Shown: piece by piece, positions 1-48,814 of the stretch | Numbering within the stretch: the stretch's first letter is position 1 | Layout: each line of letters starts with the position of its first letter | Assembly: GCF_016428905.1 (NCBI RefSeq) | Contig: NZ_JAELTQ010000022.1 | Location: forward strand, 1-48,814 | DNA from: Dyella sp. ASV24 | GTDB lineage: Bacteria > Pseudomonadota > Gammaproteobacteria > Xanthomonadales > Rhodanobacteraceae | Direction of reading: 5' to 3' | Length of the DNA: 48,814 nt | Notes under the pieces: model-generated | Told to the model about the DNA's origin: nothing | The model's input: only the letters and a program-made list of their open reading frames with translations | Database searches by the model: none | Program-made: the position numbers and the translations under genes

Positions 1-139
1 CAAGAAGGTTGCGAAGAAGGCCGTCAAGAAGGTTGCCAAGAAGCGCACCGTGAAGAAGGCTGCGGCCGCTAAGGTCGTGAAGGCCACCAAGGCTGCAAAG
101 GCCCCCAGGGCTGCTAAGGCCGCTAAGGCCAAGAAGTAA
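1..139 (+). CDS. Histone H1-like Lys/Ala-rich DNA-binding protein, C-terminal end (partial)
   Basis: Only the last 45 codons are in the window; the frame begins at base 2 and ends with TAA at 137-139. The peptide is built almost entirely of Lys, Ala and Val in KKVAKKAV- and KAAKA-like units, with a KAKK end. Such tails are typical of bacterial histone H1-like/AlgP-like nucleoid proteins, which bind DNA through unstructured basic repeats. The repeats are degenerate and vary in length between strains. The N-terminal part, which would decide the family, lies outside the window. Two GC hairpins follow the stop codon. The basic-repeat nature is certain; the exact family is inferred. Confidence 0.75.
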   Translation, partial: KKVAKKAVKKVAKKRTVKKAAAAKVVKATKAAKAPRAAKAAKAKK

Positions 140-188
140 GCTTTACTCTTTAAAGCTTCACTCTTAATAACAAGCAAGAACGACTTTT

Positions 189-255
189 CTCCCCGCGGTG
201 CCCAGCGCGGGGAGAGTCCTTCGAAAGAGCGACTCGTCCCGGCCCTTGCCGGGAC
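189..255 (+). terminator. Two successive GC-rich hairpins downstream of the histone-like gene
   Basis: The first hairpin has a perfect 9-bp stem (189-197 with 206-214, arm CTCCCCGCG) and an 8-nt loop. The second has a perfect 8-bp stem (236-243 with 248-255, arm GTCCCGGC) and a CCTT loop, followed by a short T-rich stretch (CTTCGTTTC). Their position just after the stop codon suggests transcription termination or 3'-end protection. Neither has a strong T-tract. Confidence 0.5.
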
Positions 256-494
256 GCTTCGTTTCTGGGGTAAGAAAATTTCCTAATGTGAGCTGGCCGC
301 AGCGTGAGATGAGCGGGGTCAGTCGGCGTGACGACATGAGCACTCCGTCGCCGACACGACGAGCGATTTGCCGTAGTGCTGCATTACGGTTACCTTTCAC
401 ACATCCGCGCCGCGGCAAGCCTTGGGGAGGCCGGCCGCTCCTGGATTCACAGGGGGAAAAAGCGCGGGTATCTGATGCCACTCGGTGAGAGATC
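256..494. other. Intergenic stretch without a recognisable gene
   Basis: I see no supportable coding region here. Short open frames on both strands lack family resemblance and overlap each other. The stretch should hold the promoter of the TonB-like gene at 495, but I cannot place a convincing -35/-10 pair. A GGTGAGAG purine run at 484-491 is a plausible ribosome binding site for that gene. Confidence 0.4.
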
Positions 495-1535
495 ATGGAT
501 ACCCGATACAAAAGTCATGCGCGTCGTCACGCGCGTGGGGTCGTTCGACCCGCCACTATTGCCATTACCGCCGTCGTTGCCGTCCTGGCAGCAGCGTCTT
601 GGTTTCTAATCATCAAGCCACACCAGGATCTGGTCGCCACAGACACCGGGGCGCATCCGTCCACGCCGGTGACTGCTGGGGTGCAGGCACCTCCGCCGCC
701 GGTCAACGTGGCTGCGATGAGCATGAACCAGTTGCTTGCGGAAGCCCGCAAGGCCGTGAACGAGCAGCGCCTGCTGGCGCCTGCCGGCAACAACGCTTTC
801 GAGTTCTACTTGAAGGTGCTGGAGAAGGACCCGGGCAATCAGGTCGCAGCCGACGCGCTGCGCGAAACCTTCCCGGTGGGTGCAAGCGTGGCTGAGCAGG
901 CGATCAACCTGCGCGACTTCAACGAAGCGCAGCGTCAGATCGACCTGTTGGCCAAGGCCGACCCGGCGAACTACACGTTGACCATTCTGCGCTCCAAGCT
1001 CGATGCCCAGCGCAAGCTGCAGGATCGTGAGCAGCAGCTGGCTTCGGACAAGGAGAAGCAGCAGCAACTGGCGGCACAGAAGGCGGCCTCGGACAAGGTG
1101 GAAGCTGATCGTCTCGCCGCAGAGTCGCAGCAGAAGGCCCAGGCCGACCAGCGTGCGGCGCAGGCTCGTGCAGCCCAGCAGCAGGCGACGGAGGCGGCGC
1201 GGCAACAGCAGGCGGCTTCGTCCGCGGCCAATACCGGCAACGCCGCGACGGCGAGCGTGGGTGGCACGCACGGGGCGGTTCTGTTGCGCAACGTGCCGCC
1301 GCGCTATCCCACCACCGCGGTTCGCGCGAACCAGGAAGGTTGGGTGGAGGTGACGTTCACCATCACGCCTGAAGGCACCGTCGATGATGTGAAGGTGGTG
1401 GATGCCGAGCCACGCCACGTGTTCGACCGCGCGGCGACGGAAGCCGTGAGTCGCTGGAAGTTCCAGCCCGCGACGCAGGACGGCAACCCAGTCGCTTCGC
1501 AGGACAAGCGCCGTATCGTGTTCAAGCTCAATTGA
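495..1535 (+). CDS. TonB-like energy-transducing protein
   Basis: The 346-residue protein has a short basic cytoplasmic N-terminus and one membrane anchor at about residues 20-40. A long Ala/Gln/Glu/Lys-rich, probably coiled-coil periplasmic region covers about 150-245, and a TonB C-terminal domain about 258-346. The last part contains the family signatures PPRYPTTA, GWVEVTFTI and SRWKFQP. TonB proteins couple the inner-membrane proton gradient (through ExbB/ExbD) to outer-membrane receptors. No exbB/exbD is nearby, and a TonB-dependent receptor lies far away at 43862-46030, so the partner is unknown. The helical region resembles TolA-like linkers rather than the Pro/Lys-rich TonB linker. A strong terminator follows. 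Confidence 0.85.
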   Translation: MDTRYKSHARRHARGVVRPATIAITAVVAVLAAASWFLIIKPHQDLVATDTGAHPSTPVTAGVQAPPPPVNVAAMSMNQLLAEARKAVNEQRLLAPAGNNAFEFYLKVLEKDPGNQVAADALRETFPVGASVAEQAINLRDFNEAQRQIDLLAKADPANYTLTILRSKLDAQRKLQDREQQLASDKEKQQQLAAQKAASDKVEADRLAAESQQKAQADQRAAQARAAQQQATEAARQQQAASSAANTGNAATASVGGTHGAVLLRNVPPRYPTTAVRANQEGWVEVTFTITPEGTVDDVKVVDAEPRHVFDRAATEAVSRWKFQPATQDGNPVASQDKRRIVFKLN

Positions 1536-1577
1536 TGCCGGGTCGCTCGATTTCGAGCGACTGGCACTCAAGCGAAG

Positions 1578-1610
1578 GCGCCGCATGGAGACATGCGGCG
1601 CTTTCTTTTT
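1578..1610 (+). terminator. Strong intrinsic terminator after the TonB-like gene
   Basis: A perfect 10-bp stem (1578-1587 with 1592-1601, arm GCGCCGCATG) closed by a GAGA tetraloop is followed directly by TTTCTTTTT (1602-1610). This is a canonical rho-independent terminator on the plus strand, 42 bases after the stop codon. Confidence 0.95.
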
Positions 1611-1623
1611 GGCGGAGCGTGGA

Positions 1624-2931
1624 TCAGGTTTTGCCGTTGCGCGCAGTGGTGGCGCTCTTGCCCTTGCGGCGCACCTTGCCCTTGGCCGGGGCGGCGGCCG
1701 GCGCATCGCTCTCGATGCCGGCCCAGTCCACATGAGGCAGGCCCAGCAAGCTGTCGAACACCATCGGTAGCAACCCGGCGGGCAGGGGATCGGCGGAGTT
1801 CCACATCATCACCAAGCCGACGTGGTACTTCGGCAAGAAGCCGATCATGGTGCGGTAACCCTCCACCGCACCCGCGTGGAAGATCATCGTCTCACCTTCG
1901 TAATCGAACACGCGCCAGCCGAGCGCGTACGAGGCATCCTCCAGGCGCGCACGACGCCATGGCGCGGAGTGCATCTCGATCGGCGTGGATATCTCCGGCG
2001 CGTGCAGCGTGGTCAGCAGCGCGGACGGCAGCACGTCCGGGCGCCCGCCCATTTGTGCGATCAGCCACTGCTCCATGTCTTTCAGGCTGGCGTTGACGCC
2101 GGCAGCGGGCGCCACGCGGTAGTACGCCTCCTTCGGTTCGAACGGAATCCAGCCGTTGCTGCTGGGGCGATGCGGGCGTGCCCAGCTCTTGCTGGCCTCC
2201 AGTCCTTCGCGGCCGTAGCTGGCAGTTTTCATGCCGAGCGGGAAGAAGATGTTCTTGTCCACCTGGCGCGTGAAGAAGTCACCCGTCTGCGCATAGACCA
2301 CATCGCCGATCAGACTGAAGGCAATGTTCTGGTAGCCGTAGCACTGGCCTACGTCACAGGTCAGTGTGACCTCGTCGAGCCGGCGCGCGAGCTCTTCGTA
2401 AGAGAGGTTTTCTTCGAGCAGGTTGTCGTACGTGTTCTTGGGCAGGCCCAGGCGCTGGCCGAGAATGTCGCGCACGGTAGCTTGTTGCGCCGCGCTGTCG
2501 TTCTTGAGCTTGAAGAAGGGTAGTACGGCGGCAAGCTTGGTGTCCCACGACAACTTGCCGTCGTCCACCAGAACGCCCGTCAGCGCGGTCGCGAAAGCCT
2601 TGGATAGCGAGGCCAGGCGGAACACGGTCTCGGGCGTCACGGGTTCGCGCGTGGAGGCGTCGGCATAGCCGATGGTGTCCTCGAACACCACTTTGTTGTC
2701 TGCCACCACTGCGGTGGCCAGGCCGGCGACAGCATTGCGCTGATCCACACGCTCCAGCCATTGCTGGTAGGACGCCAGGGTGTCCTTCATGCGATCAGCG
2801 GGCACGCCCTGGGGGGGTGCTTGGGGAAGGCTGGCATCGCTGCTGGAGGGTGCTGCGGCACGCGCAGCGGTTGGGAGGCAGGCGAGCCCCAGCGTGGCGA
2901 CAATGAGCAATGGAAGCGTGCGAAACGTCAT
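1624..2931 (-). CDS. Secreted serine hydrolase of the class C beta-lactamase / PBP4-like family
   Basis: The 435-residue protein begins with a signal peptide (about residues 1-25, hydrophobic core followed by AARAA). All three elements of the family active site are present: SxxK at S108-L-S-K111, YxN at Y200-Q-N202, and an HxG (H352-A-G) replacing the KTG triad, as usual in the esterase/DD-peptidase branch. The usual RHLLSHTSG motif is degenerate (RDILGQRLG at about 154-162). Members hydrolyse peptidoglycan peptides, D-amino-acid peptides or esters in the periplasm; the substrate cannot be read from sequence. The C-terminus after about residue 415 is an unusual Lys/Arg-rich tail (KGKVRRKGK). 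It is transcribed toward the TonB-like gene. Confidence 0.85.
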   Translation of the reverse strand: MTFRTLPLLIVATLGLACLPTAARAAAPSSSDASLPQAPPQGVPADRMKDTLASYQQWLERVDQRNAVAGLATAVVADNKVVFEDTIGYADASTREPVTPETVFRLASLSKAFATALTGVLVDDGKLSWDTKLAAVLPFFKLKNDSAAQQATVRDILGQRLGLPKNTYDNLLEENLSYEELARRLDEVTLTCDVGQCYGYQNIAFSLIGDVVYAQTGDFFTRQVDKNIFFPLGMKTASYGREGLEASKSWARPHRPSSNGWIPFEPKEAYYRVAPAAGVNASLKDMEQWLIAQMGGRPDVLPSALLTTLHAPEISTPIEMHSAPWRRARLEDASYALGWRVFDYEGETMIFHAGAVEGYRTMIGFLPKYHVGLVMMWNSADPLPAGLLPMVFDSLLGLPHVDWAGIESDAPAAAPAKGKVRRKGKSATTARNGKT

Positions 2932-3088
2932 GCTGTTCGATGGTGAGGGGCGCCGATGGGCACCGTGTCGAATAACAGCTCAGGAGAGAGCCGGGCCTTG
3001 AGTCGAGCGAGCCAGGTCCATCCATGACGGCCGGGCGAGAGTACCGCAGGAGCATCGGAAAATCCGCTGCCCGTACGGCTGATGGACG

Positions 3089-4693
3089 CTAACGGTGAGA
3101 CAACGGCGGCGGGGCCATGGTTTCGTTCAGGATCAGCGCGCTGGCGCGTTCCGCAATCATGACAACCGGAGCGTTGGTATTGCCGCTGGGCAGGCTTGGC
3201 ATCACCGATGCATCCACGACACGCAGGTTGTCCACGCCCCGCACACGACATTCACTGTCGAGCGGCGCGTCCGCTTCCTTGCCCATGCGGCACGTGCCAA
3301 CGGGGTGGTAGATCGTCTCTGCTTTGCGCCGGATAAAGTCGGCGTATTCGGCATCGCTGGCGATGGCCCGTTCCGGGAACACGGGGGCTCCTCGGAAGCG
3401 GGCGAACGGCGTTTGCGAGAGGATGTCACGGGACAGTTTCGCGCCTTCGATCATGCGTTGCAGGTCGTGCCCTTCCGGGTCGCTTAGATAGTTGGCATGG
3501 ATGGCGATGGGATCGGCCGGGTTCGTCGAGCGCAGGCGCAATGTGCCGCGGCTGCGCGGGTGTAGATAGCACGCGTGGAGGGTGTAGCCGTAGCCAGGAA
3601 GGCGATGGCGGCCGTGATCATCCAGCAGCGCGGGCACGAAATGGAACTGCAGGTCGCAGCGTTCGTCTGTGGCGAGGCGGCTGCGTATGAAGCCGCCCGC
3701 TTCGGCCACGTTAGAGGTGCCCGGGCCATCGCGGTGGCGCAGGAAGCGCCAACCGGCGGCTAGTTCATTGAGGTGGTCGTAGGTGACCTTCTCTGTGCAG
3801 CCGTCCAGCGTGCAGATGTCCAGATGGTCCTGCAGGTTTGCACCGATCCCGGGCTGGTCGACGAGTACGGCGATGTCGTGCGCCTGCAGGTGATCGGCCG
3901 GACCCACGCCCGACAACATGAGCAATTGCGGCGTATTGATCGCTCCGCCCGCGAGGATGATCTCGCCCCCCTCGATGATGGAATCATGCCCGTGGAGCTG
4001 CACGCCGATGGCGCGCCCACTGGAGATGATGACGCGCCTTGTGAGTACGCCGGTGCGTATCTCGAGGTTGGCGCGCTGTCGGGCAGGGCGAAGATAGGCG
4101 GTAGCGGTGGAGCAACGCGCGCCGCTGCGTTGGGTCACCTGGTAGAAACCGAACCCCTTTTGGTCGGGGCCATTGAAGTCATTGTTGCGTGCGTAGCCGG
4201 CGCTTATCGCGCTGTCGATGAACACCTCGGACAGCGGGTTGTGATAGCGCAGATCACTCACGGAAAGAGGACCCGCGTCGCCATGCAACTCACTGGCACC
4301 GCGCTCCTGGTTCTGGCTGTAACGAAACCAGGGGAGCACGTGCTTCCACGACCAGCGAGCGTCGCCGGTGGCGTCAGCCCAGCGATCGTAGTCGCCGGGC
4401 ACGCCGCGGATGTAGCACATGGCGTTGATCGAGCTGGAGCCGCCCAGTGTCTTGCCACGCGGCCACCACAACGAGCGGTGTTGCAACTGTGCTTCCGGCT
4501 CGGTCCGATAATTCCAGTTGAGCCGGCGGTTGTTGGCAAGGCGCGCGATGCCGGCGGGCATGTGGATCAGCGGATGCCAGTCGGACGGGCCAGCCTCCAG
4601 CAGCAAGACACGCCTGGTTCCGCTTGCACTGAGCCGGTTAGCGAGCACACAACCGGCCGAACCGGCACCAACGATGATGTAGTCGTAGCTCAA
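3089..4693 (-). CDS. GMC-family FAD-dependent oxidoreductase (alcohol/choline dehydrogenase-like)
   Basis: The 534-residue protein has the complete glucose-methanol-choline oxidoreductase plan: an N-terminal FAD-binding GxGxxG (G9-A-G-S-A-G14) with E33 for ribose binding, GMC signature 1 at about 78-100 (RGKTLGGSSSIN), and signature 2 at about 249-265 (GGAINTPQLLMLSGVGP). The C-terminal catalytic pair is H463 (YHPVGTCRMG) and N507 (GNTNAPV). The family oxidises primary alcohols (choline, long-chain or polyethylene-glycol alcohols) to aldehydes. There is no betaine aldehyde dehydrogenase or BetI next door, so a BetA assignment is not supported; an AlkJ/PegA-like alcohol dehydrogenase is equally likely. 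It diverges from the transporter gene starting near 4761. Confidence 0.9.
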   Translation of the reverse strand: MSYDYIIVGAGSAGCVLANRLSASGTRRVLLLEAGPSDWHPLIHMPAGIARLANNRRLNWNYRTEPEAQLQHRSLWWPRGKTLGGSSSINAMCYIRGVPGDYDRWADATGDARWSWKHVLPWFRYSQNQERGASELHGDAGPLSVSDLRYHNPLSEVFIDSAISAGYARNNDFNGPDQKGFGFYQVTQRSGARCSTATAYLRPARQRANLEIRTGVLTRRVIISSGRAIGVQLHGHDSIIEGGEIILAGGAINTPQLLMLSGVGPADHLQAHDIAVLVDQPGIGANLQDHLDICTLDGCTEKVTYDHLNELAAGWRFLRHRDGPGTSNVAEAGGFIRSRLATDERCDLQFHFVPALLDDHGRHRLPGYGYTLHACYLHPRSRGTLRLRSTNPADPIAIHANYLSDPEGHDLQRMIEGAKLSRDILSQTPFARFRGAPVFPERAIASDAEYADFIRRKAETIYHPVGTCRMGKEADAPLDSECRVRGVDNLRVVDASVMPSLPSGNTNAPVVMIAERASALILNETMAPPPLSHR

Positions 4694-4760
4694 CTCGCCC
4701 CCTGCGCTTGGCCGTCACACCCGCATGCTAGTCTGTAGGGGACCCACGCTGGAAACACCG

Positions 4761-6077
4761 GTGAATACCCCCCGACCCGCCGCAGCGAACGAAGGCCACG
4801 CATCGATCCTTTCTGCGGTGGCCTTCTTCTTCGTGATGACGGCTTATTACATCATCCGGCCCGTGCGGGACCAGCTCAGCGGAGCCGTAGGTTCCCAGTC
4901 GCTACCGCTGTTCTATGGCAGCGTCTTCATCGTGATGTTGCTGTTGACGCCGGTGTTCGGCGCTCTCGTGTCACGGTTTTCGCGCAAGCGCCTGCTGGGT
5001 TGGAGCTACAGCTTCTTCGCGTTGTGCCAGCTTGCCTTCGTGCCTGCCTTTATGGCGCAGGATCGCATTGGTGCCCGCGAGCTCGGCGTGAGCTTCTTCA
5101 TCTGGGCCAGCGTGTTCAACCTGTTCGTGGTGTCACTGTTCTGGAGCTTCATGGCGGACATCTTCCAGAGCGTGCAGGCACGGCGTGTCTTTCCATTGAT
5201 CGCCTTGGGCGGTATGGCCGGGGCAATCTTTGGCCCTCTGGTGACCAAGGCCCTCGTGCAGGTGATCGGTGTGGCTGCGTTGCTGGTGGTATCGGCGGTC
5301 GCGCTGCTCGTCGCGCTGGTTTTTCTGCTTACCTTGTCCTCGCGGCATGACTGCCGTGAGGAGGCGCGTAACGACGAACCTATCGGAGGCTCGCTGTGGG
5401 CTGGCGTCAAGGAGCTATGGACGCGCCCGTTTCTGCGCTACATGGCCATCCTGATGGTGCTGGGCGACGGCATCGGTACGCTGGCCTATGCGCTGATGGC
5501 GGACTACACCAAGGTTCACTTGCCCGATCGCATTGCGCGGACGTCGTTCTACAACGACCTGGATCTCGCTACGAACCTGCTGGGTGTGGTGTTGCAGCTG
5601 ACGCTCACGCGCTGGGTGCTGATACGCAAGGGGGCCGGCTGGGGCTTGGTGGTGCCGTCGTTGGTCAACCTCGCACTGCTGTTGCTCGTGGTGGTGCTCG
5701 GCATCGGCAACGTCAGCCTGTTCGGCCTGGTAACACCGATGCTGGCCGTCATGATGGTGGGATCGCGCGGTTTTGCCTACGGCATGACCAAGCCGGCGGT
5801 CGACGCGCTCTATACCCGTGTGCCTCGCGAGACCCGCTACAAGGGCAAGAACTTCGTGGAGACGGCTATCTGGCGTTTTGGCGACGTCCTGGTGACCAGT
5901 GGCGTGAGCCTGCTGGGCGGTTTGGGTATGGCCGCCACCGGCATGGCTGGCATCGGCGCCGGTATCTCCGCGCTGGCTACCTGGGTGGCCGCGCGCGCCG
6001 GCCGTTCACCCGATCTGCTGCCGGAAGAACCGGCCGACGGGCGTCAGGTAGGTCAGGCCAAGGCGGCCGAAGCCTGA
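4761..6077 (+). CDS. Membrane transporter, MFS/Npt1-Npt2 (nucleotide exchange)-like
   Basis: The start chosen is GTG 4761, with GGAA six bases upstream, giving 438 residues. An in-frame ATG at 4725 has no ribosome binding site and lies only 31 bases from the divergent oxidoreductase start. The protein is strongly hydrophobic with about 12 membrane segments. The first segment contains AYYIIRPVRDQL, close to the YYxLRPVRDEMG motif I associate with bacterial proteins annotated as NTP/NDP exchange or MFS transporters. True nucleotide translocases are known mainly from intracellular bacteria and plastids, so the substrate in a free-living proteobacterium is unknown. The stop lies 2 bases from the stop of the convergent CBS gene, leaving no room for a terminator. 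Confidence 0.75.
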   Translation: MNTPRPAAANEGHASILSAVAFFFVMTAYYIIRPVRDQLSGAVGSQSLPLFYGSVFIVMLLLTPVFGALVSRFSRKRLLGWSYSFFALCQLAFVPAFMAQDRIGARELGVSFFIWASVFNLFVVSLFWSFMADIFQSVQARRVFPLIALGGMAGAIFGPLVTKALVQVIGVAALLVVSAVALLVALVFLLTLSSRHDCREEARNDEPIGGSLWAGVKELWTRPFLRYMAILMVLGDGIGTLAYALMADYTKVHLPDRIARTSFYNDLDLATNLLGVVLQLTLTRWVLIRKGAGWGLVVPSLVNLALLLLVVVLGIGNVSLFGLVTPMLAVMMVGSRGFAYGMTKPAVDALYTRVPRETRYKGKNFVETAIWRFGDVLVTSGVSLLGGLGMAATGMAGIGAGISALATWVAARAGRSPDLLPEEPADGRQVGQAKAAEA

Positions 6078-6079
6078 CT

Positions 6080-6508
6080 TCAGCTGGTGATATAGCGCTG
6101 CAGCTGTTCGATCTGCTCGGCCTGAGCGTCGATCACTTCCTTGACCAAGTCACCGATCGAGATCACGCCCACCACGCGATCACCGACAACCACCGGCAGG
6201 TGGCGGATACGGCTATCGGTGCAAAGGCGCATGCAGTCGAACACGTCGGTGTCCGGGCCCACGGTGAGTGCAGGGCTGCTCATGATCTCCGAGACGGCCG
6301 TTTGCGCGGAGGAGCGACCCTGGAGGATCACCTTCCGGGCGTAGTCGCGCTCGGAAACGATACCAACCAGTCGTTCGCCGCGAATGACCAACAGTGCGCC
6401 AACGCGGCGCTCCGCCATGTGCTTGATCGCTTCGAGTACGGGCGCGTCCGGTGCGATGCTGAAAATGTCGGTGCCCTTGCCTTCCAGCAAATGCTTGACC
6501 TGTCGCAT
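6080..6508 (-). CDS. Tandem CBS-domain protein
   Basis: The 142-residue soluble protein is little more than two CBS domains (about residues 8-62 and 73-130). Characteristic stretches are VGALLVIRGERLVGIVSERDY and IRHLPVVVGDRVVGVISIGDLV. A CBS pair forms a Bateman module that usually binds adenosyl nucleotides (AMP, ATP, SAM) and acts as an energy sensor; stand-alone versions have no single known target. A good Shine-Dalgarno sequence (GGGGAGG, 6516-6522) lies 7 bases before the ATG. The 268-bp palindromic element ends at 6524, touching this ribosome binding site, so the promoter must lie inside or beyond the element. Confidence 0.92.
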   Translation of the reverse strand: MRQVKHLLEGKGTDIFSIAPDAPVLEAIKHMAERRVGALLVIRGERLVGIVSERDYARKVILQGRSSAQTAVSEIMSSPALTVGPDTDVFDCMRLCTDSRIRHLPVVVGDRVVGVISIGDLVKEVIDAQAEQIEQLQRYITS

Positions 6509-6523
6509 GCTTGAACCTCCCCA

Positions 6524-6791
6524 AGAGCCTGTTCACTATCTTTGCATGGCCCGCGTTAAGCCAGTGCGCGCGCCAGGAAGTGTTGCGTGACGATGCGCCT
6601 GACTGGCGGTCAGGTCGAGTCGCGCGGCGCTTCCTGGCGCGCGCACTGCCTTAACCCTCCGGGCCGGATCTGTTTGCCCGCATGCCAGCGTCATCATTCG
6701 GTCGTGTATCGACATACGCTCCCTCATTCTTCCTTGGCCTGCGAGCAAACAGTTTCCGGCGCGAGCCATGCAAAGATAGTGAACAGGCTCT
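6524..6791. repeat. 268-bp nested inverted-repeat element (MITE-like)
   Basis: The ends are a perfect 27-bp inverted repeat: 6524-6550 and 6765-6791 (outer end AGAGCCTGTTCAC, inner end GCATGGC). Inside is a second 25-bp inverted repeat with one mismatch, 6556-6580 against 6630-6654, enclosing a small hairpin (CCTGAC 6598-6603 with GTCAGG 6609-6614). A third, weaker pair follows (6664-6677 against 6745-6759, containing CTGTTTGC). As single strand it would fold into a long terminal stem with two side arms. No transposase or other open frame is supported inside. I cannot identify a clear target-site duplication. It fills nearly all of the gap between the CBS gene and the glycosyltransferase gene (6509-6885). 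Confidence 0.85.
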
Positions 6792-6885
6792 AACGCCGCG
6801 GATGGGCCGCATGTGCAGAGTCTAGCGCCGCTGCGTGGACGCGGTGTTGGCCCGACGTGAAGCACCCGACGACGCAGCCGCGCTC

Positions 6886-7824
6886 TTACGGTCGGGTACG
6901 GGGTGTGCGCTTCTCTTCGATGAAGTACAGCGGTCGCTGCTTGCTCTCGGCATAGTTGCGGCCGAGGTATTCGCCGATCACACCCAGGGCGAGCATCTGT
7001 ACGCCGCCCATGAAAAGGATCACCACCATCAGCGACGGATACCCATGCACCTGGTCACCAAGCAACAGGGCCTTGCCGAACACCCAGGTGCCGTAGAGAA
7101 AGGCCAGCAGTGAGGCGATGACACCAATCCAGGTAGCAAGCCGTAACGGGGCTGTGGAGAAGGAGGTGAAGCCTTCGATAGCCAGTTGCAGCAGGCGCCA
7201 GTAATTCCACTTGGTCGTGCCGGCTTGGCGCGGTTCGCGCAGGTAGTAGACCGCGGTCTGGCGGTAGCCAATCCAGGTGAACAGACCTTTCATGAAGCGC
7301 TGGCGCTCGCGCACCTGGCGCAATGCATCCAGCGCGCGGCGCGAGAGCAGGCGAAAGTCACCGGTGTCGCGGGGGACACGGGTGTCCGACACGCGCTCCA
7401 TGCTCCGATAGAACAAGGCGGAGGTGAACCGCTTGAAGCTTGTTTCCCCCTCGCGCGCAGTGCGCGTCGCGTAGACCACGTCGAAGCCTTCGCGCCAGCG
7501 CTCGATCAGCGCCGGAATCAGCTCCGGCGGATCCTGTAGATCGGCGTCGATCACCACGGCTGCGTCGGCGTCGACATGATCCAGGCCGGCAGTCAGAGCA
7601 GCTTCCTTGCCGAAGTTGCGTGAGAGTTTGAGCGCGCCGGTGCGCGTGTCGCGCGCCGCCAGGCCTTCGATCAATTGCCACGTGGTATCGCTGCTGCCGT
7701 CGTCGATGTAGAGCACATCACATTCCAACGGGATCTCATCCAGCACCTGACCAAGCCGGGCGTGAAAGGTTTCCAGTACAGCGGCTTCGTTGTAAGCGGG
7801 TACGACGACGGTAAGACGAGACAT
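6886..7824 (-). CDS. GT2-family polyprenyl-phosphate glycosyltransferase (GtrB/DPM1-like)
   Basis: The 312-residue protein starts with a GT-A fold (VVVPAYNEAAVLE). The nucleotide-sugar motifs are D41-D-G (YIDDGSSD) and D93-A-D95 (VIDADLQDPPE). Two C-terminal membrane helices lie at about 229-252 and 262-285, ending with GEYLGRNYAESKQRP. This arrangement is typical of bactoprenol glucosyl/mannosyl transferases such as GtrB, which move a sugar from UDP- or GDP-sugar onto undecaprenyl phosphate at the inner membrane, for O-antigen or lipid A modification. The sugar is not predictable. No GtrA flippase or GT-C partner sits beside it. The next gene upstream on the same strand is mtgA, 67 bases away. 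Confidence 0.9.
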   Translation of the reverse strand: MSRLTVVVPAYNEAAVLETFHARLGQVLDEIPLECDVLYIDDGSSDTTWQLIEGLAARDTRTGALKLSRNFGKEAALTAGLDHVDADAAVVIDADLQDPPELIPALIERWREGFDVVYATRTAREGETSFKRFTSALFYRSMERVSDTRVPRDTGDFRLLSRRALDALRQVRERQRFMKGLFTWIGYRQTAVYYLREPRQAGTTKWNYWRLLQLAIEGFTSFSTAPLRLATWIGVIASLLAFLYGTWVFGKALLLGDQVHGYPSLMVVILFMGGVQMLALGVIGEYLGRNYAESKQRPLYFIEEKRTPRTRP

Positions 7825-7891
7825 GATGGATACAAGGAGGCCGCTGATAATCGGCGAATGCTAATGGACGCCTGCCCTGGGGGCGAGGGCG

Positions 7892-8632
7892 TCATCGGCG
7901 ACGGCTGTCGCGTGGCGGCTGTCGGCTCTGTAGATAGCCGGGCCCGCCCAGTTGCCCCATCTGCTGTTGGATCCAGTTGGCACGACTCTGCACGTAGGCC
8001 GAGGGATGGTCGGCATGGAAGCGCCGCGGGCTGGGCAGTACCGCGGCCAGCCGTGCCGCTTGCGCCGCGCTGAGTTGTGCTGGCGGCACGTGGAAGAACG
8101 CATCACTGGCCACACCTACGCCGTAGATACCGTCACCCAGCTCGGCGATATTCATGTACACCTCCAGGATGCGCTGCTTGGGCCAGGTCAGTTCGATCAG
8201 CACCGTGAAATACGCCTCCAGCCCTTTGCGGACAAAACTGCGCCCGTTCCAAAGGAACAGATTCTTGGCGGTCTGCTGGCTGATCGTGCTGGCGCCGCGC
8301 AGCCGGCGACCTTCGTCCGCTGCGTCAACGGCGTTCTGGATGGAATCGAAGTCGAAACCGTGGTGGAACGGGAATTTCTGGTCCTCGCCAGCCACCATCG
8401 CCAGCGGTACGTACGACGACACCTGGCTCCACGGCACCCAGCGGTGACGCAGGTGAAAGTCGTTCTCGCCGTGAATGAGCGCCCCGATCTGGCGTTCCAT
8501 CATCACCGCCGAGGTCCACGGAGGGACAAACCGCAGCACCAGCACGGCCAGCCAGCTGACCACGAGCCAGGCCAGCAGGAGCAGAAGCAAGCAGCGGAGC
8601 AGGCGGACGGCAAGCGGGCGTCGGGGAGTCAT
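7892..8632 (-). CDS. mtgA: Monofunctional biosynthetic peptidoglycan transglycosylase
   Basis: The 246-residue protein has one N-terminal membrane helix (about 10-34) and a glycosyltransferase family 51 domain. Visible family motifs are GEDQKFPFHHGFD with catalytic E83, GASTISQQTAKNLFLW at about 113-128, RKGLEAYF with the second acidic residue E139, and ILEVYMNIAELGDGIYG at about 155-171. MtgA polymerises lipid II into glycan strands on the periplasmic face of the inner membrane. It has no transpeptidase domain. Length and motif order match the family well. Confidence 0.96.
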   Translation of the reverse strand: MTPRRPLAVRLLRCLLLLLLAWLVVSWLAVLVLRFVPPWTSAVMMERQIGALIHGENDFHLRHRWVPWSQVSSYVPLAMVAGEDQKFPFHHGFDFDSIQNAVDAADEGRRLRGASTISQQTAKNLFLWNGRSFVRKGLEAYFTVLIELTWPKQRILEVYMNIAELGDGIYGVGVASDAFFHVPPAQLSAAQAARLAAVLPSPRRFHADHPSAYVQSRANWIQQQMGQLGGPGYLQSRQPPRDSRRR

Positions 8633-8763
8633 GGCGGCGCTGTGACAGGATTGGCGGCAGTATAAGAGCCCCGACTCCCTCCCCTGGATGGGCGGTCTGG
8701 CGGTCGTTGTGCCCGGATGCAGGCGCCCCCATGTAGGGAAATTGCTTTTAAGAGGTCGATCCC

Positions 8764-9663
8764 GTGGAAACCGTGCTTGTCGAAGATGTGCTGCATCGCT
8801 TCATGCTTGAGCGCGCCGGCGTGCGCGGCGTGCTCGTTCGTCTGGGTCCGGCCTGGCGCGAAGTCGCTGGCCGCTCCGCTTATCCGGCCGCATTGCGGTC
8901 CGTGCTCGGTCAAACGCTGGCTGCCAGTGCGCTGCTGACGGGCAACATCAAGCTGGACGGCGCGCTCTCGGTGGAACTCAAGAGCAGCGGTCCGCTGCGG
9001 CTGCTGTTTGCCGAATGCACGGATCGGGGGCGTTTGCGTGGTCTGGCCCGGTGGAATGATCCGCTGCCGCCGACCCTGGATCTGGCCGTCTTGCCGGACG
9101 CCTATATGGCGATCACCATCGGCAATGCCGAACGCGGGCAGCGTTATCAGGGCCTGGTCGATTTGCAGCACCCGGACCTTGCGTCAGCGCTGGAGAACTA
9201 TTTCGGCCAGTCCGAACAGCTCCCTGCGCGCATTGTGCTTGCCGCTGACGGCGAGCATGCAGTGGGCCTGATGCTGCAGAAACTGCCTGACGAAGGCGGC
9301 CACGATGCCGTGCAGGACGAGGATGCCTGGACCCGCATCCAGCATCTGACCGCCACGTTGGGGCAGGAGGAGTTGCTGGCTACGCCGCCGGAGCAGCTGC
9401 TCTACCGTCTGTACCACGAGGAATCCGTGCGCCTGTTCGAGCCTCGTCCGTTGGCGTTCGGCTGCAGTTGTACGCGTGAGCGTGTCGAGGCGGTGCTGCG
9501 CTCGCTCGGTCGCGATGAAGTGGAAGCCGCGCTGGAAGCACGCGAGGGTGAGATCGAGGTGATCTGCGAGTTCTGCGCGCAGCGTTACACCTTCGATCGC
9601 ATCGATGCGGAACATCTGCTCAGTGTCAGTCCCGCGGCGACAGCGCCGCACACAGCGCAGTAA
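8764..9663 (+). CDS. hslO: Hsp33 redox-regulated chaperone
   Basis: The 299-residue protein ends with the diagnostic zinc/redox switch: C234-S-C236 and C268-E-F-C271. Under reducing conditions these cysteines bind zinc; oxidation forms two disulfides, unfolds the linker and turns on holdase activity. The start is GTG 8764, with AGAGG 8 bases upstream (8751-8755). The N-terminal body contains the family pattern around residues 40-60 (SALLTGNIKLDG). It diverges from mtgA and ends in a strong terminator. Confidence 0.96.
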   Translation: METVLVEDVLHRFMLERAGVRGVLVRLGPAWREVAGRSAYPAALRSVLGQTLAASALLTGNIKLDGALSVELKSSGPLRLLFAECTDRGRLRGLARWNDPLPPTLDLAVLPDAYMAITIGNAERGQRYQGLVDLQHPDLASALENYFGQSEQLPARIVLAADGEHAVGLMLQKLPDEGGHDAVQDEDAWTRIQHLTATLGQEELLATPPEQLLYRLYHEESVRLFEPRPLAFGCSCTRERVEAVLRSLGRDEVEAALEAREGEIEVICEFCAQRYTFDRIDAEHLLSVSPAATAPHTAQ

Positions 9664-9676
9664 GTTTCATGGAATG

Positions 9677-9714
9677 AAAAAAGGCCGGCACCGGGAGGTG
9701 TCGGCCTTTTTCTT
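9677..9714. terminator. Bidirectional intrinsic terminator between hslO and the GGDEF/EAL gene
   Basis: A 10-bp stem with one G-U pair (9683-9692 with 9697-9706, arm GGCCGGCACC, loop GGGA) is flanked by AAAAAA on the left and TTTTTCTTT on the right. It can therefore stop transcripts from both convergent genes. Confidence 0.95.
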
Positions 9715-9769
9715 TGCCCGTGCTTCCGACTTGCCTCGCAAGCACGAGTCACGTGGTATCTGGATTGCT

Positions 9770-12724
9770 CTACGGCAATGCGAAGTGATGTTCGCGCTGA
9801 AGCCAGACCTCGGCCATCTTCGGTGTGGCAAACAGGAAACCCTGGCCGTAGCGGCAACCAATGCGCAGCAGCGCTTCGCGCTGGTGCTCGTCCTCGATGC
9901 CTTCGGCGATCACCTGCATCTGAAGCGAATTGGCGAGCGCCTGGATCGCGCGCACCACGGCAGCGCCGTGGCCGCCTTCGCGCGGTAGCTCCACGATGAA
10001 CGAGCGGTCGATTTTCAGCGTTTCGATCGGGTACTGGTGCAGATAGCTCAAGGACGAATAGCCGGTGCCGAAGTCGTCGAGCGCGATGCTCACGCCGTGG
10101 CTGCGCAGGTTGTCGAGCATGCGCTTCACCTGGATGGCATTTTCGAGCAGCGCGCGTTCGGTCACTTCGATGCGCAGGCAGCGCGGCGGCACGTGGTGCG
10201 ACTCGATAAGATCGAGCAGGCGCTTGTCCAGGTCCAGCGAACGGAAGTGCCTGCCCGATACATTGATGCTGACGAAGCCGTCGCTGCCGGCCAGCGCTTC
10301 CGCCTGGGCGCAGACCTGGTCGAAGATCTGCCAGTCGATGCTTTCCGAGCACCCGCTTTCCTCGGCCACGGCGAGGAAGTCGCCGGGCGTCAACAGTCCG
10401 CGGTCCGGGTGGCGCCAGCGCAGCAATGCTTCGTAACCTACCGTGCGGCCGGTCTGCAGCGCCACGATGGGCTGGTAGAACGGCACGAACTCGTTACGGC
10501 TCAACGCGCGGCGGAGATCGCCCTCCATCTCCAGCAGCGACAGCGCTTCGCGGCGCAGACGATCATCAAACACGGCTGCCCGGTGGCGGCCCTCGTCCTT
10601 GGCCCGGTACATCGCTGCGTCGGCGTCCCGGAGCAATTCTTCCGGGCGCTGGTAGTGCGGGCTGGGCAGGGCGATGCCGATCGATGCCGAGGTGAAGATC
10701 TCCTTGGCGCCGAGTCGGAATGGTGTCTGCAGCTCATCGATGATGCGCTCGGCGATAAGCATGGCCATCTTCGGATCGGTGATGCCCTCGGCCAGCACGG
10801 CGAATTCGTCGCCGCCCAGGCGCGCCACCACGTCTCGCGTCTTCAGGCAGGCGCGGATCCGTCCGCCTACCTGGAAGAGCAGGTCATCGCCGACCAGGTG
10901 GCCAACCGAATCATTGATGACCTTGAATCGATCAAGGTCGATGAACAGTACCGCGAACAGCTCCTGCGCGTCGCTGTGATAGCGCTGCAATGCTTGCTCC
11001 AGGCGTTGCAGCAGCAGCGTGCGGTTGGGCAGGCCGGTCAGTGAATCGTGCAGTGTTTCGTACTTCAGGCGGCGCTCTACGCGTTCGCGTTCGGCGATCT
11101 GTTCACGCAGATCGCGGTTGGCCAGTGCCAGTGCGCGCGTACGCTCGGTAACGCGGCGCTCCAGGCTTGCATAGGCCTGCTTGAGCGATTCGGTGGTGTG
11201 CTTGCGCTGCAGGGCGTTGGCCACGTGGTAGCCCACGAAGGTCAGCAGTTCCTGGTCACGCACGTCGTAGGTGTGCTCAGGTGAATAGCTCTGCACCGCC
11301 AGCACACCCATGGCGCGGTCGCCCCAGATCAGCGGTACGCCCAGCCAGCACAGCGAGCGGGAACCACGGTGGGTGATCTCGCTCATCTGCTCCAGCCGAT
11401 CGAACTCTGTCGGATCGGCCAGCAAGGGCTTGGCGTGCCGCAGCACGTACTCCGTAACGCCGCGGCCGTGCGCGCGTGGCAGGCGGACGGTGTCGAATTC
11501 GTCTACGGAGTAGGGGAAGCTGAGGGTCTTCTGTTCGTCGTCCAGCAGTGCGATGTAGAAGTTGCGCGCGTAAAGCAGGCCACCAATGACGCGATGCACG
11601 GCGGCATAGAAGTTATCGATGCTCTCCGAGGCATTCGCCAGCTCGGCAATACGGAACAGCGCCGCCTGCAGACGCTCGCCGCGCTGGCGTTGCAGAACCT
11701 GCTGACGCAGGACGCGATTGGCCTCGCGCAGGGCCGCTGTGCGGCTGGATACTCGGCGCTCGAGTTCTTCGTGTGCTTCGCGCCGCTCCAGTGCCGTCTG
11801 CACGTGCTTGGCGACATAGCTGAGCAGTTCGCGATCGTGCTCGCTGTAGTGCGTGTCTTCGCGATAGCTCTGCATCACGATACCGCCAACCACACGCCCA
11901 TCGCGCAGCAGGGGGACACCTAGCCAGTGTTCGCAGACGGGGCCCAGCAGCACGAAGCGTCCCTTGAACTGCTCCGTCAGTTCGGCCACCGAGCCCATGA
12001 TCGCCTGGCCCGTTTGCAGCAGGTTCCAGGTCAGGCTGTAGCGCATTTCCTGCAACGGTACCGCCTCGTCGGGCGAGGGCGGATCCTTGTCCATCGTGTC
12101 GACGTAGTACGGAAAGCGCACCGTATCCGTGGCTGCGTCGTAGAGCGCGATGTAGAAGTTTTCCGCGTACATCAGGCTGCCGAGAATGGCGTGCAGCGAG
12201 TGCATCATCTCGGTCATGTTGTGCTCTGCGCTGGCCTGATCGGCGATGGCGTAGAGCGCGCGTTGCAGCCGTTCGGCCAGCGCAAGGCGGGAGATGGCTT
12301 CGTAAAGGCGCGAAGTCTCGGCGAGTTGCCGCAGTCGGCATGCAACCAGACGGCCGACCCACGAGAGGTTCTCTCTCATCGGGTCCGAGATCGTTCCGGT
12401 CGGCAAAGCCAGGACCAGCGAGCGCAGCCCTTGCGGATCTTCCGCCAGGTCGAGCTGCGTGAACTCCTCGTTGGGTACTTCCGTATCGCCAAGCAGGCGC
12501 CAATGCAGACGGCCCTCAATGCCCAGATCGCGCAGCATGGCCTCACAGATTTCCGCCACGCTGGCCGCATCGGCCGCGCGGAAAAGGCGCTCCACCGCCG
12601 CGTGAAGGGCAGCGACAGCGCTGTCCGCCGGAGGGGCGGGCATGTGGCTGGAAAGAACCGAGGTCATCAGTCGCAGGACGAATCCGTACGTTGTCGACAG
12701 GAGAGGACTATATATCGCCTCCAT
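9770..12724 (-). CDS. GAF-GAF-GGDEF-EAL cyclic-di-GMP turnover protein
   Basis: The 984-residue cytoplasmic protein has two GAF sensor domains (about 150-315 and 350-506), each followed by a coiled-coil signalling helix. A GGDEF domain with intact GGDEF at 637-641 and an EAL domain (about 742-975) follow. The EAL catalytic set looks complete: E765 (YEALLRW), N821 (NVSGRHF), E853 (EVTERALL), D883-D884 (DDFGTGYSS), K904 (LKIDRSF) and E941 (EGIE). The product-inhibition I-site is altered, K628-T-R-D631 instead of RxxD. It may both make and degrade c-di-GMP, with GAF ligands choosing the direction. The two GAF domains share the phrase YA(E/R)NFYIAL, suggesting internal duplication. An alternative start is ATG 12667. 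Confidence 0.93.
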   Translation of the reverse strand: MEAIYSPLLSTTYGFVLRLMTSVLSSHMPAPPADSAVAALHAAVERLFRAADAASVAEICEAMLRDLGIEGRLHWRLLGDTEVPNEEFTQLDLAEDPQGLRSLVLALPTGTISDPMRENLSWVGRLVACRLRQLAETSRLYEAISRLALAERLQRALYAIADQASAEHNMTEMMHSLHAILGSLMYAENFYIALYDAATDTVRFPYYVDTMDKDPPSPDEAVPLQEMRYSLTWNLLQTGQAIMGSVAELTEQFKGRFVLLGPVCEHWLGVPLLRDGRVVGGIVMQSYREDTHYSEHDRELLSYVAKHVQTALERREAHEELERRVSSRTAALREANRVLRQQVLQRQRGERLQAALFRIAELANASESIDNFYAAVHRVIGGLLYARNFYIALLDDEQKTLSFPYSVDEFDTVRLPRAHGRGVTEYVLRHAKPLLADPTEFDRLEQMSEITHRGSRSLCWLGVPLIWGDRAMGVLAVQSYSPEHTYDVRDQELLTFVGYHVANALQRKHTTESLKQAYASLERRVTERTRALALANRDLREQIAERERVERRLKYETLHDSLTGLPNRTLLLQRLEQALQRYHSDAQELFAVLFIDLDRFKVINDSVGHLVGDDLLFQVGGRIRACLKTRDVVARLGGDEFAVLAEGITDPKMAMLIAERIIDELQTPFRLGAKEIFTSASIGIALPSPHYQRPEELLRDADAAMYRAKDEGRHRAAVFDDRLRREALSLLEMEGDLRRALSRNEFVPFYQPIVALQTGRTVGYEALLRWRHPDRGLLTPGDFLAVAEESGCSESIDWQIFDQVCAQAEALAGSDGFVSINVSGRHFRSLDLDKRLLDLIESHHVPPRCLRIEVTERALLENAIQVKRMLDNLRSHGVSIALDDFGTGYSSLSYLHQYPIETLKIDRSFIVELPREGGHGAAVVRAIQALANSLQMQVIAEGIEDEHQREALLRIGCRYGQGFLFATPKMAEVWLQREHHFALP

Positions 12725-12930
12725 TCAGCTTTGTCGCTTACCTGATGAACCGGGAACCAATCCGCTCATTAGATGTCAAAATTTTGTGATGCAGAGCTTT
12801 CAGACTTGGCTCACAAAGTGGGAATCCTGGTGTTAGTAAAAAGTAAAACGTGGTATCGTTACCCCTAACTCGTCTCTGGGAGGGGGCGAACTCGTTCCCG
12901 TTTAATTGTCTCGCGGGGGTTTTCGCGTAC

Positions 12931-13854
12931 ATGCGTCGTTTGTTCCTGTCATTGCCACTGTTGCTCATGCCGTTTGTCGCGGCAGGGCAGACTGCGGCCA
13001 ATGATTCGTACAGCGCCGCAGGACGTCTGCTCTCCCAGGCCACGCCGGATCAGGCCGCGCAGATCGCTGCCAGCAATGGTGTGCCGTTGTGGCTAGGTGC
13101 GGACGGTCGCTGGCTGGCGTTGCAGACGAAAAGCGACACGCTGACTTCTGCGCAACGCGCCGACGCGCCACTGCAGTTCCGCGCCGTCGATTCGGCATCG
13201 GTGCAATCGAGCGATATCAAGTACGGCATTGCTCCCAACGTGCAGGCGCACGTGGGCGTCAGCGAACACAACTGGGCAAACAACCAGGCGCCGCGCATCA
13301 TCGGCAGCGAAGTGGGTGCGACGTACAACGATGGTCGTTACACGTTGGGTCTGAGCGTGGGCACGGACAATGTCCAGGGCGCCGTCACGCTGCCGCGCCT
13401 GTTGCCGGGCGCTCTGCCCGCCGTCAACGGCCTTTCCGGTTTTGACAGCAGCACGCAGATCAATGCGCGTGGCCGCTTGGCGCTGGATGGCAAGAGCGGC
13501 ATCGATCTTGGCGCCAGCGTGGGTCGCGTGCGCTTGTTGCCGGGCAACCTGCTGGGTGTCAACACGCTTGACCAGAAGGCGGTGAGCTTCGGTGTCGATA
13601 GCGGCCCGCTGAGTGGCAGCATCGTTGGGCGAAGCATGGCACCGGAAGCCGGTAACCCTGGCGCTGCCTACAACCCGGATCGTCGCTGGAACAGCATCGA
13701 TCTTGGCGTGACGTGGCGTCTGCCGTGGCAAGGCTCGCTGAGCATTGGTGCGCAGAACCTGTGGTCGTCGGGTAGCGGCGGAGTGAATACGCCAGCGGGT
13801 CCGGAGCCCGATCAGTCGCGCACGCCTTACGTGCAATACCATCAGGATCTCTGA
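12931..13854 (+). CDS. Exported beta-rich protein of unknown function, possibly outer membrane
   Basis: I start at ATG 12931 because a clear signal peptide follows (MRRLFLSLPLLLMPFVAAGQ), giving 307 residues; longer in-frame starts upstream have no such sense. I do not recognise the family. After about residue 90 the sequence alternates polar and hydrophobic residues in strands such as VQAHVGVSEHNW, YTLGLSVGTDNVQG, VSFGVDSGPLSGSIVG and GVTWRLPWQGSLSIGAQNLW, as in outer-membrane beta-barrels. The C-terminus (YVQYHQDL) does not end in the usual aromatic residue. The region upstream to 12725 is AT-richer and must hold divergent promoters. It is isolated, with a bidirectional terminator after it. 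Confidence 0.7.
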   Translation: MRRLFLSLPLLLMPFVAAGQTAANDSYSAAGRLLSQATPDQAAQIAASNGVPLWLGADGRWLALQTKSDTLTSAQRADAPLQFRAVDSASVQSSDIKYGIAPNVQAHVGVSEHNWANNQAPRIIGSEVGATYNDGRYTLGLSVGTDNVQGAVTLPRLLPGALPAVNGLSGFDSSTQINARGRLALDGKSGIDLGASVGRVRLLPGNLLGVNTLDQKAVSFGVDSGPLSGSIVGRSMAPEAGNPGAAYNPDRRWNSIDLGVTWRLPWQGSLSIGAQNLWSSGSGGVNTPAGPEPDQSRTPYVQYHQDL

Positions 13855-13882
13855 TCTCTCCGCCGATCAACGGACGGAGATG

Positions 13883-13920
13883 AAAAGAAAAACGCCGGGC
13901 ATTGCCCGGCGTTTTCGTTT
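13883..13920. terminator. Bidirectional intrinsic terminator
   Basis: A perfect 10-bp stem (13891-13900 with 13904-13913, arm AACGCCGGGC, loop ATT) has A-rich sequence on the left and TTTTCGTTT on the right. It serves the plus-strand exported protein gene and the convergent DUF4097 gene. Confidence 0.95.
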
Positions 13921-13937
13921 GCCATTTAGGCAGGCCA

Positions 13938-14840
13938 TCAATCCTGGCGACGGATACGCAGGTCGCCACTGAAGGTTTCGATATTCATCTTCGCGCCACC
14001 GGCACCCACGGTAGCCTGCAGCTCACTACCGGGGCCGTGCTCAGGTTTCTTCACGTCACCGAAGTCGCTGCGCAGATCACCGCTGAATGTCGACGCCTTG
14101 ATGATGGCAGACAGGTTGGATGGCACCTGCACCTGCACGTCACCGCTCATGCTGTCGACGTCAAAGGTGCCGTTGGGCAGCAGCCCGCCGGAGAGCTGGA
14201 CATCGCCAGAGACTGTGCTGAGGTTGAGCTTGCGCCACGGGCCACCACTCACGCGGATGCGTCCGGATACAGTCTGCAGGCTCGCTTCGGTGCCGACGTT
14301 GGGGGCGAGGATGTCGCCACTCACGGTTTGCAGATTCACCTTGTCTGCATTGCCGGCAAGCTCCAGGCTGCCGCTGACGGCGTCAGCGTCGACGCTGGGG
14401 GAGCGGGCGTTGATGCGCGCCTTGCCGCTTACCGTGTTGACCTTGATGGCGCCGCCGTCGATGCCGTCGATATTCATCGAGGCACTCACCACGTCCACGT
14501 TGAGCGAGGCGCCCCTCGGCACACGCACGTCCAGCGTGGTGGCGCCCATCGACGTATCGCTGCCGAAGTTGAGCCAGCCAGACTTGCCGGCCGATTCGAC
14601 CTTGATGGTCATATTGCTGTTGCTGCCATCAATGGTGAGTGGCTTGGCGCCATCACCGAGGCGGCCGGTGACCTGCACCTGATTGCGGTCCCAGGCGCTT
14701 ACCGTCACTTCGCCCTTGACGTTGCTGATGCTCACACGTGCATTCGGCGTGGCGTCGTGATTGAGGTTGATGGGCGTATCGGCCAGGGCTTGGCCAATCG
14801 ACAGGCTGAGCAGGAGTGGGATCAAGCATGCGGTTTTCAT
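13938..14840 (-). CDS. Exported DUF4097-type beta-solenoid protein
   Basis: The start is ATG 14840, giving 300 residues with a signal peptide (MKTACLIPLLLSLSIGQALA). The rest is a repetitive beta-solenoid: short turns with SGD/SGK/SGR motifs recur about every 18-22 residues (for example VSGDILAPNV, VSGRIRVSGG, VSGDVQLSGG, MSGDVQVQVP, FSGDLRSDFG, FSGDLRIRRQD). This is the DUF4097 pattern, found in many bacterial envelope proteins of unknown role. It is the third gene of a sigma/anti-sigma operon, 19 bases after the anti-sigma gene, so it is probably an envelope sensor or effector of that system. The basis for that role is context only. Confidence 0.85.
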   Translation of the reverse strand: MKTACLIPLLLSLSIGQALADTPINLNHDATPNARVSISNVKGEVTVSAWDRNQVQVTGRLGDGAKPLTIDGSNSNMTIKVESAGKSGWLNFGSDTSMGATTLDVRVPRGASLNVDVVSASMNIDGIDGGAIKVNTVSGKARINARSPSVDADAVSGSLELAGNADKVNLQTVSGDILAPNVGTEASLQTVSGRIRVSGGPWRKLNLSTVSGDVQLSGGLLPNGTFDVDSMSGDVQVQVPSNLSAIIKASTFSGDLRSDFGDVKKPEHGPGSELQATVGAGGAKMNIETFSGDLRIRRQD

Positions 14841-14859
14841 AATGTAGGCTCCATGGGTC

Positions 14860-15306
14860 TCAACCAGCCTGGTGTTCCATCTGTCGCAGCTGCGACTGTT
14901 GTTTCTGCGTGCGGTAGAGCAATCGTTGGAGTGCCGGTGAATGGGGCGCCTGCTCCATGGCCTGGCGAAGCTCCATGTTGGCGGCGTCGAGCTCCACCGC
15001 CGCGCCAGCCAGGCGCGGATCGTTCGGTCGCCAGCGTCCGGCATCCGGTGTGGCTGCCGCGGTGGCGTTGGCGAGCGTGCGGTCGCGCAGGTGTACGGCG
15101 AGGCTGCCCGCAAACAGCGACAGTCCGACGAAGCTCGCCGCGATCAGCCAGTTCTGGGGACGGCGATAGGCGCGCGATGGTGCGGGTAAGGCGGCAGTCG
15201 CCTCGGCGGCATCCAGCGCGGCATCGATGCTTGACCATAGGTCGCGCCGCGGCGTTACCGGTTCGCGCAAAGCGCGTGTCTGGCGGAGCCATTCGAATTC
15301 GTTCAT
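14860..15306 (-). CDS. Predicted membrane anti-sigma factor
   Basis: The start is ATG 15306, overlapping the stop of the upstream sigma factor gene in an ATGA quartet. The 148-residue protein has an N-terminal cytoplasmic part (about 1-52), one membrane helix (about 53-74, NWLIAASFVGLSLFAG) and a periplasmic helical tail rich in Gln/Glu/Leu (about 100-148). This is the topology of anti-sigma factors of ECF sigma factors. It contains no cysteine, so it is not of the zinc-binding (ZAS) type. Sequence similarity to known anti-sigma families is not obvious to me. The call rests on topology and on coupling to the sigma gene. Confidence 0.75.
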   Translation of the reverse strand: MNEFEWLRQTRALREPVTPRRDLWSSIDAALDAAEATAALPAPSRAYRRPQNWLIAASFVGLSLFAGSLAVHLRDRTLANATAAATPDAGRWRPNDPRLAGAAVELDAANMELRQAMEQAPHSPALQRLLYRTQKQQSQLRQMEHQAG

Positions 15307-15887
15307 GAGCGTTCTCCTAATACTTTCCGCAGCAGGCCGCGTGCGCGATGCAATTGCGCCTTGGACGAACCCACTGCCATGCCGAGTTCGGCACCGATTT
15401 CCTCGTGTCGCCAACCTTCCACGTCATGCAGCACCAGCACGGCGCGCGCGCGCGGAGGCAGGTTACCGATCGCACGTTCCAGTTCTTCGCGTTCGGCGGC
15501 ACAGAATGGCGTGTCGCCGCGATCGGGTATGTAGTCCTCGTCCATCATGGTGACGGGGTCAGCGCCGCGCGATCGGATATCCATCAAGGCGAGGTTGACC
15601 GCCAGCCGGTACAGCCATGTACCAAACGAACTGTCGCCGCGAAAACCCGACAGCTTCTGCCAGGCACGCACGAAAGCTTCCTGCGTCAGGTCCTCCGCAC
15701 GGGCGTGGTCGTATCCGGCGAGGCGATACACGGCGCCATAGACGCGGTCCACATGGGCCCGGTACAGGCGATGAAATGCCTGGCGATCACCGGCGGCGGC
15801 TGCCCGGACGTCGTCCATGTCATGGGATTCCGCGGCGGGCGCTGGCGGCGGCATCGTGGTTCCGGTGGCGGGGCAGGTTGCGATCAT
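15303..15887 (-). CDS. ECF (sigma-E-like) RNA polymerase sigma factor
   Basis: The 194-residue protein has sigma region 2 at about 35-100 (FHRLYRAHVDRVYGAVYRLAG, then DLTQEAFVRAWQKL and FGTWLYRLAVNLALMD). Region 4 lies at about 130-190 (LPPRARAVLVLHDVEGWRHEEIG then GSSKAQLHRARGLLRK). Spacing and length are those of group 4 sigma factors. A low-complexity Pro/Ala start (about 1-22) suggests that translation may begin at M24 (MDDVRAAAAGD), 15818. It is the first gene of the operon with the anti-sigma factor and DUF4097 protein, so it probably reports an envelope signal. I could not identify its own promoter with confidence. Confidence 0.93.
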   Translation of the reverse strand: MIATCPATGTTMPPPAPAAESHDMDDVRAAAAGDRQAFHRLYRAHVDRVYGAVYRLAGYDHARAEDLTQEAFVRAWQKLSGFRGDSSFGTWLYRLAVNLALMDIRSRGADPVTMMDEDYIPDRGDTPFCAAEREELERAIGNLPPRARAVLVLHDVEGWRHEEIGAELGMAVGSSKAQLHRARGLLRKVLGERS

Positions 15888-15947
15888 CTTGCCAGCTTGG
15901 ATGCATCAACGCGTGGCAAGGTTTAGATGTGATCGCAGGAAAAGCTT

Positions 15948-15968
15948 AGAGCGTGAATAGGCTCTTGG
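15948..15968 (-). repeat. Short relative of the end of the 6524-6791 element
   Basis: Read on the minus strand, 15953-15968 matches 6521-6536, the left end of the palindromic element with three flanking bases, at 15 of 16 positions (CCAAGAGCCTATTCAC against CCAAGAGCCTGTTCAC). It also forms a small palindrome, AGAGC (15948-15952) with GCTCT (15961-15965). No full-length element surrounds it, so it may be a remnant or a chance match. Confidence 0.45.
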
Positions 15969-15970
15969 AA

Positions 15971-15995
15971 CCCCGCCGGCGTTGCGCCGGCGGGG
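15971..15995 (-). terminator. GC hairpin downstream of pckG
   Basis: A perfect 11-bp stem (15971-15981 with 15985-15995, arm CCCCGCCGGCG, loop TTG) starts 11 bases past the pckG stop on the minus strand. The T-tract is very short (TTCC), so it may work weakly as a terminator or only protect the 3' end. Confidence 0.55.
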
Positions 15996-16006
15996 TAGGG
16001 CGTACA

Positions 16007-17788
16007 TCAGGAGGCGACAGCCGCGCGCGGCGTTGCTACCGCGTCGTTGAGTGCCTGGGCAACGCGCTTCTGCTCGACGTGCAGCTCGTTGGGCATGCGC
16101 TGGCCGAAGCTATCGAGGTACTCGCCGATAGCGGCCAACTCGGCGGTCCAGCCAGCCTGGTCGACGTGCAGCAGGGTGTCGACGGTAGCGCGGTCGAGGC
16201 TGAGGTCGTCGAGCTTGAGCTCATCGGCCTTGGGCAGCGTGCCGATCGGCGTGTGATTGCCTTCGGCGCGGCCTTCCACGCGGTCGATCATCCACTGCAG
16301 CACGCGCAGGTTGTCGCCGAAACCCGGCCACAGGAAGCGACCGTCGTCACCCTTGCGGAACCAGTTGACGTGGAAAATCTTCGGCAGATTCGCACCGGGC
16401 TTGTCGAACGACAGCCAGTGACGGAAGTAGTCGCCGTAGTGGTAACCGGCGAACGGCTTCATGGCCATGGAATCACGACGGAGCACACCCACGGCGCCGG
16501 TGGCGGCAGCAGTGGTTTCCGAACCCATGGCCGCGCCGACGAGTACGCCGTGCTTCCAATCCTTTGCTTCGAACACCAGCGGGATCAGCGACGGGCGGCG
16601 ACCACCGAACACGATGGCACTGACCGGCACACCCTGCGCATCTTCCGCGCGCGGCGACCACGTTGGGCACTGCTTTGCGCTCACGGTGAAGCGTGAGTTG
16701 GGGTGCGCGGCCGGACCGTTCGCCGGGTCGTACGGGCGACCCTGCCAATCGGTGACAGGCGTGCCGGGCAGGCCTTCCCACCACGGCTGGTTGTCAGCGG
16801 TAACGGCGACGTTGGTGAAGATCGTGTCGCGCGCAATGGTAGAGAGCGCGTTCGGGTTGGTGGCGTCGCTGGTGCCCGGCGCCACGCCGAAATAGCCGGC
16901 CTCCGGGTTGATCGCGTACAGGCGTCCGTCCGCGCCCGGGCGCATCCAGCAGATGTCATCGCCGACGGTCCAGACCTTCCAGCCGTCTTGACGATAACCT
17001 TCCGGCGGGATGAGCATCGCAAGATTGGTCTTGCCGCAAGCCGAGGGAAATGCAGCGGCGATGTAGTGGGTTTCGCCCTGCGGATTCTCGATACCGACGA
17101 TCAGCATGTGCTCGGCCAGCCAGCCTTCCGACTTCGCCTGATAGCTGGCGATGCGCAGCGCATGGCACTTCTTGCCCAGCAGCGCATTGCCGCCGTAGCC
17201 CGAGCCGTACGACTTGATGGTCAGCTCTTCGGGGAAATGCATGATGAAGCGGCGCTCAGGATCGAGTTCGCCAGTGGAGTGCAGCCCCTTCACGAACGTG
17301 CCTTCGCGCTCGATGCGCGCCTGCGCGGCGGCACCCATGCGCGTCATGGTGCGCATGTTCGCCACCACGTACGGGCTGTCGGTGATTTCCACACCACAGC
17401 GAGCGAGCGGGGAATCAATCGGGCCCATGCAGTACGGGATGACGTACATGGTGCGGCCTTCCATGCAGCCTTCGAACAGCGCATCCATCTTGGCGTGCGC
17501 TTCGGCCGGGGCCATCCAGTGATTGTTCGGGCCGGCGTCTTCCTGCTCATTCGTGCAGACAAAGGTGAGGTGCTCGACGCGAGCCACATCCGAGGGGCTG
17601 GAGCGGTGCAGGTAGCAGCCCGGGTGGGTCTGCTGGTTCAGTTCGATCAGGTCGCCGGTCTGCAGCATCTGCTGCACCAACTGCTGGTACTCGGCGTCGG
17701 AACCGTCGCACCAATGGATATGGGCAGGGCGGGTCAGTGCCGCGACCTCATCCACCCAGCGCTGCAGCGCTGCCAACTTGCTCGACAT
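16007..17788 (-). CDS. pckG: Phosphoenolpyruvate carboxykinase (GTP)
   Basis: The 593-residue protein matches the GTP-dependent PEPCK family in length and motifs. The kinase P-loop with its reactive cysteine is F247-P-S-A-C251-G-K-T-N255. Other family signatures are EELTIKSYGSGYGGNALLGKKC (about 187-208), the metal/nucleotide region VFGGRRPS and the C-terminal half containing FHVNWFRK. It converts oxaloacetate plus GTP to PEP, CO2 and GDP, the entry step of gluconeogenesis. The neighbouring fatty-acid cluster (fadE) makes sense metabolically, since growth on lipids needs this enzyme, but the genes are not one operon. Confidence 0.97.
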   Translation of the reverse strand: MSSKLAALQRWVDEVAALTRPAHIHWCDGSDAEYQQLVQQMLQTGDLIELNQQTHPGCYLHRSSPSDVARVEHLTFVCTNEQEDAGPNNHWMAPAEAHAKMDALFEGCMEGRTMYVIPYCMGPIDSPLARCGVEITDSPYVVANMRTMTRMGAAAQARIEREGTFVKGLHSTGELDPERRFIMHFPEELTIKSYGSGYGGNALLGKKCHALRIASYQAKSEGWLAEHMLIVGIENPQGETHYIAAAFPSACGKTNLAMLIPPEGYRQDGWKVWTVGDDICWMRPGADGRLYAINPEAGYFGVAPGTSDATNPNALSTIARDTIFTNVAVTADNQPWWEGLPGTPVTDWQGRPYDPANGPAAHPNSRFTVSAKQCPTWSPRAEDAQGVPVSAIVFGGRRPSLIPLVFEAKDWKHGVLVGAAMGSETTAAATGAVGVLRRDSMAMKPFAGYHYGDYFRHWLSFDKPGANLPKIFHVNWFRKGDDGRFLWPGFGDNLRVLQWMIDRVEGRAEGNHTPIGTLPKADELKLDDLSLDRATVDTLLHVDQAGWTAELAAIGEYLDSFGQRMPNELHVEQKRVAQALNDAVATPRAAVAS

Positions 17789-17966
17789 CGTTTCCTCACT
17801 CTGGTCTTAAGCTAAAAAAGAAGAGAAACGCTAACTTACGCTCACTGGCATGGCAAGTACGAACGCAGCAAAAAGGCAACTGGGCGCACCGGAATTTGCT
17901 ACGGCCACCGGTGGTTACAGATGTAACTGCAGACCACTTTGGCAGGTGGACTGTCATTGGCTTGCG

Positions 17967-17997
17967 AAGAAAAAAAACGCCGCCCGAAGGCGGCGTT
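17967..17997 (-). terminator. Strong intrinsic terminator of the TetR gene
   Basis: On the minus strand a perfect 9-bp stem (17976-17984 with 17989-17997, arm AACGCCGCC) closed by a UUCG tetraloop is followed by TTTTTTCTTC. It sits 26 bases after the TetR stop codon. Confidence 0.96.
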
Positions 17998-18022
17998 CCC
18001 TGGACTTCCCCGTAACGGCGAT

Positions 18023-18601
18023 TCAGCTTGGCGTAAGCGTGCGGATCATGTGTTCCACGTAAGCATCGAACTCATCGTGGCTGATGCGCGGCAGGCCGAG
18101 CGTGAAATTGAGCTGCAGGAAACCCACATAGGCGGCGTAGGTCAGGCGGGCCCGGTTGAGCGCCTCGTCTGGCACCAGACCAGCTTCGCTGTAGATAGTG
18201 GTGAGGAATTCCATGCGCCGCTGCGATACGCGGGCCATCACCGGTACGACCTGCGGGTGGTCCAGCGCCTTCAACAGTGCAGCGTAGACGCGGTGCGGCG
18301 CCAGCTCGTGGGCCACGCGACGGAACAGTTCCGGTAGGCGCGCGCGAGGATCGGGCATCGCCTCGATCTGGCTGATCACCTCTTTCTCGCCGTATTGCTC
18401 CCAGCGTTCCAGTGCAGCCTGCAGCAAGGCTTCGCGCGTACGGAAATGCCAGTAGAAACTGCCCTTGGTCACCCCTAGCTGGCGGGCCAGCGCCTCGACA
18501 GCGAGTGCACCGACGCCCTGGTCGGCAATCAGCTTGAGGGCGGCATCTTCCCAGTCCTCAGCGGAGAGGCGGGTGCGTTCGGGTTTGGCGCTTGCATTCA
18601 T
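18023..18601 (-). CDS. TetR/AcrR-family transcriptional regulator
   Basis: The start is ATG 18601 (192 residues); longer upstream frames run into the divergent promoter region. The N-terminal helix-turn-helix is typical (VEALARQLGVTKGSFYWHF, about 35-53). The C-terminal ligand domain is of the TetR type, with no recognisable ligand signature. It is divergent from an alpha/beta hydrolase-fadE-DUF4442 cluster. GTATGG half-sites lie at both gene starts, so it is likely autoregulated and a repressor of the lipid genes, perhaps released by an acyl-CoA or fatty acid. The last point is inference from context. Confidence 0.93.
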   Translation of the reverse strand: MNASAKPERTRLSAEDWEDAALKLIADQGVGALAVEALARQLGVTKGSFYWHFRTREALLQAALERWEQYGEKEVISQIEAMPDPRARLPELFRRVAHELAPHRVYAALLKALDHPQVVPVMARVSQRRMEFLTTIYSEAGLVPDEALNRARLTYAAYVGFLQLNFTLGLPRISHDEFDAYVEHMIRTLTPS

Positions 18602-18605
18602 GTGA

Positions 18606-18740
18606 GTATGGTAGCCCCTGCCAGCGGCATTGCAATTGGCACGGTGGCAAGTCGTTGAATCAGCGGAAACTCCCCTTGTCGCAGCGCATATTGACGCAGC
18701 GCTTTGAGCCGATCCATACTCGACCGTATGGTATCCATAC
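18606..18740. promoter_or_regulatory. Divergent control region with GTATGG/CCATAC half-sites (putative TetR operator)
   Basis: CCATAC (18714-18719), GTATGG (18726-18731) and CCATAC (18735-18740) form two overlapping inverted repeats with 6- and 3-base spacers. A fourth half-site, GTATGGTA, lies at 18606-18613, directly before the TetR start codon. Such paired sites are typical of TetR operators. The cluster covers the likely hydrolase start ATG at 18728, for which no Shine-Dalgarno sequence is visible, so that mRNA may be leaderless. Confidence 0.65.
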
Positions 18741-19618
18741 CCACTACCGAGAAGTCCGTCGCCCAGGTCAGTGCCGTCGATGGCCTGCCATTGGCCGTCG
18801 AAACCCGCCAACCCTCCGGCCATCCCACGCTGCTGTTCGCCCATGGTTTCGGCCAGACGCGCGGTGCGTGGCGTGGCACGGCAGAGGCGCTGGCGGCTGA
18901 GGGCTTTCGCTGCGTCACCTTCGATGCGCGCGGCCATGGCGAGAGCGGCCACGTCGCCGGTGGCGACTACCACATGGAACAGTTCATCGGCGATCTGCGC
19001 CTGCTGGCCCATGCCGAGCTGCACAAGCCGATCCTGGTCGGTGCCTCGATGGGCGGCTTGCTCGGGCTAGTCATTGCCGGCGAGATCGATCCGGGCGCCT
19101 TCCGCGCGCTGGTGCTGGTGGATATCACGCCGCGCTGGGAAACCAAGGGCGTGGAACGCATCCTTGCCTTTATGCAGGCACACCCGGATGGCTTCGCCAG
19201 TTATGCGCAGGCGGGCGAGGAAATTGCGAAGTACCTGCCCCATCGCGCCGAGCGCAAGACAGAAGACCAATTGCGACCACTGCTGCGTGAAGGCGCCGAT
19301 GGACGCCTGCGCTGGCACTGGGATCCGGCCCTGCTCAACGGCCTGGTGCGCGAGAGCGAGCGCTACCAGCCGCGCCTGATGGCTGCCGCATCGAAAGTGC
19401 GCGTGCCCGTGCTGTTGCTCTCGGGTGGCCGCAGCGACGTGGTGTCGCGCGAGACGGTCGACGAATTCCTGCAGTTGGTGCCGCATGCCGAGCACGTGGA
19501 GCTTCCGCGCGCCACGCACATGGTGGCGGGCGATGCCAACGACGTATTCACCCGCGAGATTGCACGCTTCGTGGGCAAGCTTTCATCAACGGATCGCAGC
19601 GATGCGGTCACTGCGTGA
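18728..19618 (+). CDS. Alpha/beta hydrolase
   Basis: With ATG 18728 the protein has 296 residues (a TTG at 18706 frame-upstream region is less likely). It has the oxyanion motif FAHGFGQTRGAW (about 37-48) and nucleophile elbow G105-A-S107-M-G109. The likely acid is D237 (GGRSDVV) and the catalytic histidine H264 (RATHMVAGD). These complete the triad of the esterase/peroxidase-like hydrolase family. The substrate is unknown. It stands 51 bases before fadE on the same strand and opposite TetR, which suggests a role in ester or acyl-thioester breakdown that feeds beta-oxidation. Confidence 0.9.
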   Translation: MVSIPTTEKSVAQVSAVDGLPLAVETRQPSGHPTLLFAHGFGQTRGAWRGTAEALAAEGFRCVTFDARGHGESGHVAGGDYHMEQFIGDLRLLAHAELHKPILVGASMGGLLGLVIAGEIDPGAFRALVLVDITPRWETKGVERILAFMQAHPDGFASYAQAGEEIAKYLPHRAERKTEDQLRPLLREGADGRLRWHWDPALLNGLVRESERYQPRLMAAASKVRVPVLLLSGGRSDVVSRETVDEFLQLVPHAEHVELPRATHMVAGDANDVFTREIARFVGKLSSTDRSDAVTA

Positions 19619-19669
19619 ACCCATGAAATCCATGTTCGACCAAGACGTCATTCGTAACGAGGTGTTGTG

Positions 19670-22141
19670 ATGTCCGTGATACTGACCCTGCTGGCGGCCA
19701 TCATTGCCACCGGCGCCTGTGCCTACCACCGCACCAACCTGCGGACATGGGCGATTGCCACGGTGATCACCACCGTCGTGGTCGGCCTGATCGCCGGTGC
19801 GCCGTGGACCATGTTCATTCTGCTGGTCATTGAACTGGCTATCGCCGTACCGCTGTTAATGGACGGTTTCCGCCGCAAGAAGATCAGCGCGCCACTGCTG
19901 AAGATGTTCGCCAAGGTGACGCCGAAGCTGTCCGAGACGGAGCAGACCGCACTGGAAGCGGGCACGGTGGGTTTCGAAGGCGAACTGTTCTCGGGCAAGC
20001 CGGACTGGCACGAGCTGCTCAAGCAGCCCAAGCCGGAATTGAGCGTTGAGGAGCAAGCGTTCCTCGACGGCCCGGTGGAAGAATTGTGCGGCATGATCGA
20101 CGATTGGCAGATCACGCACGAGCTGGCCGACCTGCCGCCAGAAGTCTGGGCCTTCATCAAGAAGCACAAGTTCTTCGGCATGATCATCCCGAAGCAGTAC
20201 GGTGGCCTTGGCTTCTCCGCGCTGGCGCATTCGGCCGTGCTGCAGAAGCTGGCGACCATGTCGGCCACGGTGGCGTCGACGGTGGCCGTGCCGAACTCGC
20301 TGGGTCCGGCGGAACTGCTGCTGCACTACGGCAGCGACGAGCAGAAGAACCACTACCTGCCGCGCCTTGCCGTGGGTGAAGAGATTCCGTGCTTTGCGCT
20401 TACCGGTCCATACGCAGGTTCGGACGCTACGTCCATCACTGACTACGGTGTGGTGTGCAAGCAAGTGGTCGACGGCGTGGAAACGCTGGGCATGAAGCTC
20501 ACCTTCGACAAGCGCTACATCACGCTGGCGCCGATCGCGACCGTCGTTGGCTTGGCTTTCCGCTTGTATGACCCGGAGAAGCTGCTCGGCGATAAGGAAG
20601 ACCTGGGCATCACGCTCGCCTTGCTGCCGCGCTCGACGCCGGGCCTGGAAATCGGCCGTCGCCATTTCCCGTTGAACATCCCGTTCCAGAACGGTCCGCT
20701 GCACGGCAAGGACGTGTTCGTGCCGCTGTCAGTGCTGATTGGTGGCCCGCACATGGCCGGCCATGGCTGGCGCATGCTGGTGGAATGCCTTTCCGTGGGT
20801 CGTGCGATTTCGTTGCCGTCGAACGCGACCGGTGGTGTGCGTGCTGCGGTGGCGGCGACAGGCGCCTACGCACGCATGCGCAAGCAGTTTGGTTTGTCCA
20901 TCGCCCGCTTCGAAGGCGTGGAAGAAGCGCTGGCGCGTATCGGCGGCCTGACCTACGCGACCGCGGCGCTTTCCCGCGCAACGGCTGCCGCGGTCGACCG
21001 TGGCGAGAAGCCGGCCGTGCCGTCCGCTATCGCGAAATACCACGCTACCGAATGGGGCCGCGCCATTGCCGGTGACGCGTTGGACGTGCACGGTGGCAAG
21101 GGTGTGCAGCTGGGTCCGAAGAACTACGCGGGCCGCGCATGGCAGGGTGTGCCGATCGCCATCACGGTGGAAGGCGCCAACATCATGACGCGTAGCCTGA
21201 TGATCTTCGGTCAGGGCGCGATCCGCTGCCATCCCTACGTGCTGAAGGAAATGCAGGCGCTGTCGATCCCCGACTACGGCGATCGCCTGAAGTCGTTCGA
21301 TCGCGCGCTGTTCGGTCACATCGGTTTTGGCATTTCCAACGCAGTGCGCTCGTTTACGCTGGGCGTGACGGGTTCGCGCATCGGCGATACCGCCGGTGAT
21401 GCGTATGTGCGTCGCTACTACCGCAAGCTCAACCGTTACTCCGCCGCGCTCGCGCTGTGCGCCGATACCTTCATGGGCGTGCTGGGCGGCAAGCTGAAGT
21501 TCAAGGAAAAGCTGTCGGCTCGTCTGGGTGACGTGCTGAGCTATCTGTACATCGCCAGTGCCATGCTGAAGCGCTATGAAGACACCGGCCGTCCGGAAGC
21601 GGATCGTCCGCTGCTGGCCTGGGCGTTCCACGAGTGCATGTGGCGCATTCAGACCTCGCTCGATGGCGCCATCCGCAATTTCCCGGTGAAGCCGGTGTCG
21701 TGGCTGCTGCGTGCCTTGGTGTTCCCGTTCGGCCGTCGTGAAGTACCGCCGTCGGATCGCCTGGGTCGCCGCGTCGCTGCCATCATCACAGCGCCGGGCG
21801 AAGCGCGTGATCGCCTCACCGAGTGGGTTTACCTCACGCCGACCGCGAACAACACCATCGGTCGCATGAACGCACTGCTGCCGGACGTGATCGCTGCCGA
21901 GCCAGTGGAGCGTAAGTTCGGCAAGGCGCAGAAGGCCGGCCAGTTCAAGTCTCATGACTACGTGGGGCAGCTCACGGAAGCCATGCAGGCCGGTGTGATC
22001 AACGCGGCCGAATTCGAATTGCTCAAGCGCGTACGCGAAGGCGTGTTCGAGTTCATTTCGGTGGATGATTTCGACCCGTCGGAACTTCGTGCAGCCGTTA
22101 CCCGCGCAGACCACAAGAAGAAGCTGGCCGACGCGGCCTGA
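19670..22141 (+). CDS. fadE: Acyl-CoA dehydrogenase FadE
   Basis: The start ATG 19670 has GAGGTG five bases upstream (19659-19664); a GTG just before it is less likely. The 823-residue length is that of the long enterobacterial-type FadE, not of the usual 380-residue enzymes. Two or three hydrophobic segments (about 1-66) anchor it to the membrane. They are followed by acyl-CoA dehydrogenase N-terminal, middle (CFALTGPYAGSDATS) and C-terminal domains (DVHGGKGVQLGPKNY), then the long DUF1974 tail. FadE catalyses the first, FAD-dependent step of fatty acid beta-oxidation. Context with TetR, hydrolase and a hotdog protein supports lipid catabolism. Confidence 0.96.
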   Translation: MSVILTLLAAIIATGACAYHRTNLRTWAIATVITTVVVGLIAGAPWTMFILLVIELAIAVPLLMDGFRRKKISAPLLKMFAKVTPKLSETEQTALEAGTVGFEGELFSGKPDWHELLKQPKPELSVEEQAFLDGPVEELCGMIDDWQITHELADLPPEVWAFIKKHKFFGMIIPKQYGGLGFSALAHSAVLQKLATMSATVASTVAVPNSLGPAELLLHYGSDEQKNHYLPRLAVGEEIPCFALTGPYAGSDATSITDYGVVCKQVVDGVETLGMKLTFDKRYITLAPIATVVGLAFRLYDPEKLLGDKEDLGITLALLPRSTPGLEIGRRHFPLNIPFQNGPLHGKDVFVPLSVLIGGPHMAGHGWRMLVECLSVGRAISLPSNATGGVRAAVAATGAYARMRKQFGLSIARFEGVEEALARIGGLTYATAALSRATAAAVDRGEKPAVPSAIAKYHATEWGRAIAGDALDVHGGKGVQLGPKNYAGRAWQGVPIAITVEGANIMTRSLMIFGQGAIRCHPYVLKEMQALSIPDYGDRLKSFDRALFGHIGFGISNAVRSFTLGVTGSRIGDTAGDAYVRRYYRKLNRYSAALALCADTFMGVLGGKLKFKEKLSARLGDVLSYLYIASAMLKRYEDTGRPEADRPLLAWAFHECMWRIQTSLDGAIRNFPVKPVSWLLRALVFPFGRREVPPSDRLGRRVAAIITAPGEARDRLTEWVYLTPTANNTIGRMNALLPDVIAAEPVERKFGKAQKAGQFKSHDYVGQLTEAMQAGVINAAEFELLKRVREGVFEFISVDDFDPSELRAAVTRADHKKKLADAA

Positions 22142-22150
22142 TGTGCTTCG

Positions 22151-22180
22151 CCGCCATGCCGGCTACGTCCGGCATGGCGG
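22151..22180 (+). promoter_or_regulatory. Intercistronic hairpin between fadE and the DUF4442 gene
   Basis: A perfect 12-bp stem (22151-22162 with 22169-22180, arm CCGCCATGCCGG, loop CTACGT) begins 9 bases after the fadE stop. It lacks a T-tract, so it more likely protects the fadE mRNA 3' end or lowers downstream expression than fully terminates. Confidence 0.6.
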
Positions 22181-22237
22181 TTCCCAACGACGTACGAAAG
22201 GGTGGCGCCCAGGCGCTGCCGCAGCGGGAGATTTGCC

Positions 22238-22702
22238 ATGAGCCAGGCTTTGTCGCTGTACCGTCGACTAGTTTCCCTGCCAGGTGGCCGCTGGTTGTAC
22301 GGCCGGCTGATCTGTTTCAAGGCCCCTTACTTCGCGACCATCGTCCCCCGCTTTCTCCAACTGGAGCCAGGGCGTTGCGAAGTGGCGATCCGCGATCGCC
22401 GTCGCGTGCACAACCATATCGGCACCGTGCACGCCATTGCGCTCTGCAATGCGGCTGAACTCACCGCCGGCATGATGACCGATGTGACCATTCCCCCGGC
22501 CATGCGCTGGATACCCAAGGGTATGACGGTCGAGTACCTCGCCAAGGCCAAGGGCACATTGATCGCGCTGGCCACGCCGGAATCGCCTGCGGTCGAAGCG
22601 GCTCACGGTTACGCCTGGCCGGTTACGGTAAATGTGCGCAATCAGGCGGGTGAGGATGTGTTCCGCGCCCGCATCGACATGTGGGTATCACCACGCAAGT
22701 GA
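22238..22702 (+). CDS. DUF4442 hotdog-fold protein (thioesterase-like)
   Basis: The start ATG 22238 has GGGAG 7 bases upstream (22226-22230), giving 154 residues. The central sequence (VHNHIGTVHAIALCNAAELTAGMMTD, about 57-82) is the hotdog-fold helix region of the DUF4442/PaaI-like superfamily, and the C-terminus is strand-rich. Proteins of this group are suspected acyl-CoA thioesterases, but the biochemical function is not established. Its place right after fadE fits a role in releasing or balancing acyl-CoA during beta-oxidation. It is convergent with the diguanylate cyclase gene, 10 bases apart. Confidence 0.85.
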   Translation: MSQALSLYRRLVSLPGGRWLYGRLICFKAPYFATIVPRFLQLEPGRCEVAIRDRRRVHNHIGTVHAIALCNAAELTAGMMTDVTIPPAMRWIPKGMTVEYLAKAKGTLIALATPESPAVEAAHGYAWPVTVNVRNQAGEDVFRARIDMWVSPRK

Positions 22703-22712
22703 ACGCTCTGCG

Positions 22713-23708
22713 TCAGTTCTCCATGACACAACGGTTCTTGCCTTCGCCCTTGGCGCGATAGAGCGCCCGGTCGGCGGCCTGGATCAGCGTCTCATCGCTC
22801 TGTTCTTCTCCGTGCCACATCGCTATGCCGATGCTTGCGCTCACCTTCGCTTCGAAGGGGCCTTTGCTGCCTTCGAGGAGATACGGTTGGGCGATCACCG
22901 TGCACACTTCCTGGCAGCGGCGCAGCAGTGAGGCATCGTCGACGACGTCCTCCAGGATCAGCGCGAACTCGTCACCGCCGAGGCGGGCCACGGTATCGTT
23001 AGAGCGCAGTCCGTCGCCAAGGCGCTCGGCGATGGCCTGCAGCAACGCGTCACCCGCGGGATGCCCATGGGTATCGTTGACGGCCTTGAAACCATCGATA
23101 TCGAGCAGGGCAAGTGCAAAACCGGGGCCGTGGCGCGGCACGCGCTGCATGGCGGTCAGTAGACGGTCGTGAAACAGCACGCGATTCGGCAAGCCAGTGA
23201 GCATGTCGTGCGTTGCCTGGTGGCGGATGCGCTCCTCGATACGCAGGCGCTCCGCCATTTCCACTTTGAGCTGAGTATTGCGCTCTTCCAGCGTGGCGAG
23301 TGCCGACTTCAGCTCGGCGCGCGCCTTATACAGATCAAGGAATACGCGAACCTTGGACTGCAGGATCATGTCGTTGATCGGTTTCGCGATGTAGTCCACC
23401 GCACCGAAGTGATAGCCGCGGATGCGGTTGATGTCATCGGCGTAAGCGGCCGTGACGAAGATGATCGGCGTTTCCTTCAGTTGATCGGTTTCACCGATCA
23501 AGAAGGCAACTTCGAAGCCGTCCATCTCCGGCATGTTCACGTCCAGCAGGATCAGCGCGAAGTCATGGTCAAGGCACAGGGCGAGGGCTTCGTTGCCACT
23601 GTTCGCCTCGAACAGCTGCGAACCACTGTCAGCCAGCAGATGCCGCATGGCCACCAGGTTCGCTGGCGTATCGTCGACGACAAGGATCTTGGGAAGAGGG
23701 ATGTTCAT
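22713..23708 (-). CDS. Response regulator diguanylate cyclase (REC-GGDEF)
   Basis: The start is ATG 23708, whose A is also the last base of the cheB stop (TAATG), indicating translational coupling; this gives 331 residues. The receiver domain (1-125) has acidic pocket D12-D13, phospho-acceptor D56 and K109. A coiled-coil linker (about 128-165) joins it to a GGDEF domain with intact GGDEF (244-248) and an intact I-site R235-S-N-D238. It should make c-di-GMP when phosphorylated and be product-inhibited. The likely donor is the hybrid kinase at the head of the same operon. Confidence 0.95.
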   Translation of the reverse strand: MNIPLPKILVVDDTPANLVAMRHLLADSGSQLFEANSGNEALALCLDHDFALILLDVNMPEMDGFEVAFLIGETDQLKETPIIFVTAAYADDINRIRGYHFGAVDYIAKPINDMILQSKVRVFLDLYKARAELKSALATLEERNTQLKVEMAERLRIEERIRHQATHDMLTGLPNRVLFHDRLLTAMQRVPRHGPGFALALLDIDGFKAVNDTHGHPAGDALLQAIAERLGDGLRSNDTVARLGGDEFALILEDVVDDASLLRRCQEVCTVIAQPYLLEGSKGPFEAKVSASIGIAMWHGEEQSDETLIQAADRALYRAKGEGKNRCVMEN

Positions 23709-24274
23709 TACAGGCACAGGCGATTGATCAGCGGCGCGATGTCCGCCAGAGGGAGACAATGATCGGCCCCGGCGCGTTCGAGCGCTGCCGTGGGCATGGC
23801 CGGGGACTCGGCATCCACGGGGTCTTGCACAATGGCCAAGCCGCCACGTTCACGGATCCGCAGCAAGCCATCGGCACCGTCGCTGTTCGCGCCGGTGAGC
23901 AGTACGCCGATCAGCCCATCGCGCCAGGCTTCTGCGGCGGACTCGAACAGCACATCGATCGACGGGCGCGCAAAGCTCACGCGCTGGTCCACCGACAGTG
24001 CAAAGCGGCGACTGGTTTCAACCAACAGGTGATAACCGCTGGGCGCCACGTAGATGACGCCGCCGCGCATGGGCGTGCGCTCGCGTGCTTCTTCTACCGG
24101 CAGCGTGGCATGCCTGGCCAGCAACTCGCAAAGCAAGTCGACCGTGGAGGAACCGGTATGGCAACAGACGGCGATCGGTTGGCTCAAGGTGGCGTCGAGA
24201 CGGGCGAACAAGTGTTCCAGCGCGGTGAGTCCGCCCGCCGAGCAGCCGATCACGATGGCTTGCGGCGTCGCCAT
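23708..24274 (-). CDS. cheB: CheB-type protein-glutamate methylesterase (catalytic domain only)
   Basis: The 188-residue protein consists only of the CheB catalytic domain. The triad is visible: S12 (GCSAGG), H39 (CCHTGSS) and D132 (TGANSDGADG). The N-terminal receiver domain of chemotaxis CheB is absent, so it is not switched directly by CheA-type phosphorylation. CheB removes methyl groups from glutamates of receptors. The gene lies one base after cheR and is coupled to the diguanylate cyclase. No methyl-accepting protein is nearby, so its substrate is open; the hybrid kinase itself or a remote receptor are candidates. Confidence 0.92.
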   Translation of the reverse strand: MATPQAIVIGCSAGGLTALEHLFARLDATLSQPIAVCCHTGSSTVDLLCELLARHATLPVEEARERTPMRGGVIYVAPSGYHLLVETSRRFALSVDQRVSFARPSIDVLFESAAEAWRDGLIGVLLTGANSDGADGLLRIRERGGLAIVQDPVDAESPAMPTAALERAGADHCLPLADIAPLINRLCL

Positions 24275-24275
24275 A

Positions 24276-25145
24276 TCATTCCTTCACCGCGTTGCGCGGA
24301 CCCAGGCGATAGATGCGGCGTGCCGCGTCCACGGGCTTGAAGTCGCTGGCGGATGGGGCGAAGTCCAGGCTTTCGCGCGTGCCCAGGCAGAGAAAGCCGC
24401 CACGCACCAGGCTGTCGCGGAACAGAGCCAGCGTGCGGTCCTGCAGCGGGTCCGAGAAGTAGATGAGCACGTTGCGGCACAGCACCAGGTGCGCTTCGCA
24501 GAACACTTCGTCGGTGACCAGGTTGTGGTTGGCGAAGATCACGTTGCGGCGCAGACGCTGATCGAGCTTGATGAGCTCATAGCGTGCGCTGTAATAGTCG
24601 GCCAGCGTGTGGCTTCCGCCCGCCGCCAGATAATTGCGCGACCACAGTTGTGCCTCGCGGGAAGGGTAGATGCCTTCCTGTGCGTGTCGCAGCGCACTCT
24701 CGTTGAAGTCGGTGGCGTAGATCTGCGTGCGATCGTAGAGTCCGGCTTCTTCAAGCAGGATAGCCAGTGAATAGACCTCTTGCCCGTGCGCGCAGCCGGC
24801 TTGCCAGATATTGATCTGCGGATAGGAGGCGAGTACGGGGAAAACCTGTTCGCGCAGCGCGAGGAAAACATCGGGGTCGCGGAACATCTCTGATACCGGA
24901 ACCGACAGTCCCTCGAGCACCACAGGCAGAAAATCCTGCTCATGCAGCACGCGCGTGGTGAGGGCACTCACCGTATCGATTCCCTGTGCGTGCACGAGTT
25001 GAAGCACGCGACGCTTGAGTGAGGCAGGGGCGTACTGGGTGAAGTCATACCCGTGCCGCAGTTTCAACGCGCGCACGAACAACTCAATCTCGATGTCCTC
25101 GAGCGAGGTATCCGGTGCCTGTGGCTGGTCGGCCAACCTGCTCAT
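24276..25145 (-). CDS. cheR: CheR-type protein-glutamate methyltransferase
   Basis: I choose ATG 25145, which overlaps the kinase stop in an ATGA quartet; the ATG 4 codons earlier is possible. The 289-residue protein has the CheR N-terminal helical domain (about 15-75), then VSEMFRDP in the place of the TxFFR motif. The SAM-binding motif is AGCAHGQEVYSLAILLEE (about 115-132), followed by YATDFNESAL and LCRNVLIYF. It uses S-adenosylmethionine to methylate receptor glutamates. The SAM motif varies from the chemotaxis consensus (CATGEE), as common in CheR proteins of alternative pathways. Confidence 0.93.
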   Translation of the reverse strand: MSRLADQPQAPDTSLEDIEIELFVRALKLRHGYDFTQYAPASLKRRVLQLVHAQGIDTVSALTTRVLHEQDFLPVVLEGLSVPVSEMFRDPDVFLALREQVFPVLASYPQINIWQAGCAHGQEVYSLAILLEEAGLYDRTQIYATDFNESALRHAQEGIYPSREAQLWSRNYLAAGGSHTLADYYSARYELIKLDQRLRRNVIFANHNLVTDEVFCEAHLVLCRNVLIYFSDPLQDRTLALFRDSLVRGGFLCLGTRESLDFAPSASDFKPVDAARRIYRLGPRNAVKE

Positions 25146-28100
25146 CGGTGCAGCCATACGTGCATCATCGAGGAGAGCTTGTCGATGTCGATGGGCTTGG
25201 ACAAATAGTCGTTCGCGCCGGCCTCAAGGCACTTCTCGCGGTCGCCGCGCATGGCTTTGGCGGTCAGCGCGATGATCGGCAGCTTCGCCAGTTGTGGTTG
25301 TGCGCGGATCTCGCGAATCGTGTCGTAGCCGTCCATCACCGGCATCATCACGTCCATCAGCACGAGCTCGATGTCATGGTGGTCAGCGAGAGCCTTGAGC
25401 GCCTTCTGGCCGTCCTGGGCCATCGTCACGTGCATGCCCCAGCCACGCAACACTTTGGACAGGGCAAACAAATTGCGCATGTCGTCATCGACCAGCAGTA
25501 CTTTGCGGTCCCGCAGGGAGCTGCTATCCGGCTTGGCGAGTGCTGCGTGCGCCGATGTTGCGGTGGCCGTGACGCCGACCGCAGCACGCTGCGCCCGCGC
25601 ACCCTGGATACTGTGCAGGAACAGGCTGACTTCGTCGAGCAGGCGTTCCGGCGAGCGTGCGCCCTTGATGACGATACTGTCGGTGTATTGGCGCAGCTTG
25701 AGGCTTTCCTCGCGACTGAGTTCGCGGCCGGAATAGACCACCACCGGCGGGATCCTGCCGTTGGAGGACAGCTGTTCGAGGAATTCGATGCCCGACATGC
25801 CGGGGAGGCCGAGGTCGAGCACGACGCAGTCATAGGTCGTGCTGGCCATGCGCTCCTGCGCTTCTTCGGCGCTGCCGGCCTCGTCGATAGTGACGTCATC
25901 GTTGCGCAGTAGCGTGCGCATGGCGGCGCGCGAGTCCGCATCGTCATCGACGATCAGCAGATGGCGCATGTGGCCTTCGGCGAAATGCAGCAGGCGGTCG
26001 AAGGCGTCGCCAATCGCTTCGCGGCTCACCGGCTTGGTAAGAAAGCCTACTGCGCCGAGTTCGCGACCACGGTTGGCCTCGTCAACGGCCGAGATGAAAT
26101 GCACAGGCACATGCCGCGTGGCAGCGTTTTCCTTCAGCCGCTCGATCACCGTCCAGCCGTCCATGCCTGGCAGCATCACATCGAGCAAGATGCCGGTAGG
26201 GCGGTAGTGCGCAGCCAGTTGCAGTCCGGATTCTCCATCTGCCGCCGCCAGCACGCGATAACCCTTGCGGCGAACCATGTCGGCGAGGATGCGTGCGAAC
26301 ACCGGGTCATCCTCAATGATCAGGATGATGGTATCGCCTGGGTTGATGCTGTCACGGTCATCTTCAATGGTCTCCGGCAGCAAGGCGGAGGTCATCGCCG
26401 GGCGCACCGGAGCGGGCGCTGGCGCGGCGGTGGGTGTGGCAGCGATCTGTCCCGAAGGGCCAGCCAGGGGCAGCAGAATGGTGAAGGTGCTGCCGTGGCC
26501 TGCGTCGCTATGCAGAACGATGTCGCCATCGAGCAACTCGGCGATGCGCTTGGAGATCGTCAAACCCAGGCCGGTACCGCCGTACTGACGACTGGTACTG
26601 GCATCGACCTGTTCGAACGCCTGAAAAATCTTCTGCGCCTTCTCGTGCGGAATACCGATGCCAGTGTCGGTCACAGCAATGGCAACGACTTCTTTGTCGC
26701 GCAACGACGCCGGCATGGCGATCGCGGCAGAGGGGCGTTCGATGCGCACGGTCACCGAGCCGCGATGGGTGAACTTGAACGCGTTGCCAACGAGGTTGTT
26801 GGCGATCTGCTCCAGCTTGTTGCCATCAGTGCGTAGGGTGGCAGGCAGGCTTGGGTCGATCTGCACGATGAAACCGAGCTGCTTTTCCTGCGCGACGTGA
26901 TTGAACGTGCGCATGAGCGCGCGCTCGAGGTCGGCGAGCGGAAAGTCATCCAGTACCACGTCCATCTTGCCGGCTTCGACCTTGGACAGATCGAGGATGT
27001 CGTTGATCAAGCGAAGCAGGTTGGTGCCAGAGTCGTGAATGATGCGCGCGGACTCCACCTGTTCGTCGTCGAGGTTGCCTTCGCGGTTATCGGCCAGGCT
27101 GCGTGAGAGGATCAGCAGGCTGTTGAGCGGCGTACGCAGCTCGTGCGACATGTTGGCGAGGAACTCGGACTTGTACTGGCTGGCGCGGGCCAGCTCTTCC
27201 GCCTTTTCCTGTGTTTCATGCTGCAGCGTTTCCAGCACGTGCTTCTGCTGGTTGAGGGTGTCGGTCTTCTGGCGCAGCTCTTCGTTGGATGCTTGCAGCT
27301 CCTCAGTCTGCACGCGCAGTTCTTCTTCCGACGCGAGCAAACGCTGCGACTGCTCCTGCAGCTCGTGAGTCTTGGCGTTGAGTTCTTCGTTGGTGACCTG
27401 CAGATCCTGCTGCTGGCGACGCAGAATGTCTTCGGAAGCGCGCAGTTCGTCCGCCTGCTCACTGGTACGCTGGAGCAGATCCTGCGTGCGGATGGCGCGG
27501 CCGAGGTTCTCCAGCGACAACGAGGCGATCGGCAACAATTCGTCCAGCAAGCGCTGCTGCGGATCGGTGAAGTGATGGAAGCTCGCCAGTTCCAGCACGC
27601 CAAGCAACTTGCCGCGCAGAATCAGCGGCATCACCGCGATGGTGCGGGGCGGCGCTTCGCCGGTGCCCGAGTGGATGCGCACGTAGTTGTCGGGCACATC
27701 TTGCAGCGTGATGGGCTTCTGTTCGACGGCGCATTGGCCCACGAGACCCTCGCCCAGCGCGTACTCGGTGCTCAGGTGCTTGCGTTGCTGATAGCCATAG
27801 CTGCCCATCAAGTGCAGTCGCTGGTGCTCCTCGTCGAAGCGATAGAACACGCCGACGCCGCATTCGAGCAGTGGCCCCAGGGTGCCGGTGAGCTGCTCGG
27901 CAAACTCGCGCTCGGTTTCCACTTTTTGCAGGTCGCTGGCGATCTGCGATACCTGCGTCTTCACCCAGGTCTGGGCGGCCGTTTCGATCGCCATCTGCTT
28001 GAACACGTACAGGCCACGCGCGATTTCACCGATTTCGTCGCGACGCTCCAGCTGCCGGATCTCCACGGTGTGGTCGTGGTTCGCCAGGCGCGTCATCAGG

Positions 28101-28813
28101 TCAGTCATGCGGCGAATCGGCCGCGTGATGAGGCGAAGGGTCATGTAGACCACCGAACCGCCTAGCAGAATGGAAAGCACAAGGGTGACCCAGATACTTA
28201 ACCGAACCTCGGTCACATCCCGATGCTGGGCCTGTTCCCGCTGGTCAAGCAGAGTGCGCTCCGTGTCGTCCATGGTGTCGAGCACGGCAAGTATGTCTTC
28301 GACGGAGATGGTGCGTCGGCTGAGATACTGATTCTGGACGCGAGCGCGTTCGAGTGCGGCCTCGGCAGTGTCGGGGGCATGGGTGGCCTGGATCGGCTCG
28401 ATGCCGTTGTGCTGCGCCTCCTTCTGCCACTGGTCCACCATCGACTGAAGATGGTCGATGCGCACCTGTTGTATCGGGTTATCGCTGGTGAGGTTGCGCA
28501 GATCGGCAATGTCTTTGCCCAGGGCAGTGTTTGCCTTCTGGTAATCGGCAAGCTCGCCTCCCTCCGGGTTCAGCAGGTAGCCGCGTACGGCGACCTGGCT
28601 GGCCTGCAGGTGCTCGAAGACGTCGTCGATCTTTGCGCGCACGTCATAGGTGTGCCTCGACCAGTGCGCGCTGACATCCTGTCGGCCCAGCGATTTCAGC
28701 GTAAAAGTGCCGCAGACCACAAACAGCAGGACGAGCGTGGCGATCGCAATGAGGATCTTCCACTGCATCGGCTGGTGGGCCAGCCAGGAATAGCGGGTTT
28801 TCGGGGCGGCCAT
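25142..28813 (-). CDS. Hybrid sensor histidine kinase (CHASE3-HAMP-GAF-HisKA-HATPase-REC-REC-REC)
   Basis: The 1223-residue protein has TM1 at about 17-40, a periplasmic CHASE3-like helical domain (about 45-200), TM2 at about 205-227 and HAMP (about 228-280). A GAF domain (about 300-440) and a long coiled coil rich in EEL repeats (about 450-545) follow. The kinase core has H557 (MSHELRTPLN), N-box N673/N677, DTGIGIP (716-722) and GGTGLGL (745-751). Three receivers carry D878, D1000 and D1154. The second receiver lacks a clear conserved lysine context typical of the others. It heads a four-gene coupled operon with CheR, CheB and REC-GGDEF. Its signal is unknown. Confidence 0.95.
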   Translation of the reverse strand: MAAPKTRYSWLAHQPMQWKILIAIATLVLLFVVCGTFTLKSLGRQDVSAHWSRHTYDVRAKIDDVFEHLQASQVAVRGYLLNPEGGELADYQKANTALGKDIADLRNLTSDNPIQQVRIDHLQSMVDQWQKEAQHNGIEPIQATHAPDTAEAALERARVQNQYLSRRTISVEDILAVLDTMDDTERTLLDQREQAQHRDVTEVRLSIWVTLVLSILLGGSVVYMTLRLITRPIRRMTDLMTRLANHDHTVEIRQLERRDEIGEIARGLYVFKQMAIETAAQTWVKTQVSQIASDLQKVETEREFAEQLTGTLGPLLECGVGVFYRFDEEHQRLHLMGSYGYQQRKHLSTEYALGEGLVGQCAVEQKPITLQDVPDNYVRIHSGTGEAPPRTIAVMPLILRGKLLGVLELASFHHFTDPQQRLLDELLPIASLSLENLGRAIRTQDLLQRTSEQADELRASEDILRRQQQDLQVTNEELNAKTHELQEQSQRLLASEEELRVQTEELQASNEELRQKTDTLNQQKHVLETLQHETQEKAEELARASQYKSEFLANMSHELRTPLNSLLILSRSLADNREGNLDDEQVESARIIHDSGTNLLRLINDILDLSKVEAGKMDVVLDDFPLADLERALMRTFNHVAQEKQLGFIVQIDPSLPATLRTDGNKLEQIANNLVGNAFKFTHRGSVTVRIERPSAAIAMPASLRDKEVVAIAVTDTGIGIPHEKAQKIFQAFEQVDASTSRQYGGTGLGLTISKRIAELLDGDIVLHSDAGHGSTFTILLPLAGPSGQIAATPTAAPAPAPVRPAMTSALLPETIEDDRDSINPGDTIILIIEDDPVFARILADMVRRKGYRVLAAADGESGLQLAAHYRPTGILLDVMLPGMDGWTVIERLKENAATRHVPVHFISAVDEANRGRELGAVGFLTKPVSREAIGDAFDRLLHFAEGHMRHLLIVDDDADSRAAMRTLLRNDDVTIDEAGSAEEAQERMASTTYDCVVLDLGLPGMSGIEFLEQLSSNGRIPPVVVYSGRELSREESLKLRQYTDSIVIKGARSPERLLDEVSLFLHSIQGARAQRAAVGVTATATSAHAALAKPDSSSLRDRKVLLVDDDMRNLFALSKVLRGWGMHVTMAQDGQKALKALADHHDIELVLMDVMMPVMDGYDTIREIRAQPQLAKLPIIALTAKAMRGDREKCLEAGANDYLSKPIDIDKLSSMMHVWLHR

Positions 28814-28910
28814 ACGTCTTCACAGGTGTCAGGGCCGGGCAGTTCTGCCGGGCCGGGGCGGATTGCCCTCAGGGTATCCGCAGTTTTGTGAAGGCGATAG
28901 CTGATCTTGG

Positions 28911-28940
28911 AGCCCGTTTACGCGGAGATCGTAAACAGGC
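28911..28940. repeat. Imperfect palindrome resembling the 6524-6791 element ends
   Basis: An 11-bp stem with one mismatch (28912-28922 with 28930-28940, right arm on the minus strand GCCTGTTTACG) encloses a 7-base loop. The core (A)GCC(T/C)GTTTACG is similar to the AGCCTGTTCAC end of the palindromic element. It lies between the hybrid kinase start and the stop codon of the CPBP protease gene, which is read toward it. It has no T-tract. Confidence 0.45.
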
Positions 28941-28942
28941 GC

Positions 28943-29860
28943 TTAGGTCGCGTTGGCGTGTTTGCGACGCCATGACGGGCGAACGATGGTGCCGCGGCGC
29001 AGCGCCACGATGAGCAGCAGCACCGAGCAGGCAGAGCATAGGGTCAATGCGACCACCGAGGCTTCCGCGCCAAACACGCCGCCACTCAGCCAGTCCGGGC
29101 CGCTGCGGGTGGAGACGAGCCAGCCATGCGCTTCCGTGCCCGATACGGGGATGCCGTAGACCGTGCCCTGCATGACGTTCCAGGCCGCATGCAGGCCAAT
29201 GCATGGCCACAGCGAACGCGTCACGTGATAGAGCAGGGCCAATAGCACACCGGCTTCGATGGCGATAGCGAGCGAGCTCCACAACGTGGCGCCGGGGTTG
29301 AAAATGTGGGCAGCTCCGAAAAACAGCGCCGAGATGCCGAGGGCCCACCAGGTGCCCAAGCCCTCTTCCACGGCGCGGAACAACACGCCACGTGTGACGA
29401 TCTCTTCGCCGATACCAGCGCCCAGGCCGGTGGTCAGCACGGCAGGGAGCCAGTTCACCGATGGGTTGGTACCGGTGACGTGATAGCTCCCGGCCAGCCA
29501 AAGCACGAACACAACGGCGCTCATGAGCAACACCCCGAGCAACAGCCCTGCGAGGCCCAGTTTGGGGGCATCGTGGGCCGCGAACTCGTCCATCGAGCGG
29601 CGTTCGATGGCCTTCACCAGCACGGTGTAAGCGAGCACGGAGGGGATCAGTTGCACGGCAAGGATGCCGAAGGCGCGCGTCAGCCTCGGTACCCCGGGGC
29701 CCATGATGCCCATGGCATCGACGCCCATGGACGTCAGCTTGATCAGCACCAGGTAGAGCGCTGCGAAGAACACGATGCGACCGAAGGGGGAGAACACGAC
29801 CCAGCGTTGCCAGGGCGTAGCGGTCACGGGCGTGGTGAAGGCAATGGGTTGGGCTGGCAT
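28943..29860 (-). CDS. CPBP-family intramembrane glutamic endopeptidase
   Basis: The 305-residue multi-helix membrane protein carries the three CPBP/Abi motifs: E152-E153-xxx-R157 (GEEIVTRG), FGAAH185 and H224-xxx-N228 (LHAAWN). These form the active site of the Rce1-like prenyl protease superfamily. Bacterial members have roles ranging from bacteriocin immunity to unknown membrane proteolysis. No bacteriocin or prenylated partner is nearby, so the role cannot be inferred. Residues 27-120 form an additional helical N-terminal half. Confidence 0.9.
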   Translation of the reverse strand: MPAQPIAFTTPVTATPWQRWVVFSPFGRIVFFAALYLVLIKLTSMGVDAMGIMGPGVPRLTRAFGILAVQLIPSVLAYTVLVKAIERRSMDEFAAHDAPKLGLAGLLLGVLLMSAVVFVLWLAGSYHVTGTNPSVNWLPAVLTTGLGAGIGEEIVTRGVLFRAVEEGLGTWWALGISALFFGAAHIFNPGATLWSSLAIAIEAGVLLALLYHVTRSLWPCIGLHAAWNVMQGTVYGIPVSGTEAHGWLVSTRSGPDWLSGGVFGAEASVVALTLCSACSVLLLIVALRRGTIVRPSWRRKHANAT

Positions 29861-29929
29861 GCGGCTGGGTATCCCTGGATGTATCGATAAGGCTACCAGT
29901 GCGGATACCGCGGCGAATACGTGCCGGCC

Positions 29930-29957
29930 GTCATCCCACGGCTTGCGTGGGAATGAC
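29930..29957. repeat. REP-like palindrome GTCAT(T)CCCACG
   Basis: GTCATCCCACG (29930-29940) pairs with CGTGGGAATGAC (29946-29957) around GCTTG, with one bulged base. It lies 12 bases beyond the prfC stop codon. A similar palindrome with the same GTCA(T/C)CCCA outer part is at 42160-42185, so it belongs to a short dispersed family. Confidence 0.6.
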
Positions 29958-29969
29958 AGCCTCAGGCCG

Positions 29970-31571
29970 TTACAAGTCGACCGATGTGGCGTGCTCGCGC
30001 GTGGCCGAGAATCGCACCGCCGGCGAGCGCTCCTGCGCCAGCTGCAGGTTCACGCGCGAGGGCGCGAGATAGACCAGCTGGCCCGCTGCGTCGATGGCGA
30101 GGTTGTTGGCGTTCTTTTCGCGAAACTCTTCCATCTTCTTTGCGTCGTCGCAGTACACCCAGCGCGCGGTGGCCACGGTGACCGGCTCGAAGGTGGCGTC
30201 CACGCCGTACTCGTCCTTCAGGCGATACGCCACCACGTCGAACTGCAGTACGCCGACCGCGCCCAGGATCAGGTCGTTGCTCATCAGCGGACGGAAGAAC
30301 TGCGTCGCGCCTTCCTCGGAAAGCTGGGCCAGACCTTTCTGCAACGCCTTCATCTTCAGCGGATCACGCAAACGTGCGCGGCGGAACAGTTCCGGCGCGA
30401 AGTTGGGGATGCCGGTGAAGCTCACGATCTCGCCTTCGGTAAACGTGTCGCCGATGCCGATGGTGCCGTGGTTGTGCAGGCCGATCACGTCGCCGGGGTA
30501 CGCGTTCTCCACGATTTCGCGATCGCTCGCCATAAAGGTGAGCGCGTTGGCGATGCGCACATCTTTGCCGGTGCGTGTCTGCATCATCTTCATGCCGGCG
30601 TTGTACGTGCCTGAGCACACGCGCATGAAGGCGATGCGGTCGCGGTGCGCCGGATCCATATTCGCCTGGATCTTGAAGACGAAACCGGTGAGGGCTTCTT
30701 CTTCCGGCTTCACCTCACGCGTCAGCGTGGCGCGCGACTTGGGTGACGGCGCGTGTTCGACGAAGAAGTCGAGCAGCAACTGCACGCCGAAGTTATTCAC
30801 GGCCGAGCCGAAGAACACCGGCGTCAGCTTGCCGGCGAGGTACTGTTCGATGTCGAATGGATGCGAGGCGCCTTGCACCAGCTCCAGTTCGTCGCGGAGT
30901 TCCGCGAGCGCTTCGGCGCCGATGGCGGCTTCCAGGCCGGGTGCGTCCAGGCCCTTGAAGATGGTCGAATCCTGGCGCGTGAAATTCTTGCCCTGCTCGA
31001 ACACATGCACTTCATCGAGCATCAGGTGATACACGCCCTTCAGGCGCTTGCCCATGCCGATCGGCCAAGTGAGCGGCGCGCAGGCGATGCCCAGCACGGA
31101 CTCCACCTCGTCCAGCAGTTCGATCGGCGAGCGACCTTCACGGTCGAGCTTGTTGATGAAGGTCATGATCGGCGTGTCGCGCAGGCGGCACACCTCCATC
31201 AGCTTGATGGTGCGTTCTTCCACGCCCTTGGCGCAGTCGATCACCATCAATGCCGAGTCCACCGCGGTCAGCACGCGGTAGGTGTCTTCCGAGAAGTCGG
31301 CGTGGCCTGGGGTGTCGAGCAAGTTGACGATGCGGCCCTCGTAAGGGAACTGCATCACCGACGAGGTCACCGAAATGCCGCGCTCCTTTTCCAGCGCCAT
31401 CCAGTCGGAGGTGGCGTGGCGGGCCGCCTTGCGGCCCTTCACCGAACCGGCCATCTGGATGGCACCACCGAACAGCAGCAGCTTTTCGGTCAGCGTGGTC
31501 TTGCCCGCGTCAGGGTGGCTGACGATGGCGAAGGTGCGGCGGCGGCGGGTTTCGGTGAGATGGGCGGACAT
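29970..31571 (-). CDS. prfC: Peptide chain release factor 3
   Basis: The 533-residue GTPase starts with the G1 motif S18-H-P-D-A-G-K-T-T26. It contains RF3-specific sequences including [15 protein letters not shown] (about 34-48), [14 protein letters not shown] (about 64-77), the G3 motif [16 protein letters not shown] and G4 NKLD. Length and motif order match RF3. It recycles RF1/RF2 from the ribosome after peptide release. It looks monocistronic. Confidence 0.97.
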
Positions 31572-31659
31572 GCAGGCGAATCGGCAGGAAGGCTAGCCCA
31601 CAATGATAGCGTGGAACGGCCTTTCGGCCGCGCCGTGCCTGCTGAGAGCGCTCTGTAGC

Positions 31660-32838
31660 TCAGTTCTGTGGCAGAGGCTTCAGCGCCAGAACCACTGGCG
31701 CGGTCTCTGGGCGCCCCATCTGGCGCAGCCAGCGGTAGTGCGAGGCCAGGCCAGAACCAAACGAGCTATTCGCGTGGTACGGCACACCGTATTCCCGACA
31801 GGTCGCCTCCACGACCCGCGAGATGGCCGGGTAGTGGACGTGGCTGATGCGCGGAAACAGATGGTGCTCCACCTGAAAATTCAGGCCGCCGACCAGCCAG
31901 GTGATCACGCGGCTGTTGCGGGAGAAATTCGCCGTGGTTTCCAGCTGGTGGATGGCCCACGGGGTATTCATACGCCCTGGTTCGCTCGGCGCAGGGAATG
32001 CGGCCTCTTCTACGGCGTGTGCCAACTGGAACACCAGGGCGAGTTGCAGCCCGGCCACGATGGCGACCACGGCGTAATAGAGCAACACCGCGCCCAGTGA
32101 ATGAAACAGCAGCGGCAAGCCGAGTGCGAGGGTGAAGAAGACCAGCTTGCCCAGGATGAAACCCGCCAGATCCTTGCCGCGTGGCCGCGGGAAGCGGCGC
32201 TTGCCGATGGTGCCGGTGATGACGTCGCGAAAGTCGTCATGCAGATGCCAGCTCAACGCCGTGAAACCATAGAGCACCCACAGGTACAGGTGCTGCCACC
32301 GATGGTGCCTATAGTGCTTCTGCTGCGGCGAAAACCGCGCTAGCGCACCCAGATTGATGTCGCTGTCGTAGCCATCGATATTCACGTAGGTGTGATGGAA
32401 GTGCGCGTGCTTCCAATGCCACACGTACGAGCTGCCGCCGACCAGATCCAGCGTCATGGCCATGCATTTGTTGACCCAGCGACGATCTGAATAAGCCTGG
32501 TGACCGGCATCGTGCTGAATATTGAAACCGATCTGTGCGGTTGCCACGCCCAGCACGATGCTGAGCAGCAGACCCTGCCACCAGGTGGCGGCGAAGAAAA
32601 CCAGCAGCACGTAGGACACGGCGAAGGTGGCAAGGATGATCGCCGTCTTGCGGTACATGCGCGCGTTGTCACGCTGTTTTTGCCCGTTCTGTTTGAACAG
32701 TGCGTCGACACGCCGCCGCAGCTCACGCTGGAACGTATTGTCGCCGTTGAACTTGAGCCGATCCGTGGAAGCATCTGCAGACGAAGGCCGAGCAGCGTCT
32801 GCCGCTCGGTGGGATGACTCAGGGGACATGCGATGCAC
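31660..32838 (-). CDS. Membrane fatty acid desaturase
   Basis: The 392-residue protein has the three histidine clusters of membrane di-iron desaturases: H109-D-A-G-H113, H144-A-H-F-H-H149 (KHAHFHHTY) and Q322-V-E-H-H326 (QVEHHLFP). The QxxHH third box is that of front-end/acyl-lipid desaturases (delta-6/linoleoyl-CoA-like). No fused cytochrome b5 domain is visible. Membrane segments surround the first two boxes and about 230-270. It should introduce a double bond into membrane acyl chains; the position is unknown. ATG 32829, three codons later, is an alternative start. Confidence 0.9.
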   Translation of the reverse strand: MHRMSPESSHRAADAARPSSADASTDRLKFNGDNTFQRELRRRVDALFKQNGQKQRDNARMYRKTAIILATFAVSYVLLVFFAATWWQGLLLSIVLGVATAQIGFNIQHDAGHQAYSDRRWVNKCMAMTLDLVGGSSYVWHWKHAHFHHTYVNIDGYDSDINLGALARFSPQQKHYRHHRWQHLYLWVLYGFTALSWHLHDDFRDVITGTIGKRRFPRPRGKDLAGFILGKLVFFTLALGLPLLFHSLGAVLLYYAVVAIVAGLQLALVFQLAHAVEEAAFPAPSEPGRMNTPWAIHQLETTANFSRNSRVITWLVGGLNFQVEHHLFPRISHVHYPAISRVVEATCREYGVPYHANSSFGSGLASHYRWLRQMGRPETAPVVLALKPLPQN

Positions 32839-32905
32839 TCGGGAGGAATACCTGCATGCTAGCCCATGCGCTGTAATGCTTTGTTGGTCCTGGTCGTTGT
32901 TGGCC

Positions 32906-33568
32906 CTAATCGCGGATCAGCAGATCCTCATAGAACGCACCATAAGCTTCGGTCGGATGAGCAATCTGGATCTCAAGGATCCACAGCCCGTCGGATGGAC
33001 GCTCGCCGTACTCGCCCAGGTCGCCGGCCTTGTGCACCGAATGGGGAAAGTCGCTGACGCGATGTCCCTTGATCTCGTGGTTGAGCCGCCAGCCCATCGC
33101 CTGGGCGCGCTCCTCGGCAAACGCATAGAGGGCTTCGCCACTGAGGCCCTGCTGCCGCCATGCGGCGGCGGTCAGGTGGAACAGTTCGCGTGCGGCATCG
33201 GCGCAGGCCTGTTTTTCCGGGGCGTGGCCCACCACGAAGGTATCGCCCGCATCGCCTTCATGGCCCTTGAAGACAAGGCCAAGATCGATGAAGTAGATGT
33301 CGTTCTCGCCCAGTCGCACCGGCTCTGAGCGCTCACGGTAGGTCTTGGTGGTGTTGCTGCCGATGCGGATGAGCACCGGGTGCCACAGTCGCTCCATGCC
33401 CAGGGCCTGGAACACCTCCATGGCTTCGGCCTTGGCCTCTTCCTCGGTGATGCCCGGGCGCATGCGCTCGCGGATGCCGTGCAGCGCGGTCCACGTACGC
33501 TCGCGCGCATGGAGTAACTGTTCCGGATCGAAGGAGGTGCCTACGGCTTCCTGGGGAAGGGCTGTCAT
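32906..33568 (-). CDS. M24-family metallopeptidase-like protein
   Basis: With ATG 33568 the protein has 220 residues (an upstream ATG at 33634 is possible). It keeps the pita-bread fold signature of methionine/proline aminopeptidases. Likely metal ligands are D95 (YFIDLG), D106 (GHEGDAGDT), H169 (IKGHRVSDFPH), E199 (LEIQIAHP) and E214 (FYEDLL). The histidine motif KGHRVSDFPHSVHK differs from the GHGIG of classical enzymes, so activity and substrate are uncertain. It lacks the N-terminal domain of Xaa-Pro aminopeptidases. Confidence 0.85.
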   Translation of the reverse strand: MTALPQEAVGTSFDPEQLLHARERTWTALHGIRERMRPGITEEEAKAEAMEVFQALGMERLWHPVLIRIGSNTTKTYRERSEPVRLGENDIYFIDLGLVFKGHEGDAGDTFVVGHAPEKQACADAARELFHLTAAAWRQQGLSGEALYAFAEERAQAMGWRLNHEIKGHRVSDFPHSVHKAGDLGEYGERPSDGLWILEIQIAHPTEAYGAFYEDLLIRD

Positions 33569-33650
33569 GAGGGGCCAGATGTCGCGGGTGGGATAAAAAG
33601 CATGGCACAGGGCTGCGGCAGGCGCAGGAGCCACTCGTCATGAAAAATGC

Positions 33651-34007
33651 TCAGGCCAGCGCGACCAGTACCAGGCCGATCAGCGCCGGCAGACCCTGGA
33701 TCCACAGAATCTTGCGTGAGGCTGTCAGTCCGCCGAACAGGCCGGCGAGGAGCACGCAGCCCAGGAAGAACAGTGTGATGGCCCGGCCGGCATCGCCCAG
33801 CCACAGTCCCCACAACAGGCCAGCGGCGAGGAAGCCGTTATACAGGCCCTGGTTGGCCGCCAGCGCCTTCGACTGCTCAGCGAACTCCTTGGTCAGGCCG
33901 AAAGCACGCCGGCCTGAGGGGCGCGTCCACAAGAACATCTCCAGCACCAGAAACCAGATGTGGAGCAGGGCGACGAGGGCAACGACGAGGTGGGCGGCGA
34001 GGGACAT
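33651..34007 (-). CDS. DUF1304-family small membrane protein
   Basis: The start ATG 34007 gives 118 residues with about four membrane helices (3-25, 50-70, 75-93, 98-117). The pattern HIWFLVLEMFLWTRPSGRRAFG followed by AANQGLYNGFLAAGLLWG is the hallmark of DUF1304, whose function is unknown. It lies in the same direction as the metallopeptidase gene, 82 bases upstream of it. Confidence 0.88.
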   Translation of the reverse strand: MSLAAHLVVALVALLHIWFLVLEMFLWTRPSGRRAFGLTKEFAEQSKALAANQGLYNGFLAAGLLWGLWLGDAGRAITLFFLGCVLLAGLFGGLTASRKILWIQGLPALIGLVLVALA

Positions 34008-34223
34008 CGGTATCCGAAGGGCGGCGGAGTGGGAGGCGCAGTGTTGCAGCCCGGTATCTGCCTCGTAAATCCTTGGGTTGCTAACACTTCCGGCCAGTGG
34101 CTGTAGCCCGGTCCGCGGCGTAGCGTGAAGAAGCTGGGTCCGAGGGAGCAGCGCCCACAGGACAACGACGTCTCCAGGGGACATGGGTATCGCCCGGCCA
34201 TTCCAACCTCTGGGAGCCATGTC

Positions 34224-35015
34224 ATGAACAAGCCACTGTCCGCAGGCCTATGCCTGCTTTTGCTGTTTCCGCTGGGCGCGATGGCCGACGGGCCGTTCGA
34301 CGGCACCTGGAAGATCGACATGAGCAAGGTGCAGATGCCCAAGAAGCCTGACGTGCTCGTGCTCAAGGACGGCATGTATGCGTGCAACACCTGCGTGCCG
34401 CCGGTGAGCATCAAGGCCGATGGCCAGGATCATCCGATTACCGGGCATCCCTATCTCGATTCCATGGCGATCCAGGTGGTGGACGCGCATACCGTCAAGG
34501 AGACCGACAAGAAGGGCGGCAAGGTCGTCGCTACCACCACCACGACCGTGACGCCTGATGGCAAGGCGGCGCATTTTGAGTTCAGCGACAGCAGTAACAC
34601 CAATGGCGCGCCAGTGACCGGTAGTGGCGAGCTCAAGCAGGTTGCCGCCGGGCCGACTGGTTCCCATGCGATATCCGGCTCCTGGGTCACGGCCACTATC
34701 GCCAACATGTCCGACAACGGCACCGAGCTCACCTACAAGGAAGAGGGCGGCGTGCTGGACATGACCACGCCCACTGGTCAGTCGTATGCAGCCAAATTGG
34801 ACGGCACCGAGGCACCGTATAAGGGCGATCCGGGCATCAACAGCGTCACCGTAAAGCAGGCCGGCAAACTGTCGATGGTGGAAACCGACAAGCGGGACGG
34901 CAAGGTGGTGGGTGTGCTCACGTCCACGGTTTCGGCGGATGGCAAGCACATGAGCATGATTTTTGACGACAAGCTGCGTAACCGCACCATGTCCTTCGTG
35001 GCTGTGAAGCAGTGA
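34224..35015 (+). CDS. Exported protein of unknown function
   Basis: The start ATG 34224 has GGGAG 7 bases upstream, giving 263 residues with a signal peptide (MNKPLSAGLCLLLLFPLGAMA). I do not recognise the family. The mature part begins DGPFDGTWKIDMSK, a phrase common in lipocalin-like beta-barrel proteins, and contains a C-x-x-C (YACNTCVPP, about 51-59). Two similar halves are visible: the sequence ETDKKGGKVVATTTTTVTPDGK (about 93-114) recurs as ETDKRDGKVVGVLTSTVSADGK (about 220-241), so it is probably an internal duplication. It is isolated from the metX operon that follows. Confidence 0.75.
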   Translation: MNKPLSAGLCLLLLFPLGAMADGPFDGTWKIDMSKVQMPKKPDVLVLKDGMYACNTCVPPVSIKADGQDHPITGHPYLDSMAIQVVDAHTVKETDKKGGKVVATTTTTVTPDGKAAHFEFSDSSNTNGAPVTGSGELKQVAAGPTGSHAISGSWVTATIANMSDNGTELTYKEEGGVLDMTTPTGQSYAAKLDGTEAPYKGDPGINSVTVKQAGKLSMVETDKRDGKVVGVLTSTVSADGKHMSMIFDDKLRNRTMSFVAVKQ

Positions 35016-35110
35016 ATGCTTCTGCCGCGTCCGGTGCAGCTTAGGCTGGGCGCGGAAAGCCCGTGGTTTCAGGCGAAACCTTCTATTTTTAGATGAAAAG
35101 GTCGATGGCT

Positions 35111-35134
35111 AGATGCATAGACGTTTAGACGTCT
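35111..35134 (+). promoter_or_regulatory. Three tandem 8-mers resembling MetJ boxes
   Basis: AGATGCAT (35111-35118), AGACGTTT (35119-35126) and AGACGTCT (35127-35134) abut without spacing. AGACGTCT is identical to the enterobacterial MetJ box, and tandem 8-bp repetition is how MetJ binds. The array ends 2 bases before the -35 hexamer, where a bound repressor would block RNA polymerase. MetJ is not a typical Xanthomonadales regulator to my knowledge, so another methionine regulator (for example an ArsR-type SahR-like protein) may be the binder. Confidence 0.6.
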
Positions 35135-35135
35135 A

Positions 35136-35164
35136 TTGACACGGTCATTCGCGGCCGTTAGATT
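35136..35164 (+). promoter_or_regulatory. Sigma-70 promoter of the metX operon
   Basis: A perfect -35 TTGACA (35136-35141), a 17-bp spacer and a good -10 TAGATT (35159-35164) predict transcription starting near 35171. The aptamer helix P1 begins at 35173, so the transcript starts almost directly with the riboswitch. Confidence 0.88.
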
Positions 35165-35172
35165 CCTCCCTA

Positions 35173-35285
35173 CTCATCGAGACCGGCGGAGGGACAGGCC
35201 CTTTGAAGCCGGGGCAACCTGCGGAATTTTCCGCGACGGTGCCAATTCCTGCGGTAACGCCCTAGGGCGCACGCCGCGAGATGAG
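35173..35285 (+). ncRNA. SAM-I (S-box) riboswitch aptamer
   Basis: The conserved core of the class I SAM aptamer is readable throughout: GGAGGGACAGGCCC, TTGAAGCC, GGCAACC and GGTGCCAATTCCTGC. Helices are P1 CTCATC (35173-35178) with GATGAG (35280-35285), P2 CCGGC (35183-35187) with GCCGG (35208-35212), inner P2 GGG/CCC, P3 GCGGA with TCCGC (35221-35234) and P4 GCGG (35251-35254) with CCGC (35274-35277). SAM binding stabilises P1. It precedes metX, as expected for methionine biosynthesis. Confidence 0.96.
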
Positions 35286-35364
35286 GGCAAATCCGCACCG
35301 CCGCGCCTCGTGCCGGCCGTGTGTTGCCCGCCTCTCCGGTCCGCAGGTCGATGCCGACCGGAGA
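35278..35364 (+). promoter_or_regulatory. Riboswitch expression platform that sequesters the metX ribosome binding site
   Basis: A perfect 9-bp hairpin, TCTCCGGTC (35333-35341) with GACCGGAGA (35356-35364), buries the Shine-Dalgarno GGAGA that lies 8 bases before ATG 35373. The competing partner is the 3' side of P1: 35278-35290 (GAGATGAGGGCAA) can pair with 35324-35336 at 11 of 13 positions, which would break the hairpin. No T-tract follows, so control is translational. SAM bound gives P1 and a hidden ribosome site (off); SAM absent gives an open site (on). Confidence 0.8.
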
Positions 35365-35372
35365 AGAGCCAG

Positions 35373-36401
35373 ATGTCCAGCCAGCCGCAAACAGCCCCGT
35401 CCGTCACACCCGCCCCCGCCGTGGTGTTTGGCGGCATGCGGCCGGACCTGACCACCCAGCGCTGCACCCGCCGCCTGGTCATCACACCCAAGTACGGCAG
35501 CGCGCCCTGCGAGCTGGAAGTGAGCTACTTGTGGTGTGGCGCGCCGGACGCTCCGACCGTGATCGTGCAGGGCGGCATCTCGGCTACCCGCGACGTGGTG
35601 GCACTGGACGACGAAGCCGCTCCCGGCTGGTGGCAGGCCCAGGTGGGCCGTGGGCAGCCGCTGGATCTGGATCGCTTCCGCGTGCTCTCCATTGACTGGA
35701 TCACCCCGGCCAGCCTTGCTGGCGTCCAGGCCGTATCCAGCGAGGATCAGGCCGATGTGCTCGCCGCGCTGGTGGAGGCGCTGGGCATCAACCGCGTGCA
35801 CGCCTTTATTGGCTCGTCCTATGGCGCAATGGTCGCGCTGGCCTTCGCCGCCCGCCATCCGTATGCCCTGGGTCGCCTGGTGCTGCTGGCCGGTGCGCAC
35901 CGGCCGCATCCGCTGGCAACGGCGCAGCGCTCGGTACAGCGCGGCATCGTGCGGTTGGGGTTGGAGAGCGGTCAGGCCGACCAGGCGCTGGCCTTGGCCC
36001 GCCAGCTCGCCATGACCACCTATCGCGGCAGCGAGGAGTTCGCCAAGCGCTTTACCGCCGCACCGGAGTTCCGCGACGGCCGGTTCCACTTTCCGGTGGA
36101 GGATTACCTCGAACACGCAGGGCGCCGCTTCGTCGAGCGTTTCGACGTGGAGCGCTTCCTTGCCCTGTCCGAATCGATCGACCTGCACGACGTGACGCCC
36201 GAACAGGTCGCTGCGCCCGCCACGCTGATCGGCTTCCCGTCCGACCGCCTGGTGCCGCTGGCTGATCTGTGCGAGTTGCAGCGCCGCCTGCATGGCCCGG
36301 CCACGCTGGAAGTGGTCGAGTCGCCCTACGGCCACGATGCTTTCCTCAAGGAAACCGACCGCCTCGCGCCGCTGCTGCGCGATGCGCTGGCCGGTTGTTG
36401 A
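35373..36401 (+). CDS. metX: Homoserine O-acyltransferase (MetX family)
   Basis: The start ATG 35373 follows the sequestered GGAGA site and gives 342 residues. It is an alpha/beta hydrolase-fold acyltransferase with nucleophile S149 (G147-S-S-Y-G151), acid D291 (FPSDRLVPL) and H321 (YGHDAFL). It activates homoserine for methionine synthesis. Xanthomonadales MetX enzymes are often succinyltransferases despite belonging to the acetyltransferase family, so the acyl donor should be left open. It is the first gene of metX-metB-hom, 38 bases before metB. Confidence 0.93.
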   Translation: MSSQPQTAPSVTPAPAVVFGGMRPDLTTQRCTRRLVITPKYGSAPCELEVSYLWCGAPDAPTVIVQGGISATRDVVALDDEAAPGWWQAQVGRGQPLDLDRFRVLSIDWITPASLAGVQAVSSEDQADVLAALVEALGINRVHAFIGSSYGAMVALAFAARHPYALGRLVLLAGAHRPHPLATAQRSVQRGIVRLGLESGQADQALALARQLAMTTYRGSEEFAKRFTAAPEFRDGRFHFPVEDYLEHAGRRFVERFDVERFLALSESIDLHDVTPEQVAAPATLIGFPSDRLVPLADLCELQRRLHGPATLEVVESPYGHDAFLKETDRLAPLLRDALAGC

Positions 36402-36439
36402 CCCCGAATCCAAAGACGCGATACGCACGGAGATCCACC

Positions 36440-37648
36440 ATGAGCGACACCACCGTCCCCTGTACCCCGCCGGGCTTGAACACCCGGGCCGTGCGCGCCG
36501 GCATCGAGTCCGATACCCAGCATGGCGCCGTCGTGCCGCCGTTGCATCTGTCCACCAACTACGCGTTCGAAGGCTTCGGCAAGAAGCGCGCCTATGACTA
36601 CTCGCGCAGCGGCAACCCTACGCGTGATCTCCTGGGCGAAGCCTTGGCCGAACTGGAGCAGGGCGCGGGCGCCGTGGTGACGGCCAGCGGTATGGCGGCC
36701 GTGGCGCTTGCCTTGGAACTGGTGCCAGCGGGCTCGCTGGTGCTTGCCGCGCACGATTGCTACGGCGGCACCTGGCGCCTGCTGGACGCCTGGGCGAAAA
36801 AGGGTCGGTTCCAGGTCAAGTTCGTCGACCTCACGAACAGCCATACGCTGGCCGAAGGCCTGGCGTTGAAGCCGTCGCTGGTGTGGGTGGAAACGCCGTC
36901 GAACCCGCTGCTGCGCATCACCGACATCCGCCATGTGGCGCAGGCCGCGCACGCGGTGGGCGCGTTGGTCGTGGTGGACAACACCTTCCTGTCGCCCGCC
37001 CTGCAGCAGCCGCTGACGTTGGGCGCCGACGTCGTGGTGCACTCCACCACGAAATACATCAACGGCCACAGTGACGTGGTGGGCGGTGCTGTCGTCGCAC
37101 GCGATCAAGCTGTGGCGGATCAGCTCAAGTGGTGGGGCAACTGCAATGGCCTCACCGGTGCGCCGTTCGACAGCTTCCTCACCTTGCGCGGCCTGCGTAC
37201 GCTGAACGTGCGTCTTCGTCAGCACCAGGAGAACGCTGTTCGTATCGCGGAACGTTTGGACGGCCATGCGGCCGTGCGCAAGGTGTATTACCCCGGTCTT
37301 GAAAGCCACGCCGGCCACGCGCTTGCAGCGCGTCAGCAGCTGGGTTTCGGTGCCATGCTGAGCTTCGAGATTGAAGGCGGCGAGGAGCAGGTGGCAGCCT
37401 TTGTGGAAGGCGTTCAGTACTTCTCGCTCGCCGAGTCACTGGGCGGTGTGGAAAGTCTGGTGGCGCATCCCGCCTCGATGACGCATGCATCCATGGCGCC
37501 CGAAGCGCGCCGTGCGGCAGGCATCGCCGATACGCTGTTGCGCTTGTCGGTGGGTATCGAAGACAGCGATGACCTGTTGCGTGATATCGACGCCGCATTG
37601 GTGCGCGCCGAGGCAGCCGCCCACCTCAAACGCCGGGTGAGTGCATGA
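36440..37648 (+). CDS. metB: Cystathionine gamma-synthase / O-acylhomoserine thiol-lyase
   Basis: The start ATG 36440 has GGAGA 7 bases upstream, giving 402 residues. It is a PLP enzyme of the Cys/Met metabolism family. Schiff-base lysine K205 lies in HSTTKYINGHSDVVGG, and other family motifs are YSRSGNPTRD (about 54-63), SGMAA, VVDNTFLSP and ESLGGVESLVAHPASMTH. It joins cysteine to the acylated homoserine made by MetX to give cystathionine. Direct sulfhydrylation cannot be excluded from sequence. It overlaps hom by ATGA. Confidence 0.93.
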   Translation: MSDTTVPCTPPGLNTRAVRAGIESDTQHGAVVPPLHLSTNYAFEGFGKKRAYDYSRSGNPTRDLLGEALAELEQGAGAVVTASGMAAVALALELVPAGSLVLAAHDCYGGTWRLLDAWAKKGRFQVKFVDLTNSHTLAEGLALKPSLVWVETPSNPLLRITDIRHVAQAAHAVGALVVVDNTFLSPALQQPLTLGADVVVHSTTKYINGHSDVVGGAVVARDQAVADQLKWWGNCNGLTGAPFDSFLTLRGLRTLNVRLRQHQENAVRIAERLDGHAAVRKVYYPGLESHAGHALAARQQLGFGAMLSFEIEGGEEQVAAFVEGVQYFSLAESLGGVESLVAHPASMTHASMAPEARRAAGIADTLLRLSVGIEDSDDLLRDIDAALVRAEAAAHLKRRVSA

Positions 37649-38730
37649 GCGCGGTGCTGGCGGCGGAGGCTGCGAGCGCATCGAAATCACAGGAGTCGCC
37701 CGCTATCGCAGCAGTCCTGCTGGGCACGGGCGTCGTCGGTGGCGCATTTCTCAAATTGCTCAATACGCCGGCCGCTGGATCTATCCGGCTGGTCGGCGCC
37801 GCGAATTCACGCCGTCAGCAGACGCAGACAGAACAGTTGGCCGATCGCACCTTGCGCGAAAAGCTCAAGATGCACGGTGATGCGCGCAATGACGGTGTCT
37901 TGCTGGGCGCACTCGACGCTCACGATGCCTCCGTAAAGGTGATCATCGACGCGACCGCCAGCAGCACGCTGGCCTTGCGTCATGCGGAATGGCTGGCAAG
38001 CGGCTATCACGTTGTCACGGCCAACAAGTCGCTGGCAGGTGGTGATCTGCCGGGTTGGCGGACGCTGCAGGCAGCGTTGGCGAATGGTGGCCGCTATGGT
38101 GATTCCGCCACGGTCGGGGCAGGGCTGCCGGTGATCTCCACGTTGCGTCGTCTGCGTCAATGCGGCGATGCGCTGCTGACGCTCGAAGGCGTGTTCTCCG
38201 GATCGCTGTCGTACCTGTTCAACCAATATGACGGTAGTCAGCCGTTCTCCGCGCTGCTGCGCCGGGCGCGTGAACTGGGCTACACCGAACCCGATCCGCG
38301 TAGCGATCTTTCCGGCGAAGACGTGGCGCGCAAGCTGCTCATCCTTGCGCGATGCGCAGGTTTTGCACTGCGTCCGGACGAAGTGGAGGTCGAGAGCCTG
38401 GTGCCGGAGAACCTTCGCGGCCTCGACGTGGAAGCCTTCCTGTCACGCCTTGAGGAACTGGACGGCCCTCTCGCCACACGCTTCGCCGAAGCGAAGGCTC
38501 GCGGCGGTGCGCTGCGTTTTCTCGCGCGCCTCAACCAGCGTGGGCGTGCTCGCGTCGGCCTGGTGGAAGTGCCGGCCACGCATCCGGCCACGCGGCTCTA
38601 TGGCACTGACAATCAGTTTGCACTCAGCACGACGCGCTACAACACGCAGCCTTTGGTGATCCAGGGGCCGGGTGCGGGGCCGGAAGTGACAGCGCAGGCG
38701 CTGTTGGGGGATGTGCTGGCGCTTGTTTGA
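37645..38730 (+). CDS. hom: Homoserine dehydrogenase
   Basis: The start ATG 37645 overlaps the metB stop in an ATGA quartet. The 361-residue protein has the NAD(P)-binding motif G27-T-G-V-V-G32 and the family sequences VVTANKSLAGG (about 128-138) and GVFSGSLSYLF (about 184-194). GYTEPDPRSDLSGEDVARKLLILAR (about 211-235) contains the catalytic Asp/Lys region. It has no aspartokinase domain and no ACT domain, resembling the C-terminal half of ThrA/MetL. It makes homoserine, the precursor used by MetX, so the operon covers three adjacent steps and should all be under SAM control. Confidence 0.93.
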   Translation: MSAVLAAEAASASKSQESPAIAAVLLGTGVVGGAFLKLLNTPAAGSIRLVGAANSRRQQTQTEQLADRTLREKLKMHGDARNDGVLLGALDAHDASVKVIIDATASSTLALRHAEWLASGYHVVTANKSLAGGDLPGWRTLQAALANGGRYGDSATVGAGLPVISTLRRLRQCGDALLTLEGVFSGSLSYLFNQYDGSQPFSALLRRARELGYTEPDPRSDLSGEDVARKLLILARCAGFALRPDEVEVESLVPENLRGLDVEAFLSRLEELDGPLATRFAEAKARGGALRFLARLNQRGRARVGLVEVPATHPATRLYGTDNQFALSTTRYNTQPLVIQGPGAGPEVTAQALLGDVLALV

Positions 38731-38775
38731 GCGCGTTGCAAGGACAGGATTGCGTCGTCCTTATAACGAGACTCT

Positions 38776-39105
38776 TTACAGGACTTTATTGATCCCAAGT
38801 CTTATAAAGAGAAAAAAGTAAGAGATTGGCCAGAACAAAAAGAACTTCAACTTACCGGACGACACGTTATGAAGCGTGTTGTAGAGAGGATGCCATTCAA
38901 TCAGTTTGCGGAGGACGCAACGATTGAGGTAGAAGCCTGCGGCAAAGTAACCAAAGAAAGCCAGGTTGCCGAACAAGTTCGAGTGCAGCGATGCTGCAAG
39001 CACGACTGCTAAAACAAAGCCACCTAAGCATGCTGCCCATCGAAGAAAGGCTGCCCGAAGCCGCATCGTGTTCTGTTGGGATCCGATATCGTTTGATGTG
39101 TCCAT
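38776..39105 (-). CDS. Small membrane protein of unknown function
   Basis: The 109-residue protein has about three hydrophobic segments (22-44, 47-63, 89-104) and a Lys-bearing C-terminus (RLGINKVL). I do not recognise a family. The coding DNA is clearly AT-richer than its surroundings, with codons such as TTA, ATA and AAA that neighbours rarely use, which suggests recent acquisition. Flanking sequence on both sides is also AT-richer. It could be an orphan gene from a phage or plasmid, but no mobility gene is nearby. Confidence 0.6.
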   Translation of the reverse strand: MDTSNDIGSQQNTMRLRAAFLRWAACLGGFVLAVVLAASLHSNLFGNLAFFGYFAAGFYLNRCVLRKLIEWHPLYNTLHNVSSGKLKFFLFWPISYFFLFIRLGINKVL

Positions 39106-39196
39106 TGGGTGAATTGCCTGTCCGTTTCAGTGAATACGGATTCTCTTAGTAAGTGAACGACGCGACACTTGAGAACTGACTGAAAAGTGTCTAAAC

Positions 39197-39228
39197 AAAA
39201 AACGCGCGGCTCATCACCGCGCGTTTTC
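39197..39228. terminator. Bidirectional intrinsic terminator
   Basis: A perfect 9-bp stem (39201-39209 with 39217-39225, arm AACGCGCGG, 7-nt loop) has an A6 run on the left and TTTTC on the right. It best fits the minus-strand permease gene, whose stop lies 28 bases away. Confidence 0.92.
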
Positions 39229-39253
39229 TATTTCATTCAATGGCGCTTGTCGT

Positions 39254-40861
39254 TCAATCGTGCACGTGCGGATTCGCCTCAGCCTCTTCCACTGACGGCG
39301 TGCGCCAGCCAGACTTCACGCCCCACACATAGAACACCAGGCCTACGACGGCGACCACAGCCAGATCCACGCCATAGCTCAGCGTGCCGTTGCCACCGAA
39401 ATCCGTGCTGCCCATCCACGACACCAGTGCCAGCGTCGGCAGGTAGAAGATCAGCCACCACGCGCCCTTCAGTTGGCGACCGAAGTCGTGCCAGTTCGCC
39501 CTGAACTGATAGAACAGATACACCGGCAGCGCCACCACCATCAGCAGGATGATCTCGCCGGTCAGCGGCCAGCGAGCCCAATACAGCAGCTCTGTCGCCA
39601 TGATGAAGGCCACGCCCGCCAGGATCGGCAGGCCCGCGATGCGCAGCGGACGATGCAGGCTCGGCGCCGTGCGACGCAGCGTCATCGCACTCACGGGACC
39701 GGTCAGGTACGAAATGATCGTCGCCACCGAAATCACCGCCGCCAGCGTGCCCCAGCCGCGGAACTTGAACAGGAACAGATAGGACACGGCAAGGTTGAAC
39801 CACATCGCCGGGCGCGGCACGCCCCACTTCGGGTGAATGCGGCCAAGAATCTTCGGCAAAGTGCCGTTGCGTTCCATGCCGTAGATCATGCGTGCGGTGG
39901 TGGCGGTATACGTCATGCCCGTGCCGCTGGGGCTGATGAACGCATCCACGTACAGCAGCATGGCCAGCCAGTGCAGGTTGACGATGATCGCGAGCTCGGC
40001 AAACGGCGAACGGAAATCGATGCCGTGCCAACCCGCCTTTGCGAGCAGGTCCGGCGGCACCGCGCCGAGGTAAGCGACCTGCAAAATCACGTACACCACG
40101 GTAGCCAGCAGGATCGAGCCGATCACTGCGAAGGGAATGCTCTTGCCCGGGTTGCGCGCTTCGCCCGCCAAGTTCACTGGACTCTGGAAGCCGTTGAAGC
40201 TGAAGACGATGCCTGCCGTGGCGACCGCGGTCAGCACCGCCGCGAAGTCGATGGCGTGAGCATCGCCATGTACGCCCACCGAGAAGTTTTCGCTATGGAA
40301 GCCGCTAGCGATAAGCGCCAGTCCGGTGGCAGCCGGCACGACCAGCTTGAACACGGTGATGAGCGTGTTGGAGCGCGCGAAGAGCTTCACGCTCCAGAAG
40401 TTGACCAGGAAGTAGATCAGCACGAGCACTGCGGCGATGTAGAGGCCTGGCAGCGTGAGTTCGCCGTGACCATCGGGCATGTGTACATACAGATCCTGTG
40501 CCCACTTCCACGGCCAGGAGGCCATGTATTGCACAGAGGCTTCCGCCTCCACAGGGATCACCGAGACGATCGCGATCCAGTTGGCCCAGGCGCCAATGAA
40601 GCCGACCAACGAGCCGTGCGAGTAGTGGCTGTAGCGCACCATGCCGCCGGACTCGGGGAACATCGCGCCCAACTCGGCATAGGTCAGCGCGATGGTCATG
40701 ATGATCGCCGCGCCCAATACCCACGCCCAGACGGCGCCGGGGCCAGCCAGGCCAGCCGCGCGCCATGCGCCGAACAGCCAGCCGGAGCCGATGATGGAGC
40801 CCAGGCCGGTAAGCATGAGGGCGAACGGGCCGACGTCGCGGCGGATCGGAGATTGAGACAT
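39254..40861 (-). CDS. APC-family amino acid permease
   Basis: The 535-residue protein has about 12 membrane segments and begins with the amino-acid/polyamine/organocation signature MLTGLGSIIGSGWLFG. The consensus helix 1 motif GxGS/IG and the ALTYAELGAMFPESGG stretch (helix 2) support the family. The substrate is not predictable. Residues after about 420 form additional helices and a soluble, Glu/Asn-rich tail. It lies alone, 276 bases from the divergent Sel1 gene. Confidence 0.9.
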   Translation of the reverse strand: MSQSPIRRDVGPFALMLTGLGSIIGSGWLFGAWRAAGLAGPGAVWAWVLGAAIIMTIALTYAELGAMFPESGGMVRYSHYSHGSLVGFIGAWANWIAIVSVIPVEAEASVQYMASWPWKWAQDLYVHMPDGHGELTLPGLYIAAVLVLIYFLVNFWSVKLFARSNTLITVFKLVVPAATGLALIASGFHSENFSVGVHGDAHAIDFAAVLTAVATAGIVFSFNGFQSPVNLAGEARNPGKSIPFAVIGSILLATVVYVILQVAYLGAVPPDLLAKAGWHGIDFRSPFAELAIIVNLHWLAMLLYVDAFISPSGTGMTYTATTARMIYGMERNGTLPKILGRIHPKWGVPRPAMWFNLAVSYLFLFKFRGWGTLAAVISVATIISYLTGPVSAMTLRRTAPSLHRPLRIAGLPILAGVAFIMATELLYWARWPLTGEIILLMVVALPVYLFYQFRANWHDFGRQLKGAWWLIFYLPTLALVSWMGSTDFGGNGTLSYGVDLAVVAVVGLVFYVWGVKSGWRTPSVEEAEANPHVHD

Positions 40862-41137
40862 GCAGGTCCCCAGGTCAGTGGATCGACGGGCCGCCTACTG
40901 GGCGACACATGTGGCAGCCGCCATCCCGGGCGACACAAGGGGGCGATCATGACAGACCCGTCCTACAGCTGTCAGCCCGTCGGGAGTCACGGCTCGTGGC
41001 GCAGCGCAACACGCAGGTCATTGAATCGGCGGTCAAATCAGTACGCCTGCGGATGCTCGCGGGTTCCCGTTGGTGGCGAATTGGCGCGGCGTTGGTGGGC
41101 GGCTACCATCGGGGCTTCCCACAAAGGTAGGCGCACC

Positions 41138-42145
41138 ATGATCATCCGTGCGGCAATGCTGGTGGTGATGGCCGCGGCAGTTGCCGCATTCCCGGTGTCG
41201 GCAGCGACGCCCTCCAGTGATGCCTCACGCGATGCGCTGAAGCAACGTGCCGAGGCGGGCGATGCCCAGGCACAGGTGGCGTTGGGCAAGGCGTTGCAGG
41301 ACGACGGTGTGCCGGCCGATAAAACGGCAGGCGCCGAGTGGTATCGCAAAGCCGCGACGGCGGGCAACGCAGAGGGTGCGTGGATGCTCGGCTCGACCAC
41401 CATGGCCGGCGTGGGCGTAACGCGGGACGTTCCCGCCGCAATCGAGTGGATGCGCAAGAGCGTAAACATCGACCCGAACGGCGATCGCATGGCCGTGCTC
41501 GCGGTATCGCTGCTCTCCACCGGTGGCACGCAGGAAGCCTTGCAGTGGGCGCAGAAAGCAGCCGACAAAGGCTCGACCAAGGGCATGGAGGTGCTGGCCA
41601 TGGCCCGGCTGACTGGCGAGATGGGCGTGCCCAAGGACACGGCACTCGCCGAAAAGCTGATGAATACAGCGGCACAGAAGGGCGACGCCGATGCACAGTT
41701 GTCGTTGGGCCAGATCTACCTCACCGGCTTGTTCGGCCGGCAGGACACGACCACCGGCCTGCATTGGCTGCAGACGGCTGCCGATAGTGGCAATGCCAAG
41801 GCGGAGGGCACGCTCGCTTACTTCCTTATCACCGGCAAGGCGGGTGTGCCCGTGGACGCGACGCGCGGCGTGGCGCTGGCCCGCAAGGCGATGGCGGCCA
41901 ACGAAATGCTGGGGCACTACGCGATGGGCGTCGCGTATGTGACGGGTAGCGGCATGGCGGAAAACCCGGCGGAGGGCTGGTACCAGATCTCGCTGGCGCA
42001 ACGCATGGACAGCCAGCAGCAACTCAAGAGTGCCGCTGACTACCTGGCGAAGGCAGAGGCGAAGCTGACGACCGCGCAGCTCACCGAACTGAAAGTACGG
42101 GTGGATGCCGATGCGGCGAAAGTGGCGCCGCCATCCGGTTCGTGA
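41138..42145 (+). CDS. Exported Sel1-like repeat protein
   Basis: The start ATG 41138 gives 335 residues with a signal peptide (MIIRAAMLVVMAAAVAAFPVSA). The body holds about seven Sel1-like/TPR-like helical repeats of 36 residues, with AxxWYRKAAxxGNAxA-type phrases (AEWYRKAATAGNAEGAW, IEWMRKSV, LQWAQKAADKGSTKG, LHWLQTAADSGNAKAEG). Such alpha-solenoids bind other proteins and often serve in envelope or secretion processes. The partner is unknown. An open reading frame extending far upstream over the permease is only an antisense artefact of high GC. Confidence 0.9.
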   Translation: MIIRAAMLVVMAAAVAAFPVSAATPSSDASRDALKQRAEAGDAQAQVALGKALQDDGVPADKTAGAEWYRKAATAGNAEGAWMLGSTTMAGVGVTRDVPAAIEWMRKSVNIDPNGDRMAVLAVSLLSTGGTQEALQWAQKAADKGSTKGMEVLAMARLTGEMGVPKDTALAEKLMNTAAQKGDADAQLSLGQIYLTGLFGRQDTTTGLHWLQTAADSGNAKAEGTLAYFLITGKAGVPVDATRGVALARKAMAANEMLGHYAMGVAYVTGSGMAENPAEGWYQISLAQRMDSQQQLKSAADYLAKAEAKLTTAQLTELKVRVDADAAKVAPPSGS

Positions 42146-42159
42146 GGAGCGCGCGACTC

Positions 42160-42185
42160 GTCACCCCAGCTCACGCTGGGATGAC
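42160..42185. repeat. REP-like palindrome GTCACCCCAGC
   Basis: GTCACCCCAGC (42160-42170) pairs with GCTGGGATGAC (42175-42185) around TCAC with one mismatch. It lies between the convergent Sel1 and sdaA genes. The outer GTCA(T/C)CCCA is shared with the palindrome at 29930-29957. Confidence 0.6.
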
Positions 42186-42241
42186 GGCTAGAGAAGCGCA
42201 GAGATAAGCGAAGACGGCAGTGGGTGGTTGAATGCCGAGGC

Positions 42242-43624
42242 TCAGCACTCGATGACGTTTACCGCCAGACCGCCGCGCGAGGTTTCTTTGTACTTGTCCT
42301 TCATGTCGCGGCCGGTGTCGCGCATGGTGGCGATCACCTTGTCGAGCGACACGCGGTGCTTGCCATCGCTCTTGAGCGCCATGCGGCTGGCGTTGATCGC
42401 CTTCACGGATGCCATGGCGTTGCGCTCGATGCAGGGAATCTGCACCAGGCCGCCGATCGGATCGCAGGTCAGGCCAAGGTTGTGTTCCATGCCGATCTCG
42501 GCGGCGTTTTCCACCTGCAGCACGTTGCCGCCCAACGCAGCGGTGAGGCCGCCGGCTGCCATCGAGCAGGCCACGCCCACTTCACCCTGGCAGCCCACTT
42601 CCGCGCCGGAAATCGAGGCGTTTTCCTTGTAGAGAATGCCGATGGCGCCCGCCGTGAGCATGAAGTCTACGATGCCGTTTTCGTCCGACTTGGGGCAGAA
42701 ACGGTGGTAGTAGTGCAGCACTGCCGGCACGATGCCGGCTGCGCCGTTGGTCGGCGCGGTGACTACGCGACCGCCTGCGGCGTTCTCCTCGTTCACAGCG
42801 AGTGCGTAGAGGTTCACCCAGTCAAGGATGGTCAGCGGATCCTTCAGCGCTGCTTCCGGCTGTGAGCGCAAGTCTTCCGCCATCTGCGGCGCACGGCGCG
42901 TCACCTTGAGGCCGCCGGGCAGCACGCCTGGCGAGCGCAGGCCGCGATTCACGCAATCCTGCATGGCCTTCCAGATGGTGAGCAGGCCGGCGCGTGTTTC
43001 CGCTTCCGGTCGCCACACCTTCTCGTTCTCCATCATCAGCTGCGCGATGGTCAGCTTGTTCTTCTCGCACAGCTCCAGCAGCTGATCACCGGTGGAGAAG
43101 GGGTACGGCTGTTCGGTGGTGTCGGCGACGATGCGGTCTTCGGCCGCCTCGTCGTGGTTGACCACGAAGCCGCCACCCACGGAGTAGTAATCGCGCGTGG
43201 CCAACTCATGACCTTCCGCGTCGTAGGCGGAGAAGCGCATGCCGTTGGTGTGGAACGGCAGCTTCTGGCGCTTGTTGAAGACCAGATCGCGCTTTTCGTC
43301 GAACTCGATCTCGTGCTTGCCCAGCACCCGCAGGCGGTGGGTGGTGCGGATGCGGTTCAATGTTTCAGGGATGTGGTCGGGGTCGACCGTATCCGGATGC
43401 GCGCCTTCAAAGCCCAACAGCACGGCCTTGTCGGTGCCGTGGCCGCGGCCGGTCATGGCCAGCGAGCCGTACAGTTCAGCGCGCACGCGCACCACGCGAT
43501 CGAGCACGCCTTTTTCCTCCAGCCAGCGCTCGGCGAACCGGGCTGCGGCGCGCATGGGGCCGACGGTATGCGAGGAGGACGGACCAATGCCGATCTTGAA
43601 CAGGTCGAAAACGCTGACAGCCAT
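42242..43624 (-). CDS. sdaA: L-serine ammonia-lyase (iron-sulfur L-serine dehydratase)
   Basis: The 460-residue single-chain enzyme has the beta domain first ([22 protein letters not shown]) and the alpha domain after. Cluster ligands are visible: C345 or C353 region ([16 protein letters not shown]), C387 ([11 protein letters not shown]) and C398 ([10 protein letters not shown]). The very last residue is C460, which in the well-studied single-chain enzymes reaches into the active site as a tail-in-mouth ligand of the [4Fe-4S] cluster. It converts L-serine to pyruvate and ammonia. It has no ACT domain. Confidence 0.96.
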
Positions 43625-43724
43625 GGAGACACGCGGAGTGGGCGGGGAGAACCGCCTATTCTACGCGCGCTGTCGCAGGTTGGTTGCCGCGGCGCAGCGT
43701 TGCCCTCGGTGCGCCGGCGTATGG

Positions 43725-43813
43725 AGGGATCGGATGAAGGGTGCGGAAGGCCTTACGTATGAGCCCCAAGCCCGGCGTGCGCTCCTGTCCGAAGCATCCC
43801 TTCATCCGTCCCT
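43725..43813. repeat. Long imperfect inverted repeat between sdaA and the TonB-dependent receptor
   Basis: AGGGATCGGATGAAGGGTGC (43725-43744) pairs with 43794-43813 with three differences; the core CGGATGAAGGG (43731-43741) and CCCTTCATCCG (43798-43808) is perfect. The loop is about 49 bases. It lies in a 237-bp gap between two genes read in the same (minus) direction. No T-tract follows. It could be an mRNA 3' structure or a small mobile repeat. Confidence 0.55.
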
Positions 43814-43861
43814 AAGCAGGTCTAAACGCGCGTCATGCCGATATGGCATACACGCCGAGGA

Positions 43862-46030
43862 TCAGAACGAGTACCGCACGTTCAGCATGACATTGCGGGG
43901 CGCCGAGTAAAGGCCCTGCGCCCAGTACAGGCTGGTGATGTATTTGCGGTTGGTGACGTTGTCGATGTTGAACGTCGTGCTCCAGTGCTGATCGAAGTCG
44001 TAGCCCGCCATCAGCCCGAGCACCGCGTAGGAGCCCTGGTTGGTGAAGATCTCGCTGCCATTCAGCGCCACGGCTTGCTGGTCTCGGTAGATACGATCCT
44101 GCCAGCGCAAGGTGCCGCCCACGCGCAGGCCGGGCAGGGCGTCGAAGCGGTACGTGGTGTTGAGGCGGAACAGGCGGCGCGGCACGTAAGTGCGCACGTT
44201 GTGGTCTTGAGGATCGACCAGGCCGAGCTGGGTATAGCCGCCGCTGACCTGCCAGTTGTCGGTGATCTGGCCGCTCACGTCGAACTCGTAGCCCTTCGAA
44301 ATGGCGTTGATGCCGGTGTAGTAATCCTGGTTGGTCGCCATGTTGTGGCCGGCGTAGTCCGCCAGGCCGTCCTGGCGCGAGCGGAACAACGCGAAGGTGG
44401 CATTGAGGCGGCCGTCGTACCACTCGCCCTTTACGCCGACTTCGAGGTTGGCGCCGGTAACGGGGTCGAGCACCTTGTTGTTGATGTCGGTCTGCGTCTG
44501 CGGGTTGAACAGCTTCGCGTAGCTCACATAGGCGGAGTAGTTCTTGGCGAAGTCATACACCAGACCGACGAACGGCGTGCTTTCCGTCTTCTCGTAATTG
44601 CTCGGCACGCCATAGTTCTGGCCGTATTGCTCGATGTGTACGAGGCTGGCGCCAGTGATCAGCGTGACTGGATCGGCCAGGCTCCAGCGTGCGGTGGCGT
44701 AAAGCGACTTGCGCTTGATGTGGAAATCGCCGTGGCCGTACGAGGCGTCGAACGGCGGCTCCGGATAGTCGCCAGTCCACTCGGTAAGTGGCACCAGCGG
44801 CGTGCCGATGCCTTCGCCATAGCTGGACAACTGATGCACGTCGTCCTTCGCCCAGTTCGCACCGAGCACCAACTCGTGCTTGCGGCCGCCGAGTTCGAAC
44901 GGCCCGGTGGCGTAGAGATCGGCGACGTACTGCTTTTCATTGCTGGTGTAGGCCGAGGGGTAGGAGTAAAGACCCTGGCCCGTTTGCGCATCCGGCGTGC
45001 CGTACACGTAGAACAGATTGCTGTTCTCCGCGATGCGGCGGTAGTTGAGCGACCCTTTGATATTCCAGTCGTTGCCCAACTGCTGGGTGAGCTCCACGAA
45101 GGTGCGCGTGTCGGCGATGTTCCAACGCGACCAGTCGGCCGAGGTGCTGGTGTCGCGGCTGTAATCCGTGGCCGCGCCGTCGGTGTTGTAGAGCGGCAGT
45201 GCGCCCCACATACCGCCGTGGGTCTTGTTCTTCTGATAGGTAACGCCCGCGGTAAGCAGGGTGCTGCTCCCCAGGTCCGCTTCGACGATACCGCCGAGCA
45301 CCTGCTTGCGCAGGTTGTAGCGGTCCAGATAGCTATCGGTATCCTGGTCGGCGGCAATAAAGCGGCCGCGCACACTGTGCGAGTCGTTCAGTGGTCCGGA
45401 CAGATCGACGTCCAGACGGCGATTGTCCCAGCTACCTACGGTCAGGCCGACGCTGCCTTCGAAGTCGGCGGTCGGGCGTTTACGCACGAAGTTGATCGTG
45501 GCGGAGGGATTGCCGGTGAACGACAGCAGGCCGTTCGCACCGCGCAGCACTTCGATGCGCTGATACAGCGCCGTGTCGATATCACCTTCCTGTTCGCCAT
45601 TGGCAAAAGGCACGCCCACACCGTCGACCAGGAAGTTGGTGATGTCGAAACCGCGCGCGGTGTAATACGTGCGATCGGTCTCCACGCGCTCCACGTTGAC
45701 GCCTGTGGTGGTGTCTAGCACGGCGTTGATGTTGGTGAGGTTGAAGTCCTTCATCTGCTGGTCGGTGACCACGCTTACCGATTGCGGTGTTTCGCGCAGC
45801 GACAGCGGCAGGCGTGTAGCACCGGACGCCGCTTTGGTGGTGTACGAATCGCCATCGCCCGTCACCGTTGCCGTGGTCTGCACGCCTTCCAGGTTCTTCA
45901 CCTTGGTGGTGTCCGGTGCGCTGGTGGTGTCGTCGGCATGGAGCACGGGGGCGGTCAGCGCCAGTGATAGCGCTAAGGCGAGACTGCGGAGCGGCAAAGG
46001 GCGTCGCGCAGGCGAGGCGATGGACGGCAT
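43862..46030 (-). CDS. TonB-dependent siderophore receptor
   Basis: The 722-residue protein has a signal peptide (about 1-32), a TonB-box-like region (about 47-60), and a plug domain (about 75-190: LRETPQSVSVVTDQQMKDFNLTNIN, TTTGVNVERVET, FLVDGVGV, IEVLRGANGLL). A 22-strand beta-barrel follows, ending in NVRYSF with the terminal Phe needed for assembly. The plug matches the siderophore receptor subfamily (FhuE/FoxA/FpvA-like). It imports an iron-siderophore across the outer membrane using TonB/ExbBD. A Fur box lies upstream at 46111-46133. No siderophore synthesis genes are nearby, so it probably takes up foreign siderophores. Confidence 0.95.
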   Translation of the reverse strand: MPSIASPARRPLPLRSLALALSLALTAPVLHADDTTSAPDTTKVKNLEGVQTTATVTGDGDSYTTKAASGATRLPLSLRETPQSVSVVTDQQMKDFNLTNINAVLDTTTGVNVERVETDRTYYTARGFDITNFLVDGVGVPFANGEQEGDIDTALYQRIEVLRGANGLLSFTGNPSATINFVRKRPTADFEGSVGLTVGSWDNRRLDVDLSGPLNDSHSVRGRFIAADQDTDSYLDRYNLRKQVLGGIVEADLGSSTLLTAGVTYQKNKTHGGMWGALPLYNTDGAATDYSRDTSTSADWSRWNIADTRTFVELTQQLGNDWNIKGSLNYRRIAENSNLFYVYGTPDAQTGQGLYSYPSAYTSNEKQYVADLYATGPFELGGRKHELVLGANWAKDDVHQLSSYGEGIGTPLVPLTEWTGDYPEPPFDASYGHGDFHIKRKSLYATARWSLADPVTLITGASLVHIEQYGQNYGVPSNYEKTESTPFVGLVYDFAKNYSAYVSYAKLFNPQTQTDINNKVLDPVTGANLEVGVKGEWYDGRLNATFALFRSRQDGLADYAGHNMATNQDYYTGINAISKGYEFDVSGQITDNWQVSGGYTQLGLVDPQDHNVRTYVPRRLFRLNTTYRFDALPGLRVGGTLRWQDRIYRDQQAVALNGSEIFTNQGSYAVLGLMAGYDFDQHWSTTFNIDNVTNRKYITSLYWAQGLYSAPRNVMLNVRYSF

Positions 46031-46110
46031 CAGGATGGCCTTGATGTTTTTAGATAGGGGAAAGGCCCGGGCGGTGTGGCGTCGGGCGGGCCCGCGGGGC
46101 CCTTAATTTG

Positions 46111-46133
46111 TAAATGATAGTTATTATCATTTG
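46111..46133 (-). promoter_or_regulatory. Fur box upstream of the siderophore receptor
   Basis: AAATGATA (46112-46119) and TATCATTT (46125-46132) form a perfect 8-bp inverted repeat in an AT-rich island, close to the Fur consensus GATAATGATAATCATTATC. It lies 82 bases upstream of the receptor ATG. Iron-bound Fur would repress the receptor. It may also affect the divergent glutaredoxin-like gene at 46243. Confidence 0.88.
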
Positions 46134-46242
46134 AATTTACCAGCCATCACCTGGACCGAGATGACGCGGGGGGGGATGCGCCAGCGTCAAAAGACGGGCG
46201 GAGTCGCTGAAACCGAAGTCTTCGAGGTATCTTCCGGCGCCT

Positions 46243-46482
46243 ATGCCGATCCGATACGTGCTTTTCCAGCGGGACTACTGCCACCTGTGCGATCAGGCGC
46301 TGGCCGTGATGGCCGAGGCGCGTGCACCGGATTTCGACAGTCAGTGGGTGGACGACGACGAGGCGCTGGAAGCGCGCTATGGCACGCGCGTGCCGGTGTT
46401 GCGCGACAGCCTGGACGGGCGGGAGTTGGACTGGCCGTTCGATGCGAAGGCCGTGCAGATATTCGTGCAAGCCTCTGCGTAG
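46243..46482 (+). CDS. Glutaredoxin-family small thiol protein
   Basis: The 79-residue protein starts MPIRYVLFQRDYCHLCDQA with redox motif C13-H-L-C16 and contains a typical thioredoxin-fold cis-proline TRVPVLRD (about 48-55). This is the DUF836/glutaredoxin-like group of short bacterial proteins. Its role and partner are unknown. It is divergent from the Fur-controlled receptor. Its stop codon (46480-46482) is buried in the hairpin 46472-46511. The nearest Shine-Dalgarno candidate (GAGG, 46224-46227) is rather far, so the start is not certain. Confidence 0.85.
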   Translation: MPIRYVLFQRDYCHLCDQALAVMAEARAPDFDSQWVDDDEALEARYGTRVPVLRDSLDGRELDWPFDAKAVQIFVQASA

Positions 46483-46511
46483 GAGTACGCGAGCGCGCTC
46501 CTACGCAGAGG
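46472..46511. repeat. Long REP-like hairpin at the convergent ends of the glutaredoxin and yceI genes
   Basis: A perfect 14-bp stem (46472-46485 with 46498-46511, arm CCTCTGCGTAGGAG) encloses a 12-nt GC-rich loop. It includes the TAG stop of the plus-strand gene and lies 7 bases from the yceI stop on the minus strand. The minus-strand sequence GTAGGAGCGCGCTCGCG resembles REP sequences of other gammaproteobacteria. No T-tract is present. Confidence 0.7.
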
Positions 46512-46518
46512 TCGCGGA

Positions 46519-47079
46519 TTACTTGGCGGTAAGCACCAAGTGCGCGTTGATCTTCACTTCATTGGCGATCACCGAGGTGTCGGCGTAATCGCCGCCGCCC
46601 ACGCCAAAGTCCAGACGCTTCACCGCGCCGCTGACGTCCAGGGTGGCGCCTGCGCCCTGTGACTTGAACACCACATTGAGGCTCACCGGCTTGGTCACGC
46701 CGCGCAACGTAAGGTTGCCGTCGGCAATCACTTGCGCGCCGTTCTGGCGGAAGCCTGTGGTCACGAAGTGCGCCTTGGGAAACTTGGCTACGTTGAAGAA
46801 ATCCGAGCCCGGCAGGGCGCCGTCACGATCCTTGTCACCGGTTTTCACGCTGGACAGATCCACGTCCACATCGAACTTCGAGCCGGCGACTTTGGCGGGG
46901 TCGTAGCTGATGGCAGCGGTCCACTGACCGAACGTGCCTTCGAACGACTGGCCCTGGAAGCTGCCGGAGAAACCGAGCTTGCTGCCGGCCGGTTGCACGG
47001 CGTAGTCGGCGGCGCTGGCGAGACCCGGCAGGGCGAGGGCAAGCAGCAGGGGCGCAAAGCGAAGTGCGTAGCGGTTCAT
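46519..47079 (-). CDS. YceI-family periplasmic protein (downstream copy)
   Basis: The start ATG 47079 (186 residues) shares its A with the stop of the cytochrome b561 gene (TAATG). A signal peptide (MNRYALRFAPLLLALALPGLASA) is followed by the lipocalin-like YceI barrel: KLGFSGSFQGQSFEGTFGQW, VDVDLSSVKTGDKDRDGAL, DFFNVAKFPKAHFVTTGF, GNLTLRGVTKPVSLNV and GGDYADTSVIANEVKINAHL. YceI proteins bind long-chain isoprenoid or lipid-like molecules in the periplasm, possibly quinone or polyisoprenoid carriers. The operon with cytochrome b561 suggests a redox or stress role. Confidence 0.93.
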   Translation of the reverse strand: MNRYALRFAPLLLALALPGLASAADYAVQPAGSKLGFSGSFQGQSFEGTFGQWTAAISYDPAKVAGSKFDVDVDLSSVKTGDKDRDGALPGSDFFNVAKFPKAHFVTTGFRQNGAQVIADGNLTLRGVTKPVSLNVVFKSQGAGATLDVSGAVKRLDFGVGGGDYADTSVIANEVKINAHLVLTAK

Positions 47080-47651
47080 TAGCGTTCTCCTTGAGAAGTC
47101 TGGCGCAGGCGTGCAAAGGGGAGCATGCGCCGCAGGGTGTTGTCGCGATCGATCAGGTGATGCTTGAGCGCACCGGCGATATGCAGCACGAGCAGCAGCA
47201 CGAGGAACCAGAACAGATATTCGTGCACTTCGTGCCAGAGGTGACTCGTGTCGGGATTGGCGGCGGTGAGCGCCGGCAGGTTGAACTGTTTGAAGAACTG
47301 CAATGGCTTGCCGACGATCGAGTTGAACCACCAACCGCTCAGCGGCAACGCGGCGACCAACGCGTAAAGCGTGATATGCATGGCGTGCGCAGCAAGATGT
47401 TGCCAACGCGGCGCCGGCTCGTCCTTCGGCTGGCGATTGAAGAAGCGCCACAGCACGCGCAGCAGGAACAGCGCCAGCACCGTCAGGCCGATCGACTTGT
47501 GCAGCGCCAGCCAGTTGATCTTCTGCATGGGATTACCGGCCAGATCCATGCATAGGCCAAAGATGCCGTTGCCGATGATCAGCAGCGCAATGGTCCAGTG
47601 GAAAAACTTGGCGACCGAGCCCCATTGGCGGTCGGTATTGCGAAAACTCAT
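47079..47651 (-). CDS. Cytochrome b561-type membrane protein
   Basis: The start ATG 47651 overlaps the stop of the upstream yceI gene in an ATGA quartet, giving 190 residues. It has four membrane helices (about 15-34, 50-66, 88-106, 145-162). Histidines for two b-type hemes lie in FFHWTIALL (H18), ALHKSIGLT (H51), HAMHITLYALV and VLHIAGALKHHL. The family (CybB/YodB-like) moves electrons within the membrane, often quinol oxidation or superoxide:quinone transfer. It sits between two yceI genes, an arrangement known from enteric yceJ-yceI. Confidence 0.93.
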   Translation of the reverse strand: MSFRNTDRQWGSVAKFFHWTIALLIIGNGIFGLCMDLAGNPMQKINWLALHKSIGLTVLALFLLRVLWRFFNRQPKDEPAPRWQHLAAHAMHITLYALVAALPLSGWWFNSIVGKPLQFFKQFNLPALTAANPDTSHLWHEVHEYLFWFLVLLLVLHIAGALKHHLIDRDNTLRRMLPFARLRQTSQGER

Positions 47652-48268
47652 GGCGATTCCTTGTTGCTGCGGTTGGGGTCTTCCTGGATGGCCTCCAGCT
47701 CCAGCCACACGCTTACGCTGTGGCCGACGGAGTTGGGCGTCGCGGTGATGCCGTAGTCATCACGCTGCAGCATCACCGTGCCGGAAAAACCTGCGACGGT
47801 ATGCATGCCATAGATGGTCGTGCCGAGTCGGTTGAAGGTGAAGGGGATATCGATCGCGTGAGTCACTCCGCGCAGGGTGAGGTTGCCGTGCAACAGACCG
47901 TGTGTATCGTCCTTACGTTCCACCGACGTGCTGACGAAGTGCGCATAGCGACTCTTCTCCGCATCGAGATAGGCGGGCTTGAGCACGGCGGCATTCCATG
48001 AGTCGTCGCCCATGTCCAGGCTGGTCAGGTCGATGTCCAGCTCGGTGGCCGACTGGCTCCAGTCGTCCGCGTCGAACCGTAACCAGCCTTTGGCGATATG
48101 CAGGCGCCCGAAAGGTCGCGAAAACCCGTTGTGGTCGATGCTGAAAAGGATCTGGCTGTGCGTAGTGTCGTAGCTGTATGTGACAGGCGCGGCACGCACG
48201 GCGGCCAGTGGCGCCAAAGCGCACGAGAGGGCGAGCAGAAGGCAGCTGAAAAGGCGTGACCGTGGCAT
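47648..48268 (-). CDS. YceI-family periplasmic protein (upstream copy)
   Basis: The start ATG 48268 gives 206 residues with a signal peptide (MPRSRLFSCLLLALSCALAPLAAVRA). YceI features are HSQILFSIDHNGFSRPFGRL, ELDIDLTSLDMGDDSWNAA, SRYAHFVSTSVERKD, GNLTLRGVTHAIDIPFTFNR and DDYGITATPNSVGHSVSVWLELE. The last part is a frequent motif of the family (FGI/YGI..VGD). It is the first gene of a three-gene operon, yceI-cytochrome b561-yceI. The two YceI proteins differ clearly, so they are not a recent duplication. Confidence 0.93.
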   Translation of the reverse strand: MPRSRLFSCLLLALSCALAPLAAVRAAPVTYSYDTTHSQILFSIDHNGFSRPFGRLHIAKGWLRFDADDWSQSATELDIDLTSLDMGDDSWNAAVLKPAYLDAEKSRYAHFVSTSVERKDDTHGLLHGNLTLRGVTHAIDIPFTFNRLGTTIYGMHTVAGFSGTVMLQRDDYGITATPNSVGHSVSVWLELEAIQEDPNRSNKESP

Positions 48269-48434
48269 GCCGGGCAGTCTGGACGATCCTCTGAATCGAT
48301 GCCAGCCGCTGCCCTCGGAACGGATTGTTTCCCCGCGGGCAACGTTTTCATGACCCTTCCGGGCCCTCGGCCGAACGCCATGCTCGTTCCCGCGGGGCGC
48401 GTCTGGCATCATCTGAAGTTCCTGGGGGAAGTGC

Positions 48435-48814
48435 ATGTTGCCGTCCTTGCTGCTTAGCGTCGTCCTGATCATGGGCGCGTCCACGTCAGTGGACGCGGTC
48501 GTGCCTGCGGCTGGGCCGGCGCAGGCCACGGTGCCGGCGACCGCCGAGCCTTCAGACAATGCGGCCCTGGCCACACCCCAGTTCCGGCGGTTCGGTACCG
48601 GGGATGGTTTGCCGAGCAGCAGTGTCTATACCGTCGTGCAGGCGCCAGACGGCACCATGTGGTTTGGTACCAAGAGCGGCATCGCGCGGTACGACGGTGT
48701 GGGCTTCAAAGTGTTCCGCCATGTGGCGGGCGATCCCAAATCGCTGTTCAACAACGGCATCTCGGCGCTGATGTTCGACCACGATGGCCATCTGTGGGCC
48801 GCGGGACTGGAAGC
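48435..48814 (+). CDS. Two-component regulator propeller protein, N-terminal part (partial)
   Basis: The ATG 48435 has GGGGGA five bases upstream; the frame stays open to the end of the window (126 codons). After a signal peptide or membrane anchor (MLPSLLLSVVLIMGASTSVDA) and a low-complexity linker come two propeller blades. FGTGDGLPSSSVYTVVQAPD with GTMWFGTKSGIARYDG and NNGISALMFDHDGHLWAAG are the standard Reg_prop repeat. Such proteins usually continue with a Y_Y_Y domain and a histidine kinase, diguanylate cyclase or regulator. Which output it has lies outside the window. Confidence 0.85.
   Translation, partial: MLPSLLLSVVLIMGASTSVDAVVPAAGPAQATVPATAEPSDNAALATPQFRRFGTGDGLPSSSVYTVVQAPDGTMWFGTKSGIARYDGVGFKVFRHVAGDPKSLFNNGISALMFDHDGHLWAAGLE

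Follow-up and report, generated by a model that had tools for sequence, protein, structure and literature searches.

A candidate translational SAM-I riboswitch before metX-metB-hom in a Dyella relative, with a platform predicted to exchange strands with its aptamer

The metX leader and the leaders compared with it

The window analysed here, a stretch of 48,814 nucleotides, carries a SAM-I aptamer upstream of the methionine-synthesis operon metX-metB-hom (Table 1). The aptamer had been placed before metX by a first-pass annotation made from the letters alone, and the RF00162 search confirms this placement, with a match that spans model positions 1-108, the full length of the model, against a gathering score of 44.4. 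It is the single RF00162 match in the window's genome (5.63 Mb), and at least one match was found in 217 of the 299 genomes searched of the same order; some genomes of two other families of the order have two each (G004, G016, G034, G108, G113). Measured over the best segments, the closest named MetX proteins are those of Dyella sp. AtDHG13, at 94 percent, and of Dyella japonica DSM 16301, at 93 percent, and we therefore regard the host as a Dyella relative. Dyella jiangningensis SBZ 3-12 has two metX loci in a single record (L144 and L145, CP007444.1), separated by about 0.3 Mb when counted over the ends of the record, which may be a true duplication or an assembly artefact.

A consensus scan found one promoter-like site, compared to 0.1 in shuffles, and the site ends directly before the aptamer, so that the transcript would start at about 35170, at the aptamer itself. 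A terminator scan found no intrinsic terminator-like site between the aptamer and metX (35171-35372). The single terminator-like site in 34900-35450 lies upstream of the leader, a hairpin with a T-rich tail at 35065-35080, 3' of an upstream open reading frame (34125-35015) for which no NCBIfam match at E 0.001 was found.

Table 1. Positions of the leader elements and operon genes in the window
Feature	Positions	Strand	Evidence
Promoter, sigma-70-like, TTGACA-17-TAGATT	35136..35164	+	consensus scan, 10/12
SAM-I aptamer, RF00162	35171..35287	+	cmscan 83.4 bits, E 2.5e-18
P1 5' strand CATCGA, predicted ON partner of 35348-35353 (H1)	35175..35180	+	folding
J3/4-P4 5' strand CCTGCGG, predicted ON partner of 35341-35347 (H2)	35248..35254	+	folding
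Anti-sequestor 5' arm (P4 3' / P1 3' strand and downstream bases)	35273..35290	+	duplex swap test, constrained fold
Hairpin enclosed by the anti-sequestor, predicted in both states	35294..35323	+	constrained fold
Anti-sequestor 3' arm, with 8/9 anti-SD arm bases	35324..35340	+	swap test, constrained fold
Anti-SD arm TCTCCGGTC of the sequestor hairpin	35333..35341	+	read from sequence; SD-covering helices in relatives
Anti-aptamer motif CCGCAGG-TCGATG, all except the first base in the SD hairpin loop	35341..35353	+	motif counts, pairing tests
SD arm GACCGGAGA, with SD GGAGA at 35360-35364	35356..35364	+	read from sequence; folding
metX, homoserine O-succinyltransferase, ATG at 35373	35373..36401	+	NF006449 373 bits, cut-off 296
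metB, cystathionine gamma-synthase	36440..37648	+	TIGR02080 603 bits, cut-off 504.55
hom, homoserine dehydrogenase	37645..38730	+	7/7 matches to homoserine dehydrogenase models, all under their own cut-offs

The comparison set began with 131 loci, made up of 30 from the RF00162 search, 100 further listed places and the window's own. A MetX match was present at 114; the 17 with none in the fetched stretch (e.g. L002, L004, L007, L012), whose aptamers may control other genes, were left out. The best 80 of 407 named loci, chosen by MetX similarity alone and irrespective of taxonomy, were added, and 79 of these together with 70 leaders of the window's family gave 149 leaders, of which 117 were unique. 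Eight with divergent platforms were dropped by eye before testing (L003, L013, L031, L040, L041, L076, L077, L088), and the family tests used the remaining 109 unique leaders in 19 sequence clusters.

Competing helices and a loop motif complementary to the aptamer

The first-pass annotation had also described a 9-bp hairpin without mismatches that covers the metX Shine-Dalgarno (SD) sequence, the position of GGAGA, and an alternative pairing of 35278-35290 with 35324-35336 at 11 of 13 positions. All three readings hold: the two arms of the hairpin are exact reverse complements, the SD lies where it was placed, and the mismatches in the alternative helix, the anti-sequestor, are T35282/C35332 and A35284/G35330. 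In the predicted folds of the window leader the SD is sequestered by this perfect-armed platform hairpin. The anti-sequestor is longer than first noted: 35273-35276, in the P4 3' strand, pair with 35337-35340 with C35277 bulged, and the whole helix consumes eight of the nine anti-SD bases in the constrained fold and seven of the nine in the duplex.

Covariation of the two helices among relatives had been proposed as a check, and because platform lengths differ we exchanged strands between leaders instead of counting covariation by column, in a test that keeps composition and ignores the tree. For the SD hairpin, strands scored -17.0 kcal/mol with their own partners and -14.0 kcal/mol with those of other clusters, the native pairs being better in 18 of 19 clusters (109 leaders); for the anti-sequestor, the values were -22.3 native and -18.5 kcal/mol exchanged, with the native pairs better in 17 of 19 (109 leaders). 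Three control strand pairs were better in their native form in 11, 11 and 5 of the 19 clusters. The check thus came out in favour of both helices in this form, and a stricter test of the SD hairpin with contiguous helices, on at most eight leaders per cluster, favoured the native strands in only 12 of 19. In 95 of the 109 leaders the SD is covered by a helix of six or more pairs; in cluster 8 the contiguous-helix search found none in 7 of 18. The arms vary by lineage, for example TCTCCGGTC/GACCGGAGA, GGTTCTCCG/CGGAGAACC and GGTTCC/GGAACC. At the level of sequence, it is confirmed that both helices match their own strands beyond chance in related leaders.

Between the two arms of the SD hairpin lies a motif whose first part, CCGCAGG, is complementary to CCTGCGG of the aptamer (helix H2) and whose second part, TCGATG, is complementary to CATCGA of the P1 5' strand (helix H1). 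By eye, a motif related to CCGCAGG..CGATG between the anti-SD and the SD is common to the clusters and weakest in L023, L045, L068 and L153. CGC[AG] occurs in 103, CGC[AG]GG in 88 and exact CCGCAGG in 56 of the 109 leaders; the longest match to the J3/4-P4 strand in a 36-base stretch has at least seven pairs in 93, and by longest helix the two complementary segments stand in nested order in 97. The 67 substitutions from CCGCAGG, which are counts over related leaders and not 67 independent events, divide into 39 C-to-T or A-to-G changes that still pair with CCTGCGG and 28 that break H2. The J3/4-P4 and P1 5' strands are nearly invariant across the 109 leaders, which places H1 and H2 beyond the reach of true covariation. 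Among three leaders with CATCAAGA as their P1 strand, L065 keeps seven H1 pairs, L153 has no helix longer than four, and the best match of L150 lies outside the motif. The aptamer, the operon, the SD hairpin and the conserved complementarities are what sequence and comparison together bring out.

P3 of the window's aptamer also contains CCTGCGG (35218-35224), a copy that is a potential competitor for the loop motif; in the predicted folds P3 remains intact. Two other readings of this region were abandoned. The loop ATG at 35351 was considered as a second start, but the metX ATG lies 22 from it in L001 and 24 in L009, and the frame is therefore not kept; pairing of GATGCC with the bases after P1 looked inconsistent among clusters by eye.

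Predicted folding of truncated and full-length transcripts

All structures in this section are predictions from fold energies that ignore SAM, tertiary contacts and the kink-turn. In window transcripts starting at 35165, the probability of P1 is 0.02 at end 35340 and 0.00 at ends 35347-35358, and the helices of the ON fold reach 0.97-1.00 at ends 35353-35358 with P1 at 0.00. Starting at 35171 instead, they reach 0.97-0.99 over the same ends, with both P1 and P4 at 0.00. The proposal that P1 and the anti-sequestor exclude each other is therefore borne out in the predicted nascent transcripts. The SD hairpin takes over as its second arm emerges: from start 35165 it is predicted at 0.42 at 35364, 0.92 at 35368 and 0.995 at 35375, and from start 35171 at 0.998, with ON at 0.00-0.001, once the SD arm is complete at 35364. 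In folds ending at 35375 the metX AUG is unpaired in the minimum free energy (MFE) structure (probability about 0.5), and once the fold extends past the leader into coding sequence, its U and G are paired, their partners in the MFE structure being aptamer bases.

At full-length equilibrium without ligand, the window leader is predicted with the SD hairpin at 0.995 and ON at 0.004. The SD hairpin wins at full length without SAM, so in this energy model the ON fold could only be transient, under kinetic control, or else assisted. The energy gap between the two folds depends on the transcript start. From 35165 the ON fold lies 2.2 kcal/mol above OFF, but the SD is there held by 35166-35169, which are upstream of the likely transcript start; from 35171 the difference widens to 7.3 kcal/mol, and the ON fold has two SD bases paired. 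The saddle between the folds is about 18 kcal/mol above ON from both starts, an upper bound only, obtained by a heuristic direct path.

Across the 109 leaders, transcripts cut just after the motif (with a fallback cut in four, L045, L054, L148 and L161) pair the J3/4-P4 strand, which belongs to the SAM pocket, with the platform at a predicted mean of 0.946, above 0.5 in 109 of 109, with P1 at 0.00. Cluster means are 0.915, compared to 0.177 for shuffled platforms (12 shuffles each, at most eight leaders per cluster), and the native platform is higher in 19 of 19 clusters; against the same shuffles P1 is lower in 19 of 19 and pairing of the P1 5' strand with the platform is higher in 18 of 19. 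When shuffling is restricted to the last 13 bases, the J3/4-P4 pairing falls from 0.92 to 0.23, in 19 of 19 clusters (at most three leaders each). Five of the divergent leaders (L013, L031, L041, L077, L088) were also folded and none exceeded 0.5. Among full-length transcripts, 58 of the 109 leaders have ON above 0.5 and 84 have the SD paired above 0.5, with ON at 0.00 in the window's own cluster of 15 leaders; in these predictions the two full-length folds are nearer balance across the family than in the window.

Strand exchange, related switches and rival explanations

We consider it probable that this SAM-I riboswitch controls translation of metX-metB-hom, and that without SAM the platform dismantles the aptamer by strand exchange. 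With SAM present, P1 and P4 would hold, leaving the anti-SD arm 35333-35341 available for pairing with the SD, and metX would be switched off. With SAM absent, 35273-35290 (the P4 3' / P1 3' strand and the bases after it) would pair with 35324-35340 and so consume the anti-SD arm, while 35341-35353, the segment that would later become the SD hairpin loop, would pair with two aptamer strands, CCTGCGG of J3/4-P4 and CATCGA on the 5' side of P1. That SAM turns metX translation off is what we infer from the Xanthomonas campestris work and from the anatomy of the leader; the model presumes as well that the aptamer binds SAM and that the ON fold would live long enough to matter. Since the SD emerges only after the nested ON fold is finished, it could be transcribed in an unpaired state and remain unpaired for some time. 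More tentatively, and with somewhat less than even confidence, we suggest that the SD hairpin loop may serve as a decoy copy of the aptamer P4 3' and P1 3' strands, by which the full exchange would take place before the SD is transcribed and control of metX would be kinetic.

In the Firmicutes S-box switches (e.g. yitJ), competition runs through the P1 3' strand. These Firmicutes SAM-I switches have the RF00162 aptamer in common with the Dyella leader. According to the 2020 report on the Xanthomonas campestris switch, SAM-I Xcc, those functionally characterised before it use an intrinsic terminator (PMC7270179), whereas the Dyella leader has no terminator-like site. A 2007 survey names translation attenuation as most common outside the Firmicutes, apart from exceptions that it states, and describes SAM-I as sporadic in gammaproteobacteria (PMC2258182). 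A protein regulator, SamR, has been proposed for Xanthomonadales (PMC4239095). The first-pass remark that a gammaproteobacterial translational form is less described finds no support in view of SAM-I Xcc (PMC7270179) and that survey (PMC2258182): as a kind, the translational SAM-I switch is not new and is known from Xanthomonas. SAM-I Xcc is reported to act on translation and also to sense uncharged initiator tRNA, with the SD sequestered with and without SAM and with P1, P4-6 and P7a reorganised (PMC7270179). As described there, it has in common with the Dyella leader the SAM-I aptamer, the three genes of the met operon, the lack of a terminator, an SD hairpin without SAM, and P1 and P4 among the reorganised stems (PMC7270179). 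Within the set of papers searched, we found none on a SAM-I riboswitch in Rhodanobacter or a SAM riboswitch in Dyella. What seems new here is the longer anti-sequestor, which takes seven or eight of the nine anti-SD bases, together with an SD hairpin loop complementary to two aptamer strands; the SAM-free model, in the form set out in PMC7270179, may already contain part of this pairing.

The switch might instead work as SAM-I Xcc does, its SD hairpin closed with and without SAM and opened by uncharged initiator tRNA on the anti-SD, with SAM alone setting part of the response. Without ligand the SD is paired in the window's full-length fold, which agrees with the published account of Xcc (PMC7270179), and the Dyella initiator tRNA has U as its first base and U-A-CCA at its end, in line with features given for Xcc in that report. 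Since from the likely start the ON fold is 7.3 kcal/mol less stable than OFF, this explanation gains and both strand exchange and its decoy form lose in likelihood. Against it, the order of anti-SD and motif is reversed in comparison with eight leaders of one genus that we took as Xanthomonas, since they carry AUGGC and then CC at the spacing given in PMC7270179 (172-176, 181-182). In Dyella the anti-SD lies 5' of the motif and is part of the anti-sequestor, whereas in the Xanthomonas-like leaders it lies 3' of a related motif, CCGCGAAGCTCGATGG. The anti-AUG of SAM-I Xcc (AUGGC) is not retained either: it is absent in the window, where GATGCC stands at the corresponding place and is not complementary to CAGATG. 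Nor does the initiator tRNA stand out as a simple pairing partner of the platform: 9 of 31 other tRNAs (taken near 30 of 46 matches) pair better, and 16 of 31 do for the anti-SD region, and direct tRNA pairing was dropped as a discriminating signal; plain pairing as the mechanism of SAM-I Xcc is argued against by its own authors (PMC7270179). On balance we think an Xcc-like mechanism unlikely, while giving it some weight. Separately, the 5' end UGCGG of the Dyella initiator tRNA (L220:1472-1548) could pair with the loop CCGCA.

In the Xanthomonas-like leaders CTCGATGG matches the P1 strand CCATCGAG over eight bases, so that the stronger part of the motif faces the P1 strand there and J3/4-P4 in Dyella, and J3/4-P4 pairing exceeds 0.5 in only one of the eight. 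In the 36 leaders of the Xanthomonas-like family (nine loci were skipped in this wider folding), it exceeds 0.5 at the best cut in 22, compared to 6 of 36 for shuffles (two each), and P1 5' strand pairing with the platform has a mean of 0.65 at the same cuts, a value uncontrolled by shuffles; among 14 other leaders the J3/4-P4 counts are five, and one for shuffles. L127 and L029, which are outside the window's family, have a GATGG segment preceded by a CCGCAGG-like motif, and their J3/4-P4 strands are predicted to pair with the platform at 0.71 (shuffle 0.36) and 0.98 (shuffle 0.49).

Whether the loop is kept for another binder, a protein or a tRNA, its complementarity to the aptamer being a by-product of a GC-rich leader, has to be weighed against the same data. 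Its conservation with almost no covariation in H1 and H2, and the 28 of 67 motif substitutions that break H2, speak for such a binder; that two adjacent segments match two aptamer strands, nested in 97 of the 109 leaders by longest helix, that pairing is lost with shuffled loops in 19 of 19 clusters, and that the Xanthomonas-like leaders have the eight-base match to the P1 strand all argue against it, and we regard this explanation as improbable. Premature (Rho-dependent) termination or mRNA decay as the main control, with SD masking secondary, recalls the small effect of about 24 percent on a transcriptional fusion reported for Xcc (PMC7270179), but with no terminator-like site in the leader (by a scan for the intrinsic type) and SD hairpin strands that match within the family in the swap test, it is very unlikely.

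The strand-exchange model would extend the experimentally known translational SAM-I switch of Xanthomonas to a neighbouring family whose platform is rewired. It offers a precise model of strand exchange for a translational riboswitch, naming the bases that would take the SAM pocket apart and the stage of transcription at which they would act, and it could help to account for the switching on of a leader in which the SD is predicted to be paired at equilibrium.
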